A stretch of DNA of 64,000 nt, taken from contig NZ_CP092333.1 of assembly GCF_018595675.2 (NCBI RefSeq), positions 2,690,001 through 2,754,000 of the forward strand. The letters are read 5' to 3'. Of the stretch, positions 1 through 64,000 are shown in pieces. The notes below the pieces were generated by a model. That model worked only from the letters and a program-made list of their open reading frames with translations, was not told the origin of the DNA and made no database searches. A program made the translations under genes and the position numbers. The stretch comes from Flavihumibacter fluvii (lineage in GTDB: Bacteria; Bacteroidota; Bacteroidia; Chitinophagales; Chitinophagaceae). Position 1 is the stretch's first letter, and each line of letters begins with the position of its first letter.

Positions 1-132
1 TAATGGCGCGAAATCTGTACCTGCTGGAAGTTCGTTGAATCCAACGGTCATTCCTCCATACCCCTTAAGGTTTCTCATTATTGTACCGGGAGCTTCCATC
101 GCTACCGGAATTTCTTCCTTTTTAATTCTCAT
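1..132 (-). CDS. Partial N-terminus of a small cupin-like protein
   Basis: An open frame of 44 codons starts with ATG at 132-130 and runs off the left edge of the window. The readable protein opens MRIKKEEIPVAMEAPG and continues through a segment ending ELPAGTDFAPL. This Gly-rich, PAGTD-containing N-terminus resembles short cupin-domain proteins of Bacteroidota, but the beta-barrel and any metal ligands lie outside the window. The opposite-strand open frame here has no recognisable content. The assignment to cupins is an inference from a short segment. The open frame and start codon are seen directly. Confidence 0.4.
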   Translation of the reverse strand, partial: MRIKKEEIPVAMEAPGTIMRNLKGYGGMTVGFNELPAGTDFAPL

Positions 133-438
133 AACTTTTAAATTTAGAAGTTTGAAAATAAAAGTTAGCTCTAGGGTCCGGTGGGTTGTTGCAACCAAGA
201 AACTATTGCAGGTTACTGTCAATGCCATGCCTTTAATGGCCACTACTTGGCGATGTGGTGAAATTAGAAAATTGTCCTTCGGGCACAACAGCACTATAAA
301 AATACAAAAGCTGAAGCTAACAAACAAAAGCCCAACAGAAATACGTCCGCCGTAACTGCTGCTGATAGCGATAAAATGCCAAATCCAACAGCGGCCTGCA
401 ACCATATTGCCAGGCATCTATGCTATAAGCAGCCTTTA
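133..438. other. Intergenic stretch, no gene recognised
   Basis: About 300 bases lie between the start of the cupin-like gene and the stop of the metallo-beta-lactamase gene. Short open frames exist on both strands, but none has a plausible start, composition or recognisable motif. No strong hairpin with a T run was seen. Confidence 0.5.
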
Positions 439-1173
439 TCAGTATTTTTTCTTTTTTAGCTCTTCTGCCATTATCAGTGTATGGTCCAGGGATTTTACAT
501 TTGTCCAATCTCCATGACCCACAATAACATATTCAGGTTGTTGGCATTTTGCCTGAACCTTTCGTATTGTAGCAGCATATTCGGCTTTATTTGCATCACC
601 TAAATACCCCAAATCATTGTCATCAACACTTTTTATTAAACAAGATCCGTAAAGAACTTTTTGCTTCCCAAACCAAATGATAATATTGTCAGCAGTATGT
701 CCTTGTCCCGGGTAATATGTTTCAAAAGAATAATTGCCAATACTGAAAACCGTATCCTTTGTTATCAGGAATTCAGCTCTTTTCTTATTGGTCTTTTTAC
801 TTAATTCATCTGTAAGAACTGTTGAATAGGTTTTAATTCCCTGGTGCCTGAAAAATTCAAGTCCGGCTGTCCTGTCATCATGAAAATGCGTCGGAATACA
901 AAGCACCACAGCCTGGTTGTGTCTTAATTTAATACTGTCAAGCAATGGTTGAAATTGTGTAGTGTCCCAGGGTGAGTCAAATAAAACAACACCCCTTGAA
1001 GTAACAAGGTACATTCCATTGGCTGGAATCCTGTCTCCTTGATACAAATTATAGGTTGTATAAATATAAAAGTCGCCAGTCAGGCGGGTAATCTGCAAAT
1101 TGCTGCCATTTACTTGTCCGAAGATCTTTGTCAGGGAAAGAATAAAAGCTATTGCCAATACTATTGAACGCAT
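439..1173 (-). CDS. Subclass B1 metallo-beta-lactamase
   Basis: A 244-residue exported protein: residues 1-19 form a signal peptide ending in FGQ. The full subclass B1 zinc set is visible. The first zinc site has H96 and H98 in THFHDDRTAG plus H159 in GQGHTADN. The second site has D100, C178 in LYGSCLIKS and H220 in VIVGHGDW. Length and the segment GLEFFRHQGIKTYST match the BlaB/IND/JOHN-type enzymes of Flavobacteria and Sphingobacteria, which hydrolyse beta-lactams including carbapenems in the periplasm. C178 argues against subclass B3 or a generic MBL-fold hydrolase. No adjacent regulator is seen. Family assignment is strong, but the substrate range cannot be read from sequence. Confidence 0.9.
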   Translation of the reverse strand: MRSIVLAIAFILSLTKIFGQVNGSNLQITRLTGDFYIYTTYNLYQGDRIPANGMYLVTSRGVVLFDSPWDTTQFQPLLDSIKLRHNQAVVLCIPTHFHDDRTAGLEFFRHQGIKTYSTVLTDELSKKTNKKRAEFLITKDTVFSIGNYSFETYYPGQGHTADNIIIWFGKQKVLYGSCLIKSVDDNDLGYLGDANKAEYAATIRKVQAKCQQPEYVIVGHGDWTNVKSLDHTLIMAEELKKKKY

Positions 1174-1198
1174 AGTGTTTCTGTAAATTAATTGGTTC

Positions 1199-1870
1199 TC
1201 AAAAGCCTGGAATACAGCTGCTACTTTTTAAATTTACCATAAACAGGTTGCCCAGGAAAACATTTAAGACTGTCCTGCCATTTTTTACTACAAAAGTTCC
1301 ACTTACCAGCACATATTCCATTCCTTCAGAAAACGCCAAACCCTTTTCAAATGTAGCTTTATCAATTACGGTACCTGGATTGAATATAGTGATGTCAGCA
1401 TCTGCACCAACCTGTATCCTTCCTTTGAAACGCATCATGGGTGCTATTCCTTCCAATCTTTTTGCAGGCAGTAGTGTCATTTTTTCCATAGCAGTTGGCA
1501 GGTCAATTACTTTATCCTCCCGTACATATTTGCCCAATACCCTGGAAAAAGTTCCAGCAGTTCTTGGATGCGCCAGTTTTGCATAAGGCATTCCATCGGA
1601 AGCGATCATAACACCAGGTGAAGCCATTCCGGTTTTTATCCATTCGGGTTGCATAGAATGAATAATAACTGTGCCGCCTGTTTTGCGATAGCTTTCAAAT
1701 GTTTCTTTGGTAAGGCGCTCGCCTGATGCCACCCATTGCAAATCGCCGTAAGATATTCCCATTTTTTCCTGCCAGCCCTCATTGAATATGGCGCTTTGCA
1801 GTAAAGTTGAACCGGCAGTAAAAGGATATAATTCTGTTGTTATGTCAAATTCCTTTTTATTTGCTGCCTT
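1199..1870 (-). pseudogene. 3-prime remnant of a D-aminoacylase-type amidohydrolase
   Basis: The open frame extends upstream of the first ATG (1762) to a stop at 1871-1873. The reading DITTELYPFTAGSTLL followed by MGISYGDLQW and ETFESYRKTGG is characteristic of the C-terminal third of N-acyl-D-amino-acid deacylases (amidohydrolase superfamily). The active-site Asp region (ASDGMPY) and the C-terminal beta-sandwich (GADADITIFNPGTV) are present. The N-terminal part with the HxH metal site, about 300 residues in the family, is absent. It is replaced directly by the alpha/beta hydrolase gene whose stop is at 1874. Most likely a deletion or recombination remnant, and not expected to be functional. 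Confidence 0.8.
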
Positions 1871-1873
1871 TTA

Positions 1874-2767
1874 TCATTTCTTATCAGGTTTTTCGTCAAG
1901 GAACTTTTCAATCATGGGAACGACAAGTTGGCTTTCTTTAAAGTCGGGTTTTATTGTTGTAACTTCTCCAATGTACTCTCCATGTCCGCCTGGAATTATT
2001 GCTAATTGAGAATTGCTGATTTTTCTGTGAAGTTCAATAGCATGTTCAGGTGTAATAACATCTTTGTCGCCTATGATGATTAGGGTCGGCACTTTAATAA
2101 ATTTAATTTGCTCGTCTGTAATGTCTTTAAAATTAACCATTCGCTTTGCATCCCTGTCATGCATTGTTTGCAATCCACTTATGTCTGCTGCAACTTTTTT
2201 GTATCCAATTTTCAGTTCTTCGGGCATATTTTCCAATGTGGCATTATCCATAAAACCCCAAAACCAATCGGGAACACCGCTTCGCCTGGCAAGTGCTGAA
2301 CCTAAGATCATTTTGCCTACCAATTCAGGGTGTCGAATAGCAATTTGTAAAGTAGTTGTCCCACCGTTGCTAAAACCGAAAAAGTCAGCTTTGGCAATGC
2401 TTAAATTTTTGAGAAGAGTAGCAACATCGTCTGCGTCCTGTTCAAATGTAAGGTCAGCGTTTCGGTCGTTTGTTCGTCCGTGAGCTTGTAATTCAACTGC
2501 AATAAGCATTCTGCTTTTAGCAAGTAATGGAATGATTTTATCAAAGTTTGTTTGAATTGTCGAACCGCCACCATGTATTAAAACAAGCGGCTCCCCTTGT
2601 CCATAAATTTCATAATACATTCGCAGTCCATTCACTTCGGAATAGCCACTTTTGAATAATAAACTAGATTTTGTGTTAAATGTCATTTTTTTCTTCCTGT
2701 TTATTTGTGCATAGCCAGGTGCTAATACGAAAATTGTCAAAGTTAAAATCAAGAGTATCTGTTTCAT
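1874..2767 (-). CDS. Secreted alpha/beta-fold hydrolase
   Basis: 297 residues with an N-terminal signal peptide (about 1-20, ending GYA-Q). The oxyanion-hole motif HGGG lies at 65-68, the nucleophile elbow GFSNG carries S133, the acid is D236 in IGDKDVITPEH, and the catalytic H262 is in GGHGEY. This is a complete Ser-Asp-His triad of the alpha/beta hydrolase fold. The substrate cannot be predicted; homologues include esterases and epoxide or haloperoxidase-like enzymes. It abuts the amidohydrolase remnant with only three bases between its stop and that frame's upstream boundary, so it appears to have replaced that gene's 5-prime part. Confidence 0.85.
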   Translation of the reverse strand: MKQILLILTLTIFVLAPGYAQINRKKKMTFNTKSSLLFKSGYSEVNGLRMYYEIYGQGEPLVLIHGGGSTIQTNFDKIIPLLAKSRMLIAVELQAHGRTNDRNADLTFEQDADDVATLLKNLSIAKADFFGFSNGGTTTLQIAIRHPELVGKMILGSALARRSGVPDWFWGFMDNATLENMPEELKIGYKKVAADISGLQTMHDRDAKRMVNFKDITDEQIKFIKVPTLIIIGDKDVITPEHAIELHRKISNSQLAIIPGGHGEYIGEVTTIKPDFKESQLVVPMIEKFLDEKPDKK

Positions 2768-2998
2768 TTCTGTTCTACGGATATTTCTTAGGCATCGTTC
2801 TTGAATGACCGCTTATGTTGAAGCATTTGCGATGATATAGCAATAAAGTACGCTATGGATGGAACAAATACGCAATTGAAAACTAAAGTTGATAAATGAT
2901 TTGCAGCCCAGGTTTATTCCCTCAGCCATACTATTACAAATGAAAGTATTAGCGGTAGCCTTCCCGGTTTGAATTTTGACGCTATTCAGTTAAGGCCA

Positions 2999-4687
2999 TT
3001 ATGAATGCTTGTTTAGGAATTCCCTTACAACCAAAAGCTCTGGTCTGTTTGAATTTGCATTGACTATTGAGGATAATTGTTTATAATAAAAAAGAGCTTT
3101 GTCTCTCAAACCAACTTTTTCTGCAGCAACACCTGCGCCAAATAAACTATTGAAACGATTAGGGCTTTTCCCCAGCACTGCATCATACTCCTGCAAGGCA
3201 ATTTCGTATTTCTGCATTTCAAGTAACATGTCGGCATATAATTCTCTTGCAGGCAAAACTTCTCCGGGAGTTACAGGATGTTTGGAAGTGCTGTCTTCCA
3301 TATCAGCAGCAACTCCCATTAAATTCAAGGCCTCAATTTTCCTGCCTCTCATAAAGGCAATCGAGGCTTCAGCTGCTTTTATCTGAATAGCCAGTTGTTT
3401 TGCTTTGTATAATTCTTTCTGGTTAAGCAAAACGCCGTAAAGCTCATTTAGTTTTTCCAGTTCTGATTCCGCAGCCGAAGCATTATTTATATGTGCCGCA
3501 CCCAGTAATCGGGCAAAGTGAATAATGCCTTCCTGCCAGGGAAATTTCTTCCATGGAAATTTTTGGGGTACCAATTGTAAACCGGCGGCTTCCTTCCAAT
3601 TTTTATTCTCAAGCGCCATACGGGAAGGAGCTGCAGCAAATGTATACGCATCTTTAAAATTAATCGGAGAGACTTCGCTGATGGAAGCAATATACTTTAG
3701 TTGTTCAGCGGCGGCGGCATTATCACCCTTTTGCAGATAAGCATAAACGAGATAATCCAAACCATGCAATTCTTCATCCCAGTGCCCTTCTATTTCTGCT
3801 GATTCCGCATAACATTTTGCTGCAGCTACAGATTCTTTATTTGATTGAATGCAATCATCCCAAAGTCCAAGCCGTGTAAAAATGTGCGAAGGCATATGCA
3901 ATGCATGGGCAGAAGAGGGGGCAACCCGAGCATATCTTTTTGCTGCTGGCAATGCAAGAGTAGCAAGCCCAGGATAGTCGTATGTATGTATTATGTAATG
4001 AATAATGCCGGGATGATTGGGCTCCACCTGATACAATGCGTCAAGGATAGCACCGGCTTTTTTTTGATTTGAATAAGACTTATCCGTTACATCTGAAGAA
4101 GCGTCCAATGCAAGCGCATAGAATATTGCCGCTTCGGTGTCAAGGGGGTAATTGCGGTGCAATTGTTCCATGGCTTTCTCAAATTTGATGCTTCGAATAT
4201 GTGGATTGGCATTCTCCCAATCTATATAGTATGTAGCCACGGCAGCGATAAAGTCCGCTTCCCGTTTTGATTTTGTGGTAATGGCGTTGGCAATCTCAAT
4301 TGCTTTTGCTCCTTTTTTAAGGTCAGCCTCGGTGGGTGGCTCCCATAAAGGATGAAAACTGCACATTGCTATTCCCCAGTATGCCATAGCGCAATCGGGT
4401 GCTACATTAATAATTTTCGCAAATACCTTTTCCGCTTCGTCATATTCAAATGAATGCAGCAGTTCCACAGCTATATTGAAATCATTTTTGACTTCATTAT
4501 TGCCACTTATTTCAAAGCTGACGGTTCCAAATTCTTTATCAGGAGGACCACAGGAAATAATTTGCCCACTTTTTAGTTGCAAAGCATTAATCAATTCTTT
4601 GGAAGGCCTGGAACGGACTCCGTTACAAGCAAGCAGAACAACAAAAAGCAAAAGGAAAAATATATGGTTTAAAAAACTACAGCTCAT
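2999..4687 (-). CDS. TPR-repeat lipoprotein
   Basis: The ATG at 4687 was chosen because it gives a proper lipoprotein signal (MSCSFLNHIFFLLLFVVLLAC), with Cys in the lipobox LLAC; the frame itself opens further upstream. The 562-residue product carries degenerate tetratricopeptide helices: EVELLHSFEYDEAEKVF near the N-terminus, a long middle helical domain (PGIIHYIIHTYDYP, HALHMPSHIFTRLGLW) and a C-terminal TPR pair (YEIALQEYDAVLGKSPNRFNS). The MPSHIF segment is typical of a widespread family of TPR proteins of unknown role. Probably a membrane-anchored scaffold. No operon partner is evident. Confidence 0.8.
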   Translation of the reverse strand: MSCSFLNHIFFLLLFVVLLACNGVRSRPSKELINALQLKSGQIISCGPPDKEFGTVSFEISGNNEVKNDFNIAVELLHSFEYDEAEKVFAKIINVAPDCAMAYWGIAMCSFHPLWEPPTEADLKKGAKAIEIANAITTKSKREADFIAAVATYYIDWENANPHIRSIKFEKAMEQLHRNYPLDTEAAIFYALALDASSDVTDKSYSNQKKAGAILDALYQVEPNHPGIIHYIIHTYDYPGLATLALPAAKRYARVAPSSAHALHMPSHIFTRLGLWDDCIQSNKESVAAAKCYAESAEIEGHWDEELHGLDYLVYAYLQKGDNAAAAEQLKYIASISEVSPINFKDAYTFAAAPSRMALENKNWKEAAGLQLVPQKFPWKKFPWQEGIIHFARLLGAAHINNASAAESELEKLNELYGVLLNQKELYKAKQLAIQIKAAEASIAFMRGRKIEALNLMGVAADMEDSTSKHPVTPGEVLPARELYADMLLEMQKYEIALQEYDAVLGKSPNRFNSLFGAGVAAEKVGLRDKALFYYKQLSSIVNANSNRPELLVVREFLNKHS

Positions 4688-4903
4688 ATGGCAGCACTTT
4701 ACGGAGTGATTGGATAAATAATGGATTGCATAGGTTACCACCAACGAACCAGTATTGCCGCAGATGGGATATTTGTTGCTGTGTATGCCCACAACCGCTG
4801 CAGAAAAGCGAAGTAAAAGAACAAATTAACAATTATTGTTCAGTAGAATTACGTCAAGCCCCATTTGGGGCAATGCGTTTGTTACGCGTTTGTTGTCCTT
4901 CGG

Positions 4904-5344
4904 CTATACTTTTCCATTATATTTTGGATCAAAGTCTACCATCCATTCAATACCATATTTATCTCTAAACATACCAAAGTATGAACCCCAGGGACTATCT
5001 GCGATAGGCATTTCTATTTCTCCACCTGCCGAGAGACCATTAAACAATTTATCTGCTTCTTCTTTGCTTTCAGTACTAATCGAAATTTTACTCCTGTTTT
5101 CCCTCTCGTTTACTTTCCCTAAAAATTCCGGAACATCATTTCCCATCAAAACATTAGTTTTCCCTATGGGCAAAGCAATGTGCATGATTTTATTTTTATC
5201 ATTTTCTGCCACCGGGAATTCGGAACTTGCAATGTCTTTGAGTCTTACAATTTTTGCAAAATCTCCACCGAATATGGATTTATAAAATGTAAATGCTTCT
5301 TCGGCATTTCCGTTGAAATTAATGTGAGGATTAATAAGTGCCAT
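4904..5344 (-). CDS. VOC-family (PhnB-like glyoxalase fold) protein
   Basis: A 146-residue cytoplasmic protein of the vicinal oxygen chelate superfamily. It opens with NPHINFNGNAEEAFTFYKSIFGG and closes with WGSYFGMFRDKYGIEWMVDF, the two hallmarks of the PhnB/3-demethylubiquinone methyltransferase-like subgroup. Members bind metals or small ligands, and many have no known substrate. Start ATG is at 5344. The gene stands alone: the 3-prime gap to the TPR gene contains a small palindrome without a T run. Confidence 0.85.
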   Translation of the reverse strand: MALINPHINFNGNAEEAFTFYKSIFGGDFAKIVRLKDIASSEFPVAENDKNKIMHIALPIGKTNVLMGNDVPEFLGKVNERENRSKISISTESKEEADKLFNGLSAGGEIEMPIADSPWGSYFGMFRDKYGIEWMVDFDPKYNGKV

Positions 5345-5659
5345 AATTTAAATTTTTTGTCGATTTTTTAATCTTTATTTATTTGCCAGGTATCAAACCT
5401 ACTTAAAATTGATAAAGTAAGTAAGGTATTAAAACGTCAAAAAAGAGGTTTTTTGCGTCAAGGATTACTTTTTCATGACTGCTTCAAGTTGAATAAGCGG
5501 TTAATTACAATAACGCCTAACTTTCGAGGCTTTATGCAGTTTGGGAATTAACCAACTGTCCGCCGAAACCAAAGCCTGGATATGCACTGTTGATAATTGC
5601 TTCAACGTCGCGTCTCAATTGCACAAAACCTTTTGTTATATGCATTCCATCCTTCTTCA
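5345..5659. other. Intergenic stretch with a long imperfect inverted repeat
   Basis: There is no coding content. The part 5510-5639 begins with ATAACGCCTAAC and ends near GTTAT (5635-5639). Inside it, 5528-5542 pairs with 5616-5630 at 11 of 15 positions and 5545-5556 pairs loosely with 5589-5600. A further small A/T hairpin lies around 5438-5456. The arrangement lies just 3-prime of the dioxygenase gene and is discussed as a possible attC-like site in the findings. Confidence 0.4.
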
Positions 5660-6871
5660 TCAGTCGTGTTTTGGCTCTGATAAGTTGAAGTAGTCACCCT
5701 TTGTTTTGTCAAGTGTTGATGAAATTATTTTAAAATTGTCTGCCGTTGGTTTAAAATTTATGAACTTATCAATGATTACCCTGTGTTTAAAAATCACAAA
5801 TGTATTCTCTACGCCTTGGTTTATTTTATTCAGATTTACTTCGCTTTCTGTGTCTGTCATTGAAGGCACAAATGTTAAAGCAATATTTTTTAAATTGAGT
5901 TCAAGACCAAAGTTTTCTAATTCTTTTTGTCGTGTGTCTTTGTTATAATCTTTTTCATTTCCATAAACAAAGTATGCTTTCAGATATTTACTTCGTGTTA
6001 CACTTTCCTGCTCTAAAAAAGTTAGCCACTTTTTAATGTCGTCCCAATTTGGATTATTACCAACGAAGTAAACTATTCCGTGAAACCGGCCATATTTACA
6101 AACCGGGCAAGTTCTTGTTCCTTTGTCTGGACCAAAGGCATGATAAGGAATGAAAGAGGGATTGTCTTCGCCAATATTTAAGCCTGACTTATAAACAATA
6201 TTGCTTTTGTTTGGGTAATTGGGAATATTCAAACCAACAACGATGTTGTGTTCTGCTACTTGAATGTTGCCATCCAACAAAACCCTTAAAATCTCAGTAC
6301 CTGCCCGGTCAAGTTTGCCATACTTTTTCTTGTGATTTAAGTATAAAGGGTCATCATCGAAATAAAGGTCAGCAAAATATTCATTCTCAATGTTGGGTTC
6401 CTTTATAGATAAGTGTATGTGTTGCGGTATGTCCTGGCTCGGATAGGCAGCAGGTCTTGAAGTTTTGATTGTGTATTTTCCTTTTTCATCTGTTTTTACC
6501 CAACCTCTCAACCTGCCGTGTTCTTTTGCTTGTTTAGGTGTTTGGTCGTTTGATGAATACAAACCTTTATCGTCCGTATGCCAATAATAAATGATAACAT
6601 TCGGTGCTGGTGTTTTCCCGTCAAGTTGAAAGACTTTACCTGTTAATATGAGTTTCTGACTGCCCTCTGTCCAACCAATACTAGTATGCTCTGATGAGAT
6701 TGTTTCAGGCATACCTACAAACATCAATTCACAACCTTCACAACCACCACCAACAAGTTTTTTTGTGTCGGTATTTTTTTGTGTTGCTGTGTTACTGTTA
6801 GTCTGTCCGTTACAAGCTGTCAAACTGCTGAACAGAAAAACAAAAAGTCCAAATTGAATTAGTCGTTTCAT
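5660..6871 (-). CDS. Intradiol ring-cleavage dioxygenase lipoprotein with C-terminal CPVC domain
   Basis: A 403-residue lipoprotein with signal and lipobox SLTAC (C20). Residues 70-215 are an intradiol dioxygenase domain with all four non-haem Fe(III) ligands: Y105 (WHTDDKGLYS), Y143 (AAYPS), H151 and H153 (PQHIH). Such enzymes (catechol or protocatechuate 1,2/3,4-dioxygenases) cleave catechols between the hydroxyls. From about residue 245 a second domain begins, with CPVCKYG (C255, C258) followed by an alpha/beta segment, resembling a thioredoxin-like fold. Surface location and the lack of neighbouring pathway genes argue against a role in the intracellular beta-ketoadipate pathway. The ligand assignment is read from motifs, and the role of the second domain is inferred. 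Confidence 0.82.
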   Translation of the reverse strand: MKRLIQFGLFVFLFSSLTACNGQTNSNTATQKNTDTKKLVGGGCEGCELMFVGMPETISSEHTSIGWTEGSQKLILTGKVFQLDGKTPAPNVIIYYWHTDDKGLYSSNDQTPKQAKEHGRLRGWVKTDEKGKYTIKTSRPAAYPSQDIPQHIHLSIKEPNIENEYFADLYFDDDPLYLNHKKKYGKLDRAGTEILRVLLDGNIQVAEHNIVVGLNIPNYPNKSNIVYKSGLNIGEDNPSFIPYHAFGPDKGTRTCPVCKYGRFHGIVYFVGNNPNWDDIKKWLTFLEQESVTRSKYLKAYFVYGNEKDYNKDTRQKELENFGLELNLKNIALTFVPSMTDTESEVNLNKINQGVENTFVIFKHRVIIDKFINFKPTADNFKIISSTLDKTKGDYFNLSEPKHD

Positions 6872-7163
6872 ACTTGTAGCGTGCCTGTTTTAGGGTTGCA
6901 CATAACGCTAATATTATAGTAATTAAATGATCCTTTCCGTTAAGAGCATGCCTGGTTATCATCCCCTCTCAATTATACATTTCTAATTGTCGATACCTCG
7001 CGCAACGCCCCGCAGCTTCGCCTCATCGGTCACACCTAACCAAGGAGCACATTAATATAAACATATCTGCAATGACTTCCACGGGGGAAATACACCCCCG
7101 AACCGCCAGGTACCTGTACTATCCAGGCAGTAAAACGGGATATTCCAGGCATATGAAAGGCAC
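6872..7163. other. Non-coding stretch upstream of the dioxygenase gene
   Basis: No gene is recognised. On the minus strand the dioxygenase leader contains GCGTTATGTGCAAC (6908-6895). A short GC hairpin, CGGGGG / CCCCCG with a 7-base loop, lies at 7082-7100 but has no T run. The stretch leads into the palindromic array at 7164-7277. Confidence 0.45.
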
Positions 7164-7277
7164 TACTAACCGTTCTTTAACCGTTATATAACCGACTTAT
7201 TACCGTTTAAGTATCGTTTTATAACGGTTAATAATCGTTATAATAACGTTTGTATAACGGTTAAAGAACGGTTAGTA
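7164..7277. repeat. 114-bp palindrome of ten CG boxes at 11-bp spacing
   Basis: The outer 25 bases (7164-7188) are the exact reverse complement of the last 25 (7253-7277). CG dinucleotides occur at 7171, 7182, 7193, 7204 and 7215, then 7225, 7236, 7247, 7258 and 7269: steps of exactly 11 bp, with one 10-bp step at the dyad (centre 7220.5). The left boxes read ACCGTT-like and the right boxes AACGGT-like, in an AT-rich background, so each half is a direct repeat and the whole is a mirror-symmetric palindrome. One box per helical turn suggests cooperative protein binding or a cruciform. There are no spacers, so it is not CRISPR. Confidence 0.85.
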
Positions 7278-7330
7278 ATACTTAGAATTTAAGTAGAATT
7301 CCTCATCTTTAGCGCACAAAACCATATCAT

Positions 7331-7591
7331 ATGGCACGCAATAACAACCCCGGCAAGCCCTGGCGGGCTTCTCCGGGAAGCTTAACGGCGTCGTGATCAA
7401 ACCATACAAAGGCATGACCGTCATGGCTACCCAGGAAAACCAACAAGAAACCCACTGCCAAAAAGCGGGCAGTGAATGGACTTTGGGTGAAAGTCTATCC
7501 CACCCTGATCAGCGGTTTCATGAAAAACAAAGGGGATATGAAAAAAATCTTACAGATTCCAGCTTCGCAAGCGCAGGTTGGCAAGCCATAA
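7331..7591 (+). pseudogene. Frameshifted small Bacteroidota protein gene
   Basis: Reading from ATG 7331 gives MARNNNP. The frame then moves by two, giving LAGFSGKLNGVVIKPYKGM from about 7354, and returns to the first frame from about 7457 (KKRAVNGLWVKVYP ... MKKILQIPAS), ending at TAA 7589-7591. The MARNNNP ... SGKL.. VIKPYKG.TV pattern resembles a family of small unknown proteins common in Chitinophagaceae (recalled, not searched). Two shifts that restore the frame, with family-like text in each piece, point to a decayed or mis-sequenced gene. The single open frame at 7393-7611 is therefore not taken as a gene. Confidence 0.45.
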
Positions 7592-7603
7592 GCTATAAGC
7601 AAG
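7583..7603. repeat. Heptad tract (AAGCNAT-type)
   Basis: Three 7-bp units, AAGCCAT, AAGCTAT and AAGCAAG, occupy 7583-7603. They overlap the TAG stop codon (7595-7593, minus strand) of the histidine kinase and the stop of the frameshifted gene. Confidence 0.55.
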
Positions 7604-9527
7604 GCAATTGAACCACGAATGCTGTATATAGCCCCTCGCGCGTGTCTACTTTAAGCTCGCCACCATGAGCTTTCACGATATCATAACTTAATGATAAGCC
7701 CAAACCTGTTCCCTGGCCGGTGGGTTTGGTGGTAAAGAAAGGCTGGAATATCTTGTCAACAACCTTGGGCGGAATGCCATTCCCATTGTCTTTTACCGTA
7801 ATCAATACCTTCCCGCCAGACTTTTTCGTGGACAAGGAAAGAACCGGCTCATAGCCGGCATCCTGCCCTTTTTTCTTCTCCTGTACGGCGTAAAAGGCAT
7901 TATTGAACAGGTTCAGCAATACCCGCCCGATATCCTGCGGAATGACGTTGATATTTCCAATGGTTTCATCGAAGTCCGTTTGCATGGTTACCATTATGGT
8001 ATTGTCCTTTGACCGGATGCCATGGTAAGCCAGGCGCAGGTATTCATTGGCCAATGCATTGATATCCGTGGGGGCTTTCTTGCCGGTGCTGGACTGCGAA
8101 TGAAGCAGCATGCTTTTCACCACTGATTCGGCTCGTTTACCATGGTGATTGATCTTTTCCTCATTTGCCTGTATATCATTGGCGATCGAAATCACTTCAT
8201 CCGTATTTCCCTTAAGGACCTCTGCTTTTAATTCTTCCACCAACTCCGTATTCACTTCAGAGAAATTATTCACGAAGTTCAACGGGTTCTGGATCTCATG
8301 GGCAATGCCGGCAGTGAGCTCGCCCAGGCTCGCCATTTTTTCTGATTGAATAAGCTGCGATTGGGTCAACTTCAAATCAGCCAGCGTTTTCTCCAAAACA
8401 ATATTCGCCTTATGCTTTTGCCTGTTATTGCGGTAAAGAATTAAGGCTACTATTAAAAACACAGCCAGTCCCGCTAACAAACCAAATTGCTTTAACCTGT
8501 TCTGGTAGGCCGCTTTGGCCAATTCAATTTCCTTCTGCCGCGCTTCTTCTTTGGAAATCAGTGTTTGTATGGTCTGGATATTTCCTGCACCAAATAAACT
8601 GTCTTTTGCAGCAGAAGCTATCTTAAAATAACGAAGCGCTTCAACCGGATTCACGGAGTCATATAGATCAGACAGGATCGTACTGGAAAATAAAATACCT
8701 TTTTTATAAGAGGCCATCTGGCCATACAGGACACCTCTTTTGGCAAAGGATATACTGGAATCGGGCCGGTTCAATTGCCTGAACATCCGGGCTGCATCGG
8801 CACAAATAAAAGATACGGTCCGGTAATCATTCAGTTTTAATCCGTCTTCTATGCCTTTATTGTAATAGGTTAAAGCAAGTTCCGGATTTCCTTTCCTGGC
8901 ATAAATATTCCCAAACACCCTGCTTACTTCGGGGTATAAGTCTTCGATCAGTTTCTTCCCTTCCTCCGCTTTCAAAATAAAATATAAAGCAGAATCGGGC
9001 TTGTTCATGTATTCATAGGTCATGGCAAGGTTCATCTGCTCAATGGCGATTCCCCTCGGATACGGAATGGTTTCCTGTTTATGCAAGGCCAGATACAGGT
9101 AATGCAGGCAGGTGGTGTAGTCCTGGATATCCATATACACCAGCCCGATCCGCCGGTAACAAAAAGCGGTTTCAATGGGGTAGTTATTTGATTCAGCCAT
9201 CTGCAATGCCTGGAGCTGCAATTCCAGCGACCTGGGGAGTTCACCTTTCTCCCGCATGGCAAGTCCCATTGTAGTAAGCGCATAGGTTTCCCCCCTTTTA
9301 AAATGGATCTTCCTGGTTAATGCCAATGCCTGTTCGCAATAATAGATGGTTGAATCGGGCCGGGTATTCCTGAACTGAAGGGCCATATCGATGGTTGTTA
9401 GTACCCGGCTGGTATCTGCTGTTGTTATGGTCAACAGGTGTTTCAGGCTGTCGGTCAGTTTGTTCTGTGCAAAGCCAACAATTGAAAGGGTTGAAAGAAG
9501 AAAAATGACAACAAGTTTTTTTCCCAT
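7593..9527 (-). CDS. TPR-containing membrane sensor histidine kinase
   Basis: 644 residues from the ATG at 9527, chosen because it gives the signal peptide MGKKLVVIFLLSTLSIVGFA. Residues 50-310 are a periplasmic array of TPR-like helices. One membrane helix follows at about 348-366 (LLAGLAVFLIVALILY), then a short coiled coil. The dimerisation/phosphoacceptor box is GIAHEIQNPLNF, with H410. The ATPase domain has the N box (LLNLFNNAFYAV) and G boxes (DNGNGIP, FFTTKPTGQGTGLGL). It should autophosphorylate on H410 and pass phosphate to a response regulator. No regulator is adjacent, so it is an orphan kinase here. The stop overlaps a 7-bp repeat tract. Confidence 0.92.
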   Translation of the reverse strand: MGKKLVVIFLLSTLSIVGFAQNKLTDSLKHLLTITTADTSRVLTTIDMALQFRNTRPDSTIYYCEQALALTRKIHFKRGETYALTTMGLAMREKGELPRSLELQLQALQMAESNNYPIETAFCYRRIGLVYMDIQDYTTCLHYLYLALHKQETIPYPRGIAIEQMNLAMTYEYMNKPDSALYFILKAEEGKKLIEDLYPEVSRVFGNIYARKGNPELALTYYNKGIEDGLKLNDYRTVSFICADAARMFRQLNRPDSSISFAKRGVLYGQMASYKKGILFSSTILSDLYDSVNPVEALRYFKIASAAKDSLFGAGNIQTIQTLISKEEARQKEIELAKAAYQNRLKQFGLLAGLAVFLIVALILYRNNRQKHKANIVLEKTLADLKLTQSQLIQSEKMASLGELTAGIAHEIQNPLNFVNNFSEVNTELVEELKAEVLKGNTDEVISIANDIQANEEKINHHGKRAESVVKSMLLHSQSSTGKKAPTDINALANEYLRLAYHGIRSKDNTIMVTMQTDFDETIGNINVIPQDIGRVLLNLFNNAFYAVQEKKKGQDAGYEPVLSLSTKKSGGKVLITVKDNGNGIPPKVVDKIFQPFFTTKPTGQGTGLGLSLSYDIVKAHGGELKVDTREGLYTAFVVQLPCL

Positions 9528-9708
9528 TTTACAAGTTACACCGGTAACAGTACCCAACTATATTAGCGGGCAGCAGGTGTACATCAAATGTATCTTTTTT
9601 GGCCATAAGTTGAAGATTTACCAGGGTGGGCTGTCTACTTTCCGATACAGAAAGTAACTAACCTTTTAAACCCCGGTATTTATAGGGCTTTATCAAAATT
9701 CAATGCTT

Positions 9709-10299
9709 TCAAGGTACAAATAAGGTACAATACCTTTCAGGAAGTTCACTTTTTCCAGTGAAAAAGAGGACTGCTGCTGTACCAATAAATTTATGCTTTC
9801 CACTACCCAGTTCCATTCCGAAAAACTTGTTTGTCGCTGTACCTGATACAAAATCTTTATTGATATTAAGTAGCCAACCCCTGATACTATACTGGTAATC
9901 ATTCACCGCTAATGTATTGCCTAAGGTCTTTTTGGTAGCCTGCCTTAAGGCATCATATTTGATCTGGCTAAACGTATTCAAAGCACCAATCACTCCACCA
10001 TTGACCTGGGGATGTTTCAGCTTTTTATCGATTTGAGTCACCTGCCACAGATCATCATAGTTCTGCCGGGTCAATATTTCTGTGGAATGGCCACTAACGG
10101 CATTGTTTTGCACCAGCACTTGTGCAGCGACACTGCCATTAAAACAATAGAGTGTAGTGGCGATGTCCGATCCCCATGTGATATTTTTAGACTGAACCTG
10201 CACAAGACGTCCTTTTTGATCATACAAATTTGACATGTATGCCGCCGGACTGGTGTTTTGCCAGGTTCCATTCATTAGTACATTGGATTGAAAACTTTA
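9709..10299 (-). pseudogene. Internal fragment of an RHS-repeat protein
   Basis: The open frame runs from an upstream stop (10299-10297) through YDQKGRLVQVQSKNITWG and the diagnostic YQYSIRGWLLNINKDF ... NKFFGMELG. These are the core motifs of RHS/YD-repeat proteins of Bacteroidota, which normally exceed 1000 residues. Only about 195 residues remain. After GMELG the sequence no longer resembles the family and stops at 9709-9711. Both ends are missing, so this is a relic of a large polymorphic-toxin-type or surface protein. No intact toxin or immunity gene is seen nearby. Confidence 0.75.
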
Positions 10300-10368
10300 G
10301 CTTAACAAATTCTTATAACTGGCTGAGGCTGAATACCGCAGTCATTGTGTTTGATATTGATTAAATCA

Positions 10369-11550
10369 TCAGTTATAGTCCAATGATATTTTTACAAATT
10401 TTTCAAACTGATCTCCATATTGTTCCCTGATCCTTTTGAAGTAGGCATCAAACAGGTATTGGTGTTGCAGGTTATCGTAACGGACAATGTTTATTTTCTC
10501 AAGGGTTGACTCCGCAGTTTCTGACCATGTTCCCGGCATCATCACGTGTAATTCATCAAGCCCTTTCATACTATTATTACCGGTATGGATCAGCGATAAA
10601 CCATAGCGGGTAGAGATTGTAGTGTCTTTGAGGATATACGTTTTAAATGAAGCAGGAAAAGTGCGGTTATACGTGTCTATCATACTGGCCATCGCAAATT
10701 CATTCATTCCGTTCTGGAGCAACACACCAATATCCCTGTTTCTTTTAAAAAACACTTTCTTTATCACTTCAAATTTATTTCCGCCACTAAGGGCTATGCT
10801 CTTATGTGATAGCCTGATACCTTCATGAGGGTAATGAATACTGGCAGCCACTTTTTGGGTCGTTTCGGTACCGAATAATTCATTGATTACTGCCAGGCTG
10901 CCTTCCACAGCATTCGATACGCCGGCGGTACTGAATACATTGCCGGACTTTGCTACGGTTACCTGCTGCACCCAAACCGGCTTATTGAAATGGGGTTGTA
11001 TAGCTTCTATATCAGAGGCATGGCAAGTGATGGGTTTGCCATCGTAAAGGCCGGTAGCCGCAGCAGTTGACGCACCATCACAAATGGCAAGCATCCTGGT
11101 AGTAGGAGAAAAATGGTTTTTAATCCAGGAGATCACAACAGTATCCTGGTGTTCATCCCGAATAGACAAAGCAGGAATTACAATAAGGTCTGCCCGTAAA
11201 TGCATGGAATCAGCTTCACCAAAAGTTAATTGAGGACATACAAAAAGGTCTTTCTTAATAAGGATGGGTGTCTTCTCTTTTGCCACTATATATACATTTG
11301 CTTTTTCCGTTGCATTAAATAAATAAAATGGAGCCAACATATCAAACAGTTCAGTAAGCTTATCATCAGCAATTATAAATATTGTCCTTTTTGCCGGATC
11401 ATAAACAGGCAGTTTGGATGTGGCCCTGCTTTGGCCAGACCAGGGTTTGGGCTTAGTTGTAAAATTGCGGATGGGCCTGCATGCATTAATGCAGCTTACT
11501 ATTATTAAAAGCATTGCAAATACTGCGGCATACATTTTAATCTTTTTCAT
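10369..11550 (-). CDS. Membrane-anchored double DJ-1/PfpI-like protein
   Basis: 393 residues with a lipoprotein-type signal (LLIIVSC). Residues 50-220 form a DJ-1/PfpI (class I glutamine amidotransferase-like) domain: IFIIADDKLTELFDMLAP at its start and the nucleophile elbow LAICDGAS carrying the Cys, followed by the GKPITCH segment common in GlxA-type regulators. The C-terminal half (about 260-390; IGVLLQNGMNEFAMASMI) looks like a second, degenerate copy of the same fold. No AraC HTH follows, unlike GlxA. Its promoter shares a 27-bp element with the dehydrogenase gene at 12093-13046, so the two are probably co-regulated. Activity is unknown. Confidence 0.75.
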   Translation of the reverse strand: MKKIKMYAAVFAMLLIIVSCINACRPIRNFTTKPKPWSGQSRATSKLPVYDPAKRTIFIIADDKLTELFDMLAPFYLFNATEKANVYIVAKEKTPILIKKDLFVCPQLTFGEADSMHLRADLIVIPALSIRDEHQDTVVISWIKNHFSPTTRMLAICDGASTAAATGLYDGKPITCHASDIEAIQPHFNKPVWVQQVTVAKSGNVFSTAGVSNAVEGSLAVINELFGTETTQKVAASIHYPHEGIRLSHKSIALSGGNKFEVIKKVFFKRNRDIGVLLQNGMNEFAMASMIDTYNRTFPASFKTYILKDTTISTRYGLSLIHTGNNSMKGLDELHVMMPGTWSETAESTLEKINIVRYDNLQHQYLFDAYFKRIREQYGDQFEKFVKISLDYN

Positions 11551-11570
11551 TTTATCATTTATTGATAAGG

Positions 11571-11578
11571 TAAAATTA
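11571..11578 (-). promoter_or_regulatory. -7 promoter element of the DJ-1-like gene
   Basis: On the minus strand this reads TAATTTTA, one mismatch from the Bacteroidota consensus TAnnTTTG. It lies 20 bases before the ATG at 11550 and exactly 22 bases from the conserved upstream element. Confidence 0.5.
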
Positions 11579-11600
11579 GAGCGGCTTTCAGCGGCTTTTA

Positions 11601-11627
11601 GGACAGCCTGGTGTCAAAAACGGACAA
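11601..11627 (-). promoter_or_regulatory. Shared 27-bp operator-like element, copy 1
   Basis: Identical at 25 of 27 positions to 13099-13125. Read on the minus strand it starts TTGTCCGT, has TTTGACA in the middle and ends GGCTGTCC. TGTCC thus occurs twice as a direct repeat 21 bp apart, two helical turns, which is a layout typical of AraC-family sites. It sits upstream of the DJ-1-like gene. Confidence 0.65.
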
Positions 11628-11650
11628 GAATATATAGATGATGTACACAA

Positions 11651-11682
11651 AAAAAATACCCATTGTTCAATGGGTATTTTTT
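11651..11682. terminator. Bidirectional hairpin terminator
   Basis: A 15-bp perfect stem with a TT tip (ATACCCATTG / CAATGGGTAT core) is flanked by A6 on the left and T6 on the right. It can end transcription of the DUF6010-like gene on the minus strand (stop at 11694), and works in both directions. Confidence 0.8.
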
Positions 11683-11693
11683 AAGCAATATGA

Positions 11694-12074
11694 TTACTTA
11701 GTTTTTATGGGTTTCAGTTTCAGGTAGAAATACAAGGCAAGCAAAACATCTATTGTTATGCAAAATACATCGTAGTCATGCGGTGCCACTGAACTTATAT
11801 GTGGAAAGATAATATCCCATAGTCCGTGCAGCACCAGCCCTGCGACTGTAAGCAGGTAATGTTTTTTATACCCCCAATACGCAAACAATAAGAAGAGTGC
11901 CGCCCCTGGAACTGTAAGCATAAGAGAATATGGATCTATTGAAAATCCTACATAAATAAATGGGATAACCGCCAGGTTGAGTGAAGCGAAGAACTTCAAA
12001 TCAATTTTCCTGAATATTTCTGCAAAAGCAATTATTGCAGCTGTGGTTATAAGACCGATGATAAAGCCTGTCAT
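11694..12074 (-). CDS. Small membrane protein, DUF6010-like
   Basis: 126 residues with four predicted membrane helices (about 1-17, 31-46, 53-70 and 98-116). The segment GLVLHGLWDIIFPH followed by CITIDVLLALYFYLK matches the pattern of DUF6010 membrane proteins (H-G-x-W-D ... D-x-x-L-A). Function is unknown. It follows the alcohol dehydrogenase gene with an 18-base gap, so the two are probably co-transcribed and end at the hairpin at 11651-11682. Recognition of the domain rests on memory of its motif. Confidence 0.6.
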   Translation of the reverse strand: MTGFIIGLITTAAIIAFAEIFRKIDLKFFASLNLAVIPFIYVGFSIDPYSLMLTVPGAALFLLFAYWGYKKHYLLTVAGLVLHGLWDIIFPHISSVAPHDYDVFCITIDVLLALYFYLKLKPIKTK

Positions 12075-12092
12075 AATAATTTGTATTGTTGG

Positions 12093-13046
12093 TTAGATAA
12101 TAATGCTGACGTTTCCTTTTTTATGACCCCTTTCAACATAAGCGTGGGCTTCAGCAATCTGCGCTAATGGATACGTTTTATCAATTACAGGTTTATATTT
12201 ACCAGCTTCAATAAGCTCTTTTAGAAAAATAATATCGGCTGCTGTATGACTAATTACGCCTGTCAATACCCTTCTGCTGCTTGTTATAGAAATCCATAAT
12301 CCCTGCAGCATTTCCTGCATTCCTGCAGCACTCAGAATCATTATTCCGGATTTATTCAATGCGTTCAAACTACTAAAAACAGGCATTGTGTTAACGGCAT
12401 CAAAAATAACATCATAGGTTTCACCATTTTTGATAAAATTCTCCTTTGTATAATCAATTACTTTATCTGCGCCGATAGATTGTACCAGGGCAATATTTGC
12501 AGTGCTGCAAACACCGGTAACAATAGCGCCAAATGACTTCGCCAATTGAACAGCAGCAGATCCAACCGCACCGGAAGCGCCAACCACAAGGACTTTTTGT
12601 CCAGGCTTTATTGCTGCTTTTTTTATAAAATGCAATGCGGTTACGCCGCCAAAAGGAATGGATGCGGCTTCAGCATGTGTAATATCAGGAGGCTTTACTG
12701 CTAATGATCCAGCTTCCGGAAGACATACATATTCAGCGTAAGCACCAAAACGCATATCGGTATGCCCAAAGACCTGGTCACCCACCTTGAATTTTTTAAC
12801 TTCTTTCCCTACACTTTCCACATCACCTGAAAAAACGCTTCCCAGAATATTTATTTTTGGTTTTATCAAACCGAAAATAAATCTAACCGCAAAAGGATCG
12901 GCTTTTCTTAGCCGTACGTCACCTGAATTTACTGCCGTTGATCTAATTCTAATGAGAATTTCATTGTCCTTTGGAGCCGGTTCTGCTACTTCTTTAACCT
13001 TAAGAACCGCTGGTTGCCCATATTGAAGGTATACTGCTGCTTTCAT
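12093..13046 (-). CDS. Zinc-free medium-chain NAD(P)H:quinone oxidoreductase
   Basis: 317 residues of the MDR superfamily, quinone oxidoreductase/zeta-crystallin branch: a GroES-like N-domain (AVNSGDVRLRKADPF), then the nucleotide-binding motif VVGASGAVGSAAVQLAK around 154-170. The Zn-binding Cys/His sets of alcohol dehydrogenases are absent. It probably reduces quinones or enones with NADPH in the cytoplasm. Its promoter has TAGCTTTG as -7 element and carries the shared 27-bp upstream element. The DUF6010-like gene lies 18 bases downstream. Confidence 0.88.
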   Translation of the reverse strand: MKAAVYLQYGQPAVLKVKEVAEPAPKDNEILIRIRSTAVNSGDVRLRKADPFAVRFIFGLIKPKINILGSVFSGDVESVGKEVKKFKVGDQVFGHTDMRFGAYAEYVCLPEAGSLAVKPPDITHAEAASIPFGGVTALHFIKKAAIKPGQKVLVVGASGAVGSAAVQLAKSFGAIVTGVCSTANIALVQSIGADKVIDYTKENFIKNGETYDVIFDAVNTMPVFSSLNALNKSGIMILSAAGMQEMLQGLWISITSSRRVLTGVISHTAADIIFLKELIEAGKYKPVIDKTYPLAQIAEAHAYVERGHKKGNVSIII

Positions 13047-13068
13047 TTTTTATTGTTATTGTATACTG

Positions 13069-13076
13069 CAAAGCTA
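13069..13076 (-). promoter_or_regulatory. -7 promoter element of the quinone oxidoreductase gene
   Basis: The minus strand reads TAGCTTTG, a full match to TAnnTTTG, 22 bases before the ATG at 13046 and 22 bases from the shared upstream element. Confidence 0.65.
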
Positions 13077-13098
13077 CCCTTGCTTTTAGCTGTTAAAA

Positions 13099-13125
13099 GG
13101 ACAGCCTGATGTCAAATACGGACAA
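13099..13125 (-). promoter_or_regulatory. Shared 27-bp operator-like element, copy 2
   Basis: Differs from 11601-11627 at only two positions and sits at the same distance (22 bp) from its -7 element. The same TGTCC direct repeat at 21 bp is present. Sequence outside the element, up to the -7 box, is not conserved, which suggests selection on the element itself. Confidence 0.65.
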
Positions 13126-13396
13126 ACTTTAAGAAGGAAACAGACAACACTAAAAGTTGCACACTGGCCTTTTATAGAGAGGATAAATATCCACTCCCCT
13201 CCATTATAAGATATTGAAAAATGTTGGGTTAGTGAATACAATCACCATGTAGCATATAGATTGCGCAGTGAAATAAAGTGTTTTACAAACCGCCATAATG
13301 AATACGTACGAACAATGAAGGCGTTTGAACCGGCTCCGATCATTACGACCACATCCAATTTTCAATTTTTGACTAGAATTTATTTTTTAAATATTA
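13126..13396. other. Intergenic stretch, no gene recognised
   Basis: An AT-rich stretch between the operator upstream of the quinone oxidoreductase gene and the stop of the TMEM175-like gene. No open frame with family-like content and no strong terminator was seen. Confidence 0.5.
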
Positions 13397-13969
13397 TTAT
13401 GGTCTATTTTCAAATATGTGGTTGGGGATAAACCAGGCAAATGACGTAAGTACTATAAGTAAAAATGCAACTTTAGGGAAACCAATTATTGAAATGACTA
13501 TCGCAATAATATTAAGGCAAAGACTGATGTATGATTTACTGCGGCCTCTAAATTGGTTTGAAAAAGCAGAACCTTTGCCATGTACTCTGCATAATAGATT
13601 TACTAAAACCATATACACAATAATGCTTAGTGTAAGCAGGCTTGCATAAATCGTAACCGTAATCGATTTAAAAGAATTTTCACCCATTGCTGCCGTTGCA
13701 AAAGGAACAAGTGACAGAACAAATAAGTTGAACATATTAATCCAAAGCACCCTATTGTTAATTTTAGATACAGTTTGAAACAGGTGATGATGGTTAGCCC
13801 AATTTAATCCTACAAAAAGAAAACTCACTGCGTAGCTTATGAAAACAGGCCACATTTCTACATAGCTACCTAACGTAGGGCTATGTGGAACTTTAAGTTC
13901 CAGAACCATAATTGTAATAATGATAGCATACACCCCATCGGTAAAAGCTTCCAATCTATTTTTATTCAT
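13397..13969 (-). CDS. TMEM175-like potassium channel subunit
   Basis: 190 residues with about six membrane helices. The first helix starts with RLEAFTDGVYAIIITIMVLEL, close to the RxxxFSDG signature of the bacterial TMEM175 (DUF1211) family, and NWANHHHLF lies near residues 56-64. Bacterial members are tetrameric K+-permeable channels. It is the last gene of the presumed oxidoreductase operon, 5 bases after the NAD(P)-binding gene. The reason for linking a channel with reductases is not evident. Confidence 0.85.
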   Translation of the reverse strand: MNKNRLEAFTDGVYAIIITIMVLELKVPHSPTLGSYVEMWPVFISYAVSFLFVGLNWANHHHLFQTVSKINNRVLWINMFNLFVLSLVPFATAAMGENSFKSITVTIYASLLTLSIIVYMVLVNLLCRVHGKGSAFSNQFRGRSKSYISLCLNIIAIVISIIGFPKVAFLLIVLTSFAWFIPNHIFENRP

Positions 13970-13974
13970 AATAA

Positions 13975-14550
13975 TTAATTCGGTTTACTAATTCCCAGAT
14001 TTTCATTTTTATGCAATTCAGGATTTTTTATAATCGTAGAAATAAAAGAAGCAATACTCTTTCTTGATATTGCAGAACCCTGCTCAGGTTCTCCTTTGAA
14101 AGTAATGGAATAGCTTACTTCATTTGCATCTGTAAACCAATCAGGCCTTAAAATAGTATAGTCTAACCCGGAAGCTTCAATCACATCCGCCAACTTTCTG
14201 TATGGAACCAATACAGTCTTTAAAGGCGTTTCATAAATACCAATGGAACTGATAGCAATTATTCTTTTTGCACCTGTTTCCTTCATTGCTTTTACAATGT
14301 TCTTTGCCATTGGCTCTAAATTACCTGCAAGATTTACATACACAATGTCTTCGTCAGCAACTGCCTTTTTTACATCGTTATAATTCATTGCATCGCCTTC
14401 AATGATAGAGCAGCCATTGGCTGTCGTTTGTGGCAAACGATTTTTGTTTCTTGCAAACAAAGTGAGAGCAACATTGTCCAACGCTTTTAATGCCTCAATT
14501 ACATATTGGGCTAAACTTCCTGCTGCACCTATAATGATTACTTTTTTCAT
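13975..14550 (-). CDS. NAD(P)-binding atypical SDR (NmrA/YwnB-like)
   Basis: 191 residues with an N-terminal Rossmann motif VIIIGAAGSLAQYVIEAL (GxxGxxx), then a glycine-poor sheet ending VNLAGN and the segment AKRIIAISSIGIYE. The late motif GLDYTILRPDWFT is typical of atypical short-chain dehydrogenases that bind NAD(P) but often lack the YxxxK pair. Probable reductase or redox sensor. It sits 13 bases from the aldo/keto reductase upstream, in the same operon. Confidence 0.85.
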   Translation of the reverse strand: MKKVIIIGAAGSLAQYVIEALKALDNVALTLFARNKNRLPQTTANGCSIIEGDAMNYNDVKKAVADEDIVYVNLAGNLEPMAKNIVKAMKETGAKRIIAISSIGIYETPLKTVLVPYRKLADVIEASGLDYTILRPDWFTDANEVSYSITFKGEPEQGSAISRKSIASFISTIIKNPELHKNENLGISKPN

Positions 14551-14563
14551 TTTGGTTTAATTT

Positions 14564-15542
<979 letters not shown>

Positions 15543-15647
15543 ATCCTAAATTTTTTCTTGTTATTATTTATATAGCCGTAATGGAAACTGGAAGTTCTTT
15601 TGTGAGCCATATTTTTATTTTTTTTTATTCATACTGGATCGTATTGC

Positions 15648-16121
15648 TTAAAAGAGGGATGCTACAGATTTTAGAATAATCCACTTGCCATTGCGCTTTT
15701 CAAGTTGCATCGTTTGTTGTAGACGCCAGTTATTTCTTGTTCCCCAAATTCGGGCATCCAGAATATTCTGACCAATAAATGTGGCTTTGTCCCCATTTAT
15801 ATTAATCGATGTTTTCACTTCTTTATATGAATAGTATTTCATTCGCTCACTTTCAATCTCTGAAAACCATTCTTCCTTGGGCTGCACATATCCTGTAATG
15901 TGCGTAAGCGTAAATTCTTTATCTAAAATCTTGCTCATCGCAACTGTATTCTTCTCAATCATTAACTCTGTCAGTTGTCGGGTTACAGCAAGTACTTGCG
16001 ATGTATCATTCTCTGTTTTATCCAATTCCATAATTTTTTGTGGCTTTAAATTTGATTGTGAACAAGCCACTCCACAATTAAGAAGCAGCATGACGATAAA
16101 AATTTTACCCGGTGTATTCAT
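15648..16121 (-). CDS. Exported NTF2-like (DUF4440-type) protein
   Basis: 157 residues with a lipoprotein-like signal (LLLNCGVAC). The mature part has the NTF2-fold pattern of DUF4440: a long helix with LTELMIEKNTVAMSKILDKEFTL, then strands ending in TMQLEKRNGKWIILKSVAS. Such domains form small cavities and may bind ligands or act as enzymes; no catalytic residues can be assigned. It lies between the zinc alcohol dehydrogenase and an aldo/keto reductase, all in one orientation. Confidence 0.7.
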   Translation of the reverse strand: MNTPGKIFIVMLLLNCGVACSQSNLKPQKIMELDKTENDTSQVLAVTRQLTELMIEKNTVAMSKILDKEFTLTHITGYVQPKEEWFSEIESERMKYYSYKEVKTSININGDKATFIGQNILDARIWGTRNNWRLQQTMQLEKRNGKWIILKSVASLF

Positions 16122-16183
16122 TTAAGCTAATTGTTGTAATACAAAAAAACCAAAACTATGTAAATTGGATACTTACATCGGTT

Positions 16184-17239
16184 CTAATTTGATTTCAACG
16201 AAGCCATATCAATCACGAAGCGGTATTTCACATCGCCTTTTTCTAATCGTTCAAACGCTTCGTTGACGTCATGCATTTTTATTAATTCAATGTCTGCTGT
16301 GATGCTATGCTTTGCACAGAAGTCAAGCATTTCCTGTGTTTCAGCAATTCCCCCGATGTTTGAACCTGAAAAACTACGCCTGCCTTTTACAACATTAAAA
16401 GCTCCTATTGGTATAGGTTCAGTTGGCAATACGATTAATACAACACTGCCATCTGCACGTAGAAGATTAAGGTAAGTATTGACATCGTGATTAGCGGATA
16501 CTGTATCTAAAATAAGATTGAGGCTGTCCGCATGTTTGCCCCTTTGTTCTGCATCGCTGCTCAACACTGCTTCATCAGCACCCAGTCGTTTAGCATCTTC
16601 TACTTTGGATTGTGAAGTAGTAAATACCACAACATAAGCTCCCATTGCTTTTGCAATTTTAATGGCTAAGTGTCCTAAACCACCAATGCCTAAAACGCCC
16701 ACTTTTTTACCGGCTTTAATATCCCAATGTTTGAATGGAGAATAAACTGTTATACCTGCACAAAGCAAGGGTGCTGCTGCGGCCAGGTCAAGGGTTTTGG
16801 GAATATGAAGCACATAATTTTCATCAGTTACAATACTTTCAGAGAAGCCTCCGTATGTAGATCCGCCCAAGTACTTATCCGGTGAGTTAAAGCAAAGTAC
16901 TTCCCCTTTGCAAAACATCTCAAGGCTTTCCTCGCAATATTCGCAATGGCGGCAACTGTCTACGATGCAACCAACACCAGCTAAATCGCCGATTTTAAAT
17001 TTGGTGACATGATTGCCTACTGCAACTACTCTTCCCACCATTTCGTGACCAGGGACCATTGGAAATGATGACCCACCAAAATCGTCTTTTACCTGGTGCA
17101 GATCAGAATGGCAAATGCCACAATACAACATCTCGATACTAACATCGTGAGGTTGCAATTCTCTGCGTTGAATTTTCATTTCATGTAAGGGCTTATTAGC
17201 TGCCTCTGTTCCAAATGCTTTTATTGTTGTTGTTTTCAT
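16184..17239 (-). CDS. Zinc-dependent alcohol dehydrogenase, YahK/CAD type
   Basis: 351 residues. The catalytic zinc site is C40 (YCGICHSDLH), H65-E66 (VPGHEMVGRV) and the later Cys in LLCAGITVYSP. The structural zinc site is C96, C99, C102 and C110. The Rossmann motif is GIGGLGHLAIKIAKAMGA. Together these mark the cinnamyl-alcohol-dehydrogenase/YahK branch, NADPH-dependent broad aldehyde reductases of the cytoplasm. Next to aldo/keto reductases and NTF2-like genes, this fits aldehyde detoxification. Confidence 0.92.
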   Translation of the reverse strand: MKTTTIKAFGTEAANKPLHEMKIQRRELQPHDVSIEMLYCGICHSDLHQVKDDFGGSSFPMVPGHEMVGRVVAVGNHVTKFKIGDLAGVGCIVDSCRHCEYCEESLEMFCKGEVLCFNSPDKYLGGSTYGGFSESIVTDENYVLHIPKTLDLAAAAPLLCAGITVYSPFKHWDIKAGKKVGVLGIGGLGHLAIKIAKAMGAYVVVFTTSQSKVEDAKRLGADEAVLSSDAEQRGKHADSLNLILDTVSANHDVNTYLNLLRADGSVVLIVLPTEPIPIGAFNVVKGRRSFSGSNIGGIAETQEMLDFCAKHSITADIELIKMHDVNEAFERLEKGDVKYRFVIDMASLKSN

Positions 17240-17261
17240 AAATTATTATCATTTTTTTTTA

Positions 17262-17720
17262 TTAACTATTGTATTCTTTTTTCTCTTCCCAGGCAATGGT
17301 TGCTGTCCGTTTAGCAATTAGCCATTTATTGTTTTCCTTTACATATTCATCGTTGTAGTTTGCCGCAATAGTTCTTATGTATGCTTTATCACCTTCTTTA
17401 CCAATAAGGGTAGCCAGGCAGTAGCATAATCCTGTAGCAGTATTTTCATCAATCGTGATTAAGTGTTGACCATTGTGATGATAAACTATTTCAAGCGGAG
17501 CCAGTATTTTAGCAAAGCCATCAGCTATCTCTTTTCTTCCGGAAAAGGTTAGTGTAGTTTCGCCCATAATAGAAGTGAGCACACCACTTTCAGCAAAAAA
17601 CGATGCTTGAGCAACATTATCTTTCTTATCAGAAACTATTGAAAAATTATCTGCCAGTTCCTTTAGTGCCAGCTTGTCTTCGAGTGCATTTATTCTATTA
17701 ATTAAACTTTCTTCTTTCAT
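17262..17720 (-). CDS. SnoaL-like / NTF2-fold protein
   Basis: 152 residues without a signal peptide: INRINALEDKLALKELADNFSIVSD, a helical start typical of SnoaL_4-type domains, then FSGRKEIADGFAKILAP and a final sheet ending WLIAKRTATIAWEEK. The fold is used by isomerases, dehydratases and ligand-binding proteins. The gene is 22 bases upstream of the zinc alcohol dehydrogenase and probably co-transcribed with it. Confidence 0.78.
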   Translation of the reverse strand: MKEESLINRINALEDKLALKELADNFSIVSDKKDNVAQASFFAESGVLTSIMGETTLTFSGRKEIADGFAKILAPLEIVYHHNGQHLITIDENTATGLCYCLATLIGKEGDKAYIRTIAANYNDEYVKENNKWLIAKRTATIAWEEKKEYNS

Positions 17721-17853
17721 TATTTTAAATTTTATTCATTAATGGGTTTCTTGGACAGAAGCCTTTCTCAATACCACAAGTGGTAAACCTTCATCATCCA
17801 GTAAGAAACCAGGAAAATGCCTTTGAAGACACTTTCCTGGGGAAATTCAAAAA

Positions 17854-18846
17854 TTACATCATACCTAATACCGGATGTATAACATATGGCTTTTCAAGAG
17901 CACTGATTTCCTCAGCGGAAAGCTGGATGTCTAATGCCGCAACTGCTTCCTCTACATGAAGAACAGCCGTTGTTCCTACAATAGGAGATGTGATGAAGGG
18001 CTTGCTGAGCATCCAGGCGAGTGCTGTTTGTGCCATTGAAGTACCACGTTCTTTCGCTACTTTTTCCAGGTTGTCAACAACAACTTTGTCCAGGTCATTA
18101 GTACCATCCCAAACCCATTTTGAAACTTCGTCTATTTCAACACGAGCTGTCTTTGTTCCCCATGGATGAGTAAGTCGTCCGCCTGCTAGCGGGCTCCAGG
18201 GTATGATGGCTATTTTTGGATCATGGCAAAGAGGAATCATTTCACGTTCTTCTTCCCTATACATCAGGTTGTATTGGTTTTGCATAGCGACAAACTTGGT
18301 CCAACCATTTTTTTCTGCAATGTTTTGCATTCTTTCAAATTGCCAGGCATACATAGTAGAAGCACCTATATATCTCACTTTTCCACTCTTTACTACATCA
18401 TGAAGAGTCTCCATTATTTCCTCCATAGGAGTCAATGGATCTAAACGATGAATCTGATATAGATCGACATAATCCATTTGCAATCTTTTCAGGCTCTTAT
18501 CAATCTCGCTCAGAATCGCTTTGCGAGAAAGCCCACCACCGTTTGGTTTACCAGGACGCATTTCCATCCTTACTTTTGTACCTACAACAATTTCGTCTCT
18601 GTCAAGTCCAAACTCCTTAATGAGCTTGCCTGTTATCTCCTCACTCGTTCCCATTTGATACACATTTGCAGTATCAAAATAATTAATACCGAGCTCGATA
18701 GCTTTTTTAAAGATCGGCTTTCCCTCTTCGAGGGTTTTCGCCCAAGGGAAAACACCGTTTTCTTTGCCGGGCTTACCGAAACTCATCATACCAAGACATA
18801 TCTTAGAAACATCTAAACCTGTATTTCCTAATTTTATGTACTTCAT
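17854..18846 (-). CDS. Aldo/keto reductase (YajO-like)
   Basis: 330 residues. AKR signature segments: MKYIKLGNTGLDVSKICLG, INYFDTANVYQMG (tetrad Asp and Tyr), VVGTKVRM (Lys), LYQIHRLDP (His) and the NADP-binding end SPIVGTTAVLHVEEAV. The PGKPNGGGLSRKAI segment points to the AKR11/YajO group. Cytoplasmic NADPH-dependent carbonyl reductase; substrate unknown. It follows the next AKR gene at 53 bases, in one transcription unit. Confidence 0.92.
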   Translation of the reverse strand: MKYIKLGNTGLDVSKICLGMMSFGKPGKENGVFPWAKTLEEGKPIFKKAIELGINYFDTANVYQMGTSEEITGKLIKEFGLDRDEIVVGTKVRMEMRPGKPNGGGLSRKAILSEIDKSLKRLQMDYVDLYQIHRLDPLTPMEEIMETLHDVVKSGKVRYIGASTMYAWQFERMQNIAEKNGWTKFVAMQNQYNLMYREEEREMIPLCHDPKIAIIPWSPLAGGRLTHPWGTKTARVEIDEVSKWVWDGTNDLDKVVVDNLEKVAKERGTSMAQTALAWMLSKPFITSPIVGTTAVLHVEEAVAALDIQLSAEEISALEKPYVIHPVLGMM

Positions 18847-18899
18847 GTTATTTTGATTTTAAAAGTTTACACTGTTGATGTAGTTAAAAAATAATTTAA

Positions 18900-19901
<1,002 letters not shown>

Positions 19902-19909
19902 TTATGATG

Positions 19910-19917
19910 CAAAGGTA
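19910..19917 (-). promoter_or_regulatory. -7 promoter element of the reductase operon
   Basis: The minus strand reads TACCTTTG, a full match to TAnnTTTG, 20 bases before the ATG at 19889. No copy of the 27-bp element found upstream of the other two redox genes is present here. Confidence 0.6.
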
Positions 19918-20042
19918 CCTACTGCCCCTTGGGGGCTATTACCTGGATTACGGGTTTACATACCATTATTACAGATGTGCAGTATCTTTATAGGTCAGAG
20001 GGAAATGATTTGATAATTTCGAAGCATCAAATAAAAGAGATT

Positions 20043-20951
20043 ATGAAAAGTGTACTGAATATAAAAACGATCCGGGACTATAATGTTTTAGTAGGCCAAG
20101 AAACACTTCACCCATTAGTAAGTGTTATTGACTTTTCTAAAATTAAATCGTATAAGCAACCGGCTGTACAAACTTTAAATTTTAGTTTTTATGCTGTCTT
20201 TTTAAAAGATAATGAGCACTGCGAAATACGTTACGGCAGAAATAATTATGACTACCAGGAAGGGACATTGATTTTTATAGCACCCGGTCAGGTAGTGAGC
20301 ATTGAGGATGATGGTGAAGATTATCAGCCAAGCGGCTATGCATTGTTATTTCATCCTGACCTAATAAGGGGAACATTGCTTGGGCAGCATATGAATGACT
20401 ATACATTCTTTTCTTACGATGTGCATGAGGCATTGCATCTGGCTGAAAGTGAAAGGCAGGTAGTGATGGAATGTTTTAACAAGATTAATTATGAATTTAA
20501 ACAAATGATTGATAAGCATAGTAAAAAGCTAATCTTATCGAACATTGAACTCTTCTTAAATTATTGTGTACGTTTTTATGATCGGCAATTTATTACCCGT
20601 GACCATGCCAATACAGGTGTGTTAGAAAAATTTGAAGGTTTGGTAGATGAATATTTCAGTTCAGATAAACCACAGGAAACCGGCATTCCCTCTGTTAGTT
20701 ATTTTGCATCCACGCTTCATCTTTCACCAAATTATTTTGGTGATCTTGTAAAGAAAGAAACAGGCAAAACAGCGCAGGAATATATTCAGGCAAAGCTTAT
20801 TGATGTTGCCAAAGAAAAGATATTTGATCCCGCTAAATCTGTAAGTGAAATTGCTTATGAGCTTGGTTTTAATTATCCGCAACATTTCACCCGGCTGTTT
20901 AAAAAGAAGGTCGGCGTTTCGCCCAAAGAATACCGAAGGTCAGTTAATTGA
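20043..20951 (+). CDS. AraC-family transcriptional regulator
   Basis: 302 residues from ATG 20043 (MKSVLNIKTIRDYNVL); the frame extends further upstream but without family-like sequence. The N-terminal cupin-type sensor domain includes GTLIFIAPGQVVSIEDDG. The C-terminal two-HTH DNA-binding domain spans about 205-300: YFASTLHLSPNYFGDLVKKE and SVSEIAYELGFNYPQHFTRL, ending GVSPKEYR. It is divergent from the reductase operon and probably activates it in response to an electrophile or metabolite. Whether it also binds the 27-bp elements at 11.6 and 13.1 kb is open. Confidence 0.92.
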   Translation: MKSVLNIKTIRDYNVLVGQETLHPLVSVIDFSKIKSYKQPAVQTLNFSFYAVFLKDNEHCEIRYGRNNYDYQEGTLIFIAPGQVVSIEDDGEDYQPSGYALLFHPDLIRGTLLGQHMNDYTFFSYDVHEALHLAESERQVVMECFNKINYEFKQMIDKHSKKLILSNIELFLNYCVRFYDRQFITRDHANTGVLEKFEGLVDEYFSSDKPQETGIPSVSYFASTLHLSPNYFGDLVKKETGKTAQEYIQAKLIDVAKEKIFDPAKSVSEIAYELGFNYPQHFTRLFKKKVGVSPKEYRRSVN

Positions 20952-21256
20952 GTTGATAGGGACTGCTCGGCGTTTCTACTTAGTTGATCCAATTATTGGT
21001 TCTTACATTACTTACCATATACCCGACCATTTGCAGTATGAACTAGGCTTTGACAATGGTAAGAATTCCAATAAGCTTTACTAATTTCCGATATCCCTTT
21101 TTTTGCAATACATTAAGCAAACCCAATATCATTTTTTGGGTTATTAAATTCCGCTTTGTTTTTCCCTTTTTAGACTTTCCATTGCGTAGACCATTACTAT
21201 TCCCCTGATTGATAATAGCCCTTTTTTCATTTTGTTGATTGGTATGTAAGTTTCGG
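20952..21256. other. Intergenic stretch between araC-type gene and mnmE
   Basis: No gene is recognised. A weak hairpin, AACCCAA / TTGGGTT with a 9-base loop, lies at 21120-21142 and may end the AraC transcript. A minus-strand open frame over part of the stretch has no recognisable content. Confidence 0.45.
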
Positions 21257-22642
21257 TTACTTTCCGATACAGAACTTACTGAAGATATAATCGAGCAGGT
21301 CTTCGTTGCTGACTTCGCCCGTGATCTCACCAAGGTAATGCAGGGCACGACGGATATCGAGGGCCAGCAGGTCGCCGGGAATCTTTGCATCCAGGGCCTG
21401 GCGCACATCCTGCAGGGCATTCAGCATTTGCTGCAGGGCATGGAAATGTCGGGCGTTGGTAACAATGGTGTCTTCGGCATTTATTTCGCCCTGCAATACC
21501 ATGTCAACCAGCCGCTCTTTCAAGGTTTCAATGTGCAACCCTTCCTTCGCAGAGATAAATAAGATGGGTGTTGCTGCTGCGTAACGGTCACGCATAGCTG
21601 CTTCATCGCCTTTATCGACCTGGTTGCCTACCAGCAGGAAACGAAACCCGTTTTTGGTAAACTCATCTTTATTGGCGAGCAACTCTGCTACAGGCATCGT
21701 ATTTACATCAAATAAATACAGCACCACATCAGCCTGCCGCATTTTTTCAAGGCTGCGTTCCACCCCAATATTTTCAACCACATCAGCAGTGTGTTCCCGA
21801 ATGCCCGCGGTGTCTATGAAGCGAAATAAAATGCCATCCACATTCAGCACTTCTTCAATGGTATCCCGGGTAGTACCGGCGATTTCACTGACTATGGCGC
21901 GGTTCTCATTTAATAAAGTATTCAGCAGGGTTGATTTCCCGGCATTGGGCTTGCCGATAATGGCCACGGTAACGCCGTTCTTGATCACATTGCCCAATTG
22001 AAAGGAATGGGCCAGTTTACTCACGCGCGCGATCGCCCCCGTCACCAGGTTGTACAATTGTGAACGATCGGCAAATTCCACATCTTCCTGTGAAAAATCG
22101 AGTTCCAGTTCTATCAGGGCGGAAAAAGTGATCAATTGTTCGCGTAAGGCTTTTAACTCTGCTGAAAAGCCGCCCCGGATATTATGCAGGGCATTCCTGT
22201 GCGATGCCGACGTATTGGAAGAAATTAAATCCGCCACAGCCTCAGCCTGGGTGAGATCAAGCTTGCCATTAAGGAAAGCGCGCTGGGTGAATTCACCAGC
22301 CCTGGCCAGCCGGGCGCCAGCGTGAATAAAAGCGTCCATCAGTTGTTGCAACACATATGGCGAACCATGGCCCGATACCTCCACTACATCTTCCCCGGTA
22401 TAGGATTTCGGTCCTTTAAAAAGGGTTACTACCACTTCATCAATGGCCAGCGGCCCTGACTTAATAAATCCAACATGTGCAGTATGTGTTGCCTGCACGG
22501 ATAAGTCTTTTGAGGGAAACAATCCATCCACAATAGCTATCGCTTTTGGTCCACTCAGCCTGATCACGCCAATGGCGCCAATACCCGGCGGGGTCGCCAG
22601 GGCAAGAATGGTATCATCCCACTGTGGATTGGAATATTTCAT
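21257..22642 (-). CDS. mnmE: tRNA uridine-5-carboxymethylaminomethyl modification GTPase MnmE
   Basis: 461 residues, full family length. The N-terminal tetrahydrofolate-binding domain begins DTILALATPPGIGAIGVIRLS. The helical domain contains the GTPase domain: G1 GKPNAGKST (230-238), G2/switch region GTTRDTIEE, G3 DTAGIRE, G4 NQVDKGD. The protein ends in the invariant FCIGK with its catalytic-type Cys. With MnmG it forms the cmnm5/mnm5 modification at U34 of tRNAs. A single gene read on the minus strand; the stop lies at the edge of the accessory region, marking its right border. Confidence 0.97.
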   Translation of the reverse strand: MKYSNPQWDDTILALATPPGIGAIGVIRLSGPKAIAIVDGLFPSKDLSVQATHTAHVGFIKSGPLAIDEVVVTLFKGPKSYTGEDVVEVSGHGSPYVLQQLMDAFIHAGARLARAGEFTQRAFLNGKLDLTQAEAVADLISSNTSASHRNALHNIRGGFSAELKALREQLITFSALIELELDFSQEDVEFADRSQLYNLVTGAIARVSKLAHSFQLGNVIKNGVTVAIIGKPNAGKSTLLNTLLNENRAIVSEIAGTTRDTIEEVLNVDGILFRFIDTAGIREHTADVVENIGVERSLEKMRQADVVLYLFDVNTMPVAELLANKDEFTKNGFRFLLVGNQVDKGDEAAMRDRYAAATPILFISAKEGLHIETLKERLVDMVLQGEINAEDTIVTNARHFHALQQMLNALQDVRQALDAKIPGDLLALDIRRALHYLGEITGEVSNEDLLDYIFSKFCIGK

Positions 22643-22664
22643 GCCGTAAAGATAGGGTCTTGCC

Positions 22665-23348
22665 CTATTTGCCCGACAGCGCTTTCAACACCAGTTCAGC
22701 AGCCGGGGCTGAGGAAGCGGGATTCTGCCCGGTGATGAGGTTACCATCCTGCTGCACAAATGCGCCCCAGTCTGCCCCCTTTTTATATAGTCCACCCAGT
22801 TTCGACAATTCATCCTCCAATAAAAAAGGCACGACATCGGTCAGCTGGACCGCTGCTTCCTCTGTATTGGAAAAGCCGGTAACCGCCTTTCCTTTTACCA
22901 GGGGCTGGCCATCCTGGCCTTTTACTTTCACCAGGGCGGCAGGCGCATGGCAAACGAGCGCCACAGGTTTCTGCTGTTGGTTAAAAGTTTCAATCAGTGC
23001 AATGGAATCAGCATCATTGGCCAGGTCCCAGAGTGGCCCGTGGCCGCCGGGGTAAAATACCGCATCATAATCATCGGCATCTGCCAGGTTCAGGGGAAGT
23101 GTCAGTGAAAGTTTTTCCTGCAGGTCTGCATCTTTATAGAACCGTTTGGTGGCTTCGGTCTGGGCATCAGGCGCTTCACTTTTGGGATCAATCGGTGGCT
23201 GGCCGCCTTTGGGGGAAGCCAGGGTAATGATTGCCCCGGCATCGGCGAAAACATAGTAAGGAGCTGCGAATTCTTCTACCCAAAATCCGGTCTTCTGGCC
23301 TGTATTGCCTAAATCCTCATGCGAAGTAAGAACCATTAAAATTGTCAT
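22665..23348 (-). CDS. DJ-1/PfpI (type 1 glutamine amidotransferase-like) protein
   Basis: 227 residues from the ATG at 23348 (MTILMVLTSHEDLG), preferred over the ATG seven codons earlier because homologues start here. The Hsp31/HchA-like set is visible: E25/E26 in GFWVEEFAAPYYVF, PGGHGPLWDL, and the nucleophile elbow VCHAPAAL with C133. Family members are glyoxalase III-type glyoxal/methylglyoxal hydratases or chaperones. It follows mnmE's start by 22 bases on the same strand, so mnmE may be co-transcribed downstream of it. Confidence 0.88.
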   Translation of the reverse strand: MTILMVLTSHEDLGNTGQKTGFWVEEFAAPYYVFADAGAIITLASPKGGQPPIDPKSEAPDAQTEATKRFYKDADLQEKLSLTLPLNLADADDYDAVFYPGGHGPLWDLANDADSIALIETFNQQQKPVALVCHAPAALVKVKGQDGQPLVKGKAVTGFSNTEEAAVQLTDVVPFLLEDELSKLGGLYKKGADWGAFVQQDGNLITGQNPASSAPAAELVLKALSGK

Positions 23349-23450
23349 ATTTGTTATTTTCCTTGGCAAAAATAGGGCGGCTTTGCTGAATTGCCCGGCA
23401 AATACTACAAATTCTGTAGATAAATAGTTGTGGCGGAATGGCTTAGGTTA

Positions 23451-23486
23451 AAAAAAATCATCCCCCTGCTGGCGCAGGGGGATGAT
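23451..23486 (-). terminator. Rho-independent terminator of the exbBD-tonB operon
   Basis: A 13-bp perfect stem (ATCATCCCCCTGC paired with GCAGGGGGATGAT) and a 4-base loop are followed on the minus strand by T7. It lies 25 bases after the tonB stop. Confidence 0.9.
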
Positions 23487-23511
23487 GGTATTCCATTTTA
23501 AAGAAATCGTA

Positions 23512-24342
23512 TTATTCTGCTTCGAGGCGGAAAGTAATCGGTTGCTTCTTATAAGATTTCACCTGGCGTCCGTTCTGAACGGCCGGGGTCCATTTACCTG
23601 ATTTTTTGATTACCCGTACAGCTTCTTCGCGGAGTTCATTGGCACCACTGATGGCTTCCACATCGCTCACGTTACCCTCTTTGTCCACAATGAACTGAAC
23701 CACAATAGTACCCTGGATCTCATTGTCGATCGCTTCCTGAGGGTATCTCAGGCTCTTGTTCAGGTAACGCTGCCATGCGCTGGCACCACCAGGATAGTCG
23801 GACTCGATTTCCACCTTGGTGAAGGTTTTATCCCAGTCTTCTTCCACTTTTTTAGGTGCTTCAACTACCCCTTTTCCATCATCTGAAGCCGGGGGAGCTA
23901 CGATACCTTCGTCTTTCAGACCTTCCTGGTTAACGGTACCAATTTTGGTGTCTTCCAGTTTTTCCTGCTCAGGCGGCTTTTCGTCTTCTTTCACTTCCTC
24001 ATCCTTTACGATCTTGGGTGGGGTGAATTTGGCCATTTCCACTTTTGGTGGTTCTGGCTTGGGTGGCGGTGGCGGCGGTGGCGGTTCATTCTTTTGTTCC
24101 TGCTTCACCTCCTCCAGCTGAACGTCCTGTACAATCATCTCCTTGCCATCATTCTTTTTGCCCAACTGGTTAGCGAGTACACTGCCCAGAAGAATCAACA
24201 ACAGGATAGCGGCCGCACCTACAAGGGCGTAGGTAAGACGCTTGTTATATGTCTTGCGCAGGTCGTAAGCTCCATAGTCTTTGTTCCGGCCATCGAAGAG
24301 GATGTCCAGTACATCAGCACTTAATATTTTGTTTACGTCCAT
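23512..24342 (-). CDS. tonB: Energy transducer TonB
   Basis: 276 residues. The cytoplasmic N-terminus VLDILFDGRNKDYGAYDLR is followed by one membrane helix (about 36-57: YALVGAAAILLLILLGSVLA), a Pro-rich periplasmic linker with eight consecutive prolines (PEPPKVEM follows), and a C-terminal TonB domain (AWQRYLNKSLRYPQEA ... GTIVVQFIVDKEGNVSDVEAI). It transmits proton-motive force from the ExbB-ExbD motor to outer-membrane TonB-dependent receptors. Last gene of exbB-exbD-exbD-tonB, followed by a strong terminator. A paralogue with the same N-terminal motif lies at 48017-48841. Confidence 0.95.
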   Translation of the reverse strand: MDVNKILSADVLDILFDGRNKDYGAYDLRKTYNKRLTYALVGAAAILLLILLGSVLANQLGKKNDGKEMIVQDVQLEEVKQEQKNEPPPPPPPPKPEPPKVEMAKFTPPKIVKDEEVKEDEKPPEQEKLEDTKIGTVNQEGLKDEGIVAPPASDDGKGVVEAPKKVEEDWDKTFTKVEIESDYPGGASAWQRYLNKSLRYPQEAIDNEIQGTIVVQFIVDKEGNVSDVEAISGANELREEAVRVIKKSGKWTPAVQNGRQVKSYKKQPITFRLEAE

Positions 24343-24397
24343 TGTTCAATTTTTAAATAAGATGCATATCAGTTATAATTCCACAAATTGAAGCACA

Positions 24398-24934
24398 TTA
24401 CTGGGGAGTTGTACCCTGTGTTGCGTTAATCAATTGGTCTTCAACCGGTGAAATATCAACCAATGCATATCTTTTGACATTATTAATTGTCATTTCATCG
24501 AGGATATCAACCGTATTCTTGTAGGTACTTTCCTTGTTAGGCTTAATCACCACAACGAAATCCTCAGGGTCAGTACTTTTTTTCTTGGTCAGGATGATAT
24601 CCCTGATTTCCTTGAAGCCGGTACTTTTGAAGTTAGAGGCGTCAGGTAACAGTTCCCCTTCGTAATAGAAGATGTTATCATTCTTGGCCAGCATAATGGT
24701 TAATGCACCAGAGGCTTTTACCTTATTCTGTTCTTCCGGCTTTTCGGTATCCTTGGGCAGGAACAAGCGCATGGCTGTTGGCTGACTCATGGTTGTCGTA
24801 AAGATGAAGAAAGTGATCAGCAGAAAGCCGAGGTCCACCATGGGGGTGAGGTCTACCCGCGTAGAGAGTTTTTTGCCCTTCTTAACGCCAGGTCCTTTTT
24901 TATGACCGCCACCCGAGGTATCTAATTCTGCCAT
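24398..24934 (-). CDS. exbD: ExbD/TolR-type biopolymer transport protein
   Basis: 178 residues. A Lys/Gly-rich cytoplasmic N-terminus (GGGHKKGPGVKKGKKLS) precedes VDLTPMVDLGFLLITFFIFTT, the ExbD membrane helix with the proton-relay Asp of the D-L-G-F-L-L motif. A periplasmic domain of about 125 residues follows. It works with ExbB as the proton channel powering TonB. Two exbD genes in tandem are usual in this phylum. Gap to tonB is 55 bases. Confidence 0.93.
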   Translation of the reverse strand: MAELDTSGGGHKKGPGVKKGKKLSTRVDLTPMVDLGFLLITFFIFTTTMSQPTAMRLFLPKDTEKPEEQNKVKASGALTIMLAKNDNIFYYEGELLPDASNFKSTGFKEIRDIILTKKKSTDPEDFVVVIKPNKESTYKNTVDILDEMTINNVKRYALVDISPVEDQLINATQGTTPQ

Positions 24935-24961
24935 TTTGCAAAATTTTAATGCGTTATAAAA

Positions 24962-25618
24962 TTATTCTTCTTTCGCTGTGCCCTTCATGTTAGCATTGTA
25001 GAGCTCAGTTCCTGGTGGAACGCCTTCCGGATTCGTAACCATTTGAAATTTCATCAGGTCATTTTTCTTGAAGGCATCAATAACCCCTTTAAAGGCCGGG
25101 TATTTTGACGCGTTATCCCCTTTTACCAGCAGGTTCATTTTTGTTCCCTGGAAACCGGTCGCAGTGGCGCGCATCCAGTCTATCATTTCATTATTCAGGG
25201 TATCCAGGACAGGTATACCATCAAACTTGATCTTGGGCCAGGTATCTGCCGGTTGGCCCAGCAGGGCTTTTAATTGGCTGATGGGTACCCCGATAAATGC
25301 CCCTTTTTTGAAATTCGTCATTTCTGCTTCTGTAAGGCCCAGGTTACGGGTTGTGTTCAAGGCTTCGATGATATCCCTTTTCGGGGCATCTTCAGACCAG
25401 GTCATGTATACCTTGCCGTCTTTATCGATGACGACCATCGCCACATCTTTCTGCGGAGCTACTTTGGAAGCAACGGAGCCAGGGGTAGTAACCGTAAGTG
25501 TTTCTGATGGCTTGAACTTGGTTGTCAGGATGAAAAATGACAACAAGAGGAAAGCCACATCACACATCGCGGTCATATCAATGGTCGTACTCTTCCGAGG
25601 TAATTTAACTTTTGGCAT
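24962..25618 (-). CDS. Second ExbD/TolR-type protein, long form
   Basis: 218 residues. The N-terminus PRKSTTIDMTAMCDVAFLLLSFFILTT contains the membrane helix with the conserved Asp (MCDVAFLLL). The periplasmic part is longer than in the neighbouring exbD, with an insertion around residues 100-150 (LKALLGQPADTWPKIKFDGI), before the usual end (FKGVIDAFKKNDLMKFQMVT). Probably forms a heteromeric stator with the adjacent ExbD. The gap to the second exbD is 27 bases, so the two are co-transcribed. Confidence 0.92.
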   Translation of the reverse strand: MPKVKLPRKSTTIDMTAMCDVAFLLLSFFILTTKFKPSETLTVTTPGSVASKVAPQKDVAMVVIDKDGKVYMTWSEDAPKRDIIEALNTTRNLGLTEAEMTNFKKGAFIGVPISQLKALLGQPADTWPKIKFDGIPVLDTLNNEMIDWMRATATGFQGTKMNLLVKGDNASKYPAFKGVIDAFKKNDLMKFQMVTNPEGVPPGTELYNANMKGTAKEE

Positions 25619-25699
25619 GACTTTATAAATTAATCTGATTCACATTTAGATTCAGGTTTCGCAATTTTCCATAAACCTTCCGGTAGAAAAATGTCCCCC

Positions 25700-25727
25700 T
25701 GCTTACTGCTCACCGCTCACTGCTTAC
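25700..25727. repeat. Heptad tract (TGCTYAC units) at the exbB stop
   Basis: Four 7-bp units: TGCTTAC, TGCTCAC, CGCTCAC, TGCTTAC. The last overlaps the exbB stop codon (25726-25724, minus strand). Confidence 0.7.
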
Positions 25728-26581
25728 TTGTACAGTGAAGCAAAGCTTTGTGTCAAAGTGAAACCAGACTCGTCAATTCCGTAGGTGATACCGTCGATCT
25801 TAGTGGTGAACACGTTATACATGATGATCGCGATAGCCGAGGTACCGATACCGAGGGCGGTATTATACAAGGCCTCAGAGATACCTTTTGACAATTCACG
25901 GGCAGCATCACCACCACCTTCATCACCCAGTTTAGAGAAGGAACGGATCATACCCAATACCGTTCCGAACAGACCCAGCAGGGTAGCCACGGAGGCGATA
26001 GTAGACAGGAACACGAGGTTCTTTTCCAGCATGGGCAATTCAAGCGCTGTAGCTTCTTCCACTTCTTTCTGGATAGACAATACTTTTTGCTCTGTATCCA
26101 GCTCAGTGTCAGTGATCATTTCTTTGTACTTGCGGAGACCTGCTTTCATTACGTTTCCAACAGATCCTTTTTGCTTGTCGCACTCAGATAATGCAGCATC
26201 CACATTTTTGTTAGCCAGGTGATACTGTACTTTGCGGATGAACTCATCATTATTTCCTGTTCCAGCTGCTTTGCTGATGGTCAGGAACCTTTCAATTACG
26301 AATACCAATACAACCAACAGGTTGCCAATCAGGATAGGTACAACGATTCCACCTTCATACATTTTGTTGAACGCTCCTTTAGGACCCTGGTGAGCAGGCC
26401 AGAAGCCGCCGTTAGGATCAGGATTGGTGAAACCGCTTGCTGCACCAGCAACAAATCTCCAAATGAGGAAACCTCCTACGATACACAATAGTGGGGCAAT
26501 CCAGGAAATGGCGTTGCTTCTTTTTTTCACTTGAACAGATGTTGCTGCCTTAGCAGTTGCAGTTGGTTTAGTCTCTGCCAT
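25724..26581 (-). CDS. exbB: MotA/TolQ/ExbB proton channel protein
   Basis: 285 residues. The first membrane helix lies at about 25-45 (ISWIAPLLCIVGGFLIWRFV), a second follows IVVPILIGNLLVVLVFVIERFL, and the channel pair covers LVFLSTIASVATLLGLFGTVLGMIRSF and ALYNTALGIGTSAIAIIMYNVF, the family signature. With ExbD it forms the inner-membrane motor for TonB. First gene of the operon. Its upstream region (26582-26909) is shared with the divergent zincin gene. The stop codon overlaps a 7-bp repeat tract. Confidence 0.95.
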   Translation of the reverse strand: MAETKPTATAKAATSVQVKKRSNAISWIAPLLCIVGGFLIWRFVAGAASGFTNPDPNGGFWPAHQGPKGAFNKMYEGGIVVPILIGNLLVVLVFVIERFLTISKAAGTGNNDEFIRKVQYHLANKNVDAALSECDKQKGSVGNVMKAGLRKYKEMITDTELDTEQKVLSIQKEVEEATALELPMLEKNLVFLSTIASVATLLGLFGTVLGMIRSFSKLGDEGGGDAARELSKGISEALYNTALGIGTSAIAIIMYNVFTTKIDGITYGIDESGFTLTQSFASLYK

Positions 26582-26909
26582 AATCGTTTGTTTTTAGTTT
26601 TTTGTTGAAACAGGAAATATTTGTTCTTGAATTGGCCCAAAGCTCATTGGGGACACAAGTCTAATGAAAAAAAAAATAAAAAAGTCAAATTGACACAATA
26701 AATATCCGAATCCGGTATAAATAAAAAAAATAAGGTTGTTCCGCCATTTTTTAAATGAAATGGTATGTTTCTTTTGGGTTATATTTTAACCAAAGCTGGC
26801 AGATAAACACTACCCATCATGAAATTTCCGGGATTCATCCCATCCAGTCCAATTTTCCCGGCTGGTTCCCCTATTTTTATCCTTCGTTCCAATTTAAACA
26901 CATTTTAAT
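26582..26909. other. Divergent promoter region of exbB and the zincin gene
   Basis: An AT-rich gap without coding content and with long A runs around 26668-26685. On the minus strand GAGCTTTG (26645-26638) is one base from the -7 consensus and could serve exbB. No clear -7 element was found for the zincin gene. Confidence 0.4.
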
Positions 26910-29456
26910 ATGTCCGCAAGTTCCTTACCCGGAAAGTTTTTACTGGTATTTTCTGCCTTCCTGCTGTTCCAGTTAAGTACGTATAGCCAGCAAAAACCTG
27001 CTGCCAATCCGGCCCTGCCCAATAATCCGGTTCCCCCGGCTGCCGCCCCTTCCCGTTCAAATGGCCCGAAACCCTACAAGGACGTAATAACTGCGAAGGC
27101 CATTACCGATAGCGGGCTCTTTAAGGTACACAAGGTTGACGACAAATACTATTTTGAAATTGCTGATTCCATCCTGGGCAGGGATATACTGGTAGTCAAC
27201 CGCTTATCGAAAGCAGCTGCAGGTATGCGGAATTTCTTTTTCGGTTATGCCGGTGATTTCATCGGCCAGAACATCATCCGTTTTGATAAGGGCCCGAATA
27301 ACAAAGTATTTATCCGCACCATTTCCTTTGATGAGATGTCTCAGGATTCCACCATGCCGATGTACCGTGCTGTCAGCAATTCCAATATTCAATCGATTGC
27401 GCAATCTTTCGACATCGCCTCCCTGGGCAAGGATTCTTCCGGTATTGTAATAGATATGACGGCTTTCATCAACAGCGACAACGATATCCTGAATTTTGAC
27501 CCGGCTGCTAAACGGCTTTTCCGTGTAGGTGGGTTGCAATCAGATAAATCTTACATCAGCACCATTCGTACTTTTCCGATCAATACGGAGATCAGGACGG
27601 TGAAGACCTATTCCCGTTCAGCCCCAACCACCCTGGGAGCGACCACTGGCCAGCCACCGGTTTCAGGCGGCTCCTTTACGGTGGAGATCAACAGCTCCCT
27701 GCTGCTATTACCGGCCACGCCCATGAGGCCCCGTTTTTATGATGAAAGGGTGGGCTTTTTTACCCGTGAATATGTTGATTTTGATAAAAATCCGCAGGGT
27801 GTGGAAACCGTTAAAATGATCACGCGCTGGCGCCTTGAACCAAAACCTGAAGATGTAGAGAAATACAAACGCGGCGAATTGGTGGAACCCAAAAAACAGA
27901 TCATTTTTTATATAGATCCGGCAACACCGAAAAAATGGGTGCCCTACCTCATCCAGGGCGTAAACGACTGGCAGGCAGCTTTTGAGAAAGCCGGATTTAA
28001 GAACGCCATCCTGGCGAAAGAAGCGCCGGTGAACGACCCCGATTGGAGCATAGATGATGCGCGTTATTCCGCGATCGTGTACAAACCTTCAGATGTGGCC
28101 AATGCCAGCGGACCGCATGTGCATGATCCGCGCAGTGGTGAAATTCTTGAAAGCCATATCAACTGGTACCACAATGTGATGCAATTGTTGCGCAACTGGT
28201 ATTTTGTTCAGGCATCACCCAGTGATGCGCGGGCCCGTACCATGAATTTTGATGATTCACTGATGGGGCAGCTCATCCGTTTTGTGTCTTCCCATGAAGT
28301 AGGCCATACCCTGGGTTTACGCCATAATTTCGGCTCATCGTCTACGGTGCCGGTAGAAAAACTGCGGGATAAAAACTGGTTGGAAGTGAATGGGCACACC
28401 CCTTCTATTATGGACTATTCCCGTTTCAACTATGTTGCACAGCCGGAAGACCAGGTAGGCGAAAAAGGATTGTATGGGCGAATTGGAGATTACGACAAAT
28501 GGGCCATTGAATGGGGGTACAAATGGTTACCTGGCGCCGCCACTGCTGAGGCGGAATTGCCGGTGCTGAATAAACTCACCATCAGCAAGCTTGCTGATAA
28601 AAGACTCTGGTTTGGTACTGAAAGCAACCCCGATGATCCCCGTTCCCAAAATGAGGACCTGGGTGACAATGCGATGAAAGCCAGCACCTATGGCATCAAA
28701 AATATGCAAAGGATCGTGCCTAACCTGGTCGCCTGGACCCGAGAGCCTAATAAGGATTATGAAAGCCTGAATACGCTCTATAATGAAGTGGTTACGCAGT
28801 TTGTCCGCTATATCGGACATGTGGGGAAAAATGTAGGCGGCATAATGGAAACACCAAAAACGGTGGAGCAATCCGGACCGGTATATGAATATGTTTCGCG
28901 CGAAACACAAAAGGAAGCGCTGGATTTCCTGGGCAAACAGGTGTTCACCACGCCGACATGGTTGCTGGACCAGAATATTTTTTCAAAGACCGGTGGCAAT
29001 GCAGTTACCATTGTCAGCCGCCTGCAGGATGCGGCTTTGGGCAGGGTCATGGGCGCAAACACCCTCAATAAATTATTGAATGCAGAAGCGGCTATAGGTA
29101 CGAAAGCTTTTACCGTGAACGAACTGATGGGTGAATTACGGAAACAGGTTTTTACGGAACTGAATAACCGTAAACCCATCGATATTTATCGCCGTAACCT
29201 GCAAAAAAATATGGTGGAAAGGTTGCTGACCATAGTAAAGCCCTCTTCGGGAGGCTCTTCTTCGGTTGGAGCCATAATTATCAGTTTTGGGGCTTCGGTA
29301 AACCGCAACAGTGACATCATATCATTTGCGAAAGGCACGCTCCGTTCAATACAGGCAGATATCCGTGCCGCCATTCCGGCTTATGCAGACAATGCAACCA
29401 AATACCATTTACAGGACCTGAATGACAGGATAACAGAGGGATTGAATCCGAGGTAA
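26910..29456 (+). CDS. Secreted zinc metalloprotease, DUF5117/DUF5118 type
   Basis: 848 residues with a signal peptide (FLLVFSAFLLFQLSTYSQ). A Pro/Asn-rich linker is followed by the DUF5118/DUF5117 N-terminal part (DSGLFKVHKVDDKYYFEI, SILGRDILVVNRLSKA) and a metzincin-like catalytic centre SHEVGHTLGLRHNF (H462, E463, H466, H472), with the downstream SIMDYSRFNY Met-turn. The extended HExxHxxGxxH motif and Met-turn mark a metzincin. Probably periplasmic or surface exposed; substrate unknown. Members are common in Bacteroidota in several copies. Start ATG 26910 gives the signal peptide near the N-terminus. Confidence 0.92.
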   Translation: MSASSLPGKFLLVFSAFLLFQLSTYSQQKPAANPALPNNPVPPAAAPSRSNGPKPYKDVITAKAITDSGLFKVHKVDDKYYFEIADSILGRDILVVNRLSKAAAGMRNFFFGYAGDFIGQNIIRFDKGPNNKVFIRTISFDEMSQDSTMPMYRAVSNSNIQSIAQSFDIASLGKDSSGIVIDMTAFINSDNDILNFDPAAKRLFRVGGLQSDKSYISTIRTFPINTEIRTVKTYSRSAPTTLGATTGQPPVSGGSFTVEINSSLLLLPATPMRPRFYDERVGFFTREYVDFDKNPQGVETVKMITRWRLEPKPEDVEKYKRGELVEPKKQIIFYIDPATPKKWVPYLIQGVNDWQAAFEKAGFKNAILAKEAPVNDPDWSIDDARYSAIVYKPSDVANASGPHVHDPRSGEILESHINWYHNVMQLLRNWYFVQASPSDARARTMNFDDSLMGQLIRFVSSHEVGHTLGLRHNFGSSSTVPVEKLRDKNWLEVNGHTPSIMDYSRFNYVAQPEDQVGEKGLYGRIGDYDKWAIEWGYKWLPGAATAEAELPVLNKLTISKLADKRLWFGTESNPDDPRSQNEDLGDNAMKASTYGIKNMQRIVPNLVAWTREPNKDYESLNTLYNEVVTQFVRYIGHVGKNVGGIMETPKTVEQSGPVYEYVSRETQKEALDFLGKQVFTTPTWLLDQNIFSKTGGNAVTIVSRLQDAALGRVMGANTLNKLLNAEAAIGTKAFTVNELMGELRKQVFTELNNRKPIDIYRRNLQKNMVERLLTIVKPSSGGSSSVGAIIISFGASVNRNSDIISFAKGTLRSIQADIRAAIPAYADNATKYHLQDLNDRITEGLNPR

Positions 29457-29473
29457 TGAAATTGGTGAATGGG

Positions 29474-29494
29474 CTATTCACTATTCATATCTCA
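29474..29494. repeat. Heptad tract (CTATTCA units)
   Basis: Units CTATTCA, CTATTCA and TATCTCA. The second begins exactly on the stop codon (29483-29481, minus strand) of the MacB-like permease gene. Confidence 0.55.
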
Positions 29495-30755
29495 ACGCTT
29501 CAATCGGGTTCAACCGCGATGCCTTATAAGCCGGGTAGGATCCGGCGAGCAGTCCGACAATAGTACAGATCAGCACACCCAGGAAGACCCACAGCCATGG
29601 AATGATGAACCCCGTATTCATTAAGGCACTCACAATATTGCCCAGCAGCACGCCTAATACGATACCGATCACTGCACCTATGAGGCTGATCAGGATGGCT
29701 TCAAATAAAAACTGCCAGCGTACATTTTTTTGTTTGCCGCCGATGGCTTTTATTAGTCCGACTTCCTTGGTCCTTTCTGTAACAGCCACCAGCATGATAT
29801 TCATCAGGCCAATTGCTGCACCCATGAGGGTGATAAACCCTATCACTACAGCCGAAGCCGTCAGCCATCCGATTTGCTTCAAAGCCAGTTCTACGAATGC
29901 GTCACTTTTATCGATCAGGAAATTGTTCTCTTCCTTGATTTCATTTTTACGAATGACCCTGAACACCCCTTCAGCCTCCCCTATTGCGGTTTCAATATTG
30001 ACAATGCTGGCCGATTTCACTCCAATCGAAAATGAGGCGGATGCACTGCCTGAGAAAAAGCGGCGCACACTGTTATAAGATGTAATGATTACATTATCCA
30101 GGCTGCGGCCAAAAGTTGATCCACGTCCTTCGAGTACACCGATCACCCGGAAAGGGATATTATTTACCCGCACTATTTTTTCCAAAGGCCTTTCCAGGTT
30201 CCCGCCGCCAAATAATTTTTCTGCCACATCTTTTCCAACTAAGCAGACATTGCGGCCGCTGCTCACATCCAGTTCGTTAAGGTTTCGGCCACTTGCAATG
30301 ATATAATTATTCAGCTCCAGGTAATTTTCATCTCCCCCATTGACCCATACTGTGGGATTGGTCTTTTTGTTGCCATAAGAGGCCGCATTACCCTGTCCAC
30401 CGCCTAATGAGAGGGCCACCTTTGCAGGGTATGTATAGCGTTCTTTAAAGGACTCTGCCTGTTCGCGTGTAATTGGTTTATTCGTACTTGATTTCTTGAG
30501 CTTCCGGCCTTTTTTACTTTCCTTTTTCAGGTCGCCGTTGTTAAAATTAAAGGCAGCCCGGTACCTGATGGTAAACCCATTGGCTCCCATGCTGGAGAAG
30601 CTTTCCATAAACTTCTGGGAAATGGCCTGTATCGCAGTGTTGATACCGATTAGGGCGGCAATTCCAAGCGCAATAATAGACACGGTTATTCCGGTCCTGA
30701 GTTTATTGGAACGTATCGTTTTGAAAGATAAGGACAGTGTATCAACGGTGTTCAT
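29481..30755 (-). CDS. MacB/FtsX-type ABC transporter permease
   Basis: 424 residues from the ATG at 30755 ([20 protein letters not shown]), preferred because the amphipathic start [15 protein letters not shown] is the normal MacB permease beginning. A first membrane helix ([18 protein letters not shown]), a MacB periplasmic core domain (about 50-290) and three C-terminal helices with the FtsX domain ([34 protein letters not shown]) follow. It would couple ATP hydrolysis to lipoprotein or peptide export. No ATPase or adaptor gene is adjacent, so partners must lie elsewhere. Confidence 0.92.
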
Positions 30756-30796
30756 ACAGTGAAAATACACCAAAAATGGGTAGGTGTCTGACACGT

Positions 30797-30821
30797 GTCT
30801 GACATCTTTAAGATGTCAGAC
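30797..30821. terminator. Hairpin at the end of the nuo operon
   Basis: GTCTGACATCTT (30797-30808) is exactly complementary to 30810-30821. It lies directly after the nuoN stop. There is no T run on the minus strand. A second GTCTGACA copy lies just beyond (30786-30793), so it may act as a 3-prime stabilising or processing hairpin and not as a classic terminator. Confidence 0.5.
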
Positions 30822-30822
30822 G

Positions 30823-32199
30823 TTAAAAATATAAAAACTGCAAAATGAGGTTGGGGAAAACACCCAAAATTACCACTGTAGCGGCAACGGCCACTAATAT
30901 CCAGCGGAATGCCGGGGTAACCGGCTCAATTTCGGGATTACCTTCTTTAAAATACATGGCTTGTATCACTCTGAAATAGTAATAAACACTGATTACAGCA
31001 CAAAGAACGGCAAAAACCACCAACCACAGTGAACCGCCACTTCTTATAGCGGAGGCCAGCATGAAATATTTAGCAAAAAACCCGATGGTCAGCGGTATTC
31101 CGGCCAGGGAAAGCAGTGATACGGTGGTAGTGGCGGCCAGCAGGGGTTGGGAGCGGGCCAGTCCGTTAAAGCCCTCGAAAGTATAATCCTTCATCTTGAT
31201 AAGCACGGCAAAAATACCGATGGTGGCAAGGCTGTAGCCGAGGGTATATAAAATGATACCGTCCTGGGACAGGCCATTGGCGCTGTACAGGGCAAAAAGC
31301 ATAAACCCGGCCTGGGCAATCGAGGAATAGGCGAGCATGCGCTTTACACTCTGCTGGAATACGGCGGTGATATTCCCGATAAATAGTGTGGCAGCAATGA
31401 TTATGGCCAACACCAGTTTCCAGTTATAATCAGATTCGGTAAACACATTACTGAACAGCCTGACAAAGCCAATAAAGGCTCCGGCTTTAACAATGGTGGC
31501 CATAAAGGATGTAAACACGGTTGGGGCGCCATCATAAACGTCGGGTGTCCAGAAATGGAAGGGTACGGCAGATACCTTAAAAGACATACTGATCAACAAT
31601 AAGAGCAAGCCAGAGGTAAACCACAGATCCCGCTCGTGGTGCACCGCCGGGTTCATGCCTTCGAGACTGAAACTCGCTTTGGCACCATAAATAAGCGTGA
31701 TGCCCATCAGCATGATCCCCGTTGAGAATGATCCCATCAGGAAGTATTTCAGGGCGGCCTCATTACTTTTCAGGTTACGCTTATCGCTACCAGTTAGTAT
31801 GTATAACGGAATTGAAATAATCTCGATACCAAGGAACAACATCAACAGGGAATTGAAGCTGGAAACTATCGCCACACCACATAATACGAAGAAGATCAGG
31901 GAAAAATATTCTGCCACATTCACACCAACTTTTTCAATATCCCTGCCAGATAAAAGCATGTATACCAAAGTACATCCAATAGCAATACTGTTGAATACCA
32001 ACCCGAACTTAGTAAAATGCAGGAGGTTGTTCGTATTGATATGAAATAAGTGATGACCATTCTGTTCAAACAGGTTGGCGACCAGCAATAATAGCATACC
32101 AACATTGGCAATGTTACGGACAGTAGCTTTATTCGTAAAGAAGATGCCACTGAACATCAGCACTACTCCTAATATGGCGGAAAAAATAATTGCGTTCAT
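30823..32199 (-). CDS. nuoN: NADH-quinone oxidoreductase subunit N
   Basis: 458 residues, about 14 membrane helices, of the Mrp-antiporter-like proton-translocating family. Visible core segments are LKYFLMGSFSTGIMLMGITLIYG (with the helix Lys), FKVSAVPFHFWTPDVYDGAPT (the conserved Lys and HxWxPD-like motif) and KRMLAYSSIAQAGFMLFAL. It is the last gene of nuoA-N, 22 bases after nuoM. It forms part of the membrane arm of complex I. Confidence 0.97.
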   Translation of the reverse strand: MNAIIFSAILGVVLMFSGIFFTNKATVRNIANVGMLLLLVANLFEQNGHHLFHINTNNLLHFTKFGLVFNSIAIGCTLVYMLLSGRDIEKVGVNVAEYFSLIFFVLCGVAIVSSFNSLLMLFLGIEIISIPLYILTGSDKRNLKSNEAALKYFLMGSFSTGIMLMGITLIYGAKASFSLEGMNPAVHHERDLWFTSGLLLLLISMSFKVSAVPFHFWTPDVYDGAPTVFTSFMATIVKAGAFIGFVRLFSNVFTESDYNWKLVLAIIIAATLFIGNITAVFQQSVKRMLAYSSIAQAGFMLFALYSANGLSQDGIILYTLGYSLATIGIFAVLIKMKDYTFEGFNGLARSQPLLAATTTVSLLSLAGIPLTIGFFAKYFMLASAIRSGGSLWLVVFAVLCAVISVYYYFRVIQAMYFKEGNPEIEPVTPAFRWILVAVAATVVILGVFPNLILQFLYF

Positions 32200-32221
32200 A
32201 CTATTTCGGGTCGTTCTCTGG

Positions 32222-33679
32222 TTATTTTATAAAAATCCTGGTCATTATCTGGTTCGTTACATCGCTGGTCAATGCCAATAGTGGTTTAGGGTAGATGCCG
32301 ACTGCCAGGATCGCTACCACTATGATGGCGAGGGCAACCTGTACATTCAGCTTAACGTCACTGGCTTGCTGGGTAACCGCATTTGTATCACCATAAAATA
32401 CCCGCTGGATCATCCGAAGGGTATATACAGCACTAAGAATGATGGTCAATCCGCCAGCAGCCGCGTAAGCCACGCCGAATTTTGTGGCTGTACTTCCCAG
32501 CACACCATTAAACATCATGAATTCACCAATGAAAGCATTGGTCAATGGCATGGCGATATTAGCAAGGGCAACAATCACCAGCAGTATTGTGAGGGCAGGC
32601 GCTTTCTGTGCCAGTCCACCCAATTCGCTGATCTTACGGGTACCCAGTTTTTGTTCGATGGCATTTACCACTATCCACATGCCCAGTATATTCACCCCAT
32701 GGTTGAACATCTGGATCATCACACCCTGGATACCGCCTGTGCTTGGGGCAAAAATTGCCACTACCATCAATCCGATGTGAGCAATTGAAGAATAGGCCAC
32801 CAGGCGTTTCAGGTCATCCTGTTTCATTGCAATGAAGGAGGCGTACAGCATGCTGATCACACCCAGTGTTGCAAAATTATCGCCCCACTGAAAACTAATG
32901 GTAGGCATAACGGGCAACAACCAGCGCAGTAATCCGAATACGCCCATTTTTGCCATGATGGCACTCAATACCATGGTAACCGGTGTAGGTGCCTGTTCAT
33001 AGGTATCTGGCTGCCAGGTATGCAGCGGGAACAAGGGCATTTTCACGGCAAAAGCAACAAACAACAAAGAAAACATGATAGCCTCTTCCTTAAAACTGAA
33101 TTTGAGCCGGATGAAATCAGTCCAGGCAAATGACCCACCGGCCTTGTTATACAACATGATAATACCTATCAGCATCAGGAGCGAACCCAGGAAGGTAAAA
33201 ATGAAAAACTTAAAGGTCACCGCTATACGCTTCTCACCACCCCAGCGGGAACAAAGGAAATACAGGGGTATTAATGCCAGTTCCCAGAAGAAATAAAACA
33301 ACAATGCATCATAGGCCATGAATACACCAAGCAACCCGGCCTGCGACAGCATTAACAGCCCCATGAAGCGGTTGCCATCTTTATAGCTATTGTCCCAAGT
33401 CGAATAGATGATCAGCGGAAAACTAAAGGTCGTGAGCAGGCAAAGCAACTGGCTCATGCCATCCAGCTCAAAATGGAAGCGGCTGTTCAGGGCACCCAGC
33501 CATGGCTGATTATAAACCAGGTGGTCTGCATCTTTCCAAATGCTAAGTGCAGCCAGCATCACTGCCAGGGAAAGCAGGGAAGCAAATAAGGCAAGGGCCT
33601 TAGCCGTTGCTTCCTTCGGAATAGCAAATAATGCCAGGCCGGTTATCAGGGGAATCAATATCAGTAAAACAGGTACCAT
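32222..33679 (-). CDS. nuoM: NADH-quinone oxidoreductase subunit M
   Basis: 485 residues from the ATG at 33679 (MVPVLLILIPLITGLALF); the longer open frame upstream overlaps nuoL and is not used. Core motifs: FFFWELALIPLYFLCSRWGG with the conserved Glu, KMPLFPLHTWQPDTYEQAPT, and KRLVAYSSIAHIGLMVVAI. It is a proton-translocating antiporter-like subunit of the complex I membrane arm. Gap to nuoL is 29 bases. Confidence 0.97.
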   Translation of the reverse strand: MVPVLLILIPLITGLALFAIPKEATAKALALFASLLSLAVMLAALSIWKDADHLVYNQPWLGALNSRFHFELDGMSQLLCLLTTFSFPLIIYSTWDNSYKDGNRFMGLLMLSQAGLLGVFMAYDALLFYFFWELALIPLYFLCSRWGGEKRIAVTFKFFIFTFLGSLLMLIGIIMLYNKAGGSFAWTDFIRLKFSFKEEAIMFSLLFVAFAVKMPLFPLHTWQPDTYEQAPTPVTMVLSAIMAKMGVFGLLRWLLPVMPTISFQWGDNFATLGVISMLYASFIAMKQDDLKRLVAYSSIAHIGLMVVAIFAPSTGGIQGVMIQMFNHGVNILGMWIVVNAIEQKLGTRKISELGGLAQKAPALTILLVIVALANIAMPLTNAFIGEFMMFNGVLGSTATKFGVAYAAAGGLTIILSAVYTLRMIQRVFYGDTNAVTQQASDVKLNVQVALAIIVVAILAVGIYPKPLLALTSDVTNQIMTRIFIK

Positions 33680-33708
33680 TATATAGATCTCGTTTCTTTC
33701 TTGAATAA

Positions 33709-35610
33709 TTATTTCTTCGCGAAAATCTGCAGGGCAAAGAACAGGATCATACCGATCACCATCAGTAACACATAACTGCCTACCTGTCCGCTTTGCAATA
33801 ACCTCACCTGCCTGCTGGCATACTGCACAGTTCTTCCAACGCCATTCACTACCCAATCAACACCATACTTATCGAACTTCTCCAGTAGTTTGCCAAATAC
33901 ATTCACAGGTTTAGTGATCACCGCATCATAAATTTCATCTACATACCATTTGTTTTCCAGTACCCTGCCAAGGCCAGCAGATGGTTCCAGTGTTTTCTCG
34001 TATTTGCTGAATTTCTTTATGACAAAAATCATCATAACAATAATCACTGCAGTTGCAGCGCCCATAAGCATTAATTCGGTGCTATGTGAAATCTCGTGCG
34101 CTGTCTGAAGGGCAGTGGATTTTTCAAAAACCGGCGCCAGGAAGTCCTTGAGGAAATTGGCATTATGCAGGAATACTTCCGGAACACCTACAAATCCGCC
34201 AACAAGGCTAAGTACCGCCAGGATGATCAGCGGAATGGTCATGGCCGTTGGTGATTCATGAAGGTGGTGCTCCTGCTCATGGGTACCCCTGAACTTACCC
34301 AGGAAGGTCATGGCATATAAACGGTACATATAAAATGTGGTCATCAATGCCCCTGCAACCCCTAGCACATAGACGATGGGATTTTTTGATATAGCGGCCA
34401 TCAGGATCTCATCTTTCGAAAAGAATCCTGAGAATGGCGGGATACCGGTGACGGCCAGGCACCCCATCAGGAAAGTGATATGTGTTATAGGAAGGTGTTT
34501 TTTCAGTCCGCCCATGCTGCGGATATCCTGTTCATGGTGCATGGCATGTATAACCGATCCGGCACCAAGGAACAACAATGCCTTAAAGAAAGCATGCGTC
34601 ATCATATGGAAAACAGCACCGCCGTATGCGCCAACCCCTAAGCCAACGACCATGTATCCCAACTGGCTGACTGTAGAATAAGCCAGCACTTTTTTAATAT
34701 CATTCTGCTTCAGGGCGATAGAAGCAGCCAATAATGCGGTAGCCACTCCGATAATGGTAACCACTGATTGTGTTACCGGGGCCATCGTATACAGGATATT
34801 ACTGCGGGCAATCATATACACACCTGCAGTAACCATTGTTGCGGCATGGATCAGGGCAGAAACCGGTGTAGGACCTGCCATTGCATCGGGCAGCCAGGTA
34901 TACAAGGGTATCTGGGCACTCTTTCCGGTTGCCCCTACAAAAAGTAATAAGGTAATGATGGTGATATCATTTGCAGACAGCAGGTTCACTTTTTCAAAAA
35001 CTTCACTATAAGTGACTGTCCCCAATTTGGCCAGCAACCAAAAAACAGCCAATAAAAACCCGAGGTCACCAATGCGGTTCATCACAAAGGCTTTCTTTGC
35101 AGCGCTGGTGTATTCAATATTTTTAAACCAATACCCAATTAATAAATAAGAGCAGAGTCCAACACCTTCCCACCCGATGAACATGATCACATAATTGGAG
35201 CCCAGCACGAGCAGCAACATAGAAAATACAAACAGGTTCAGGTAAGCGAAATAGCGTGCAAAATGCATATCACTTTCTTCATGCATATACGCTGTTGAAT
35301 ACAGGTGGATCAAAAATCCAATACCCGTAATGACCAGCATGAAAAGGCTGGATAACTGGTCAACCTGGAAAGCAAAGGGGATACTGGTTTTATCGTAGCT
35401 GATAAAATCAAACAAGGTTACCGTTCCTGTAGAACCGGTTTTTACCTGCAAAAAAATGAGCACACTAACAACGAAGGAAGCCAGTATCACACCAGACCCG
35501 ACAATACCGGTGAGCGGTTTGGACAAACTATTTCTCAGCAATCCGTTGATCAGGAAGCCTGCGAGCGGGAAAAGCGGCACCAGCCAAACGTAGTCGATAA
35601 TATTGTTCAT
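33709..35610 (-). CDS. nuoL: NADH-quinone oxidoreductase subunit L
   Basis: 633 residues. MFIGWEGVGLCSYLLIGYW (conserved Glu), GKSAQIPLYTWLPDAMAGPTPVSALIHAATMV and KKVLAYSTVSQLGYMVVGLG are the standard signatures. The C-terminus has the long lateral-helix region (about 530-600) that ties NuoL, M and N together. It starts one base after the nuoK stop. Largest membrane subunit and distal proton pump of complex I. Confidence 0.97.
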   Translation of the reverse strand: MNNIIDYVWLVPLFPLAGFLINGLLRNSLSKPLTGIVGSGVILASFVVSVLIFLQVKTGSTGTVTLFDFISYDKTSIPFAFQVDQLSSLFMLVITGIGFLIHLYSTAYMHEESDMHFARYFAYLNLFVFSMLLLVLGSNYVIMFIGWEGVGLCSYLLIGYWFKNIEYTSAAKKAFVMNRIGDLGFLLAVFWLLAKLGTVTYSEVFEKVNLLSANDITIITLLLFVGATGKSAQIPLYTWLPDAMAGPTPVSALIHAATMVTAGVYMIARSNILYTMAPVTQSVVTIIGVATALLAASIALKQNDIKKVLAYSTVSQLGYMVVGLGVGAYGGAVFHMMTHAFFKALLFLGAGSVIHAMHHEQDIRSMGGLKKHLPITHITFLMGCLAVTGIPPFSGFFSKDEILMAAISKNPIVYVLGVAGALMTTFYMYRLYAMTFLGKFRGTHEQEHHLHESPTAMTIPLIILAVLSLVGGFVGVPEVFLHNANFLKDFLAPVFEKSTALQTAHEISHSTELMLMGAATAVIIVMMIFVIKKFSKYEKTLEPSAGLGRVLENKWYVDEIYDAVITKPVNVFGKLLEKFDKYGVDWVVNGVGRTVQYASRQVRLLQSGQVGSYVLLMVIGMILFFALQIFAKK

Positions 35611-35611
35611 A

Positions 35612-35950
35612 TTAGTTTTTCAGTCTGTTCAAAAAATTCACATCTACGGAATGCGTATTCCGGTACATCATGACAATAATGGCCAGTCCAACAGTTACTT
35701 CAGCTGCGGCCACCACCATGATAAAGAAAACAAAAAGCTGTGCATCTGTTCCATTGTTCAACACCTTGGCACCAGCATTTCCCATATCTGCCAGGTGTAA
35801 TTTGGAAAAGGCCACCAGCAGCAGGTTAACTGCATTCAGCATCAGCTCGATGCACATGAAAATGATGATCGCATTCCGGCGAGTCAATACCCCGATCACT
35901 CCAATGGAGAAAAGTGCGAGGGCAGTGAATATGTAATAATTGATGGGCAT
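35612..35950 (-). CDS. nuoK: NADH-quinone oxidoreductase subunit K
   Basis: 112 residues with three membrane helices. [30 protein letters not shown] carries the two conserved membrane Glu positions (CIELMLN and the later [12 protein letters not shown]). Membrane-arm subunit involved in proton transfer. The 5-prime gap to nuoJ contains an inverted 7-bp repeat tract. Confidence 0.96.
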
Positions 35951-35985
35951 ATTAGTTGGTCGTTGGACTTCGGGTTATTATTAAG

Positions 35986-36055
35986 GTGAACGGTAAACTG
36001 TGAACGGTGAATGGGATATCCCGTTTACCGTTTACTGTTTATGGTTTACCACCTA
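35986..36055. repeat. Heptad tract with internal inversion (GTRAACK / GTTTAC)
   Basis: Ten consecutive 7-bp units. The first four are of GTGAACG / GTAAACT type, the centre is GGATATC (36014-36020), and then come CCGTTTA-type units, the complement of the first half. The last unit ends on the nuoJ stop codon (36055-36053, minus strand). Confidence 0.7.
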
Positions 36056-36553
36056 CTCTTTCTTCCCAAGCACCACGGCTCCTACCATGGCGCTTAGAAA
36101 CAATACACTACTTATTTCAAAAGGCACTACATACTGGTTAAACAGGGTTTTACCAAGGTTCTGGATGAGGCCGGAATCACCTTCCTTCATCATGACCATG
36201 GCAGATTTGGTATTTGCATCTTTTAATGCCGCAACCATAACCAGGAGCAGGCATCCGCCTGCGATGGTTCCCGCAAACTTCAACCATTTATTCTTTTGCG
36301 GTTCTGTTTCTGTATTCAGGTTCATCAGCATAATCACAAAGAGGAACAATACCATGATTGCCCCTGCATAAACGATGAGGTTTACTACAGCCAGGAACTG
36401 TGCATTCAATAAAATATAATGCCCGGAAATGGCAAAAAATGTTGCAATAAGGAAAAGAACACTGTAGACCGGGTTTTTACTGGTAATTACCATTAAAGCA
36501 CTACCCAGTGCCATCAGCGTCAGAAACCAGAATAATATTTGCGTGATATTCAT
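36053..36553 (-). CDS. nuoJ: NADH-quinone oxidoreductase subunit J
   Basis: 166 residues with five membrane helices. NPVYSVLFLIATFFAISGHYILL and NAQFLAVVNLIVYAGAIMVLFLFVIML are the conserved helices 2-3, including the pi-bulge segment YAGAIMVLFLF. Part of the complex I membrane arm at the E-channel junction. Gap to nuoI is 18 bases. Confidence 0.96.
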   Translation of the reverse strand: MNITQILFWFLTLMALGSALMVITSKNPVYSVLFLIATFFAISGHYILLNAQFLAVVNLIVYAGAIMVLFLFVIMLMNLNTETEPQKNKWLKFAGTIAGGCLLLVMVAALKDANTKSAMVMMKEGDSGLIQNLGKTLFNQYVVPFEISSVLFLSAMVGAVVLGKKE

Positions 36554-36571
36554 GTTAGTTTGGTTCGTCTG

Positions 36572-37117
36572 TCAATTTTTATGCGCCCTGGAGCCAACGG
36601 CTTTCTGGTATAATTCCGGTTCCTTTTTCGGATCAGGTATCAGTAAGTCTGGTTTGCCATATATAAAACTTTCGCGCGTAAAATTCGCCGGTGTAAATGT
36701 TTCGCTGAGGTATATAGCGTCTTTCGGGCAGGCTTCTTCACACAATCCACAGAAGATGCAACGCAGCATATTGATCTCATATTTCGCAGCATATTTCTCT
36801 TCGCGATACAGGTTCTCTTCGCCTTCCTGGCGTTCAGCGGCTTCCATAGTAATGGCTTCAGCCGGACAAGCTACCGCACACAATCCGCAGGCCGTGCAGC
36901 GTTCGCGGCCTTCTTCATCGCGATTCAGCACATGCAAGCCCCGGAAAACCGGACTAAACGGCCTGGTTTCCTCCGGGAAATTGATAGAAGCTTTTTTCTT
37001 AAAGAAATGTGATAGGGTAATTCCCATGCCCTTGGCAATACTGGGAAGGTAGGATTTCTCCCAAACCGTCATCTGACGGCGGTCTACGGGTTTTGATCTA
37101 TTCGTTAATGCTTCCAT
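36572..37117 (-). CDS. nuoI: NADH-quinone oxidoreductase subunit I (two 4Fe-4S)
   Basis: 181 residues. Two ferredoxin motifs CTACGLCAVACPAEAI and CIFCGLCEEACPKDAIY hold clusters N6a and N6b, passing electrons from NuoG to NuoB. The N-terminal amphipathic helix (KSYLPSIAKGMGITLSHFF) anchors it to the membrane domain. Gap to nuoH is 52 bases. Confidence 0.97.
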   Translation of the reverse strand: MEALTNRSKPVDRRQMTVWEKSYLPSIAKGMGITLSHFFKKKASINFPEETRPFSPVFRGLHVLNRDEEGRERCTACGLCAVACPAEAITMEAAERQEGEENLYREEKYAAKYEINMLRCIFCGLCEEACPKDAIYLSETFTPANFTRESFIYGKPDLLIPDPKKEPELYQKAVGSRAHKN

Positions 37118-37169
37118 AATTTCGACGTAAAAATATTTCTATTGTGCGTTCAGTCCAAGTTTAATCCCA

Positions 37170-38237
37170 TCAGAAATGCCAGCCATTTTGTTTCAACAAA
37201 ACTATAAACCCGGTGATCACCATATTTAAAAGCGCCAGGGGTATCATGCCTTTCCAGCCCAGGTTCATCAACTGGTCATACCTGAACCGCGGGATTGTCC
37301 ACCGCACCCACATGAAAAAGAAAATAAAGAAGGCCACTTTAGCAAACAGGGCCACTGCCTGTAAAGCTGCGGTTCCATTGACCCCGATACTATTCACCAG
37401 GTTGGCATCATTCACAAAGGGGATGTCGTAACCGCCAAAATACAAGGTAGCCATCAGCGTACTGCTGATAAACATATTGATGTATTCTGCAAAAAGGTAG
37501 AACCCGAGTTTCATGGAAGAATACTCCTGGTGGTAGCCAAAGTTCAATTCATTTTCAGCCTCCGGGAGGTCGAATGGCGTCCTGTTACATTCAGCAAAAG
37601 CACAAACCATGAAAATCAGGAAGCCCAGCGGCTGGTAAAAGATATTCCACCATCCGGCACTTTGCTGCTGCACGATTGTTTTCAGGCTCAGCGATCCGGT
37701 CAGCATCAGCAGTGCGATTATGGCCAATCCCATGGCGAGTTCATAGGAGATCATTTGTGAGGCACCACGCAATGCAGCCAATAAAGAAAATTTATTGTTC
37801 GATGCCCAACCGCCGATCATGATCCCATATACACCCATACTCACCACACCGAAAATATATAGGATACCAATATTTATGTCAGCGATCTGGAGGTCTACCG
37901 TGCGCCCAAATATTTCGATATGATTTCCCCATGGAATAACCGCGCTGGTCATCATAGCCGTCAACATGGCGAGTGCCGGGCCAAGGATAAATAAAAACTT
38001 ATTGGAGGCGTTGGGAATGATCTCTTCTTTCATGAACAATTTCACCCCGTCTGCAACAGGTTGCAGAAGGCCACCCCATCCGGCCCGGTTGGGCCCCAGC
38101 CGATCCTGCATAAATGCGGCAACTTTACGTTCTGCCCAGGTGGAATACATGGCAATCACTAAAGACACCGTGATAATTCCACCGATGAGGATCGCTTTTT
38201 CAAGGATAAATCCAAGATCAATAACAAGCGTGATCAT
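37170..38237 (-). CDS. nuoH: NADH-quinone oxidoreductase subunit H
   Basis: 355 residues with eight or nine helices. Conserved segments: WAERKVAAFMQDRLGPNRAG (quinone-site loop), PFDLPEAENELNFGYHQEYSS (E-rich loop) and FMWVRWTIPRFRYDQLM. Forms the quinone chamber of complex I. The start overlaps the nuoG stop by four bases (ATGA), which suggests translational coupling. Confidence 0.97.
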   Translation of the reverse strand: MITLVIDLGFILEKAILIGGIITVSLVIAMYSTWAERKVAAFMQDRLGPNRAGWGGLLQPVADGVKLFMKEEIIPNASNKFLFILGPALAMLTAMMTSAVIPWGNHIEIFGRTVDLQIADINIGILYIFGVVSMGVYGIMIGGWASNNKFSLLAALRGASQMISYELAMGLAIIALLMLTGSLSLKTIVQQQSAGWWNIFYQPLGFLIFMVCAFAECNRTPFDLPEAENELNFGYHQEYSSMKLGFYLFAEYINMFISSTLMATLYFGGYDIPFVNDANLVNSIGVNGTAALQAVALFAKVAFFIFFFMWVRWTIPRFRYDQLMNLGWKGMIPLALLNMVITGFIVLLKQNGWHF

Positions 38238-39358
38238 ATTGTCTGTTTTCCTTCTTTAAGTTTAAAATCACTGCTATGGGCAGGGCCTTCAATGCGGGAT
38301 AATTCGATCTCCGGACGGTTCACTTCACTTACATCATGAATATCCATCAAAAGTTTTGGTGGCCTGCCTCCCATTACTTCTGGCAGGGTTTCCTTTGGCA
38401 TTTGCAAGCCTTTGTATTTGCCTTGTCCAATTACAGAATGACGGTTTATTTCAGTAGGTCCTTCGATGGTCCAGTCTTTGATATCTTTCTTTTCGAAACG
38501 GCATTCATTGCAGATCCAGCCGGCACGACCATCAGAAGCATCTTTTACTTCACCCCATTCATCCTTACGCGCCGTTACCCTGAAAACTTCATCGCCCCGC
38601 ATCCATAACTGGGTTTCACCGCAGCATTTGGAGCAGTTTCGATGGGCGTTCACCGGTTTGGTGAACCACACGCGATTTTTAAAGCGGAATGTTTTGTCAG
38701 TTAAAGCGCCAACCGGGCAAACATCGATGATATTGCCAATGAAGTCGTTTTCGAGTGATTTTTCTATATAGGTTGCGATCTCGGAATGGTCGCCACGATC
38801 CAGTACGCCATGGACCCGTTTGTTTGTCAGTTGATCTGCGACGAAAACGCAGCGATAACAAAGGATGCAACGGGTCATGTGCAACTGGATATGGTCTCCA
38901 AGGTCATGCTTCTTAAAAGTCCGCCTGCCAAATTCATAGCGGGTACCCTCCTTGCCATGCTCGTAACTAAGATCCTGCAGGTGGCATTCACCGGCCTGGT
39001 CACAAATCGGGCAATCCAGCGGATGGTTCAGCAATAAAAATTCCACCACGCCGGCACGGGCATCAATTACACGATCGCTGGTGATATTTTTCACGATCAT
39101 GCCATCCATCACGGTAGTCCGGCAACTGGCTACCAGTTTGGGCATGGGACGCGGATCTGCGGTTGATCCGGCAGCCACTTCCACCAGGCAGGTACGACAT
39201 TTACCACCACTGTTTTTCAGCTTACTGTAATAACACATGGCGGGTGGGGCCACTTCACCACCAATAGAACGCGCGGCATTCAGGATGGTAGTTCCCGGCT
39301 CCACCTCAATAGTGATATTGTCGATGGTAACTTTAAATAATTTTTTCTCGTCGGCCAT
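38234..39358 (-). CDS. nuoG: NADH-quinone oxidoreductase subunit G, short form
   Basis: 374 residues. N-terminal 2Fe-2S ferredoxin domain (CYYSKLKNSGGKCRTCLVEV, later C in VASCRTT), the His-Cys cluster region (DCPICDQAGECHLQD), two 4Fe-4S motifs (CILCYRCVFVAD; IIDVCPVGALT) and the start of the molybdopterin-family Fe-S domain (NCSKCCGE ... WICNECRF). The large C-terminal molybdopterin-like domain of E. coli NuoG (about 900 residues) is missing. The electron path from NuoF/E to NuoI is retained. The 684-base gap to nuoF holds the GxxExxY element. Confidence 0.94.
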   Translation of the reverse strand: MADEKKLFKVTIDNITIEVEPGTTILNAARSIGGEVAPPAMCYYSKLKNSGGKCRTCLVEVAAGSTADPRPMPKLVASCRTTVMDGMIVKNITSDRVIDARAGVVEFLLLNHPLDCPICDQAGECHLQDLSYEHGKEGTRYEFGRRTFKKHDLGDHIQLHMTRCILCYRCVFVADQLTNKRVHGVLDRGDHSEIATYIEKSLENDFIGNIIDVCPVGALTDKTFRFKNRVWFTKPVNAHRNCSKCCGETQLWMRGDEVFRVTARKDEWGEVKDASDGRAGWICNECRFEKKDIKDWTIEGPTEINRHSVIGQGKYKGLQMPKETLPEVMGGRPPKLLMDIHDVSEVNRPEIELSRIEGPAHSSDFKLKEGKQTI

Positions 39359-39372
39359 ATTTTAGTTTTTCA

Positions 39373-39404
39373 CGCAAACCCGCAATGGAGCGGGGGCGCA
39401 AAGA
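39373..39404. repeat. Degenerate copy (R1) of the GxxExxY-flanking repeat
   Basis: Matches R2 (39451-39482) at 29 of 32 positions in the same orientation, 78 bp away. It lies 14 bases upstream of nuoG's start. Confidence 0.75.
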
Positions 39405-39450
39405 TTAGAGATTACTAATAATATCAAGTCAGCAATTATTCTAATTTTCA

Positions 39451-39482
39451 CGCAAAGCCGCAAAGGAGCGGAGGCGCAAAGA
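39451..39482. repeat. Inverted-repeat boundary (R2) of the GxxExxY element
   Basis: 32 bases, rich in CGCAAAG / GGAGCGG blocks, and an exact reverse complement of R3 at 39982-40013. Its edge touches the stop codon (39485-39483) that would end the GxxExxY protein if the amber codon were read through. Confidence 0.85.
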
Positions 39483-39884
39483 TTATAGATTGTTTACGAT
39501 CCTATGGATAACCTATTTAATAAGTGGTTTATTGAAATTGATCAATAAGCCCAATTTTAAATGAGTGATTTTTAAATATGTGATCATTTGCTTGAAATGG
39601 ACTGGCAGCAAATTTTCAACAGATTTCACTTCAACAATTAATTTATCTCCAATAATTAAATCAGGTATATAAGTAAGGCCCATATCAATTCCATCATAAA
39701 TAACCGGAACGGATTTTTGCCTTTCAACCTTAATGCCTTCTTTAATACAGTGATACCAAAGAACTTTTTCATATACATTTTCAAACAATCCCGGACCTAA
39801 TTGCCTGTGTATTTTCAGGCTACAATTCACCACAAAACCGGCCAGCTCATTTTCACTTTTATCATTCTGCGACATACATAACAT
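39483..39884 (-). pseudogene. GxxExxY-family gene with premature amber codon
   Basis: The frame starts at ATG 39884 or, more typically for the family, 39875 (MSQNDKSENE). IHRQLGPGLFENVYEKVL holds the GxxExxY signature, and PDLIIGDKLIVEVKSVE resembles the PD-(D/E)xK-like core. The frame stops at TAG 39515-39513 after GLLINFNKPLIK. Reading on in frame gives VIHRIVNNL and TAA at 39485-39483, the expected family C-terminus. So nine conserved residues are cut off by a nonsense codon; function may or may not survive. The gene sits inside the nuo operon between nuoF and nuoG, bounded by 32-bp inverted repeats. Confidence 0.75.
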
Positions 39885-39981
39885 TTATGCCGCAAATATC
39901 CTCCCCAATATTCTTCCTTACACCCGTCCCCACATTTTCGGGTGTTTAAACCCATTTCGTCTTTCCCCCCTCACCTCTTCT

Positions 39982-40013
39982 TCTTTGCGCCTCCGCTCCT
40001 TTGCGGCTTTGCG
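39982..40013. repeat. Inverted-repeat boundary (R3) of the GxxExxY element
   Basis: Exact reverse complement of R2 over 32 bases. It lies 29 bases beyond the nuoF stop. The 97 bases between the GxxExxY start and R3 hold no other gene. Confidence 0.85.
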
Positions 40014-40042
40014 CGATACCCTGCCCACATCCTGCGTAATAC

Positions 40043-41395
40043 CTACACCGGCACATGAATCGGATCAGCATAATGCGCCAACCCATAATTGCGTGTCAGG
40101 CATTCCTGAGGATTCTTCACATGCCACTCAAACTCATCCCGGAAATGACGGATCGCTGCAGCTACGGGCCATGCAGCCGCATCGCCGAGCGGACAAATGG
40201 TGTTGCCTTCGATCTTGCGCTGGATATCCCAAAGCAAATCGATATCGCTCATTTTCCCTTTTCCGGTTTCGATGGCTTTCAGGATTTTTTCCATCCAGCC
40301 GGTTCCTTCACGGCAGGGGGAACATTGTCCGCAGCTTTCATGGCGATAAAAACGGGCCAGTGTATAGGTATTCTTTACCACGCACTGGTCTTCATCCAGT
40401 ACAATGAAACCACCGGAACCCATCATGGAACCTGTAGCAAAACCGCCATCACTGAGGCTTTCATAGTTCATGTAGCGGGTCTCCCCTTTTGCTGTCTTCA
40501 ATAGTAAATTGGCAGGCAGGATGGGCACGGATGACCCGCCGGGTATGCAGGCTTTCAGCTTTTTACCATCCTTAATACCACCACAATATTCATCACTGTA
40601 GATAAATTCCTCTACGGAAATCGTCATATCAATCTCGTAAACACCGGGCTTGTTGATATTGCCGCAGGCGGATATCAATTTTGTACCGGTTGATTTACCT
40701 ACCCCGATCTTTGCATACTCATCGCCACCCATATTAATAATGGGAACAACAGCTGCCAGCGTCTCTACATTATTAACCACTGTCGGGCGGTCCCAAACCC
40801 CTTTAACTGCCGGGAACGGGGGCTTGATCCTCGGGTTTCCGCGTTTGCCTTCGAGGGATTCGATCAGCGCGGTTTCTTCCCCACATATATAAGCACCAGC
40901 GCCCCGCTGCACATAAATTTCGCAATTGAATCCACTGCCCTGGATATTATTACCCAGCCAGCCATTGGCTTTAGCTTCGGCAATGGCGTTCTCCAGGATA
41001 TCGGTGATCCAGGCATATTCGCCGCGGATATAGATATAGGTTGCATTTGAGCCAAGCGCATACGACGCCACGATCAAACCTTCGATCAACAGGTGGGGCA
41101 GGAATTCCATGAGGTAGCGGTCTTTGAAAGTGCCCGGTTCTGATTCATCGGCATTACATACCAGGTGCCGGGGAATGCCTTCTGGTTTTGCCAGGAAGCT
41201 CCACTTCATACCGGCCGGGAAACCTGCACCGCCACGTCCCCTGAGGCCGGCCTTTTTCACTTCTTCAGTCACCGCATCGGGACTCATTGTCTTCAATACC
41301 TTTTCAACACTGCGGTACCCGCCTTCACGACGATAGACGTCATAATGGCGGATGCCTTCAACATGTGCTTTTTCCAGTAATAATTTTACACCCAT
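40043..41395 (-). CDS. nuoF: NADH-quinone oxidoreductase subunit F
   Basis: 450 residues from the ATG at 41395 (MGVKLLLEKAHVEG); the longer frame upstream reads through a 7-bp repeat tract and is not used. Motifs: the NADH-binding GLRGRGGAGFPAGMKWSF, the FMN-site IRGEYAW and GAGAYICGEETALIESLEG, and the 4Fe-4S ligands ESCGQCSPCREGTGW with a distant Cys in NTICPLGD. It takes electrons from NADH to FMN and the N3 cluster. Gap to nuoE is 89 bases. Confidence 0.97.
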   Translation of the reverse strand: MGVKLLLEKAHVEGIRHYDVYRREGGYRSVEKVLKTMSPDAVTEEVKKAGLRGRGGAGFPAGMKWSFLAKPEGIPRHLVCNADESEPGTFKDRYLMEFLPHLLIEGLIVASYALGSNATYIYIRGEYAWITDILENAIAEAKANGWLGNNIQGSGFNCEIYVQRGAGAYICGEETALIESLEGKRGNPRIKPPFPAVKGVWDRPTVVNNVETLAAVVPIINMGGDEYAKIGVGKSTGTKLISACGNINKPGVYEIDMTISVEEFIYSDEYCGGIKDGKKLKACIPGGSSVPILPANLLLKTAKGETRYMNYESLSDGGFATGSMMGSGGFIVLDEDQCVVKNTYTLARFYRHESCGQCSPCREGTGWMEKILKAIETGKGKMSDIDLLWDIQRKIEGNTICPLGDAAAWPVAAAIRHFRDEFEWHVKNPQECLTRNYGLAHYADPIHVPV

Positions 41396-41404
41396 AATTA
41401 GATA

Positions 41405-41439
41405 GTGAGCAGTGAACTGTAAGCAGTGAGCAGTTGTAC
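41405..41439. repeat. Heptad tract (GTGAGCA units) upstream of nuoF
   Basis: Units GTGAGCA, GTGAACT, GTAAGCA, GTGAGCA and GTTGTAC fill 41405-41439, ten bases before the nuoF start. Confidence 0.7.
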
Positions 41440-41484
41440 CCGCCACTTATAGGCCACCTATTTTTCTCAATCAATTTATTCTAC

Positions 41485-41982
41485 TCAATTCAGCATGCCC
41501 GCATTCTTGCGGCACTCTTCAATGATCTGGTCGACCCTGTCTTTAGTCAGGTGTTCACGGTAATGTTTGCCCAACTGCATCATCGGAGCATAGCCACAGG
41601 CGCCCAGGCATTCGACCGTTTTAAGGGTAAATAATCCATCCGGCGTAGTCTCGCCAACACCAATGCCCAAACGCTGTTTTATATATTCGATGATATTATC
41701 ACTACCACTGATCATGCAGGGCCCGGTCTGGCAAACTTCAAACAGGAATTTGCCTACCGGTTTCAGGTTGAACATCGAGTAAAAAGTAGCTACTTCATAC
41801 ACTTCGATGGGTTCAATCCTTAACAGGCTGGCCACATAGTCCATCGTTTCCGCACTCAACCAGCCGTACTCCTCCTGTGCCAGGTGCAATACGGGGATCA
41901 CGGCACTCTTCTGCTTTCCTTCCGGATAGCGCCTGATGATTTCCTGTACCTTGTTGAGTTTCTCCTCTGAAAATTTTATCAT
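41485..41982 (-). CDS. nuoE: NADH-quinone oxidoreductase subunit E
   Basis: 165 residues from the ATG at 41982 (MIKFSEEKLNKVQEII). The thioredoxin-like 2Fe-2S domain has the four Cys ligands in VCQTGPCMISG (two) and ECLGACGYAPMM (two). The helical N-terminus contains AVIPVLHLAQEEYGWL. Carries cluster N1a next to NuoF. Its upstream gap to nuoD holds two different 7-bp tracts. Confidence 0.96.
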   Translation of the reverse strand: MIKFSEEKLNKVQEIIRRYPEGKQKSAVIPVLHLAQEEYGWLSAETMDYVASLLRIEPIEVYEVATFYSMFNLKPVGKFLFEVCQTGPCMISGSDNIIEYIKQRLGIGVGETTPDGLFTLKTVECLGACGYAPMMQLGKHYREHLTKDRVDQIIEECRKNAGMLN

Positions 41983-41991
41983 AATCAATTC

Positions 41992-42035
41992 GTGAATAGT
42001 CAATACATCAATAGTCAATAGTCAATAAGTGAATA
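41992..42035. repeat. Heptad tract (GTCAATA units)
   Basis: Units of GTGAATA / GTCAATA type, with two 8-bp variants, just upstream of the nuoE start. Confidence 0.6.
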
Positions 42036-42044
42036 AAGAAAATC

Positions 42045-42079
42045 CACTGCTCACTGCTTCCTGCTTCCTGCTTCCCCTA
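42045..42079. repeat. Heptad tract (CACTGCT / TCCTGCT units) at the nuoD stop
   Basis: Five units: CACTGCT twice, TCCTGCT twice, then TCCCCTA, which ends on the nuoD TAG stop codon (42079-42077, minus strand). Confidence 0.7.
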
Positions 42080-43318
42080 AGCATCCATCTCCCCTGCAAT
42101 CAGGTTGAGGCTGCTTAAGGTAATGATCGCATCACTCAGCATTGCGCCTTGTGATATTTCTGAAAACGCCTGGTAATAAATAAAACATGGCCTCCTGAAA
42201 TGCAGGCGGTAAGGCGTACGGCCGCCGTCGCTGATCAGGTAGAAACCAAGTTCTCCATTACCCCCCTCCACTGAATGGTAGACCTCCCCTTTCGGCATAT
42301 CAATTTCACCCATGATAATCTTGAAATGCCAGATAAGGGCTTCCATTTTCGTATACACATCCTGCTTCTCGGGCAAATAATATTCCGGTACATCTGCATG
42401 ATACACATCAGCATCGGCACCTTTGAATTCCTGCACTTTGCGGTAAGCCTGTTCAATAATTTGCAGGCTTTGCCACATTTCCTGGTTACGCACCAACCAG
42501 CGATCATAGTTATCACCGGTAGTACCAACAGGGATATTAAAGTCAAAATCTTCGTAGGAGCTGTATGGTGAGTGCACCCGCACATCATAGTCCACACCCG
42601 TTGCCCGTAAATTCGGACCGGTGAACCCGTAATTCAGTGCACGGTCGGCAGAAATGGCGCCACTTCCCATGGTCCTTTCCATGAAGATGCGGTTCCGCTG
42701 GAACAGGGATTCGAATTCTTTCAGCACACCAGGGTATTCGCGCAGGAAACGTTCTAATTTTTCAAAAGCTGCATTGGTGAAATTGCGTTCAAAACCACCT
42801 ATGCGTCCAATATTGGTAGTGAGCCTGCTGCCGCAGATCTCTTCATAAATCTCATAGATCAGTTCGCGGTATTGCATCACATAGAGGAAGCCGGTGAAGG
42901 CACCTGTATCCACCCCAACAATAGAATTGCAGATCAGGTGGTCCGAGATCCGGGCCAGTTCCATGATGATCACCCGAAGGTAGTCGACCCGTTTAGGTGT
43001 GGTAACGCCCAGCAGTTTTTCGCAGGTGAGGTGCCAGCCCATATTATTAATGGGGGAAGAACAATAGTTCAGCCTGTCCGTCAATGGCGTCACCTGGTAT
43101 AATGGTCTTCTTTCCGCCAGTTTCTCAAAAGCGCGGTGGATATAGCCAACAGTTTGTTCTGCGGAAATAATACGTTCGCCGTCTACTTCAAGAATATTCT
43201 GGAATACACCATGGGTCGCCGGGTGCGTGGGTCCAAGGTTCAGCGTGGTCGTTTGCTTTTCAATGGAGCCATCCGGTAGTTTAACGTGGTGGCTGGGTTG
43301 TTGAACAATATCTGACAC
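42077..43318 (-). CDS. nuoD: NADH-quinone oxidoreductase subunit D
   Basis: 413 residues of the 49-kDa family. LNLGPTHPATHGVFQNILEVDGE is the N-terminal quinone-site loop (with His), followed by GYIHRAFEKLAERR, RGSGAI-like MERTMGSGAI, and the C-terminal IITLSSLNLIAGEMDA. Separate from nuoC, as usual outside enterobacteria. Peripheral-arm subunit at the quinone site with NuoB. Gap to nuoC is 31 bases. Confidence 0.97.
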   Translation of the reverse strand: MSDIVQQPSHHVKLPDGSIEKQTTTLNLGPTHPATHGVFQNILEVDGERIISAEQTVGYIHRAFEKLAERRPLYQVTPLTDRLNYCSSPINNMGWHLTCEKLLGVTTPKRVDYLRVIIMELARISDHLICNSIVGVDTGAFTGFLYVMQYRELIYEIYEEICGSRLTTNIGRIGGFERNFTNAAFEKLERFLREYPGVLKEFESLFQRNRIFMERTMGSGAISADRALNYGFTGPNLRATGVDYDVRVHSPYSSYEDFDFNIPVGTTGDNYDRWLVRNQEMWQSLQIIEQAYRKVQEFKGADADVYHADVPEYYLPEKQDVYTKMEALIWHFKIIMGEIDMPKGEVYHSVEGGNGELGFYLISDGGRTPYRLHFRRPCFIYYQAFSEISQGAMLSDAIITLSSLNLIAGEMDA

Positions 43319-43349
43319 AGTACAGTTTTGAATAGTTAGTTTACATCAA

Positions 43350-43856
43350 TCATCCTCTTCCGAACATTTCATCGTCTTTATCGATACGGGTCTGGTCTTC
43401 CAGCGGAAATTCCTTTCGCATCGGGAAATAATCCATCTCGTCGACGTTCAGGATTCTTTTCAGGTTGGGATGACCTACAAAATTCACCCCGTAAAAGTCA
43501 TAGGTTTCACGTTCCATCCAGTTAGCGGATGAAAATAGGCGGGTAGCGGTAAATACATCCGGCTGATCAATGCTGGTAAACACTTTCATCCTGATCCTGA
43601 AATTCTGGTTGAGATTGTGCAGGTGGTAGACAACAGCGAGCTCCCGGCCAATATTATCCGGAAAATGGACAGCACATAAATCAGTAAGGAAACGAAACTG
43701 CAGGCTGGGTTCGTCATACAAGAACTGCATCACTTTCAGGTTCAGGTCTTTAGGCACCTCAAAACTAAAGAAGCCATAAGGTTGTTCCACATTGACAACC
43801 GCATCCCCGAATTTTTCCACCAGCTTCGACTGAATTATTTCGTTCGTTAAACTCAT
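43350..43856 (-). CDS. nuoC: NADH-quinone oxidoreductase subunit C
   Basis: 168 residues of the 30-kDa family. FLTDLCAVHFPDN, ELAVVYHLHNLNQNFRIRMK, and the signature WMERETYDFYGVNFVGHPNLKRIL (E-R-E-x-x-D-x-x-G). It ends in the region FPLEDQTRIDKDDEMFGRG. Structural peripheral-arm subunit. Gap to nuoB is 39 bases. Confidence 0.97.
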   Translation of the reverse strand: MSLTNEIIQSKLVEKFGDAVVNVEQPYGFFSFEVPKDLNLKVMQFLYDEPSLQFRFLTDLCAVHFPDNIGRELAVVYHLHNLNQNFRIRMKVFTSIDQPDVFTATRLFSSANWMERETYDFYGVNFVGHPNLKRILNVDEMDYFPMRKEFPLEDQTRIDKDDEMFGRG

Positions 43857-43895
43857 GATATATGTAAATGATCTTGGGTCTGAATGCTATATTGA

Positions 43896-44477
43896 TTATT
43901 GAATGCCATACGATTCGAGCAGGGCTTTATACCGGTCGCCATTCCTGCGGCGAAGGCTTTCCTGGCCAACCAGGTCCTGGATCTTCATGAAACCATCGAT
44001 GATGGCTTCGGGGCGGGGCGGACAACCCGGAACATACACATCCACCGGAACAACCTGGTCTATGCCCTGCAGTACTGAATAGGTATCAAAAATCCCACCT
44101 GATGAAGCACAGGCACCAACGGCAATCACCCAGCGGGGCTCGGCCATTTGGAGGTAAACCTGTTTTACCACGGGTGCCATTTTTTTTGCAATAGTTCCCA
44201 TCACCATCAGCAGGTCACACTGGCGTGGGGAAAATCCAACCCGCTCTGCGCCAAATCGGGCCAGGTCATAATGGGAAGCCATGGTTGCCATGAATTCAAT
44301 GCCACAGCAGGAGGTGGCAAATGGTAACGGCCAGATGGAATTCTTACGCGCCAACCCTACCAGGTCGCTCATTTTACCGGCGAAAAAACCTTCCCCCTGG
44401 AGGCCTTCAGGCATTTCGGCAATGGTAACGACCTTACCACCTTCATTCTTTACATTATATTGAACCGGACGTGCCAT
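43896..44477 (-). CDS. nuoB: NADH-quinone oxidoreductase subunit B
   Basis: 193 residues from the ATG at 44477 (MARPVQYNVKNEGG); a further in-frame ATG at 44531 would add 18 residues without family match. The N2 cluster ligands are visible: tandem Cys in ATSCCGIEFMA, the Cys in GACASSGGIF and the Cys in VPGCPPRPEA. Passes electrons to quinone at the NuoD interface. Gap to nuoA is 88 bases. Confidence 0.96.
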   Translation of the reverse strand: MARPVQYNVKNEGGKVVTIAEMPEGLQGEGFFAGKMSDLVGLARKNSIWPLPFATSCCGIEFMATMASHYDLARFGAERVGFSPRQCDLLMVMGTIAKKMAPVVKQVYLQMAEPRWVIAVGACASSGGIFDTYSVLQGIDQVVPVDVYVPGCPPRPEAIIDGFMKIQDLVGQESLRRRNGDRYKALLESYGIQ

Positions 44478-44565
44478 AATATTATCAGCTTTAAAATGAA
44501 CGATATTGTCTCCTGCTGTAAAACCGTTCAAATACTTTTAAGTTCAAATTGTGCGCAATTGCCTG

Positions 44566-44973
44566 TTAATCTTCCCACTGAAGGGCGCCTTTTTTTAATA
44601 TATAGAAAAATCCACACAGGAAGAATCCCACAAACATCAGTACAGCCCCAAAACCACTCCAGCCCAATTCCCTGAAATTCACTGCATACGGATAAAAAAA
44701 GATCACTTCAACATCGAACAACACGAATAAGATGGCCACCAGGAAATACTTAATGGCTACGGGTTGCCTGGCATTTCCCACCGCTTCAATACCACTTTCG
44801 AAATTCTCCAGTTTATCGCTGGTTTTCCGGGATGGTCCGAGTAAATGGGTAGCTCCCAGGGTAATGGCCACAAATCCGATGGCAAATAATAATTGCAGGG
44901 CAATGGGCAGGTAATTGGAGGCACTATTCGCAGAAACAGCAGTTTGTAAGAGAAACAGATTCATGCTTTCCAT
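44566..44973 (-). CDS. nuoA: NADH-quinone oxidoreductase subunit A
   Basis: 135 residues from the ATG at 44973; starts at 44985 and 44964 are also possible. Three membrane helices. The NuoA loop signature lies between helices 1 and 2: KLENFESGIEAVGNARQPVAIKYFLVAILFVLFDVEVIF, with the conserved Glu and Asp (DVEVIFFYPYA). First gene of the nuo operon, with a -7 element TATTTTTG 10 bases upstream. The preceding TPR gene has its own terminator, so the operon is independent. Confidence 0.94.
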   Translation of the reverse strand: MESMNLFLLQTAVSANSASNYLPIALQLLFAIGFVAITLGATHLLGPSRKTSDKLENFESGIEAVGNARQPVAIKYFLVAILFVLFDVEVIFFYPYAVNFRELGWSGFGAVLMFVGFFLCGFFYILKKGALQWED

Positions 44974-44982
44974 ATTGTGGGG

Positions 44983-44990
44983 CAAAAATA
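44983..44990 (-). promoter_or_regulatory. -7 promoter element of the nuo operon
   Basis: The minus strand reads TATTTTTG, a full match to TAnnTTTG, 9 bases from the chosen nuoA start. A small palindrome, CCGCTA / TAGCGG, lies just upstream (44999-45016). Confidence 0.6.
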
Positions 44991-45065
44991 AGGTAGCCCG
45001 CTAAATAAATAGCGGAACGTTGAAAATAAGTTCTTTGTGAGGGCGCTGGCCAGCGGATGGCATAA

Positions 45066-45092
45066 AAAAGCCCCGCTTATGGCGGGGCTTTT
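45066..45092. terminator. Bidirectional terminator after the TPR gene
   Basis: GCCCCGC / GCGGGGC stem with a 5-base loop, flanked by A4 and T4, extending to an 11-bp stem. It lies 14 bases after the stop of the TPR gene and separates it from nuo. Confidence 0.85.
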
Positions 45093-45106
45093 AATCGTTA
45101 CATGAA

Positions 45107-46750
45107 TTACCTGGATCCCGGTGATGGGGAAGGTGCGGTTTTCTTGGCCGGCTTGTTCAAAATATCTTTAATACGCGCTGCATCGGGGTTGGATGGATCT
45201 ACTTCCAGTACCTTTTCACAATATTTAACAGCGGTAGCTTTATCTTTTTTGATGTCATTATAGTATTGTACGAGGTAGAAATACGCCGATACAGCCTGGC
45301 CTTTGTATTTTACCGGATCGAGCGACCTGGCCATTTCTGCCAGTTTCTCGTAATGCGGAACAGCCAACCCCTGGGTCATAGCAGTATCCATAGCCTGGTT
45401 GCTCCGGGCGCGCCACAGGTAACCGAATATTTCATTAGGGTATTTTTCAGCATAGGCGGTAAAGATGGAATCAGCAGTAGTATACTGCCCAGCCTGGTAA
45501 TTAGAAAATCCCCAGTTATACAGGTCCACATTATTCGGTGATTTCTTGAGCGCATAAGCCTGGCCGAGATATTTCGCTTCAGCAGACCGGTTACCTGATT
45601 TCTTAGCAAGGGCTGCAGCGTTTGCGATCAGCTCAACGCGACTGTCAAGGGCGGTATCCAACGCAATGGCCTGATCATAACTGGCCAGGGCTGCAGTTTC
45701 GTTTCCGGGGAATTTCGCCAGGGTCTGGGCCCTGAATTCATAATCCTTGGGTACAAAGCCATCCGGTTTCTGTTTGGCAAAATACTCGTCAATATATTTC
45801 CTTGCGTTGATAGAATCTTTTTTCTCATCATAGCTGTAGGCAATCAGCTTGTAATACCGGGGATCTACAGCAGCGCCTTCTTTAGTGATGAAGCCATTTG
45901 CGGTGCTGATCGCCTCATCATAACGGCGGGAGGCAAATAATATAGCCGTTTTTTCATATTCGTTTGCTGGCGTGGCGTCTGCAACAGCCAGGTACTTATC
46001 ATAATAATCCTTCGCTTTATTGATATCGCGGTTAAAATAGTAGTAATACAATTCAAAATAGGAAGGGGCATAATTCGGGTCCAGCTTAACGGCATCTTCA
46101 AAAGCAGGGAGGAATACGTCCGGATTCTTCTGGGTCAGGTAAATTTTACCAATCCTGTGTTTGGCAGCAGCATTTGTCGGGTCGATCACCAAGGCTTTCT
46201 GGTAGGATTGTACGGCATTTCCACCCTGCACCAGTTTGCGGTAAGCATCGCCAATGACCAGCCATGTTTCTGCACTGTTAAACCCTTTCTGTGTAGTGAG
46301 GGGGGTCAGTTTGTCAATCACATACTGGGCATCACCATAACGGCTTTCAGCGACAGCATGACCAATTGCATTTGCAACATTTATGTCCTTGGATTTAGTA
46401 AGGCTCAGCGCTGTCTCGAAACGCTGGCGGGCTTCTTCTTTTTTCCCATCCATCAACTCCAGCTGGCCCATACCTACCAGCAAAGCCGGCGCATTGCCAT
46501 TTGTTGCCAGGGCTTTCTGGTACACATTCCTGGCCCCGATAGAATCGCCCATTTCAATTAAGGTTTGTCCTAACCAGTATGTGGCGGCAATATCATTCGG
46601 ATTTGCGGCTAAAGTCTTTTCAAGAGACTCTTTGGCACTCTTGTAGCGTTCATAATAGTAAAACTTCTTACCCTGCTCCACACTCTGCGCGAACAGGGAA
46701 TTGCCACAAATTACGGCACCTAAAACCAGGCTGTAGAGGTATTTCTTCAT
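45107..46750 (-). CDS. Exported tetratricopeptide-repeat protein
   Basis: 547 residues with a signal peptide (LYSLVLGAVICGNSLFAQ). About ten TPR units in tandem, for example AAKESLEKTLAANPNDIAAT, AVQSYQKALVIDPTNAAAKH and AVKYCEKVLEVDPSNPDAAR near the C-terminus, where a Pro/Ser tail follows. A periplasmic scaffold. It is the last gene of a set tonB / small membrane protein / PstS-like / TPR, recognised elsewhere in the phylum next to exbB-exbD genes. Function of the set is unknown. Confidence 0.88.
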   Translation of the reverse strand: MKKYLYSLVLGAVICGNSLFAQSVEQGKKFYYYERYKSAKESLEKTLAANPNDIAATYWLGQTLIEMGDSIGARNVYQKALATNGNAPALLVGMGQLELMDGKKEEARQRFETALSLTKSKDINVANAIGHAVAESRYGDAQYVIDKLTPLTTQKGFNSAETWLVIGDAYRKLVQGGNAVQSYQKALVIDPTNAAAKHRIGKIYLTQKNPDVFLPAFEDAVKLDPNYAPSYFELYYYYFNRDINKAKDYYDKYLAVADATPANEYEKTAILFASRRYDEAISTANGFITKEGAAVDPRYYKLIAYSYDEKKDSINARKYIDEYFAKQKPDGFVPKDYEFRAQTLAKFPGNETAALASYDQAIALDTALDSRVELIANAAALAKKSGNRSAEAKYLGQAYALKKSPNNVDLYNWGFSNYQAGQYTTADSIFTAYAEKYPNEIFGYLWRARSNQAMDTAMTQGLAVPHYEKLAEMARSLDPVKYKGQAVSAYFYLVQYYNDIKKDKATAVKYCEKVLEVDPSNPDAARIKDILNKPAKKTAPSPSPGSR

Positions 46751-46800
46751 TGTCGTTTGCTGTTTTAGTCGAATTATAAATGTATTAAAAACTGGACGTA

Positions 46801-47721
46801 TTATTCATTGATTCCTGCACTTCTTATTTCAAACTGCATCCGGGCAGGCCATAAATAAGCCCGCCGGAAGATCAACTGGCCTCTTTCATAGATGAGAAAA
46901 TTCGCAAATCCGCTTCCCAATCCTTCATAATTTTCTTTTAAAATGTAATGCAATCCACGTACCAAAGGATATTGTAAGGTAGCAATATTGGCCTGTGAAG
47001 GTTTAACAAAATCGGTCCCGACGCAATTCTTGCAGTGCAGCGAGGCAATGGTCACCTGCCTTTGGTACCGCACATGTGCCGAATCTTCGGGATTGCCAAT
47101 CCAGCTTACCCCTACAAATCCAACTGCATCAGGATTGGCGGCCACGTAATCAATCACACCCTGGCTGGAAGTTGCCGCTGTAACTGTTTTCCCCAGGGGT
47201 TGTCCCTGCAAAATGGAATCCAGCGCATAACGGACTGTACTTGTAGCTGTGAGACCATCTAATACAGGCCTAAGTTTAAGTGTACTGGTGCCATTTAGCA
47301 GCGATTTAACATCAGCAATCTCCAGTACGGAATCCTTTGACTGCTTATTAACGATCACGGTAACCGCGTCATAAGCGATCCTTCCCTGAACCGGGATGAA
47401 GGAAAGGGTGTCTTTCAGCCTTTGTTCCTCAGAAGGCTGCAGCTGGCGCGTGATGATCACCATCCTGATGCTGTCTACCAGCATGTCTTTCAGGCAGTCT
47501 GCCTCAGGTTTATAATGGGCTACTATATGTGCATCCGGAAAAGAAGATTCAAAAACCTTGATCTGCGAATCAATAACCGGTTTGAAGGATTCATCCACGC
47601 TGATATGAATGGTACCCCGGTCGAGTTTATCGGTATGGTATACGACCGGTCCGTTATTACAGTGGCTGAATAACATCATCGTTGCGGCGGCAATCGTCAG
47701 TCTGTTCTTACGTTTAAGCAT
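46801..47721 (-). CDS. PstS-like substrate-binding lipoprotein
   Basis: 306 residues from the ATG at 47721 (MLKRKNRLTIAAATMMLF, Cys near residue 21 in a loose lipobox). It belongs to the PstS-like phosphate-binding fold: GTIHISVDESFKPVIDSQIKVFE at the N-terminus, RIAYDAVTVIVNKQS, and the late NIATLQYPLVRGLHYILKEN. No Pst permease or ATPase is near, and the gene is tied to tonB and a TPR gene instead. It therefore probably has a sensing or structural role different from classic phosphate uptake. This last point is inference. Confidence 0.8.
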   Translation of the reverse strand: MLKRKNRLTIAAATMMLFSHCNNGPVVYHTDKLDRGTIHISVDESFKPVIDSQIKVFESSFPDAHIVAHYKPEADCLKDMLVDSIRMVIITRQLQPSEEQRLKDTLSFIPVQGRIAYDAVTVIVNKQSKDSVLEIADVKSLLNGTSTLKLRPVLDGLTATSTVRYALDSILQGQPLGKTVTAATSSQGVIDYVAANPDAVGFVGVSWIGNPEDSAHVRYQRQVTIASLHCKNCVGTDFVKPSQANIATLQYPLVRGLHYILKENYEGLGSGFANFLIYERGQLIFRRAYLWPARMQFEIRSAGINE

Positions 47722-47738
47722 AAACGCTCTAATGAGTC

Positions 47739-47975
47739 TCATTCAGAATAATAGTTCTTTTGGTATCCGCGGTAGATTCTCCAGCCACCATAAATAATAC
47801 AGAGAAAGGCAAAGAAATACTTGAAAATAGGTTCCAAATCAAAATTGAATCCAAGTTTCTCAGAGAAAAGAAAGAAAAAACCAAAGAGCAGGATGATTCC
47901 GCCCATCCCATAGTCCAGGATGGATCTCATCTGACTGTACTGCTTCTTTCTGTTATCGGGCGATTCTTGGGCCAT
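47739..47975 (-). CDS. Small two-helix membrane protein
   Basis: 78 residues. A polar N-terminus (MAQESPDNRKKQYSQMRSI) is followed by two hydrophobic helices (IILLFGFFFLFSEKL; YFFAFLCIIYGGWRIYRG) and a short basic tail. It lies between the TonB gene (41 bases upstream) and the PstS-like gene (17 bases downstream). Short size and constant position suggest an accessory of the TonB-PstS set. No named family recognised. Confidence 0.7.
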   Translation of the reverse strand: MAQESPDNRKKQYSQMRSILDYGMGGIILLFGFFFLFSEKLGFNFDLEPIFKYFFAFLCIIYGGWRIYRGYQKNYYSE

Positions 47976-48016
47976 TTTTTGTTGGTTTGATCCGGGTTGG
48001 GCAAGTTAGGAAAAAT

Positions 48017-48841
48017 CTATTGTTCAGGCATTTCAAAAATTATGGGAATACTAAACCAAACAGCCACTGTTTTACCCATATGCTGACCGGCTGTCCACCG
48101 GGGCATTTTATGGATGACCCGCAATACCTCATTATCATAGGGTTCCCCACCCTGCTGCACCAATTCTACCCGGTCAATGTCACCGGTTTTGTCCACCACA
48201 AACCGTACGACCACCTTTATTCTTTGTCCGGGTTGCTGCTCTTCCTGGGGCCTGAGTTGCCTGGATAACCATTTTTGCAAGGCTGCATCACCACCCGGGA
48301 ACTGTGGCATTACGGATGCCGTTAACAATATTTCAGGGGCTTCTTCCATTGGCGGTGGAATGGGGGCAGCCTTTACCGGGCCATGGTCGATAATCGCCGG
48401 ACCGGTGTTTATCCCAATATCCGGATCTCCCGAAGTAGTGGTTGTACCGATCCGGGCATCATAAAGGTCATTTTGCTCAGGTAGTTCGGAATGCGCCACA
48501 TCAGGATCGATGACAAATTGGGTATTATCGACCGTTTTAATCCGTGGTTTATGGGCTTGTGGCGGTGGTGGCGGTGGCGGTGGGGTTGCTAAATCTGGCG
48601 GTGGTGATAAATGAAAGGTATCGGAAACGGTAAAAACGGGCAGGCTGTTGGCGTTCCCTTTATTATTATGATTGCTGAGGGTATAGAGCCAAAGTCCGGC
48701 CGATAGCAGCACCATTCCGCCAATACCAGCCATCAGGTGGTCGTTATATTGCCTCCTGAGTGCGTAAGCGCCGTAATCCTTGTTACGGTGCTCGAAGAGA
48801 ATATCCAGCAGGTCACTGCGCAAAATAAGTTCTGGCTTCAT
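48017..48841 (-). CDS. Second TonB energy transducer
   Basis: 274 residues. The N-terminus LRSDLLDILFEHRNKDYGAYALRRQYN is strikingly like that of the tonB at 23512-24342. One membrane helix (about 38-57), a Pro-rich linker with eight prolines in a row, and the C-terminal TonB domain (MPQFPGGDAALQKWLSRQL ... VVVRFVVDKTGDIDRVELV) follow. It heads the tonB / small membrane protein / PstS-like / TPR set and lacks its own exbB/exbD, so it may borrow the motor of the first operon. Confidence 0.92.
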   Translation of the reverse strand: MKPELILRSDLLDILFEHRNKDYGAYALRRQYNDHLMAGIGGMVLLSAGLWLYTLSNHNNKGNANSLPVFTVSDTFHLSPPPDLATPPPPPPPPQAHKPRIKTVDNTQFVIDPDVAHSELPEQNDLYDARIGTTTTSGDPDIGINTGPAIIDHGPVKAAPIPPPMEEAPEILLTASVMPQFPGGDAALQKWLSRQLRPQEEQQPGQRIKVVVRFVVDKTGDIDRVELVQQGGEPYDNEVLRVIHKMPRWTAGQHMGKTVAVWFSIPIIFEMPEQ

Positions 48842-48938
48842 AAAATTGAAGTTGGGTGACTAAATGGGATGGTTAAACGCAGCGCTGTGTTCCACAATAA
48901 GATGCAGGCAACAAAGGAATCCATACAACAAACTATCC

Positions 48939-48946
48939 TATTTTTG
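48939..48946 (+). promoter_or_regulatory. -7 promoter element of the LMW-PTP/hisS unit
   Basis: TATTTTTG, a full match to TAnnTTTG, ends only 5 bases before the ATG at 48952, so the transcript is expected to be leaderless or nearly so. Confidence 0.6.
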
Positions 48947-48951
48947 CCGCC

Positions 48952-49428
48952 ATGAGAATTTTGATGGTATGCCTGGGTAATATCTGCAGAAGCCCACTGG
49001 CGGAAGGAATAATGCAGCAGAAAGTAGCGGAAGCCGGACTGCACTGGCAGATCGATAGTGCGGGTACCAATGGATTCCATGATGGGGAAGCACCACACCA
49101 GCTGTCACAGAAAGTGGCCCGGTTGAACGGTATCGATATTTCCAGGCAAAAAGCGAGGAAATTCGTTGCAGCAGATTTTGACCGGTTCGATATCATTTAC
49201 GCCATGGCACCAGACGTTCTGGACGAGATGAAAAGTATTGCCCGAAACCAATATGACTCGAGCAAAGCCATGTTGCTGCTCGATATACTTTACCCCGGAC
49301 AGCAACGTGAAGTGCCAGATCCCTGGTATGGCCCCGAACCAGGTTACCATGAAGTATTCCGGCTGATCGACGAAGCCTGTGATGCCATCATTCAACAATC
49401 ACCATTTAGAACTGCAAGCCATGTCTAA
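48952..49428 (+). CDS. Low-molecular-weight protein-tyrosine phosphatase
   Basis: 158 residues. P-loop CLGNICRS (C7, R13; CX5R) at the very N-terminus, and the general-acid loop VPDPWYG near residue 125. It dephosphorylates protein tyrosine and related substrates; the bacterial members often act on exopolysaccharide kinases. It overlaps the start of hisS by 8 bases (ATGTCTAA), so translation is coupled. Confidence 0.93.
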   Translation: MRILMVCLGNICRSPLAEGIMQQKVAEAGLHWQIDSAGTNGFHDGEAPHQLSQKVARLNGIDISRQKARKFVAADFDRFDIIYAMAPDVLDEMKSIARNQYDSSKAMLLLDILYPGQQREVPDPWYGPEPGYHEVFRLIDEACDAIIQQSPFRTASHV

Positions 49429-50797
49429 ACCCTCACTGCCAGCCGGCACCCGAGATTTCAGTGCTGATGTCGTAAGAAAACGGCACTATATATTCAATAC
49501 CATCAAACAGGTCTTTGAAGTTTATGGCTTCCAGCCACTGGAAACGCCGGCGATGGAAAACCTGAGTACCCTGATGGGTAAATATGGTGAGGAAGGCGAT
49601 AAACTGATCTTCAAGGTCCTGAATAATGGATTGTCTGATCCGAAGAATATAGAAAAAGCCCGTTCCTCTTTTGAACAGGTGTTGCAGGGCAGGAATGACC
49701 CGAACTTTACTGAACGTGCCCTGCGTTATGACCTCACCATTCCGTTTGCCAGGTATGTGGCCATGAACTTCGGGCAACTGACCCTGCCGTTCAAACGCTA
49801 CCAGGTACAACCGGTATGGCGTGCCGACCGGCCGCAGAAAGGACGGTACCGGGAATTCTACCAATGTGATGCAGATGTGGTGGGGAGCAGGTCGCTTTTA
49901 AATGAGGTAGAACTGACTGCCATTTACAGAACTGTATTTCAGCGATTAGGCATCCCTGTTGAAATCAGGATCAATAGCCGGAAAATTTTGGCAGCCCTCG
50001 CTGAACGTTGTGGTGGTGCAGAAAAAATTACCGACATCACTATCGCGATTGATAAGCTGGACAAGATCGGGTTGGAAAAAGTGAAAGAAGAACTGGTGAG
50101 CCGCGGACTATCCCCTGACCAGCTAATGACCATAGAAAAATACCTGTCCATCACCGGTAGTAATGTTGAAAAAATTTCTGCAGTACGAGACCTGCTGGGT
50201 GATATTCCACTTGCCAGCCAGGGTATTCATGAGTTGGAATACCTGCTGTCCTACCCTACCAATCCCGGAAAAACAGCAGCGGATATCCTGTGTGATTTCA
50301 CCCTGGCCCGTGGCCTGAATTATTACACAGGGATTATTTTTGAGATAAAGGCCATCGGGGTCCAGATGGGCAGTATCGGCGGTGGCGGGAGGTATGATGA
50401 CCTGACCGGATTATTTGGCGTACCCAATGTTCCGGGGGTGGGCATCAGTTTTGGCGTAGACCGAATCTATGATGTGATGGAAGAACTGGACCTGTTCCCG
50501 GCAGCCGTGCAAAGCGGCACAAAAGTATTATTCTTCAATTTGGGGGATGCTGAGAGCCGCGTTGCCTATGCTTTGCTGCAACAACTGAGGGAAGCAGGAA
50601 TTGCTGCTGAAATTTACCATGAACAGGCAAAGTTTGACAAGCAGTTTAAATATGCAGAGAAGAAAAACATCCCTTTTATTGTGATACTGGGCAGCGAGGA
50701 ATTAATTTCCAATACCTGCAAAGTGAAGAATCTTCAATCAGGGGAACAACAGGTGATTGCACAACAGGAATTGAGGGATTATACTTTCAGTATATAA
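49421..50797 (+). CDS. hisS: Histidyl-tRNA synthetase
   Basis: 458 residues from the ATG at 49421 (MSKPSLPAGTRDF, the normal class IIa start). Motif 1: PLETPAMENLSTLMGKYGE. Motif 2 and the histidine-site segment: LRYDLTIPFARYVAMN, QVQPVWRADRPQKGRYREFYQCD. HisA motifs: ARGLNYYTGIIFE and GGGGRYDDLTGLFG. A C-terminal anticodon-binding domain follows. Charges tRNA-His. Co-transcribed with the overlapping LMW-PTP gene. Confidence 0.96.
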   Translation: MSKPSLPAGTRDFSADVVRKRHYIFNTIKQVFEVYGFQPLETPAMENLSTLMGKYGEEGDKLIFKVLNNGLSDPKNIEKARSSFEQVLQGRNDPNFTERALRYDLTIPFARYVAMNFGQLTLPFKRYQVQPVWRADRPQKGRYREFYQCDADVVGSRSLLNEVELTAIYRTVFQRLGIPVEIRINSRKILAALAERCGGAEKITDITIAIDKLDKIGLEKVKEELVSRGLSPDQLMTIEKYLSITGSNVEKISAVRDLLGDIPLASQGIHELEYLLSYPTNPGKTAADILCDFTLARGLNYYTGIIFEIKAIGVQMGSIGGGGRYDDLTGLFGVPNVPGVGISFGVDRIYDVMEELDLFPAAVQSGTKVLFFNLGDAESRVAYALLQQLREAGIAAEIYHEQAKFDKQFKYAEKKNIPFIVILGSEELISNTCKVKNLQSGEQQVIAQQELRDYTFSI

Positions 50798-50827
50798 CAA
50801 ACTCCGGCGAACCGGGGCCTGCAAACC

Positions 50828-51229
50828 TTATCGTTTCAGTACAGCATACAGGTGCTGATCTGTATAATACATCGACCAGGTCCAGCCTGTGGCGCCCTCT
50901 TCTTTTGTGCCATCCAGGATATACCCCATGGCTTCTATGTGAATAGCGTTGACCTGTTTGGTAGAATCATGCCGTTTGAAATCAGCCGTGCCGTTAAAAT
51001 TGGTGATGGTGAACCTATCGGTAGTGATGTATTCCAGTGGAGATGAACCTGCTTCTGAACTCATGGTCAGTGCTTTAAGGCTATCCCCTGCAATTTCTAC
51101 TGATGGGATAACACTTCCATCAACAAACCTATACTTACCCAGGTATGTTTTGAAAGTGGTGTCCTGTTGTGCCTGAGCAAAAACGGTTCCGCATAAAATA
51201 AAGATGACGATCAGAAATCCATTTTTCAT
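50828..51229 (-). CDS. Secreted small protein of unknown function
   Basis: 133 residues with a signal peptide (GFLIVIFILCGTVFAQA). The mature part alternates short strands (YLGKYRFVDGSVIPSVEIAGDSLKAL, LEYITTDRFTITNFNGTADF) in the style of DUF3471-like small beta domains often attached to beta-lactamase-type proteins, but here free-standing. Convergent with hisS. No named family is certain. Confidence 0.65.
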   Translation of the reverse strand: MKNGFLIVIFILCGTVFAQAQQDTTFKTYLGKYRFVDGSVIPSVEIAGDSLKALTMSSEAGSSPLEYITTDRFTITNFNGTADFKRHDSTKQVNAIHIEAMGYILDGTKEEGATGWTWSMYYTDQHLYAVLKR

Positions 51230-51469
51230 ATATGCAATTTTTTATGAAAATAAGGAATGATGGACAAAAAACATGCCCTGGTGGACAATACGCACGGAAT
51301 GAATCGCCTTATCATAAAATTCCCGGTCTTTCGGTGAAACGTAATCATACCTGGTCATAAATCCGTCATGAACCTGCCGGTACCATTTTATACCCTAGAA
51401 AATACACCACATTACAGTCTACCGCAATCCAATAAGGTTAGGCGCTCCATTCATGATAAGTTCTGCCTG

Positions 51470-52669
51470 TTAAGGTTTGTACAGTTCATAGATGATCGCA
51501 GCGCCTTGTCCGACCCCTACACACATTGTAGCCAATCCGTACCTCGAGCCCCTTCTTTTCATCTCGTGGATAAGGGTAGCAGAGATCCTGGCGCCACTGC
51601 AACCCAGCGGATGGCCCAGGGCGATGGCACCACCATTAACATTTATTATAGCTGGTTCAATTTTCAGTTCCCGCATACAGGCAATGGCCTGCGCAGCAAA
51701 GGCCTCATTCAGTTCAACCAGTCCGATTTCATTTTCGGTTATCCCGGCCCGTAACAAGGCTTTCCTAGTGGCAGGAACAGGGCCAATTCCCATAACTGAA
51801 GGATCTACCCCGGCAACAGCCATCGATACTACCCTGGCCATTGGCTGCAAACCATATTTATGCACGGCCGCCTCGCTGGCCAGCAAAACCGCTGCTGCGC
51901 CATCATTGATACCGCTTGAATTTCCTGCGGTAACCGATCCGTCCGCAGCAAAAGCAGGTTTCAGGGCAGACAGCTTTTCGAGGGAGGTAGATCTCGGATG
52001 TTCGTCGGCGCTCACAATAGAAGGTGACAAGGTGGTATAGGATTCAACCGGAATGATTTCATTTTGAAACTTACCCAGAGCTTTAGCCTGAGCATATTTT
52101 TCCTGGCTGGCCAGCGCAAACCTATCCTGGTCTTCGCGGCTGACCTGCCATTGCCTGGCCACATTTTCAGCGGTTTCCCCCATAGAGAAGGGGTAGTACA
52201 TTTCAGCCAGTTTTTTATTGGTAAAGCGCCAGCCGATCGTAGAATCAAACACTTCAGTTTTTCGGCTCCAGGGACCCTCTGATTTCGCCATTACAAAAGG
52301 AGCCCGGGTCATGCTTTCCACCCCGCCGGCAATATAGAGGTCGCCATCGCCGCAGGCAATTGCCCGGGCGGCATCCATAATAGCCTGTAATCCAGAAGCA
52401 CAGAGCCGGTTTACCGTATTTCCACCCACAGAAACCGGTAACCCGGCCAGTAAGGCAGCCATCCTGGCCACGTCACGGTTGTCTTCCCCGCTTTGGTTAG
52501 CAGCGCCGGCAATCACATCCTCAATAGCATGGATATCAATGGTAGGGTTTCTTTGGACCAGTGCTTTAATGACAAGAGCAAGCAGGTCATCGGGTCGGAT
52601 ACTGCTCAATGCGCCACCATACCGGCCAATAGGCGTGCGGACCGCATCAACAATGAAGACATTTTTCAT
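51470..52669 (-). CDS. 3-oxoadipyl-CoA / acetyl-CoA thiolase (PcaF-like)
   Basis: 399 residues from the ATG at 52669 (MKNVFIVDAVRTPIGRYGG). Thiolase signatures: the nucleophile C90 in NRLCASGLQA, the NVNGGAIALGHPLGCSGAR block with catalytic His, and CVGVGQGAA with the second catalytic Cys. The segments YGGALSSIRPDDLLA, NQSGEDNRDVARMA and STIGWRF are those of PcaF/PaaJ 3-oxoadipyl-CoA thiolases more than of biosynthetic acetyl-CoA acetyltransferases. No further pca or paa genes are adjacent, so the pathway is open. Divergent from rlmN across a 7-bp repeat tract. Confidence 0.85.
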   Translation of the reverse strand: MKNVFIVDAVRTPIGRYGGALSSIRPDDLLALVIKALVQRNPTIDIHAIEDVIAGAANQSGEDNRDVARMAALLAGLPVSVGGNTVNRLCASGLQAIMDAARAIACGDGDLYIAGGVESMTRAPFVMAKSEGPWSRKTEVFDSTIGWRFTNKKLAEMYYPFSMGETAENVARQWQVSREDQDRFALASQEKYAQAKALGKFQNEIIPVESYTTLSPSIVSADEHPRSTSLEKLSALKPAFAADGSVTAGNSSGINDGAAAVLLASEAAVHKYGLQPMARVVSMAVAGVDPSVMGIGPVPATRKALLRAGITENEIGLVELNEAFAAQAIACMRELKIEPAIINVNGGAIALGHPLGCSGARISATLIHEMKRRGSRYGLATMCVGVGQGAAIIYELYKP

Positions 52670-52699
52670 GCAGCAAATATAAGGTTGCTGAATGCTCTG

Positions 52700-52734
52700 C
52701 GTTCGCCGTTTACCGCTCACCGTTTACCTTTTAC
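52700..52734. repeat. Heptad tract (CGTTTAC / CGCTCAC units)
   Basis: Units CGTTCGC, CGTTTAC, CGCTCAC, CGTTTAC and CTTTTAC run directly into the rlmN -7 element, so the tract occupies the -33 region of that promoter. Confidence 0.7.
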
Positions 52735-52735
52735 G

Positions 52736-52743
52736 TATCTTTG
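52736..52743 (+). promoter_or_regulatory. -7 promoter element of rlmN
   Basis: TATCTTTG, a full match to TAnnTTTG, ends 4 bases before the ATG at 52748, so a leaderless mRNA is expected. Confidence 0.65.
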
Positions 52744-52747
52744 CCCG

Positions 52748-53800
52748 ATGTTAAAGCTGGAGAGAAAGAATATCAGGCAGTTATCGAAGGATGAACTGGA
52801 AACCTATTTCGAAGAGATGGGGGAGAAGAAATTCCGCGCCAAACAGGTATATGAGTGGCTTTGGGCCAGGCAGGCGCAGCGTTTTGAGGATATGACGAAC
52901 CTCAGTAAAGAGCTGCGTGGCAGGCTGGCTGAACATTTTACTTTGCCGGCCCTGACTTCAGACCTTACCCAGCATAGTGCCGACGGAACGCTCAAAAGCA
53001 GGTTCCGCACGGTTGACGGCCACCTGGTGGAAGGCGTTCTTATCCCCACCGACGAACGAAAGACTGCCTGTGTATCTTCCCAGATCGGTTGCTCCCTGAG
53101 TTGCAAATTCTGTGCAACCGGGTATATGGACCGGAAAAGGAACCTGGAATTCGATGAAATCTACGATGAAGTGGTGCTGATCAACCAGCAAAGTGAAAAA
53201 GTATATGGTAAAAAGCTTACCAATATTGTCTTTATGGGCATGGGTGAGCCGCTGCTCAACTATAAAAACGTCCTGAAAGCGATTGAAATGATCAGTTCGC
53301 CGGAGGGATTGGGTATGAGTCCACGGCGAATCACTGTTTCAACAGCAGGTGTGGCAAAAATGATCCGGCAGCTGGGGGATGATAAGGTGCGGTTTAAACT
53401 TGCCCTGTCATTGCATGCGGCCAACGATGCCAAACGCCATGAGATCATGCCGATCAATGACAGTAATGATATCAAAAGCCTGATAGAAGCCCTGAATTAT
53501 TTTTACCAGCAAACAGGGAATGAAATCACTTTTGAATACATCCTCTTTAAAGACTTTAACGATTCCTTACAGGATGCTGCGGAACTGGTACGGATTTACC
53601 GCCAGGTACCGGCTGATCTTATTAATATTATCGAATACAATCCCATTGACCTGGCCAGTTTCGAAAAGCCCGAGGAAGATAAAGTGATGCAATTCATGCA
53701 GTACCTCGAGAAGCACCGGGTGAATGTGCGCTTACGGAGAAGCCGTGGAAAAGACATCGATGCGGCCTGCGGTCAACTTGCGAATAAAGACGGTCATTAA
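52748..53800 (+). CDS. rlmN: 23S rRNA (adenine-2503-C2)-methyltransferase
   Basis: 350 residues from the ATG at 52748; the longer frame upstream lies over the thiolase gene. Radical-SAM motif C115-SLS-C119-KF-C122 (GCSLSCKFCATG). The family N-terminus is FRAKQVYEWLWARQAQRFEDM. The methyl-carrying Cys is near the C-terminus in DIDAACGQL. It methylates A2503 of 23S rRNA and A37 of some tRNAs. Confidence 0.96.
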   Translation: MLKLERKNIRQLSKDELETYFEEMGEKKFRAKQVYEWLWARQAQRFEDMTNLSKELRGRLAEHFTLPALTSDLTQHSADGTLKSRFRTVDGHLVEGVLIPTDERKTACVSSQIGCSLSCKFCATGYMDRKRNLEFDEIYDEVVLINQQSEKVYGKKLTNIVFMGMGEPLLNYKNVLKAIEMISSPEGLGMSPRRITVSTAGVAKMIRQLGDDKVRFKLALSLHAANDAKRHEIMPINDSNDIKSLIEALNYFYQQTGNEITFEYILFKDFNDSLQDAAELVRIYRQVPADLINIIEYNPIDLASFEKPEEDKVMQFMQYLEKHRVNVRLRRSRGKDIDAACGQLANKDGH

Positions 53801-53838
53801 ACCTTTGTCCACATAGCTGGTCCTAAAAAGAAAAAGCT

Positions 53839-54333
53839 ATGAAAAAGTTTCTGACAACGCTAACAATGGCAATTTGCCTGCATGTCGCCATGGCCCAGGA
53901 TAGTTCCCGCCACCACTGGAAATCATTGAACCTCACCGAAGACCAGCAAAATAAAATGGCCGCCCTGCATAAGGAGCACCGTGCAAAAATGATGGCCATT
54001 CTCACACCGGAGCAGCGGAAACAATTTGACCAGCAAAAAGCCGACATGAAGGTAAAGCGGGCTGAAAAGTCAAAGGCCAGGATGGAAAAAATGAAAAAAC
54101 AGCTGAAGCTGACCGATGAACAATCAGAAAAAATAACCCGATTAAATCAGGAGTTCCGCCAGAAAACGGAATTGATCAGGGCAAATGAAACACTAGCTGC
54201 GGCAGAGCAACGCAAACAGTTGAAAGCACTGGTGGACGCACATCAAACCGAAATGAAGGCGATGCTTGATCCCGGCCAACAGTCCATACTTGAAGAGATG
54301 AAAACAAGGCGGCATAAGCCAATGGGTCGTTAA
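53839..54333 (+). CDS. Exported Spy/CpxP-like helical protein
   Basis: 164 residues with a signal peptide (FLTTLTMAICLHVAMAQ). The mature part is almost all helix, rich in Lys, Glu, Gln and Met, with two LTxxQ-type motifs (LNLTEDQQNKMAAL, LKLTDEQSEKITRL) as in Spy and CpxP periplasmic chaperones/adaptors. Probable periplasmic stress protein. Followed by a hairpin terminator at 54355-54381. Confidence 0.78.
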   Translation: MKKFLTTLTMAICLHVAMAQDSSRHHWKSLNLTEDQQNKMAALHKEHRAKMMAILTPEQRKQFDQQKADMKVKRAEKSKARMEKMKKQLKLTDEQSEKITRLNQEFRQKTELIRANETLAAAEQRKQLKALVDAHQTEMKAMLDPGQQSILEEMKTRRHKPMGR

Positions 54334-54354
54334 GACCATTCCCTTAAACGGATA

Positions 54355-54381
54355 AAAAGACAGGTATCCCACCTGTCTTTT
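54355..54381 (+). terminator. Terminator after the Spy-like gene
   Basis: An 11-bp stem (core GACAGGT / ACCTGTC), 5-base loop ATCCC, and T4 at the end. The next gene's -7 element begins two bases later. Confidence 0.75.
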
Positions 54382-54382
54382 G

Positions 54383-54390
54383 TACTTTTG
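54383..54390 (+). promoter_or_regulatory. -7 promoter element of the rluB-type gene
   Basis: TACTTTTG, a full match to TAnnTTTG, 37 bases before the ATG at 54428. Confidence 0.55.
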
Positions 54391-54427
54391 CAGCCATCCC
54401 TGTTGAAAAACAGTAAATTTTTAGTGC

Positions 54428-55435
54428 ATGAAAAAGAATACCGGGTTCGAGAAATTCGCGAACAAAAAGAAAGCGGGTACCGTTAAAGAAGAGTACCGCA
54501 AAGAAAGAAGGGAAGTCAAATCAGAAAGGGCCGAAGCCATTAAGGAAAGAATCCTGGAGAAGCGAAAATCCCACACCACCAAACCAGCACCAGCACCGGA
54601 AAAACCGAAACGTTCCGCGATTGTGAAAAAAGGAACCCTTGGTGCTGCTTCCGCTCCTGTTGCCGGAACAGGTCATCAACCCGCATCACCTGGTGTTATG
54701 CCCCTGAATAAATTCATTGCCCATTGTGGTATATGTGCGCGGCGCGATGCAGCAGCTTTAGTGAAAGAAGGTGTCGTTACGGTAAATAATGAAGTAGTGA
54801 CAGAGCCGGGCTTTAAAGTTACGGAAGCAGACCATGTAACGGTTAAAGGTAAACGCATTTCAATCACGAAGAACCTGGTATATATCCTGTTGAATAAACC
54901 CAAAGACTATATCACCACTACGGAAGACCCCCAGGAAAGGAAAACGGTGATGGAACTGATCAAAACAGCCACCACAGAACGGGTTTATCCAATCGGGCGA
55001 CTTGACCGGAATACCAGCGGTGTACTATTGTTCACCAATGATGGTGAATTGGCTCAAACTTTATCCCACCCCAAAAACCAGGTAAAGAAAATTTACGAAG
55101 TAAAACTGGATAAGGCGCTTACCAAAAATGATTTCGACACTATCCGCAATGGTATAACCCTGGAAGATGGCTTTGTAGCTCCCGATGCGCTGGGGTATGC
55201 AGACCCAAAAGATAAAACCGTAATTGGCATAGAAATCCATAGCGGGCGGAACCGGATTGTGCGCCGCATCTTTGAGCACATGAAATATGATGTCCGCGGG
55301 CTGGATCGCGTCATGTATGCCGGGCTCACCAAGAAAAATGTCACCCGTGGTACATGGCGGATGTTAACAGAAAAAGAAGTGCGCCTGTTGAAGTTTTTTA
55401 ATAAAAGCGCCAAGAAAGAAAAATCTGCTCAATAA
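54428..55435 (+). CDS. RsuA/RluB-family pseudouridine synthase with basic extension
   Basis: 335 residues. Residues 1-95 are a Lys/Arg/Glu-rich disordered extension (KEEYRKERREVKSERAEAIK). An S4 domain follows (MPLNKFIAHCGICARRDAAALV, about 96-150), then the catalytic domain with the nucleophile Asp in YPIGRLDRNTSGVLLF and the RsuA-family end GRNRIVRRIFEHMKYDVRGLDR. It isomerises uridine to pseudouridine in ribosomal RNA, probably 23S. The long N-terminal extension may aid RNA binding. A second synthase follows after 13 bases. Confidence 0.92.
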   Translation: MKKNTGFEKFANKKKAGTVKEEYRKERREVKSERAEAIKERILEKRKSHTTKPAPAPEKPKRSAIVKKGTLGAASAPVAGTGHQPASPGVMPLNKFIAHCGICARRDAAALVKEGVVTVNNEVVTEPGFKVTEADHVTVKGKRISITKNLVYILLNKPKDYITTTEDPQERKTVMELIKTATTERVYPIGRLDRNTSGVLLFTNDGELAQTLSHPKNQVKKIYEVKLDKALTKNDFDTIRNGITLEDGFVAPDALGYADPKDKTVIGIEIHSGRNRIVRRIFEHMKYDVRGLDRVMYAGLTKKNVTRGTWRMLTEKEVRLLKFFNKSAKKEKSAQ

Positions 55436-55448
55436 TTTCCTGATCAGC

Positions 55449-56180
55449 ATGAAACATCAACTGGAACTATTGCTGGAAACAGATGACCTGGTAGCGGTGA
55501 ACAAACCCGCCGGCTTATTATCCATCCCCGACCGGGAACAATCGGAGCCATCCCTGAAAGACCTCCTGCTACAAAAATATGGCAGTATTTATACAGTGCA
55601 CCGGCTTGATAAAGAAACAAGTGGGGTGATAGTTTTTGCTAAAAATGAAAACAGCCACAAGTTTCTATCCAAACAATTCGAGGAAAGGGCCACAGAAAAA
55701 ATCTATAACGGGTTGGTGCTAGGGAAACTTTACGAAACTGAAGGCATCATTGATGAACCCATTGGCGAGCATCCGGTAAAAAAAGGCCTGATGACCGTGG
55801 TCAGGAAAGGTAAACCATCGATCACTTCCTATCGCGTATTGGAAAGCTTTCCCCTTTACAGCTGGCTGGAGTTTAAAATATTAACCGGCCGAACACACCA
55901 GATCAGGGTGCACATGAAACACCTGGGCCATCCTATAGTTTGTGATCCTTATTATGGGGATGGCAAACCGGTATTGTTATCCTCTTTTAAGAAAAAATTC
56001 AACCTGGGCAAGGATGTGCTGGAAGAGCGTCCTTTGCTGAACAGGCTGGCACTTCATGCCCGTGAATTGCGATTTACAGATCCATCAGGCGTGGCAAGGG
56101 CACTGGAAGCACCACTGCCAAAGGACCTGCGGGCAACCTTGCAGCAACTGGAAAAATATGGAAAACCATTCGCCAGGTAA
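55449..56180 (+). CDS. RluA-family pseudouridine synthase
   Basis: 243 residues without an S4 domain. Motif I DLVAVNKPAGLLSIPD, the nucleophile Asp in YTVHRLDKETSGVIVFAK and motif III LTGRTHQIRVHMKHLGHPIVCDPYYG. It modifies rRNA or tRNA uridines; the exact site is not readable. Follows the RsuA/RluB-family gene by 13 bases, so the two form an operon. Confidence 0.92.
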   Translation: MKHQLELLLETDDLVAVNKPAGLLSIPDREQSEPSLKDLLLQKYGSIYTVHRLDKETSGVIVFAKNENSHKFLSKQFEERATEKIYNGLVLGKLYETEGIIDEPIGEHPVKKGLMTVVRKGKPSITSYRVLESFPLYSWLEFKILTGRTHQIRVHMKHLGHPIVCDPYYGDGKPVLLSSFKKKFNLGKDVLEERPLLNRLALHARELRFTDPSGVARALEAPLPKDLRATLQQLEKYGKPFAR

Positions 56181-56200
56181 TATTTTATACCGGGCTTCAA

Positions 56201-56773
56201 CTATCGCATTTTATCATAAGCCCTGAAAAAACCATCATTAACCGTAATGGTCTGATTTTTTCCATTGACTGCTGTAAAACTAAAATGGGCGGTTACTTCA
56301 CAATAATCGGTATAAATATACCCTCCAAACACTTCATCATACGACTTTTTAGTAGTACAGGCTTCTTCATTGATCTGAATATCTCCGGAAGTTACGTGGT
56401 AAATATCAGCGGGATCCAGAGGATTACCATTGTCATAGGTAGCAGGAGAATTGATGACACACTGGTTCATGCCAAAACTACCACCCAGACTTCCCTGAAC
56501 ACCATGTGGGTAAATTACGCCGCAGAATAAATCGCTTTGTTTTACCAATTCAATGTAACCAAAAGGCCGGACCACATCATCCTTAACCGATATACTTTGA
56601 TGGTTACCATATGGCACAACCAACCACCATTCAGGGCTCTTAAATTCTTCCAGTTTCCCATTATAGCTAAACCGAAGTTCATCTACAATAACTACCTGTT
56701 CATTGTTCGATTTGTTACAAGTGAAAAAGAACAGGCTGGATAAAATAATCATAAGCATTGATGTCTTTTTCAT
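56201..56773 (-). CDS. Lipoprotein of unknown function
   Basis: 190 residues. Lipoprotein-type signal (MLMIILSSLFFFTC, Cys at the end). The mature part is rich in beta-prone segments with aromatic residues (ELRFSYNGKLEEFKSPEWWL, AHFSFTAVNGKNQTITVNDGFF) and two further Cys (EEACTTKK, YTDYCEV). No family recognised. Convergent with the RluA-type gene. Confidence 0.7.
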   Translation of the reverse strand: MKKTSMLMIILSSLFFFTCNKSNNEQVVIVDELRFSYNGKLEEFKSPEWWLVVPYGNHQSISVKDDVVRPFGYIELVKQSDLFCGVIYPHGVQGSLGGSFGMNQCVINSPATYDNGNPLDPADIYHVTSGDIQINEEACTTKKSYDEVFGGYIYTDYCEVTAHFSFTAVNGKNQTITVNDGFFRAYDKMR

Positions 56774-56999
56774 AACCTAAGGTTTTAGGAGTGAATACCT
56801 GATTTAGGGTAAAGACTTCAGAGAAGGACCGGGATGATATTTCAAGTAGATAAGAGGGTACTTAAATGTACGACTTTCCGGCCTGGTGATGTTCAAATCT
56901 GAAGTAGCTGAGGCTGTCCACATGAATCCAGCGGAATGGCCTGATAAATTGAGTGGTTCAATACTGCTTCCGAAAAAGCCATTATGCAGTTAATGAATG

Positions 57000-59543
57000 C
57001 TAAATGCCCGCTTTTTGCCATTTTTTAGGTTCATTTGAAAATTTAGAATACTTAAAAAACAGCAACTTCAAAATATCCCCCGTAATCACATATAACACAA
57101 GAATCCCGGCAATAGCCAGCGCTTGTGCAGCATGCTCTATCTTTAAACCAAGCAAATCAGCGAAGGGTGAGAAAGGCAGGTAAATTGTAATTACACAGGC
57201 GAAAATGCAGGACCACAGCAGCATTTTTCCAGGCCTGCTTTTAAAGAAGGGTTTTTTAGTGCGCACAATAAATAGAATCACCAATTCAGTTATTACGGAT
57301 TCAATAAACCAACCGGTTTGAAAAGCTGAACCCGACAACTTGAAGTAACTATACAAGACCCAGAAAGTAAGGAAATCAAAAACGGAGCTGTGCAATCCAA
57401 ATACCACCATAAAATGCTGGATGAGTTTTATATTCCATTTTCCCGGCACCTTAAGTTCTTCCTGGTCCACATTATCGGAAGCAATAGTAAGAAAAGGGAG
57501 GTCTGAAATAAAATTGTTCAGCAGGATCTGCTTGGGTAACATAGGCAGGAAAGGAAGAAAAACAGATGCGGCAGCGATACTGAACATATTCCCAAAAGTT
57601 GCACCGGTGGTAATGAAAATATACTTCATGGAATTCATAAAGGATTTACGCCCTTCAATGACACCATCAGCCAGCACACCAAGATCCTTTTCAAGGAGTA
57701 CAAAATCGGCAGCTTCCTTGGCTATATCCACTGCATTGCTGGTTGAAATACCGCAATCAGCAGCATGTATAGCTGCAACATCGTTAATGCCGTCCCCAAT
57801 ATAGGCTACGGTATATTTTGATTTTTGCAGTGCGTAAATGATCCGTTCTTTTTGGTGCGGTTCAATTTCAGCGAATATAGCCGCATCCCGCACCCGCAGT
57901 AATAACGCCTCGGGCGAGATCCTGTTCAATTCATCACCGGTCAGAATCAGGTCACTTTTTATCCCGATGATCCTGGCGATATGGGCGGCGGCATAGCGGT
58001 TATCACCGGTAATAATCTTAACCTCAACTTTTAATTCTTTGAGTTTGGCGATTGAAGAAACAGCAGATTCTTTTATGGGATCCTGCAGCAGGATAAAACC
58101 CATAAAAACCATATCCGATTCATCTGCATGGGAAATATCGCGGAGCATGGTTGATTTACAGGCAATACCCAATACCCGAAGTCCTTCTTCGGCATACCCG
58201 GAAAACCGGTCCCTGATAGCTTCAGCGGTGGTATTACCGAGCTTTTGGATGAAGCCATCAGCATCTTCATAAAATGTACAAACCTCCAGTACATTCGGCA
58301 ATGCACCCTTTGTGATCAAGATGGGTTGCCCTTGCTCAGACACAAGAATGGTAAGCCGTTTCCTGATAAAATCGTAGGGGATTTCATCAAGTTTATCATA
58401 TCCATTACAATCCATATTCAATGCTAAAATGGCTTGATCAATGCTATTCGAAAACCCTTGTTGAAAATGAGCATTTAGGAAGGTGTACCGCTTAATCCGT
58501 TCATTGGCATTGCCATTGATATCCACTACGTCCTTAATACCCACTGAACCTTCCGTGATGGTGCCTGTTTTATCGGTACACAGTACATTCACCTCACCAA
58601 AATTGAAAATCGATGATAGTGTTTTGACGATCACCTTTTTTTTCAGCATCCGTTTGGCTCCGGCAGCCATGGCAAAGGTCATGATCGCGGGAAGTAATTC
58701 CGGTGCCATCCCAATGGCAAGTGCCAGGGAAAACAGGATGGCATCAAAAATGGGTTTTTTAAAGAAGAGGTTAGAGACAAGTATGACCAGCGACAATATG
58801 ACCGTTATCCTTAACAAAAAATAACCGAAACTTTTAATGCCTTTTTCGAAAGCCGTTTCTTCCTCTTTTTCGAGGCTATGGGTGAGGCTTCCAAATACCG
58901 TATTACTGCCGGAATAGACAACGACTGCTTTTGCTGTTCCGCTTACTATGTTTGCACCCTGCCACAAGCAGTTATGTTTTTTGCTAAGTGGTGTGTCTTC
59001 GGGAACTATTCCTGCTTTTTTTTCAACCGGGAAACTTTCACCGGTCAGCGTACTTTCATTTACATGTAATTCATTGCTTTCAATAATTCTGCAATCAGCC
59101 GGAATCATATCGCCAGCATTAAAAACTATGACATCCCCGGGTACAATTTCCCGGGTACTTAGTTCAAGCTCCTGGAGATCACGTAGCACCATATGCTTCA
59201 CTTCAATCAGTTTGCGCAGTTTTTCAACTGCACGACCGGCATTCAATTCCTGGAGGAATCCCATGATTCCGGTCAACACCAAAATGAAGAAAATGATAAT
59301 TACATCGGAGACTTCGCCAAGCACTGCAGAAAGAATAACCGCTATTAATAAAAGCAAGACCAGGGGATTGGTAAACTGCCGGATAAATAATTTCAATTCA
59401 CGGTTATACCTGCCAGGCAATTTTTCCATTTTTGCCTGCAGGGCGAAACGATCATTGGCTTGTTCAGTCGTTAAGCCAGCTGGTCCGGACTTAAGCTGAA
59501 CAAATAGCTGTTCAATGATTTCGGATGAAATATTCTTTTCCAT
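57000..59543 (-). CDS. mgtA: Magnesium-importing P-type ATPase (MgtA type)
   Basis: 847 residues from the ATG at 59543. N-terminal cation-ATPase domain; actuator motif TLTGESFPV; transport helix LALAIGMAPELLPAIMTFAMA, close to the G-(x)-T-PEMLP signature of Mg P3B-type pumps; phosphorylation site LCTDKTGTIT; KGA and GDGINDVAAIHAADCGI nucleotide motifs; about ten helices. Imports Mg2+ across the inner membrane. It follows the exported amidohydrolase by 18 bases and is probably co-transcribed. No leader riboswitch was recognised. Confidence 0.92.
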   Translation of the reverse strand: MEKNISSEIIEQLFVQLKSGPAGLTTEQANDRFALQAKMEKLPGRYNRELKLFIRQFTNPLVLLLLIAVILSAVLGEVSDVIIIFFILVLTGIMGFLQELNAGRAVEKLRKLIEVKHMVLRDLQELELSTREIVPGDVIVFNAGDMIPADCRIIESNELHVNESTLTGESFPVEKKAGIVPEDTPLSKKHNCLWQGANIVSGTAKAVVVYSGSNTVFGSLTHSLEKEEETAFEKGIKSFGYFLLRITVILSLVILVSNLFFKKPIFDAILFSLALAIGMAPELLPAIMTFAMAAGAKRMLKKKVIVKTLSSIFNFGEVNVLCTDKTGTITEGSVGIKDVVDINGNANERIKRYTFLNAHFQQGFSNSIDQAILALNMDCNGYDKLDEIPYDFIRKRLTILVSEQGQPILITKGALPNVLEVCTFYEDADGFIQKLGNTTAEAIRDRFSGYAEEGLRVLGIACKSTMLRDISHADESDMVFMGFILLQDPIKESAVSSIAKLKELKVEVKIITGDNRYAAAHIARIIGIKSDLILTGDELNRISPEALLLRVRDAAIFAEIEPHQKERIIYALQKSKYTVAYIGDGINDVAAIHAADCGISTSNAVDIAKEAADFVLLEKDLGVLADGVIEGRKSFMNSMKYIFITTGATFGNMFSIAAASVFLPFLPMLPKQILLNNFISDLPFLTIASDNVDQEELKVPGKWNIKLIQHFMVVFGLHSSVFDFLTFWVLYSYFKLSGSAFQTGWFIESVITELVILFIVRTKKPFFKSRPGKMLLWSCIFACVITIYLPFSPFADLLGLKIEHAAQALAIAGILVLYVITGDILKLLFFKYSKFSNEPKKWQKAGI

Positions 59544-59561
59544 CAATCTTCCGGTAGCTGG

Positions 59562-60842
59562 TTATTCGGATGTAAAAACCTTACCATCTTTCATCACAAA
59601 TTTCACTTTACCCATCGCCTGTACATCCTTAACGGGATCACCATCCACCGCAATAATATCGGCAAGTTTGCCTTTCTCAATGGACCCCAACATATCGGCA
59701 GCGCCCAGTAATTCTGCAGCAGCAACTGTTGCAGATCTTATGGCCTCCATAACTGGCATACCAGCTTCAGTCATATACACGAATTCAAGCCAGTTCTTAC
59801 CATGGGAGAAGACACCAGCATCTGTGCCGAAGGCAATTTTTACGCCAGCTTTATAAGCCTTTGCGAAAGTTGCCTGGATTTTTGGACCGGTGGCCAGGGC
59901 TTTGGGCGTGACGATCTCCGTGAAATAACCCGGAATTTTTGCGCTGTCTGCTGTTGATTTACCGGCTATAATTGTGGGTACCAACCAGGTGCCATATTGT
60001 TTCATGAGGGCAATTCCTTCATCATCCATGAATGTTCCATGTTCAATAGAATTCACCCCGCCACGGATGGCTCTTTTAATGCCTTCAGCACCATGCGCAT
60101 GCGCCGCCACCATGAAGCCATAATCTTTAGCTGCGGCAACAATGGCTTTTACTTCTGCTTCCGTAAATTGGGCATTAGCGCCATCTTTAGCCTGGCTGAG
60201 TACCCCACCTGTAGCAGTGATCTTGATCAGGTTTGAGCCATCTTTATACCTTTGGCGAACGGCTTTATAAGCATCGTCCGGGCCGTTAATCACCCCTTCC
60301 TTTGGACCCGGGTCGCCCATGAGGTCTTTGCGGTAACCATTGGTCGGATCAGCATGTCCGCCGGTGGTGGCGATTGATTTTCCCGAAGTAAATACCCTTG
60401 GTCCGATCACCTCACCTTTTGCAATCGCATTGCGTAAGGAAATATTAACGCCTGTGCCGCCAAGATCCCGCACTGAAGTGAATCCACTGAGCAGGGTAAT
60501 GCTGGCAAATTTTATGGAAGAGAAAGCAATGTCAGTCGGATTACTGGTAAAATCGAAAACGGTGGAGCCTTTCTTTAACTCCATTTCCAGGTGCACATGC
60601 ATATCTATTAATCCAGGCATTACAGTCCTGTTTTTCAGGTCGATCACTTTATCACCTGTTGCCGGCGAGATATAGCCATCTATAATATCCGAAATTTTAT
60701 TTCCTTCCACCACGATGGTTTTTGATACCAGTGTTTTCCGGGCTTTCGGGTCAATCAATAGACCGCAGTGAATCAGTGTTTTTTGTGCATCCACCGTTAT
60801 CGCAAGCATGCAGGCCAGGATTGCAAGTAAAAATCTTCTCAT
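59562..60842 (-). CDS. Exported amidohydrolase (Xaa-Pro dipeptidase-like)
   Basis: 426 residues from the ATG at 60842 (MRRFLLAILACMLAITVDA signal peptide); an ATG at 60851 is also possible. Amidohydrolase motifs: HxH in GLIDMHVHLEME, the bridging Lys region (DGSNLIKITATGGVLSQAKDG), HAHGAEGIKRAIRGG, NSIEHGTFMD and the Asp in AFGTDAGVFSHG. Periplasmic zinc hydrolase of the imidazolonepropionase/prolidase-like branch, acting on a cyclic amide or X-Pro dipeptide. First gene of a unit with mgtA. Confidence 0.88.
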   Translation of the reverse strand: MRRFLLAILACMLAITVDAQKTLIHCGLLIDPKARKTLVSKTIVVEGNKISDIIDGYISPATGDKVIDLKNRTVMPGLIDMHVHLEMELKKGSTVFDFTSNPTDIAFSSIKFASITLLSGFTSVRDLGGTGVNISLRNAIAKGEVIGPRVFTSGKSIATTGGHADPTNGYRKDLMGDPGPKEGVINGPDDAYKAVRQRYKDGSNLIKITATGGVLSQAKDGANAQFTEAEVKAIVAAAKDYGFMVAAHAHGAEGIKRAIRGGVNSIEHGTFMDDEGIALMKQYGTWLVPTIIAGKSTADSAKIPGYFTEIVTPKALATGPKIQATFAKAYKAGVKIAFGTDAGVFSHGKNWLEFVYMTEAGMPVMEAIRSATVAAAELLGAADMLGSIEKGKLADIIAVDGDPVKDVQAMGKVKFVMKDGKVFTSE

Positions 60843-60894
60843 AATTAGCATCGGTTAGCTATTGGAATGTACTAAGCTTTTAGCAGAAGGGCAT

Positions 60895-60926
60895 AAAAAA
60901 ACCCGGTGCGTTTTGGTCACCGGGTT
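60895..60926 (-). terminator. Terminator after the peroxiredoxin gene
   Basis: AACCCGGTG / CACCGGGTT stem with a 9-base loop, followed on the minus strand by a T6 run. It lies 18 bases after the peroxiredoxin stop. Confidence 0.85.
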
Positions 60927-60944
60927 ACTTTTCAGCAATTTGCT

Positions 60945-61583
60945 TTAATTCAGGTTAGGCTGAGGCGTATAGCGCAGGTAGGGTTTAACCACTTTAACCC
61001 CTTTCGGGAATTTCTTTATGGCATCTTCAGTGCTAACAGCAGGAACCACGATAACATCTTCACCAGCTTTCCAGTCTGCCGGTGTGGCCACACTGTAGTT
61101 GGCGGTCAGTTGCAGTGAATCGATAACACGTAAAACTTCAAAGAAGTTACGGCCGGTGGACGCCGGGTACGTGATCATCAGTTTCACTTTTTTATCTGGA
61201 CCGATGATAAATAATGACCGTACTGTAAATGTCTCAGAAGCGTTTGGATGGATCATGCCATACAAATTGGCCACTACCTTATTTTCATCGGCTATAATCG
61301 GGAAATCGACCGTACAGTGCTGGGTTTCATTAATATCGTTGCGCCAGCTCAGGTGCTTATCCAGAGGATCAACTGAAACGGCCAGTACTTTTACATTGCG
61401 TTTTTCAAACTCTTGTTTCAGCATGGCAGTCCTTCCCAATTCGGTTGTACATACAGGTGTAAAATCAGCCGGATGCGAAAACAAAACGCCCCAGCTATTG
61501 CCCAGGTACTCATGAAAATCAATTTCACCTTCTGTTGTTACGGCTTTGAAGTTGGGCGCCGTATCGCCTAAACGTAAACTCAT
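60945..61583 (-). CDS. 1-Cys peroxiredoxin (Prx6 type)
   Basis: 212 residues. Peroxidatic C45 in HPADFTPVCTTELGR (PxxxTxxC context). No resolving Cys is present. The Prx6-type C-terminus follows (SLQLTANYSVATPADWKAGEDVIVVPAVSTEDA). Reduces H2O2 and alkyl hydroperoxides in the cytoplasm. Monocistronic, with its own terminator. Confidence 0.95.
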   Translation of the reverse strand: MSLRLGDTAPNFKAVTTEGEIDFHEYLGNSWGVLFSHPADFTPVCTTELGRTAMLKQEFEKRNVKVLAVSVDPLDKHLSWRNDINETQHCTVDFPIIADENKVVANLYGMIHPNASETFTVRSLFIIGPDKKVKLMITYPASTGRNFFEVLRVIDSLQLTANYSVATPADWKAGEDVIVVPAVSTEDAIKKFPKGVKVVKPYLRYTPQPNLN

Positions 61584-61645
61584 ATGATAGAAATTTTATT
61601 CAATGGAAATGCAATATACAAACTCCTACCGACTTTATAGGGGAA

Positions 61646-62797
61646 TTATTTTTTCATACCGCCTGCCTTGTTGATGGCATTTTTTCCAAACTTATTTTTC
61701 ACTTCGTCAATGGCCTTATACAGGTCTGATTTCCGGCCCTGGTCCTGGAATAAATTCGTTTGCTGGGCATCATTGGTCAGTTCGCTGAGTTTTACGCCGA
61801 TAAGTCGTACAGGCTGGCCTTTCCGGTAGAGTTGGTGAAAAAGCAGCTTAGCCTGGGATAGTAATTCATCGTCGTAAAAAGTATAGGGTATGGTCGCTTG
61901 TTTTGAGGTAGTCTCGAAATCGGGGTACCTGATTTTAACGGCAATGCAGCCGGTCATTTTATTTTCTTGCCGTAATTCGTAGGCAATTTTTTCGGTCATC
62001 CGGACCAATTCTTCCTGTAAAAATCCAGGATCATGTACATCAATGTCGAAAGTATTTTCAGTGGATACTGATTTGGCTTCCTGGTAGGGGGTCACGTCAC
62101 TGGTGTGGATGCCATGGGCTTTACTCCATAACGCAGTGCCTGATTTACCCAGGTAGCGGGTGAGCAGGTTGGGGTTACATGCCCTCAGTTCCCTGATGGT
62201 TTCAATACCCAATTGCAGCAGGTCGCGGTAGGTCTGGTCGCCTACTCCAGGAATTTTGCTTACTGACATAGGATCAAGGAATTCTGTTTCCTTTCCGGGT
62301 TCAATAAAAAGGTAACCGTTGGGTTTAGCAGCATCGGTGGCGATTTTGGCAATCATCTTATTAGCTCCCATGCCAAAGGAAATCGGCAGGCTGGTTTGGG
62401 TGATAATTTTTTCCCGCAATGCAAGGGTCCATTCCAGGGGGTTGAAGAACCGGTCCATCCCCGACAGGTCAAGGTAAAATTCATCGATGGAGGCTTTTTC
62501 AAAGACTGGTGCCGCTGCTGAGATTATTTCAGTCACCAGCCTTGAATAATGGGAATAGGCGCTTCGGGTGCCGTTCACTATTTTCAGGTGCGGACAAAGC
62601 TTTATGGCATTTCGCATAGGCATGGCAGAATGTATGCCGAATTTCCGGGCCTCATAGCTACAGGCCGCCACCACAGACCGGTCAGAATTACCGCCAACTG
62701 CCAGGGGAATCCCTTTCAAGGATGGATCAAGCAGGCATTCCACCGACACAAAAAAAGCGTCGAGGTCAAAATGGGCGATAAGCCTTTGCGTAGCCAT
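61646..62797 (-). CDS. dinB: DNA polymerase IV
   Basis: 383 residues from the ATG at 62797 (MATQRLIAHFDLDAFFVSVE). Y-family core: metal-binding D in IAHFDLDAFF, catalytic SIDEFYLDLSG, and little-finger domain (LVRMTEKIAYELRQ ... RLIGVKLSELTN). Error-prone translesion polymerase. The -7 element TACATTTG ends three bases before this ATG, which suggests a leaderless mRNA. Divergent from the next gene. Confidence 0.95.
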   Translation of the reverse strand: MATQRLIAHFDLDAFFVSVECLLDPSLKGIPLAVGGNSDRSVVAACSYEARKFGIHSAMPMRNAIKLCPHLKIVNGTRSAYSHYSRLVTEIISAAAPVFEKASIDEFYLDLSGMDRFFNPLEWTLALREKIITQTSLPISFGMGANKMIAKIATDAAKPNGYLFIEPGKETEFLDPMSVSKIPGVGDQTYRDLLQLGIETIRELRACNPNLLTRYLGKSGTALWSKAHGIHTSDVTPYQEAKSVSTENTFDIDVHDPGFLQEELVRMTEKIAYELRQENKMTGCIAVKIRYPDFETTSKQATIPYTFYDDELLSQAKLLFHQLYRKGQPVRLIGVKLSELTNDAQQTNLFQDQGRKSDLYKAIDEVKNKFGKNAINKAGGMKK

Positions 62798-62800
62798 GCC

Positions 62801-62808
62801 CAAATGTA
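62801..62808 (-). promoter_or_regulatory. -7 promoter element of dinB
   Basis: The minus strand reads TACATTTG, a full match to TAnnTTTG. It ends three bases before the dinB ATG at 62797, leaving essentially no leader. Confidence 0.65.
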
Positions 62809-62866
62809 CTACAAACACCTTGCGGACAGTACCCGCCGGGTGAAGTGAAAAACTTATTTTTAGGGA

Positions 62867-63337
62867 ATGGAATGGTTAAAAGCGGGGCTGGGGCCCCTTG
62901 AAAAACTGATCAGTTTTTTGCAGCTGAAATCGGATACAACAGATATCCATAAAAAAGAATTGCTGCGGGAGCTCAGGCTGAACCTCAGTGTGTTCAGGAA
63001 TGGGTACCTTAATAAATTCCCGGAGGATACCATCATTGGAAACCTATCGAATGAAGCGATCAGGGCAGCCATCAGGGTCAATTTTAAGTTTACGAAATTA
63101 AAAAGCGGAAAAATTGAACCTTATCATATCCTGGATGAACGAAACAGGCGGTACCAGGGCTGGACCATTGCGCAGCTCTTCGATAAAATTGATGAAAAAA
63201 TTGAGGAGATGCGGACCATCCAGAAAATGAATGGGGGAACTGTAAACCAGGTCAGGAATAATATGTCCCTGATGCTGAGTAACCTTTATTTCAGGTTAAA
63301 ACTTGCGGCTGACTTCATACAATCCGATATCAAATGA
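62867..63337 (+). CDS. Conserved-looking protein of unknown function
   Basis: 156 residues, predicted mostly helical, no signal peptide and no membrane segment: MEWLKAGLGPLEKLISFLQL, KKELLRELRLNLSVFRNGYL and a C-terminal coiled segment KIDEKIEEMRTIQKM. No named family is recognised. Its stop overlaps the start of the Crp/Fnr gene by four bases (ATGA), so the two are translationally coupled and may work together. Confidence 0.75.
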   Translation: MEWLKAGLGPLEKLISFLQLKSDTTDIHKKELLRELRLNLSVFRNGYLNKFPEDTIIGNLSNEAIRAAIRVNFKFTKLKSGKIEPYHILDERNRRYQGWTIAQLFDKIDEKIEEMRTIQKMNGGTVNQVRNNMSLMLSNLYFRLKLAADFIQSDIK

Positions 63338-63924
63338 GCCCCGAATATCAACACCTGGACAAACTGAGGCAACAGTTATCAGCAAGACATCCAATTGATG
63401 AAGCAGCATGGGCAGACTTCAGTGCCATCTGGACACCGGTAAAATACAAACGAAAATCGATCATTACCGTTGCCGGCGAAACAGAAAAATATCTTTATTG
63501 GGTAACATCCGGCGTCCAGAGAGGTTTCCATTTACATGGTGATAAAGAAGCTACCATAGTATTCAGTTATCCGTATTCCTTTTCCGGAATTATCGATTCA
63601 TTCCTAAATCAGCAACCTTCAAGGTATTTCCTGGAAACCCTTACCGCCAGCAGCTTTCTAAAAACAAGTTATTTGCAGTTTGAGCAGGTAAGGAAGAAAT
63701 GGCCGGATATTGCCGAAGTTGTATACCTGTTCCTGGCTGCAACAGTTAGTGGAATCCTGGAGCGCCAGATTGAATTAATGGTTTATACGGCCGAAGAAAA
63801 ATTTCGCATACTCCTGAAAAGAAGTCCGCATATTTTGAATTTAATACCCCATAAATACCTGGCATCCTATCTCGGGATAGACCCAACAACTTTCAGTAAG
63901 TTATTATCAAGCATAAAGATTTAA
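63334..63924 (+). CDS. Crp/Fnr-family transcriptional regulator
   Basis: 196 residues. N-terminal cNMP-binding-like beta roll (YKRKSIITVAGETEKYLYWVTSGVQRGF ... EATIVFSYPYSFSGIIDSFL). A long dimer helix follows (VYLFLAATVSGILERQIELMV), then a short C-terminal HTH (LASYLGIDPTTFSKLLSSI). The conserved cAMP-contact residues of true Crp are not apparent, as usual in Bacteroidota members. Target unknown. The start overlaps the upstream gene's stop. Confidence 0.9.
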   Translation: MSPEYQHLDKLRQQLSARHPIDEAAWADFSAIWTPVKYKRKSIITVAGETEKYLYWVTSGVQRGFHLHGDKEATIVFSYPYSFSGIIDSFLNQQPSRYFLETLTASSFLKTSYLQFEQVRKKWPDIAEVVYLFLAATVSGILERQIELMVYTAEEKFRILLKRSPHILNLIPHKYLASYLGIDPTTFSKLLSSIKI

Positions 63925-63995
63925 TCACCGAAAAACTTGGCCTGCACCAAGATTTAATTTTTCCAGCGGGAATAGCTTTACAAAAAATAATCAAC

Positions 63996-64000
63996 ATGAA
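63996..64000 (+). CDS. Possible start of a further gene, cut by the window edge
   Basis: An ATG at 63996 with TAGCTTTA (63974-63981, one mismatch from TAnnTTTG) upstream suggests a gene beginning at the right edge. Only two codons are visible, so nothing can be said about the product. Confidence 0.25.

Follow-up and report, generated by a model that had tools for sequence, protein, structure and literature searches.

The array locus and its copies

The window, by which we mean the whole 64-kb stretch of DNA analyzed here, contains a row of ten boxes of the type AACSGTT, followed on the plus strand by a candidate promoter element and a broken copy of a short gene. The positions of these features are given in Table 1.

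Table 1. Features of the array locus, in window coordinates
Feature	Position	Strand	Remarks
Ten-box AACSGTT array	7164..7277	.	11-bp pitch; C is the centre of the first five boxes and G of the last five; 25-bp perfect outer arms
Left half-array, AACCGTT type	7168..7218	+	boxes 7168-7174, 7179-7185, 7190-7196, 7201-7207, 7212-7218
Right half-array, AACGGTT type	7223..7273	-	boxes 7223-7229, 7234-7240, 7245-7251, 7256-7262, 7267-7273
Left flank co-duplicated with array and gene	6892..7163	.	part of the 6892-7486 match to L012
Broken copy of array-linked gene	7331..7591	+	pieces in several frames; intact homologue of 112 aa within own 3349626-3349964
Candidate -7 promoter element TCATCTTTA	7303..7311	+	placed by position relative to L012, L013 and L020

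The CG steps of the array are found at 7171, 7182, 7193, 7204, 7215, 7225, 7236, 7247, 7258 and 7269, and are thus separated by intervals of 11, 11, 11, 11, 10, 11, 11, 11 and 11 bp. The outer arms (7164-7188 and 7253-7277) are perfect reverse complements over 25 bp, and the complementarity of the full 55-nt arms is 76%. The letters of the window therefore confirm the ten CG boxes, the 11-bp pitch and the perfect inverted arms reported in the preliminary description of this DNA. That description had also drawn attention to a single 10-bp step at the dyad; this spacing is present but does not reflect a slip of phase. The box is a near-palindrome whose centre is C in the left five copies and G in the right five. 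Since only this centre letter changes, neighbouring box centres are separated by 11 bp over the entire array, and the 10-bp CG step results from the switch of letter. Five of the ten boxes agree with AACSGTT at all seven letters, boxes 4 and 8 at six, and boxes 3, 5 and 7 at five, five and four, respectively.

When scored with a ten-box AACSGTT model at 11-bp pitch, the array, with its first box at 7168, obtained 61 out of 70. The maximum was 37 in the rest of the window and 41 in 60 Markov-simulated windows of 64 kb, and pitches of 9, 10, 12 and 13 bp gave 36-37 in the window, in agreement with the earlier statement that such an array is hard to obtain by chance.

Pieces of the broken gene were recognized at 7328-7486, 7342-7443 and 7490-7573, with open frames from 7345 and 7418. 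Four copies in which the distance from the run end to the ATG was measured gave values of 52-57 bp; in the window copy, 57 bp separate the last box from the ATG. In the intact relatives L012, L013 and L020, TACCTTA or TATCTTA precedes the ATG by 26-27 bp; the Bacteroidota promoter consensus is TAnnTTTG. In 10 of the 51 genes examined, either heptamer occurred between the array run and the start codon, 23-33 bp from the ATG; the other 41 did not have it at that distance. In these ten genes the array thus has the position of a putative operator that immediately precedes a likely promoter.

Within the own genome, i.e. the genome from which the window derives, the array has been duplicated as a unit with the gene and with left-flank sequence of about 270 bp. 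Window positions 6892-7486 are 79.5% identical to the intact copy L012 over 620 columns, and positions 7486-7563 are 84.6% identical to it over 78 columns; L012 is the one intact copy of this subfamily left in the own genome. The left limit of the duplicated stretch falls at 6885-6915, where the matches to L012, L033 and L043 stop at 6892-6902 beside TTGCACATAACGCTAAT; this is possibly an insertion or recombination boundary. L033 and L043, orthologous loci of two species, have only a remnant of the gene and lack the array stretch between left flank and gene start.

A search for similar arrays that keep the 11-bp phase, proposed in the preliminary description, found them in the own genome and in related genomes. 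With the own genome included, 39 genomes were searched and three, all of the same genus, had matches to the AACSGTT array: five arrays in the own genome, which is a single contig of 5.0 Mb, one in G013 and four in G014. The ten-box model with a constant 11-bp pitch fits all ten and adjacent units score lower; the array at own 1536521 has a possible eleventh box. The order of centre letters is exactly CCCCCGGGGG in six of the ten arrays, and deviations affect five of the 100 boxes. Five of the arrays sit immediately upstream of the array-linked gene, whose intact product has 112-119 aa. This gene is intact at own 3349626, in G013 and in G014, shortened at own 1536521 and broken in the window.

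No gene remnant was detectable at the arrays L009, L014, L017 and L018, nor, by tblastn, at L010. Three of these orphans precede an ORF named here from its translation: a transporter-like one at a distance of about 125 bp (L014), a lipoprotein-like one at about 87 bp (L018) and a divergent, outer-membrane-like one at about 135 bp (L017). The ten-box array at L009 (5303-5414; own 345794) is located between convergent ORFs and has a symmetric, perfect 10-bp flank on each side. Orphan arrays could be targets in trans, or relics.

The gene family and its 11-bp arrays

Relatives of the array-linked gene were found by protein search in 10 of 15 genomes of the genus, and by profile search in 15 of 117 genomes of the family and 22 of 395 sampled Bacteroidota genomes, the own genome being included each time. 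An AlphaFold model based on 63 sequences (mean pLDDT 88.9, pTM 0.65) consists of short N-terminal strands followed by three helices (45-66, 68-78 and 82-95). The second and third helices are separated by three residues and would correspond to a helix-turn-helix layout. Foldseek searches with the models did not find a solved relative at E<=0.001, and the best hit of a PDB profile search was not significant (E 0.41); the assignment is derived from predicted secondary structure. Weak homeodomain hits in the fold searches (E 0.5-4) were not counted as evidence, and Pfam HTH_30 matched one member, only at E 0.05.

No Pfam or NCBIfam family was found above cut-off in the short members scanned, and their best PHROG match was no better than E 0.03. 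In particular, PF19781 (DUF6266; cut-off 23.4 bits) did not match the window's subfamily (intact copy L012) or the other short members and 100-112-aa cores scanned. It did match distant relatives (L139, L133, L140 and L132) at 52-108 bits, and the window's subfamily would thus at most belong to a superfamily related to DUF6266. A Pfam scan of 63 members at E<=0.1 did not reveal any ribbon-helix-helix (RHH), MerR, B12, receiver or OmpR-type family. A role in defence was rejected since none of the 63 members had a PADLOC match at E<=0.01, and an origin from phages or plasmids was rejected because searches with one member, L042, found no match among phages and none among 72,556 plasmid records. 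L036 (1156-1791, G014) encodes a fusion of the array-linked protein with an MNT-like nucleotidyltransferase domain (PF01909, 27.7 bits), and L032, L039, L040, L046, L047 and L048 are longer (186-188 aa) and share a beta-rich, Ig-like-looking C-terminal extension; a Pfam scan of L032 and L048 gave no match over cut-off.

The 114 domain hits were reduced to 88 genes by removing duplicates according to the first 60 residues, and 87 were tested, one gene having less than 200 bp upstream. Loci L083-L122 comprise 40 additional places, 39 of them from rows of the genus and family searches and one, L085, that is the same as L079. Rows G076:C96, G102:C61, G102:C198 and G134:701971 of the family search and rows G158:C9, G388:C40, G303:C2, G195:C4, G388:C5 and G195:C33 of the phylum search were left out of the upstream analysis. 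Upstream of 68 of the 87 distinct genes, lag 11 was the strongest among lags 6-20. The 11-bp-unit score exceeded all 30 local shuffles of the same region in 70 genes, and z was above 5 in 54. Units of 8, 9, 10, 12, 13 and 14 bp passed the same test in only 4, 5, 10, 8, 0 and 3 genes, with z>5 in 0, 0, 4, 0, 0 and 1, and random window segments used as control passed with the 11-bp unit in 6 of 150 cases, none with z>5. Restricting the test to runs with no more than 160 bp between their end and the start codon left 57 passing genes. For 11 of the 70 genes, more than 200 bp separate the end of the best run from the start codon, and chance may account for some of these cases. Of the 17 genes that failed the 11-bp-unit shuffle test, 14 encode proteins of at least 184 aa; the others are the remnants L033 and L050, and L055. 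Lag 10 came out on top in five of the 87 genes, L067, L082, L088 and L099 among them. Upstream of L067, a DUF6266-like gene, the direct repeats AAGTTGGTCT have a unit of 10 bp and not 11 bp.

Among 24 more distant Bacteroidota members, some of them true DUF6266 (PF19781), lag 11 was on top in 14 and the shuffles were beaten in 15; the shuffle test did not detect an array in the remaining nine (L124 and L125 are identical in sequence). L144 and L148 are absent from the lag table of this phylum-level set. Lag 11 was on top at 0.50-0.53 in L139, L140 and L132. The DUF6266 loci L149-L156 were inspected without shuffle control: L153 has a clear 11-bp array, lag 11 is weakly on top in L150 and L151 (0.48 and 0.44) and second in L149 (0.47), and it is not on top in the remaining four (L154 is the same gene as L133).

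Upstream of most members, about 3-10 boxes follow each other at one box per helical turn, and their words vary: TAGGGTT (as in L029), CCTAGGGTT, CTCCAAA/TTTGGAG, CTCCGTT/AACGGAG (as in L042), CTCCCAT/ATGGGAG, CGAAGGAT, GAGGTTACC, GCTAACTATAT and others, as well as AACGGT and AGTGGT in direct arrays of eight boxes. The mirror (5+5) layout is found in several short members and is missing from many others, and is therefore a variant and not the principle; the 11-bp pitch is the general feature of the family arrays. In one longer member, L047 (G009:C7:348807), AACGGT and AGTGGT boxes occur in blocks, and its paralogue L040 (G009:C15:8248) has AGTGGT throughout. The mixed array is a possible snapshot of one box word being replaced by another.

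Box words and the predicted helix

If each protein reads its own array, the box and the residues that read it are expected to change together. This was analyzed for genes with a clear array (z>5 and above all shuffles) and a product of at least 90 aa, 53 genes initially and 62 distinct genes later. In the set of 53, box similarity correlated with residues 67-95, i.e. the last two helices, with a Mantel r of 0.515, versus 0.368 for residues 1-40. When only dissimilar pairs were considered (1273 of 1378), r was 0.285 (p 0.0005) for residues 67-95 versus 0.050 (p 0.12) for residues 1-40. A 20-residue window sliding along the proteins of the 62 genes placed the peak of the correlation at residues 76-95 at all three thresholds. 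For dissimilar pairs of this larger set, the partial r of residues 67-95 given 1-66 was 0.255 (p 0.0005), and the reverse was 0.063 (p 0.07). A weak independent link between residues 1-66 and the box persisted when all pairs were included (partial 0.177, p 0.0005), and single columns outside the helix, 58 and 47, also ranked high.

Pairs in which helix and remainder have diverged to different extents gave a similar picture. Mean box similarity was 0.65 for 20 pairs with a similar helix and a dissimilar remainder, and 0.45 for 72 pairs with a similar remainder and a dissimilar helix; the mean of the column-permuted null was 0.37. Within single genomes, box similarity was 0.68-0.85 for the 17 pairs with helix similarity above 0.4 and averaged 0.40-0.41 for the 70 pairs below that value. 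Particular helices go with particular words: LNVTRNKLYTSLV with TAGGGTT, GQTVYH-type helices with CGAAGGAT, and GKxVYHxAIKD with ACGTARGATAA. An exception is L114, whose helix similarity to L046, L039 and L047 is 0.49-0.53, yet whose box similarity to them is 0.37-0.47. Because gene and array are inherited together, part of the correlation reflects shared descent; the contrast with the N-terminus lowers this worry without removing it. Box spelling appears to follow the predicted DNA-reading helix of the protein encoded next to it.

Possible roles of the array

From these sequence comparisons we infer binding, cooperativity and autoregulation as follows. The array is probably an autoregulatory operator bound by the product of the adjacent downstream gene, the one that is broken in the window. 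The protein would contact its own boxes through the predicted helix-turn-helix, and its subunits, one subunit or dimer per turn, would stack cooperatively along a single face of the DNA. Bound in this way, it would control transcription of its own gene, and box and helix would diverge together, so that each paralogue acquires a private DNA word. Autoregulation seems the simplest reading. The preliminary description had suggested a multimeric DNA-binding site, and this part of it is the best supported by the sequence data. The partition/centromere-like or silencing platform that it offered as examples is not supported, since boxes differ between paralogues and the arrays follow one gene family.

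The duplication of array, gene and left flank as a unit would also be compatible with a mobile palindromic repeat (MITE- or REP-like) whose 11-bp phase would be left over from tandem duplication. The gene-less arrays point in the same direction, as do a transposase-like ORF fragment (identified by translation) that adjoins the array at own 1902986 (L010 4571-4855) and the inner flanks, which pair more within a copy than between copies (0.59 versus 0.45, p 0.002). However, divergent family genes of other genera and families have other box words on the same 11-bp unit, an outcome not obtainable by copying one element, and we consider a mobile repeat quite unlikely. The excess pairing of the inner flanks, accompanied by a slight excess in the spacers (p 0.04) and by the 25-bp perfect outer arms, is also what speaks for a hairpin or cruciform, of DNA or RNA, as the working form. 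Yet complementarity of the boxes within a copy does not exceed that between copies (0.809 versus 0.819 when permuted, p 0.89). In addition, a significant mirror half was present in 14 of 62 arrays, plus three AACSGTT arrays whose run covers both halves, by a test that can miss weak mirrors, and direct arrays of eight boxes exist (L039, L040, L046 and L047). The array of some members, moreover, is located upstream of the promoter-like element and hence presumably outside the mRNA. On the basis of the pairing test and the direct arrays, a hairpin or cruciform was rejected as the main function, being highly improbable, and the strong cruciform envisaged earlier is not upheld as a function. The pairing excess of flanks and spacers is perhaps a mutational trace of palindrome repair.

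Helical phasing over many boxes, together with orphan arrays away from the gene, would suit a platform for a general nucleoid or partition protein of the host that is unrelated to the adjacent gene; no par or rep gene was noticed among the ORFs read. Against such a protein, the 70 same-genome pairs with dissimilar helices have boxes hardly more similar than the permuted null, and the box tracks the predicted helix of the adjacent gene's own product. This diversity within single genomes and the link to the helix are not explained by a common host protein but by the gene product; the platform, which we regard as very unlikely, was rejected on account of the former. The position of the array upstream of the gene would also fit an operator that is bound by a regulator of another, unlinked family. 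That reading would need a separate co-diverging regulator for every paralogue and would leave the correlation with the product's own helix unexplained, and is accordingly unlikely.

The window array is intact despite its broken gene. Autoregulation in cis alone would not keep such an array, nor the orphan arrays. A wider reading, which we put forward tentatively and consider somewhat doubtful, is that the genes and arrays form self-addressed modules across Bacteroidota. Each gene would encode a reader with no recognized solved fold and carry several copies of its own 11-bp word; reader and word would diverge together into several orthogonal pairs per genome, and the reader would also act at orphan arrays. 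If so, residues 76-95 would hold a decodable code for protein-DNA recognition. The operator reading gives an initial clue to the function of DUF6266-related proteins, for which neither a function nor a recognized solved fold is known. It also extends a single unusual palindrome to a general rule that makes a simple prediction for every member. As most family genes seem to have their own putative binding site upstream in several copies, genome sequences directly supply dozens of natural pairs of protein and DNA, which makes a recognition code directly testable. The family could also supply orthogonal regulators for Bacteroidota.

Among the open-licence PMC papers searched, we found no account of a gene-plus-array system and no paper naming DUF6266. 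The family, its distribution and the words specific to each paralogue are seemingly undescribed in this literature, and the tandem phased operator is a known kind of site. DUF6266 itself is the nearest named family: distant members of the family studied here exceed the PF19781 cut-off and some, clearly so L153, have 11-bp arrays. The short members and 100-112-aa cores differ in lacking a PF19781 match, and Pfam records no function for DUF6266. PhoB-type response regulators bind 7-bp boxes separated by 4-bp AT-rich spacers, at a pitch of 11 bp. The arrays described here share this geometry, but no receiver or OmpR-type domain matched in the family.

Rows of 11-bp repeats are likewise bound by ParR of plasmid R1. 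According to PMC9426499, at least two repeats are needed and ParR homologues do not bind non-cognate parC; a title cited in that paper mentions ten direct repeats flanking the promoter. The repeat rows and, on the ParR side, the cognate specificity are the points of likeness. ParR, however, serves plasmid partition with a ParM filament and is typically a ribbon-helix-helix protein, whereas the genes described here are chromosomal, their products are predicted to consist of short strands and three helices without an RHH match, and L042 has no plasmid match. The tandem 11-bp pitch is also that of CarH/CarA, B12 photoreceptors of the MerR family, which are described in PMC9304148 to bind as an oligomer on one face of the DNA to tandem 11-bp direct repeats overlapping the promoter. 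By analogy with CarH and with ParR of R1, cooperative binding to one face may apply to the family arrays as well. No MerR or B12 domain was present among the Pfam matches of 63 family members. In addition, CarH/CarA sites comprise three to five repeats of a single consensus, nnnnTnnACAn, whereas the family arrays have a different word for each paralogue and sometimes a mirror layout.
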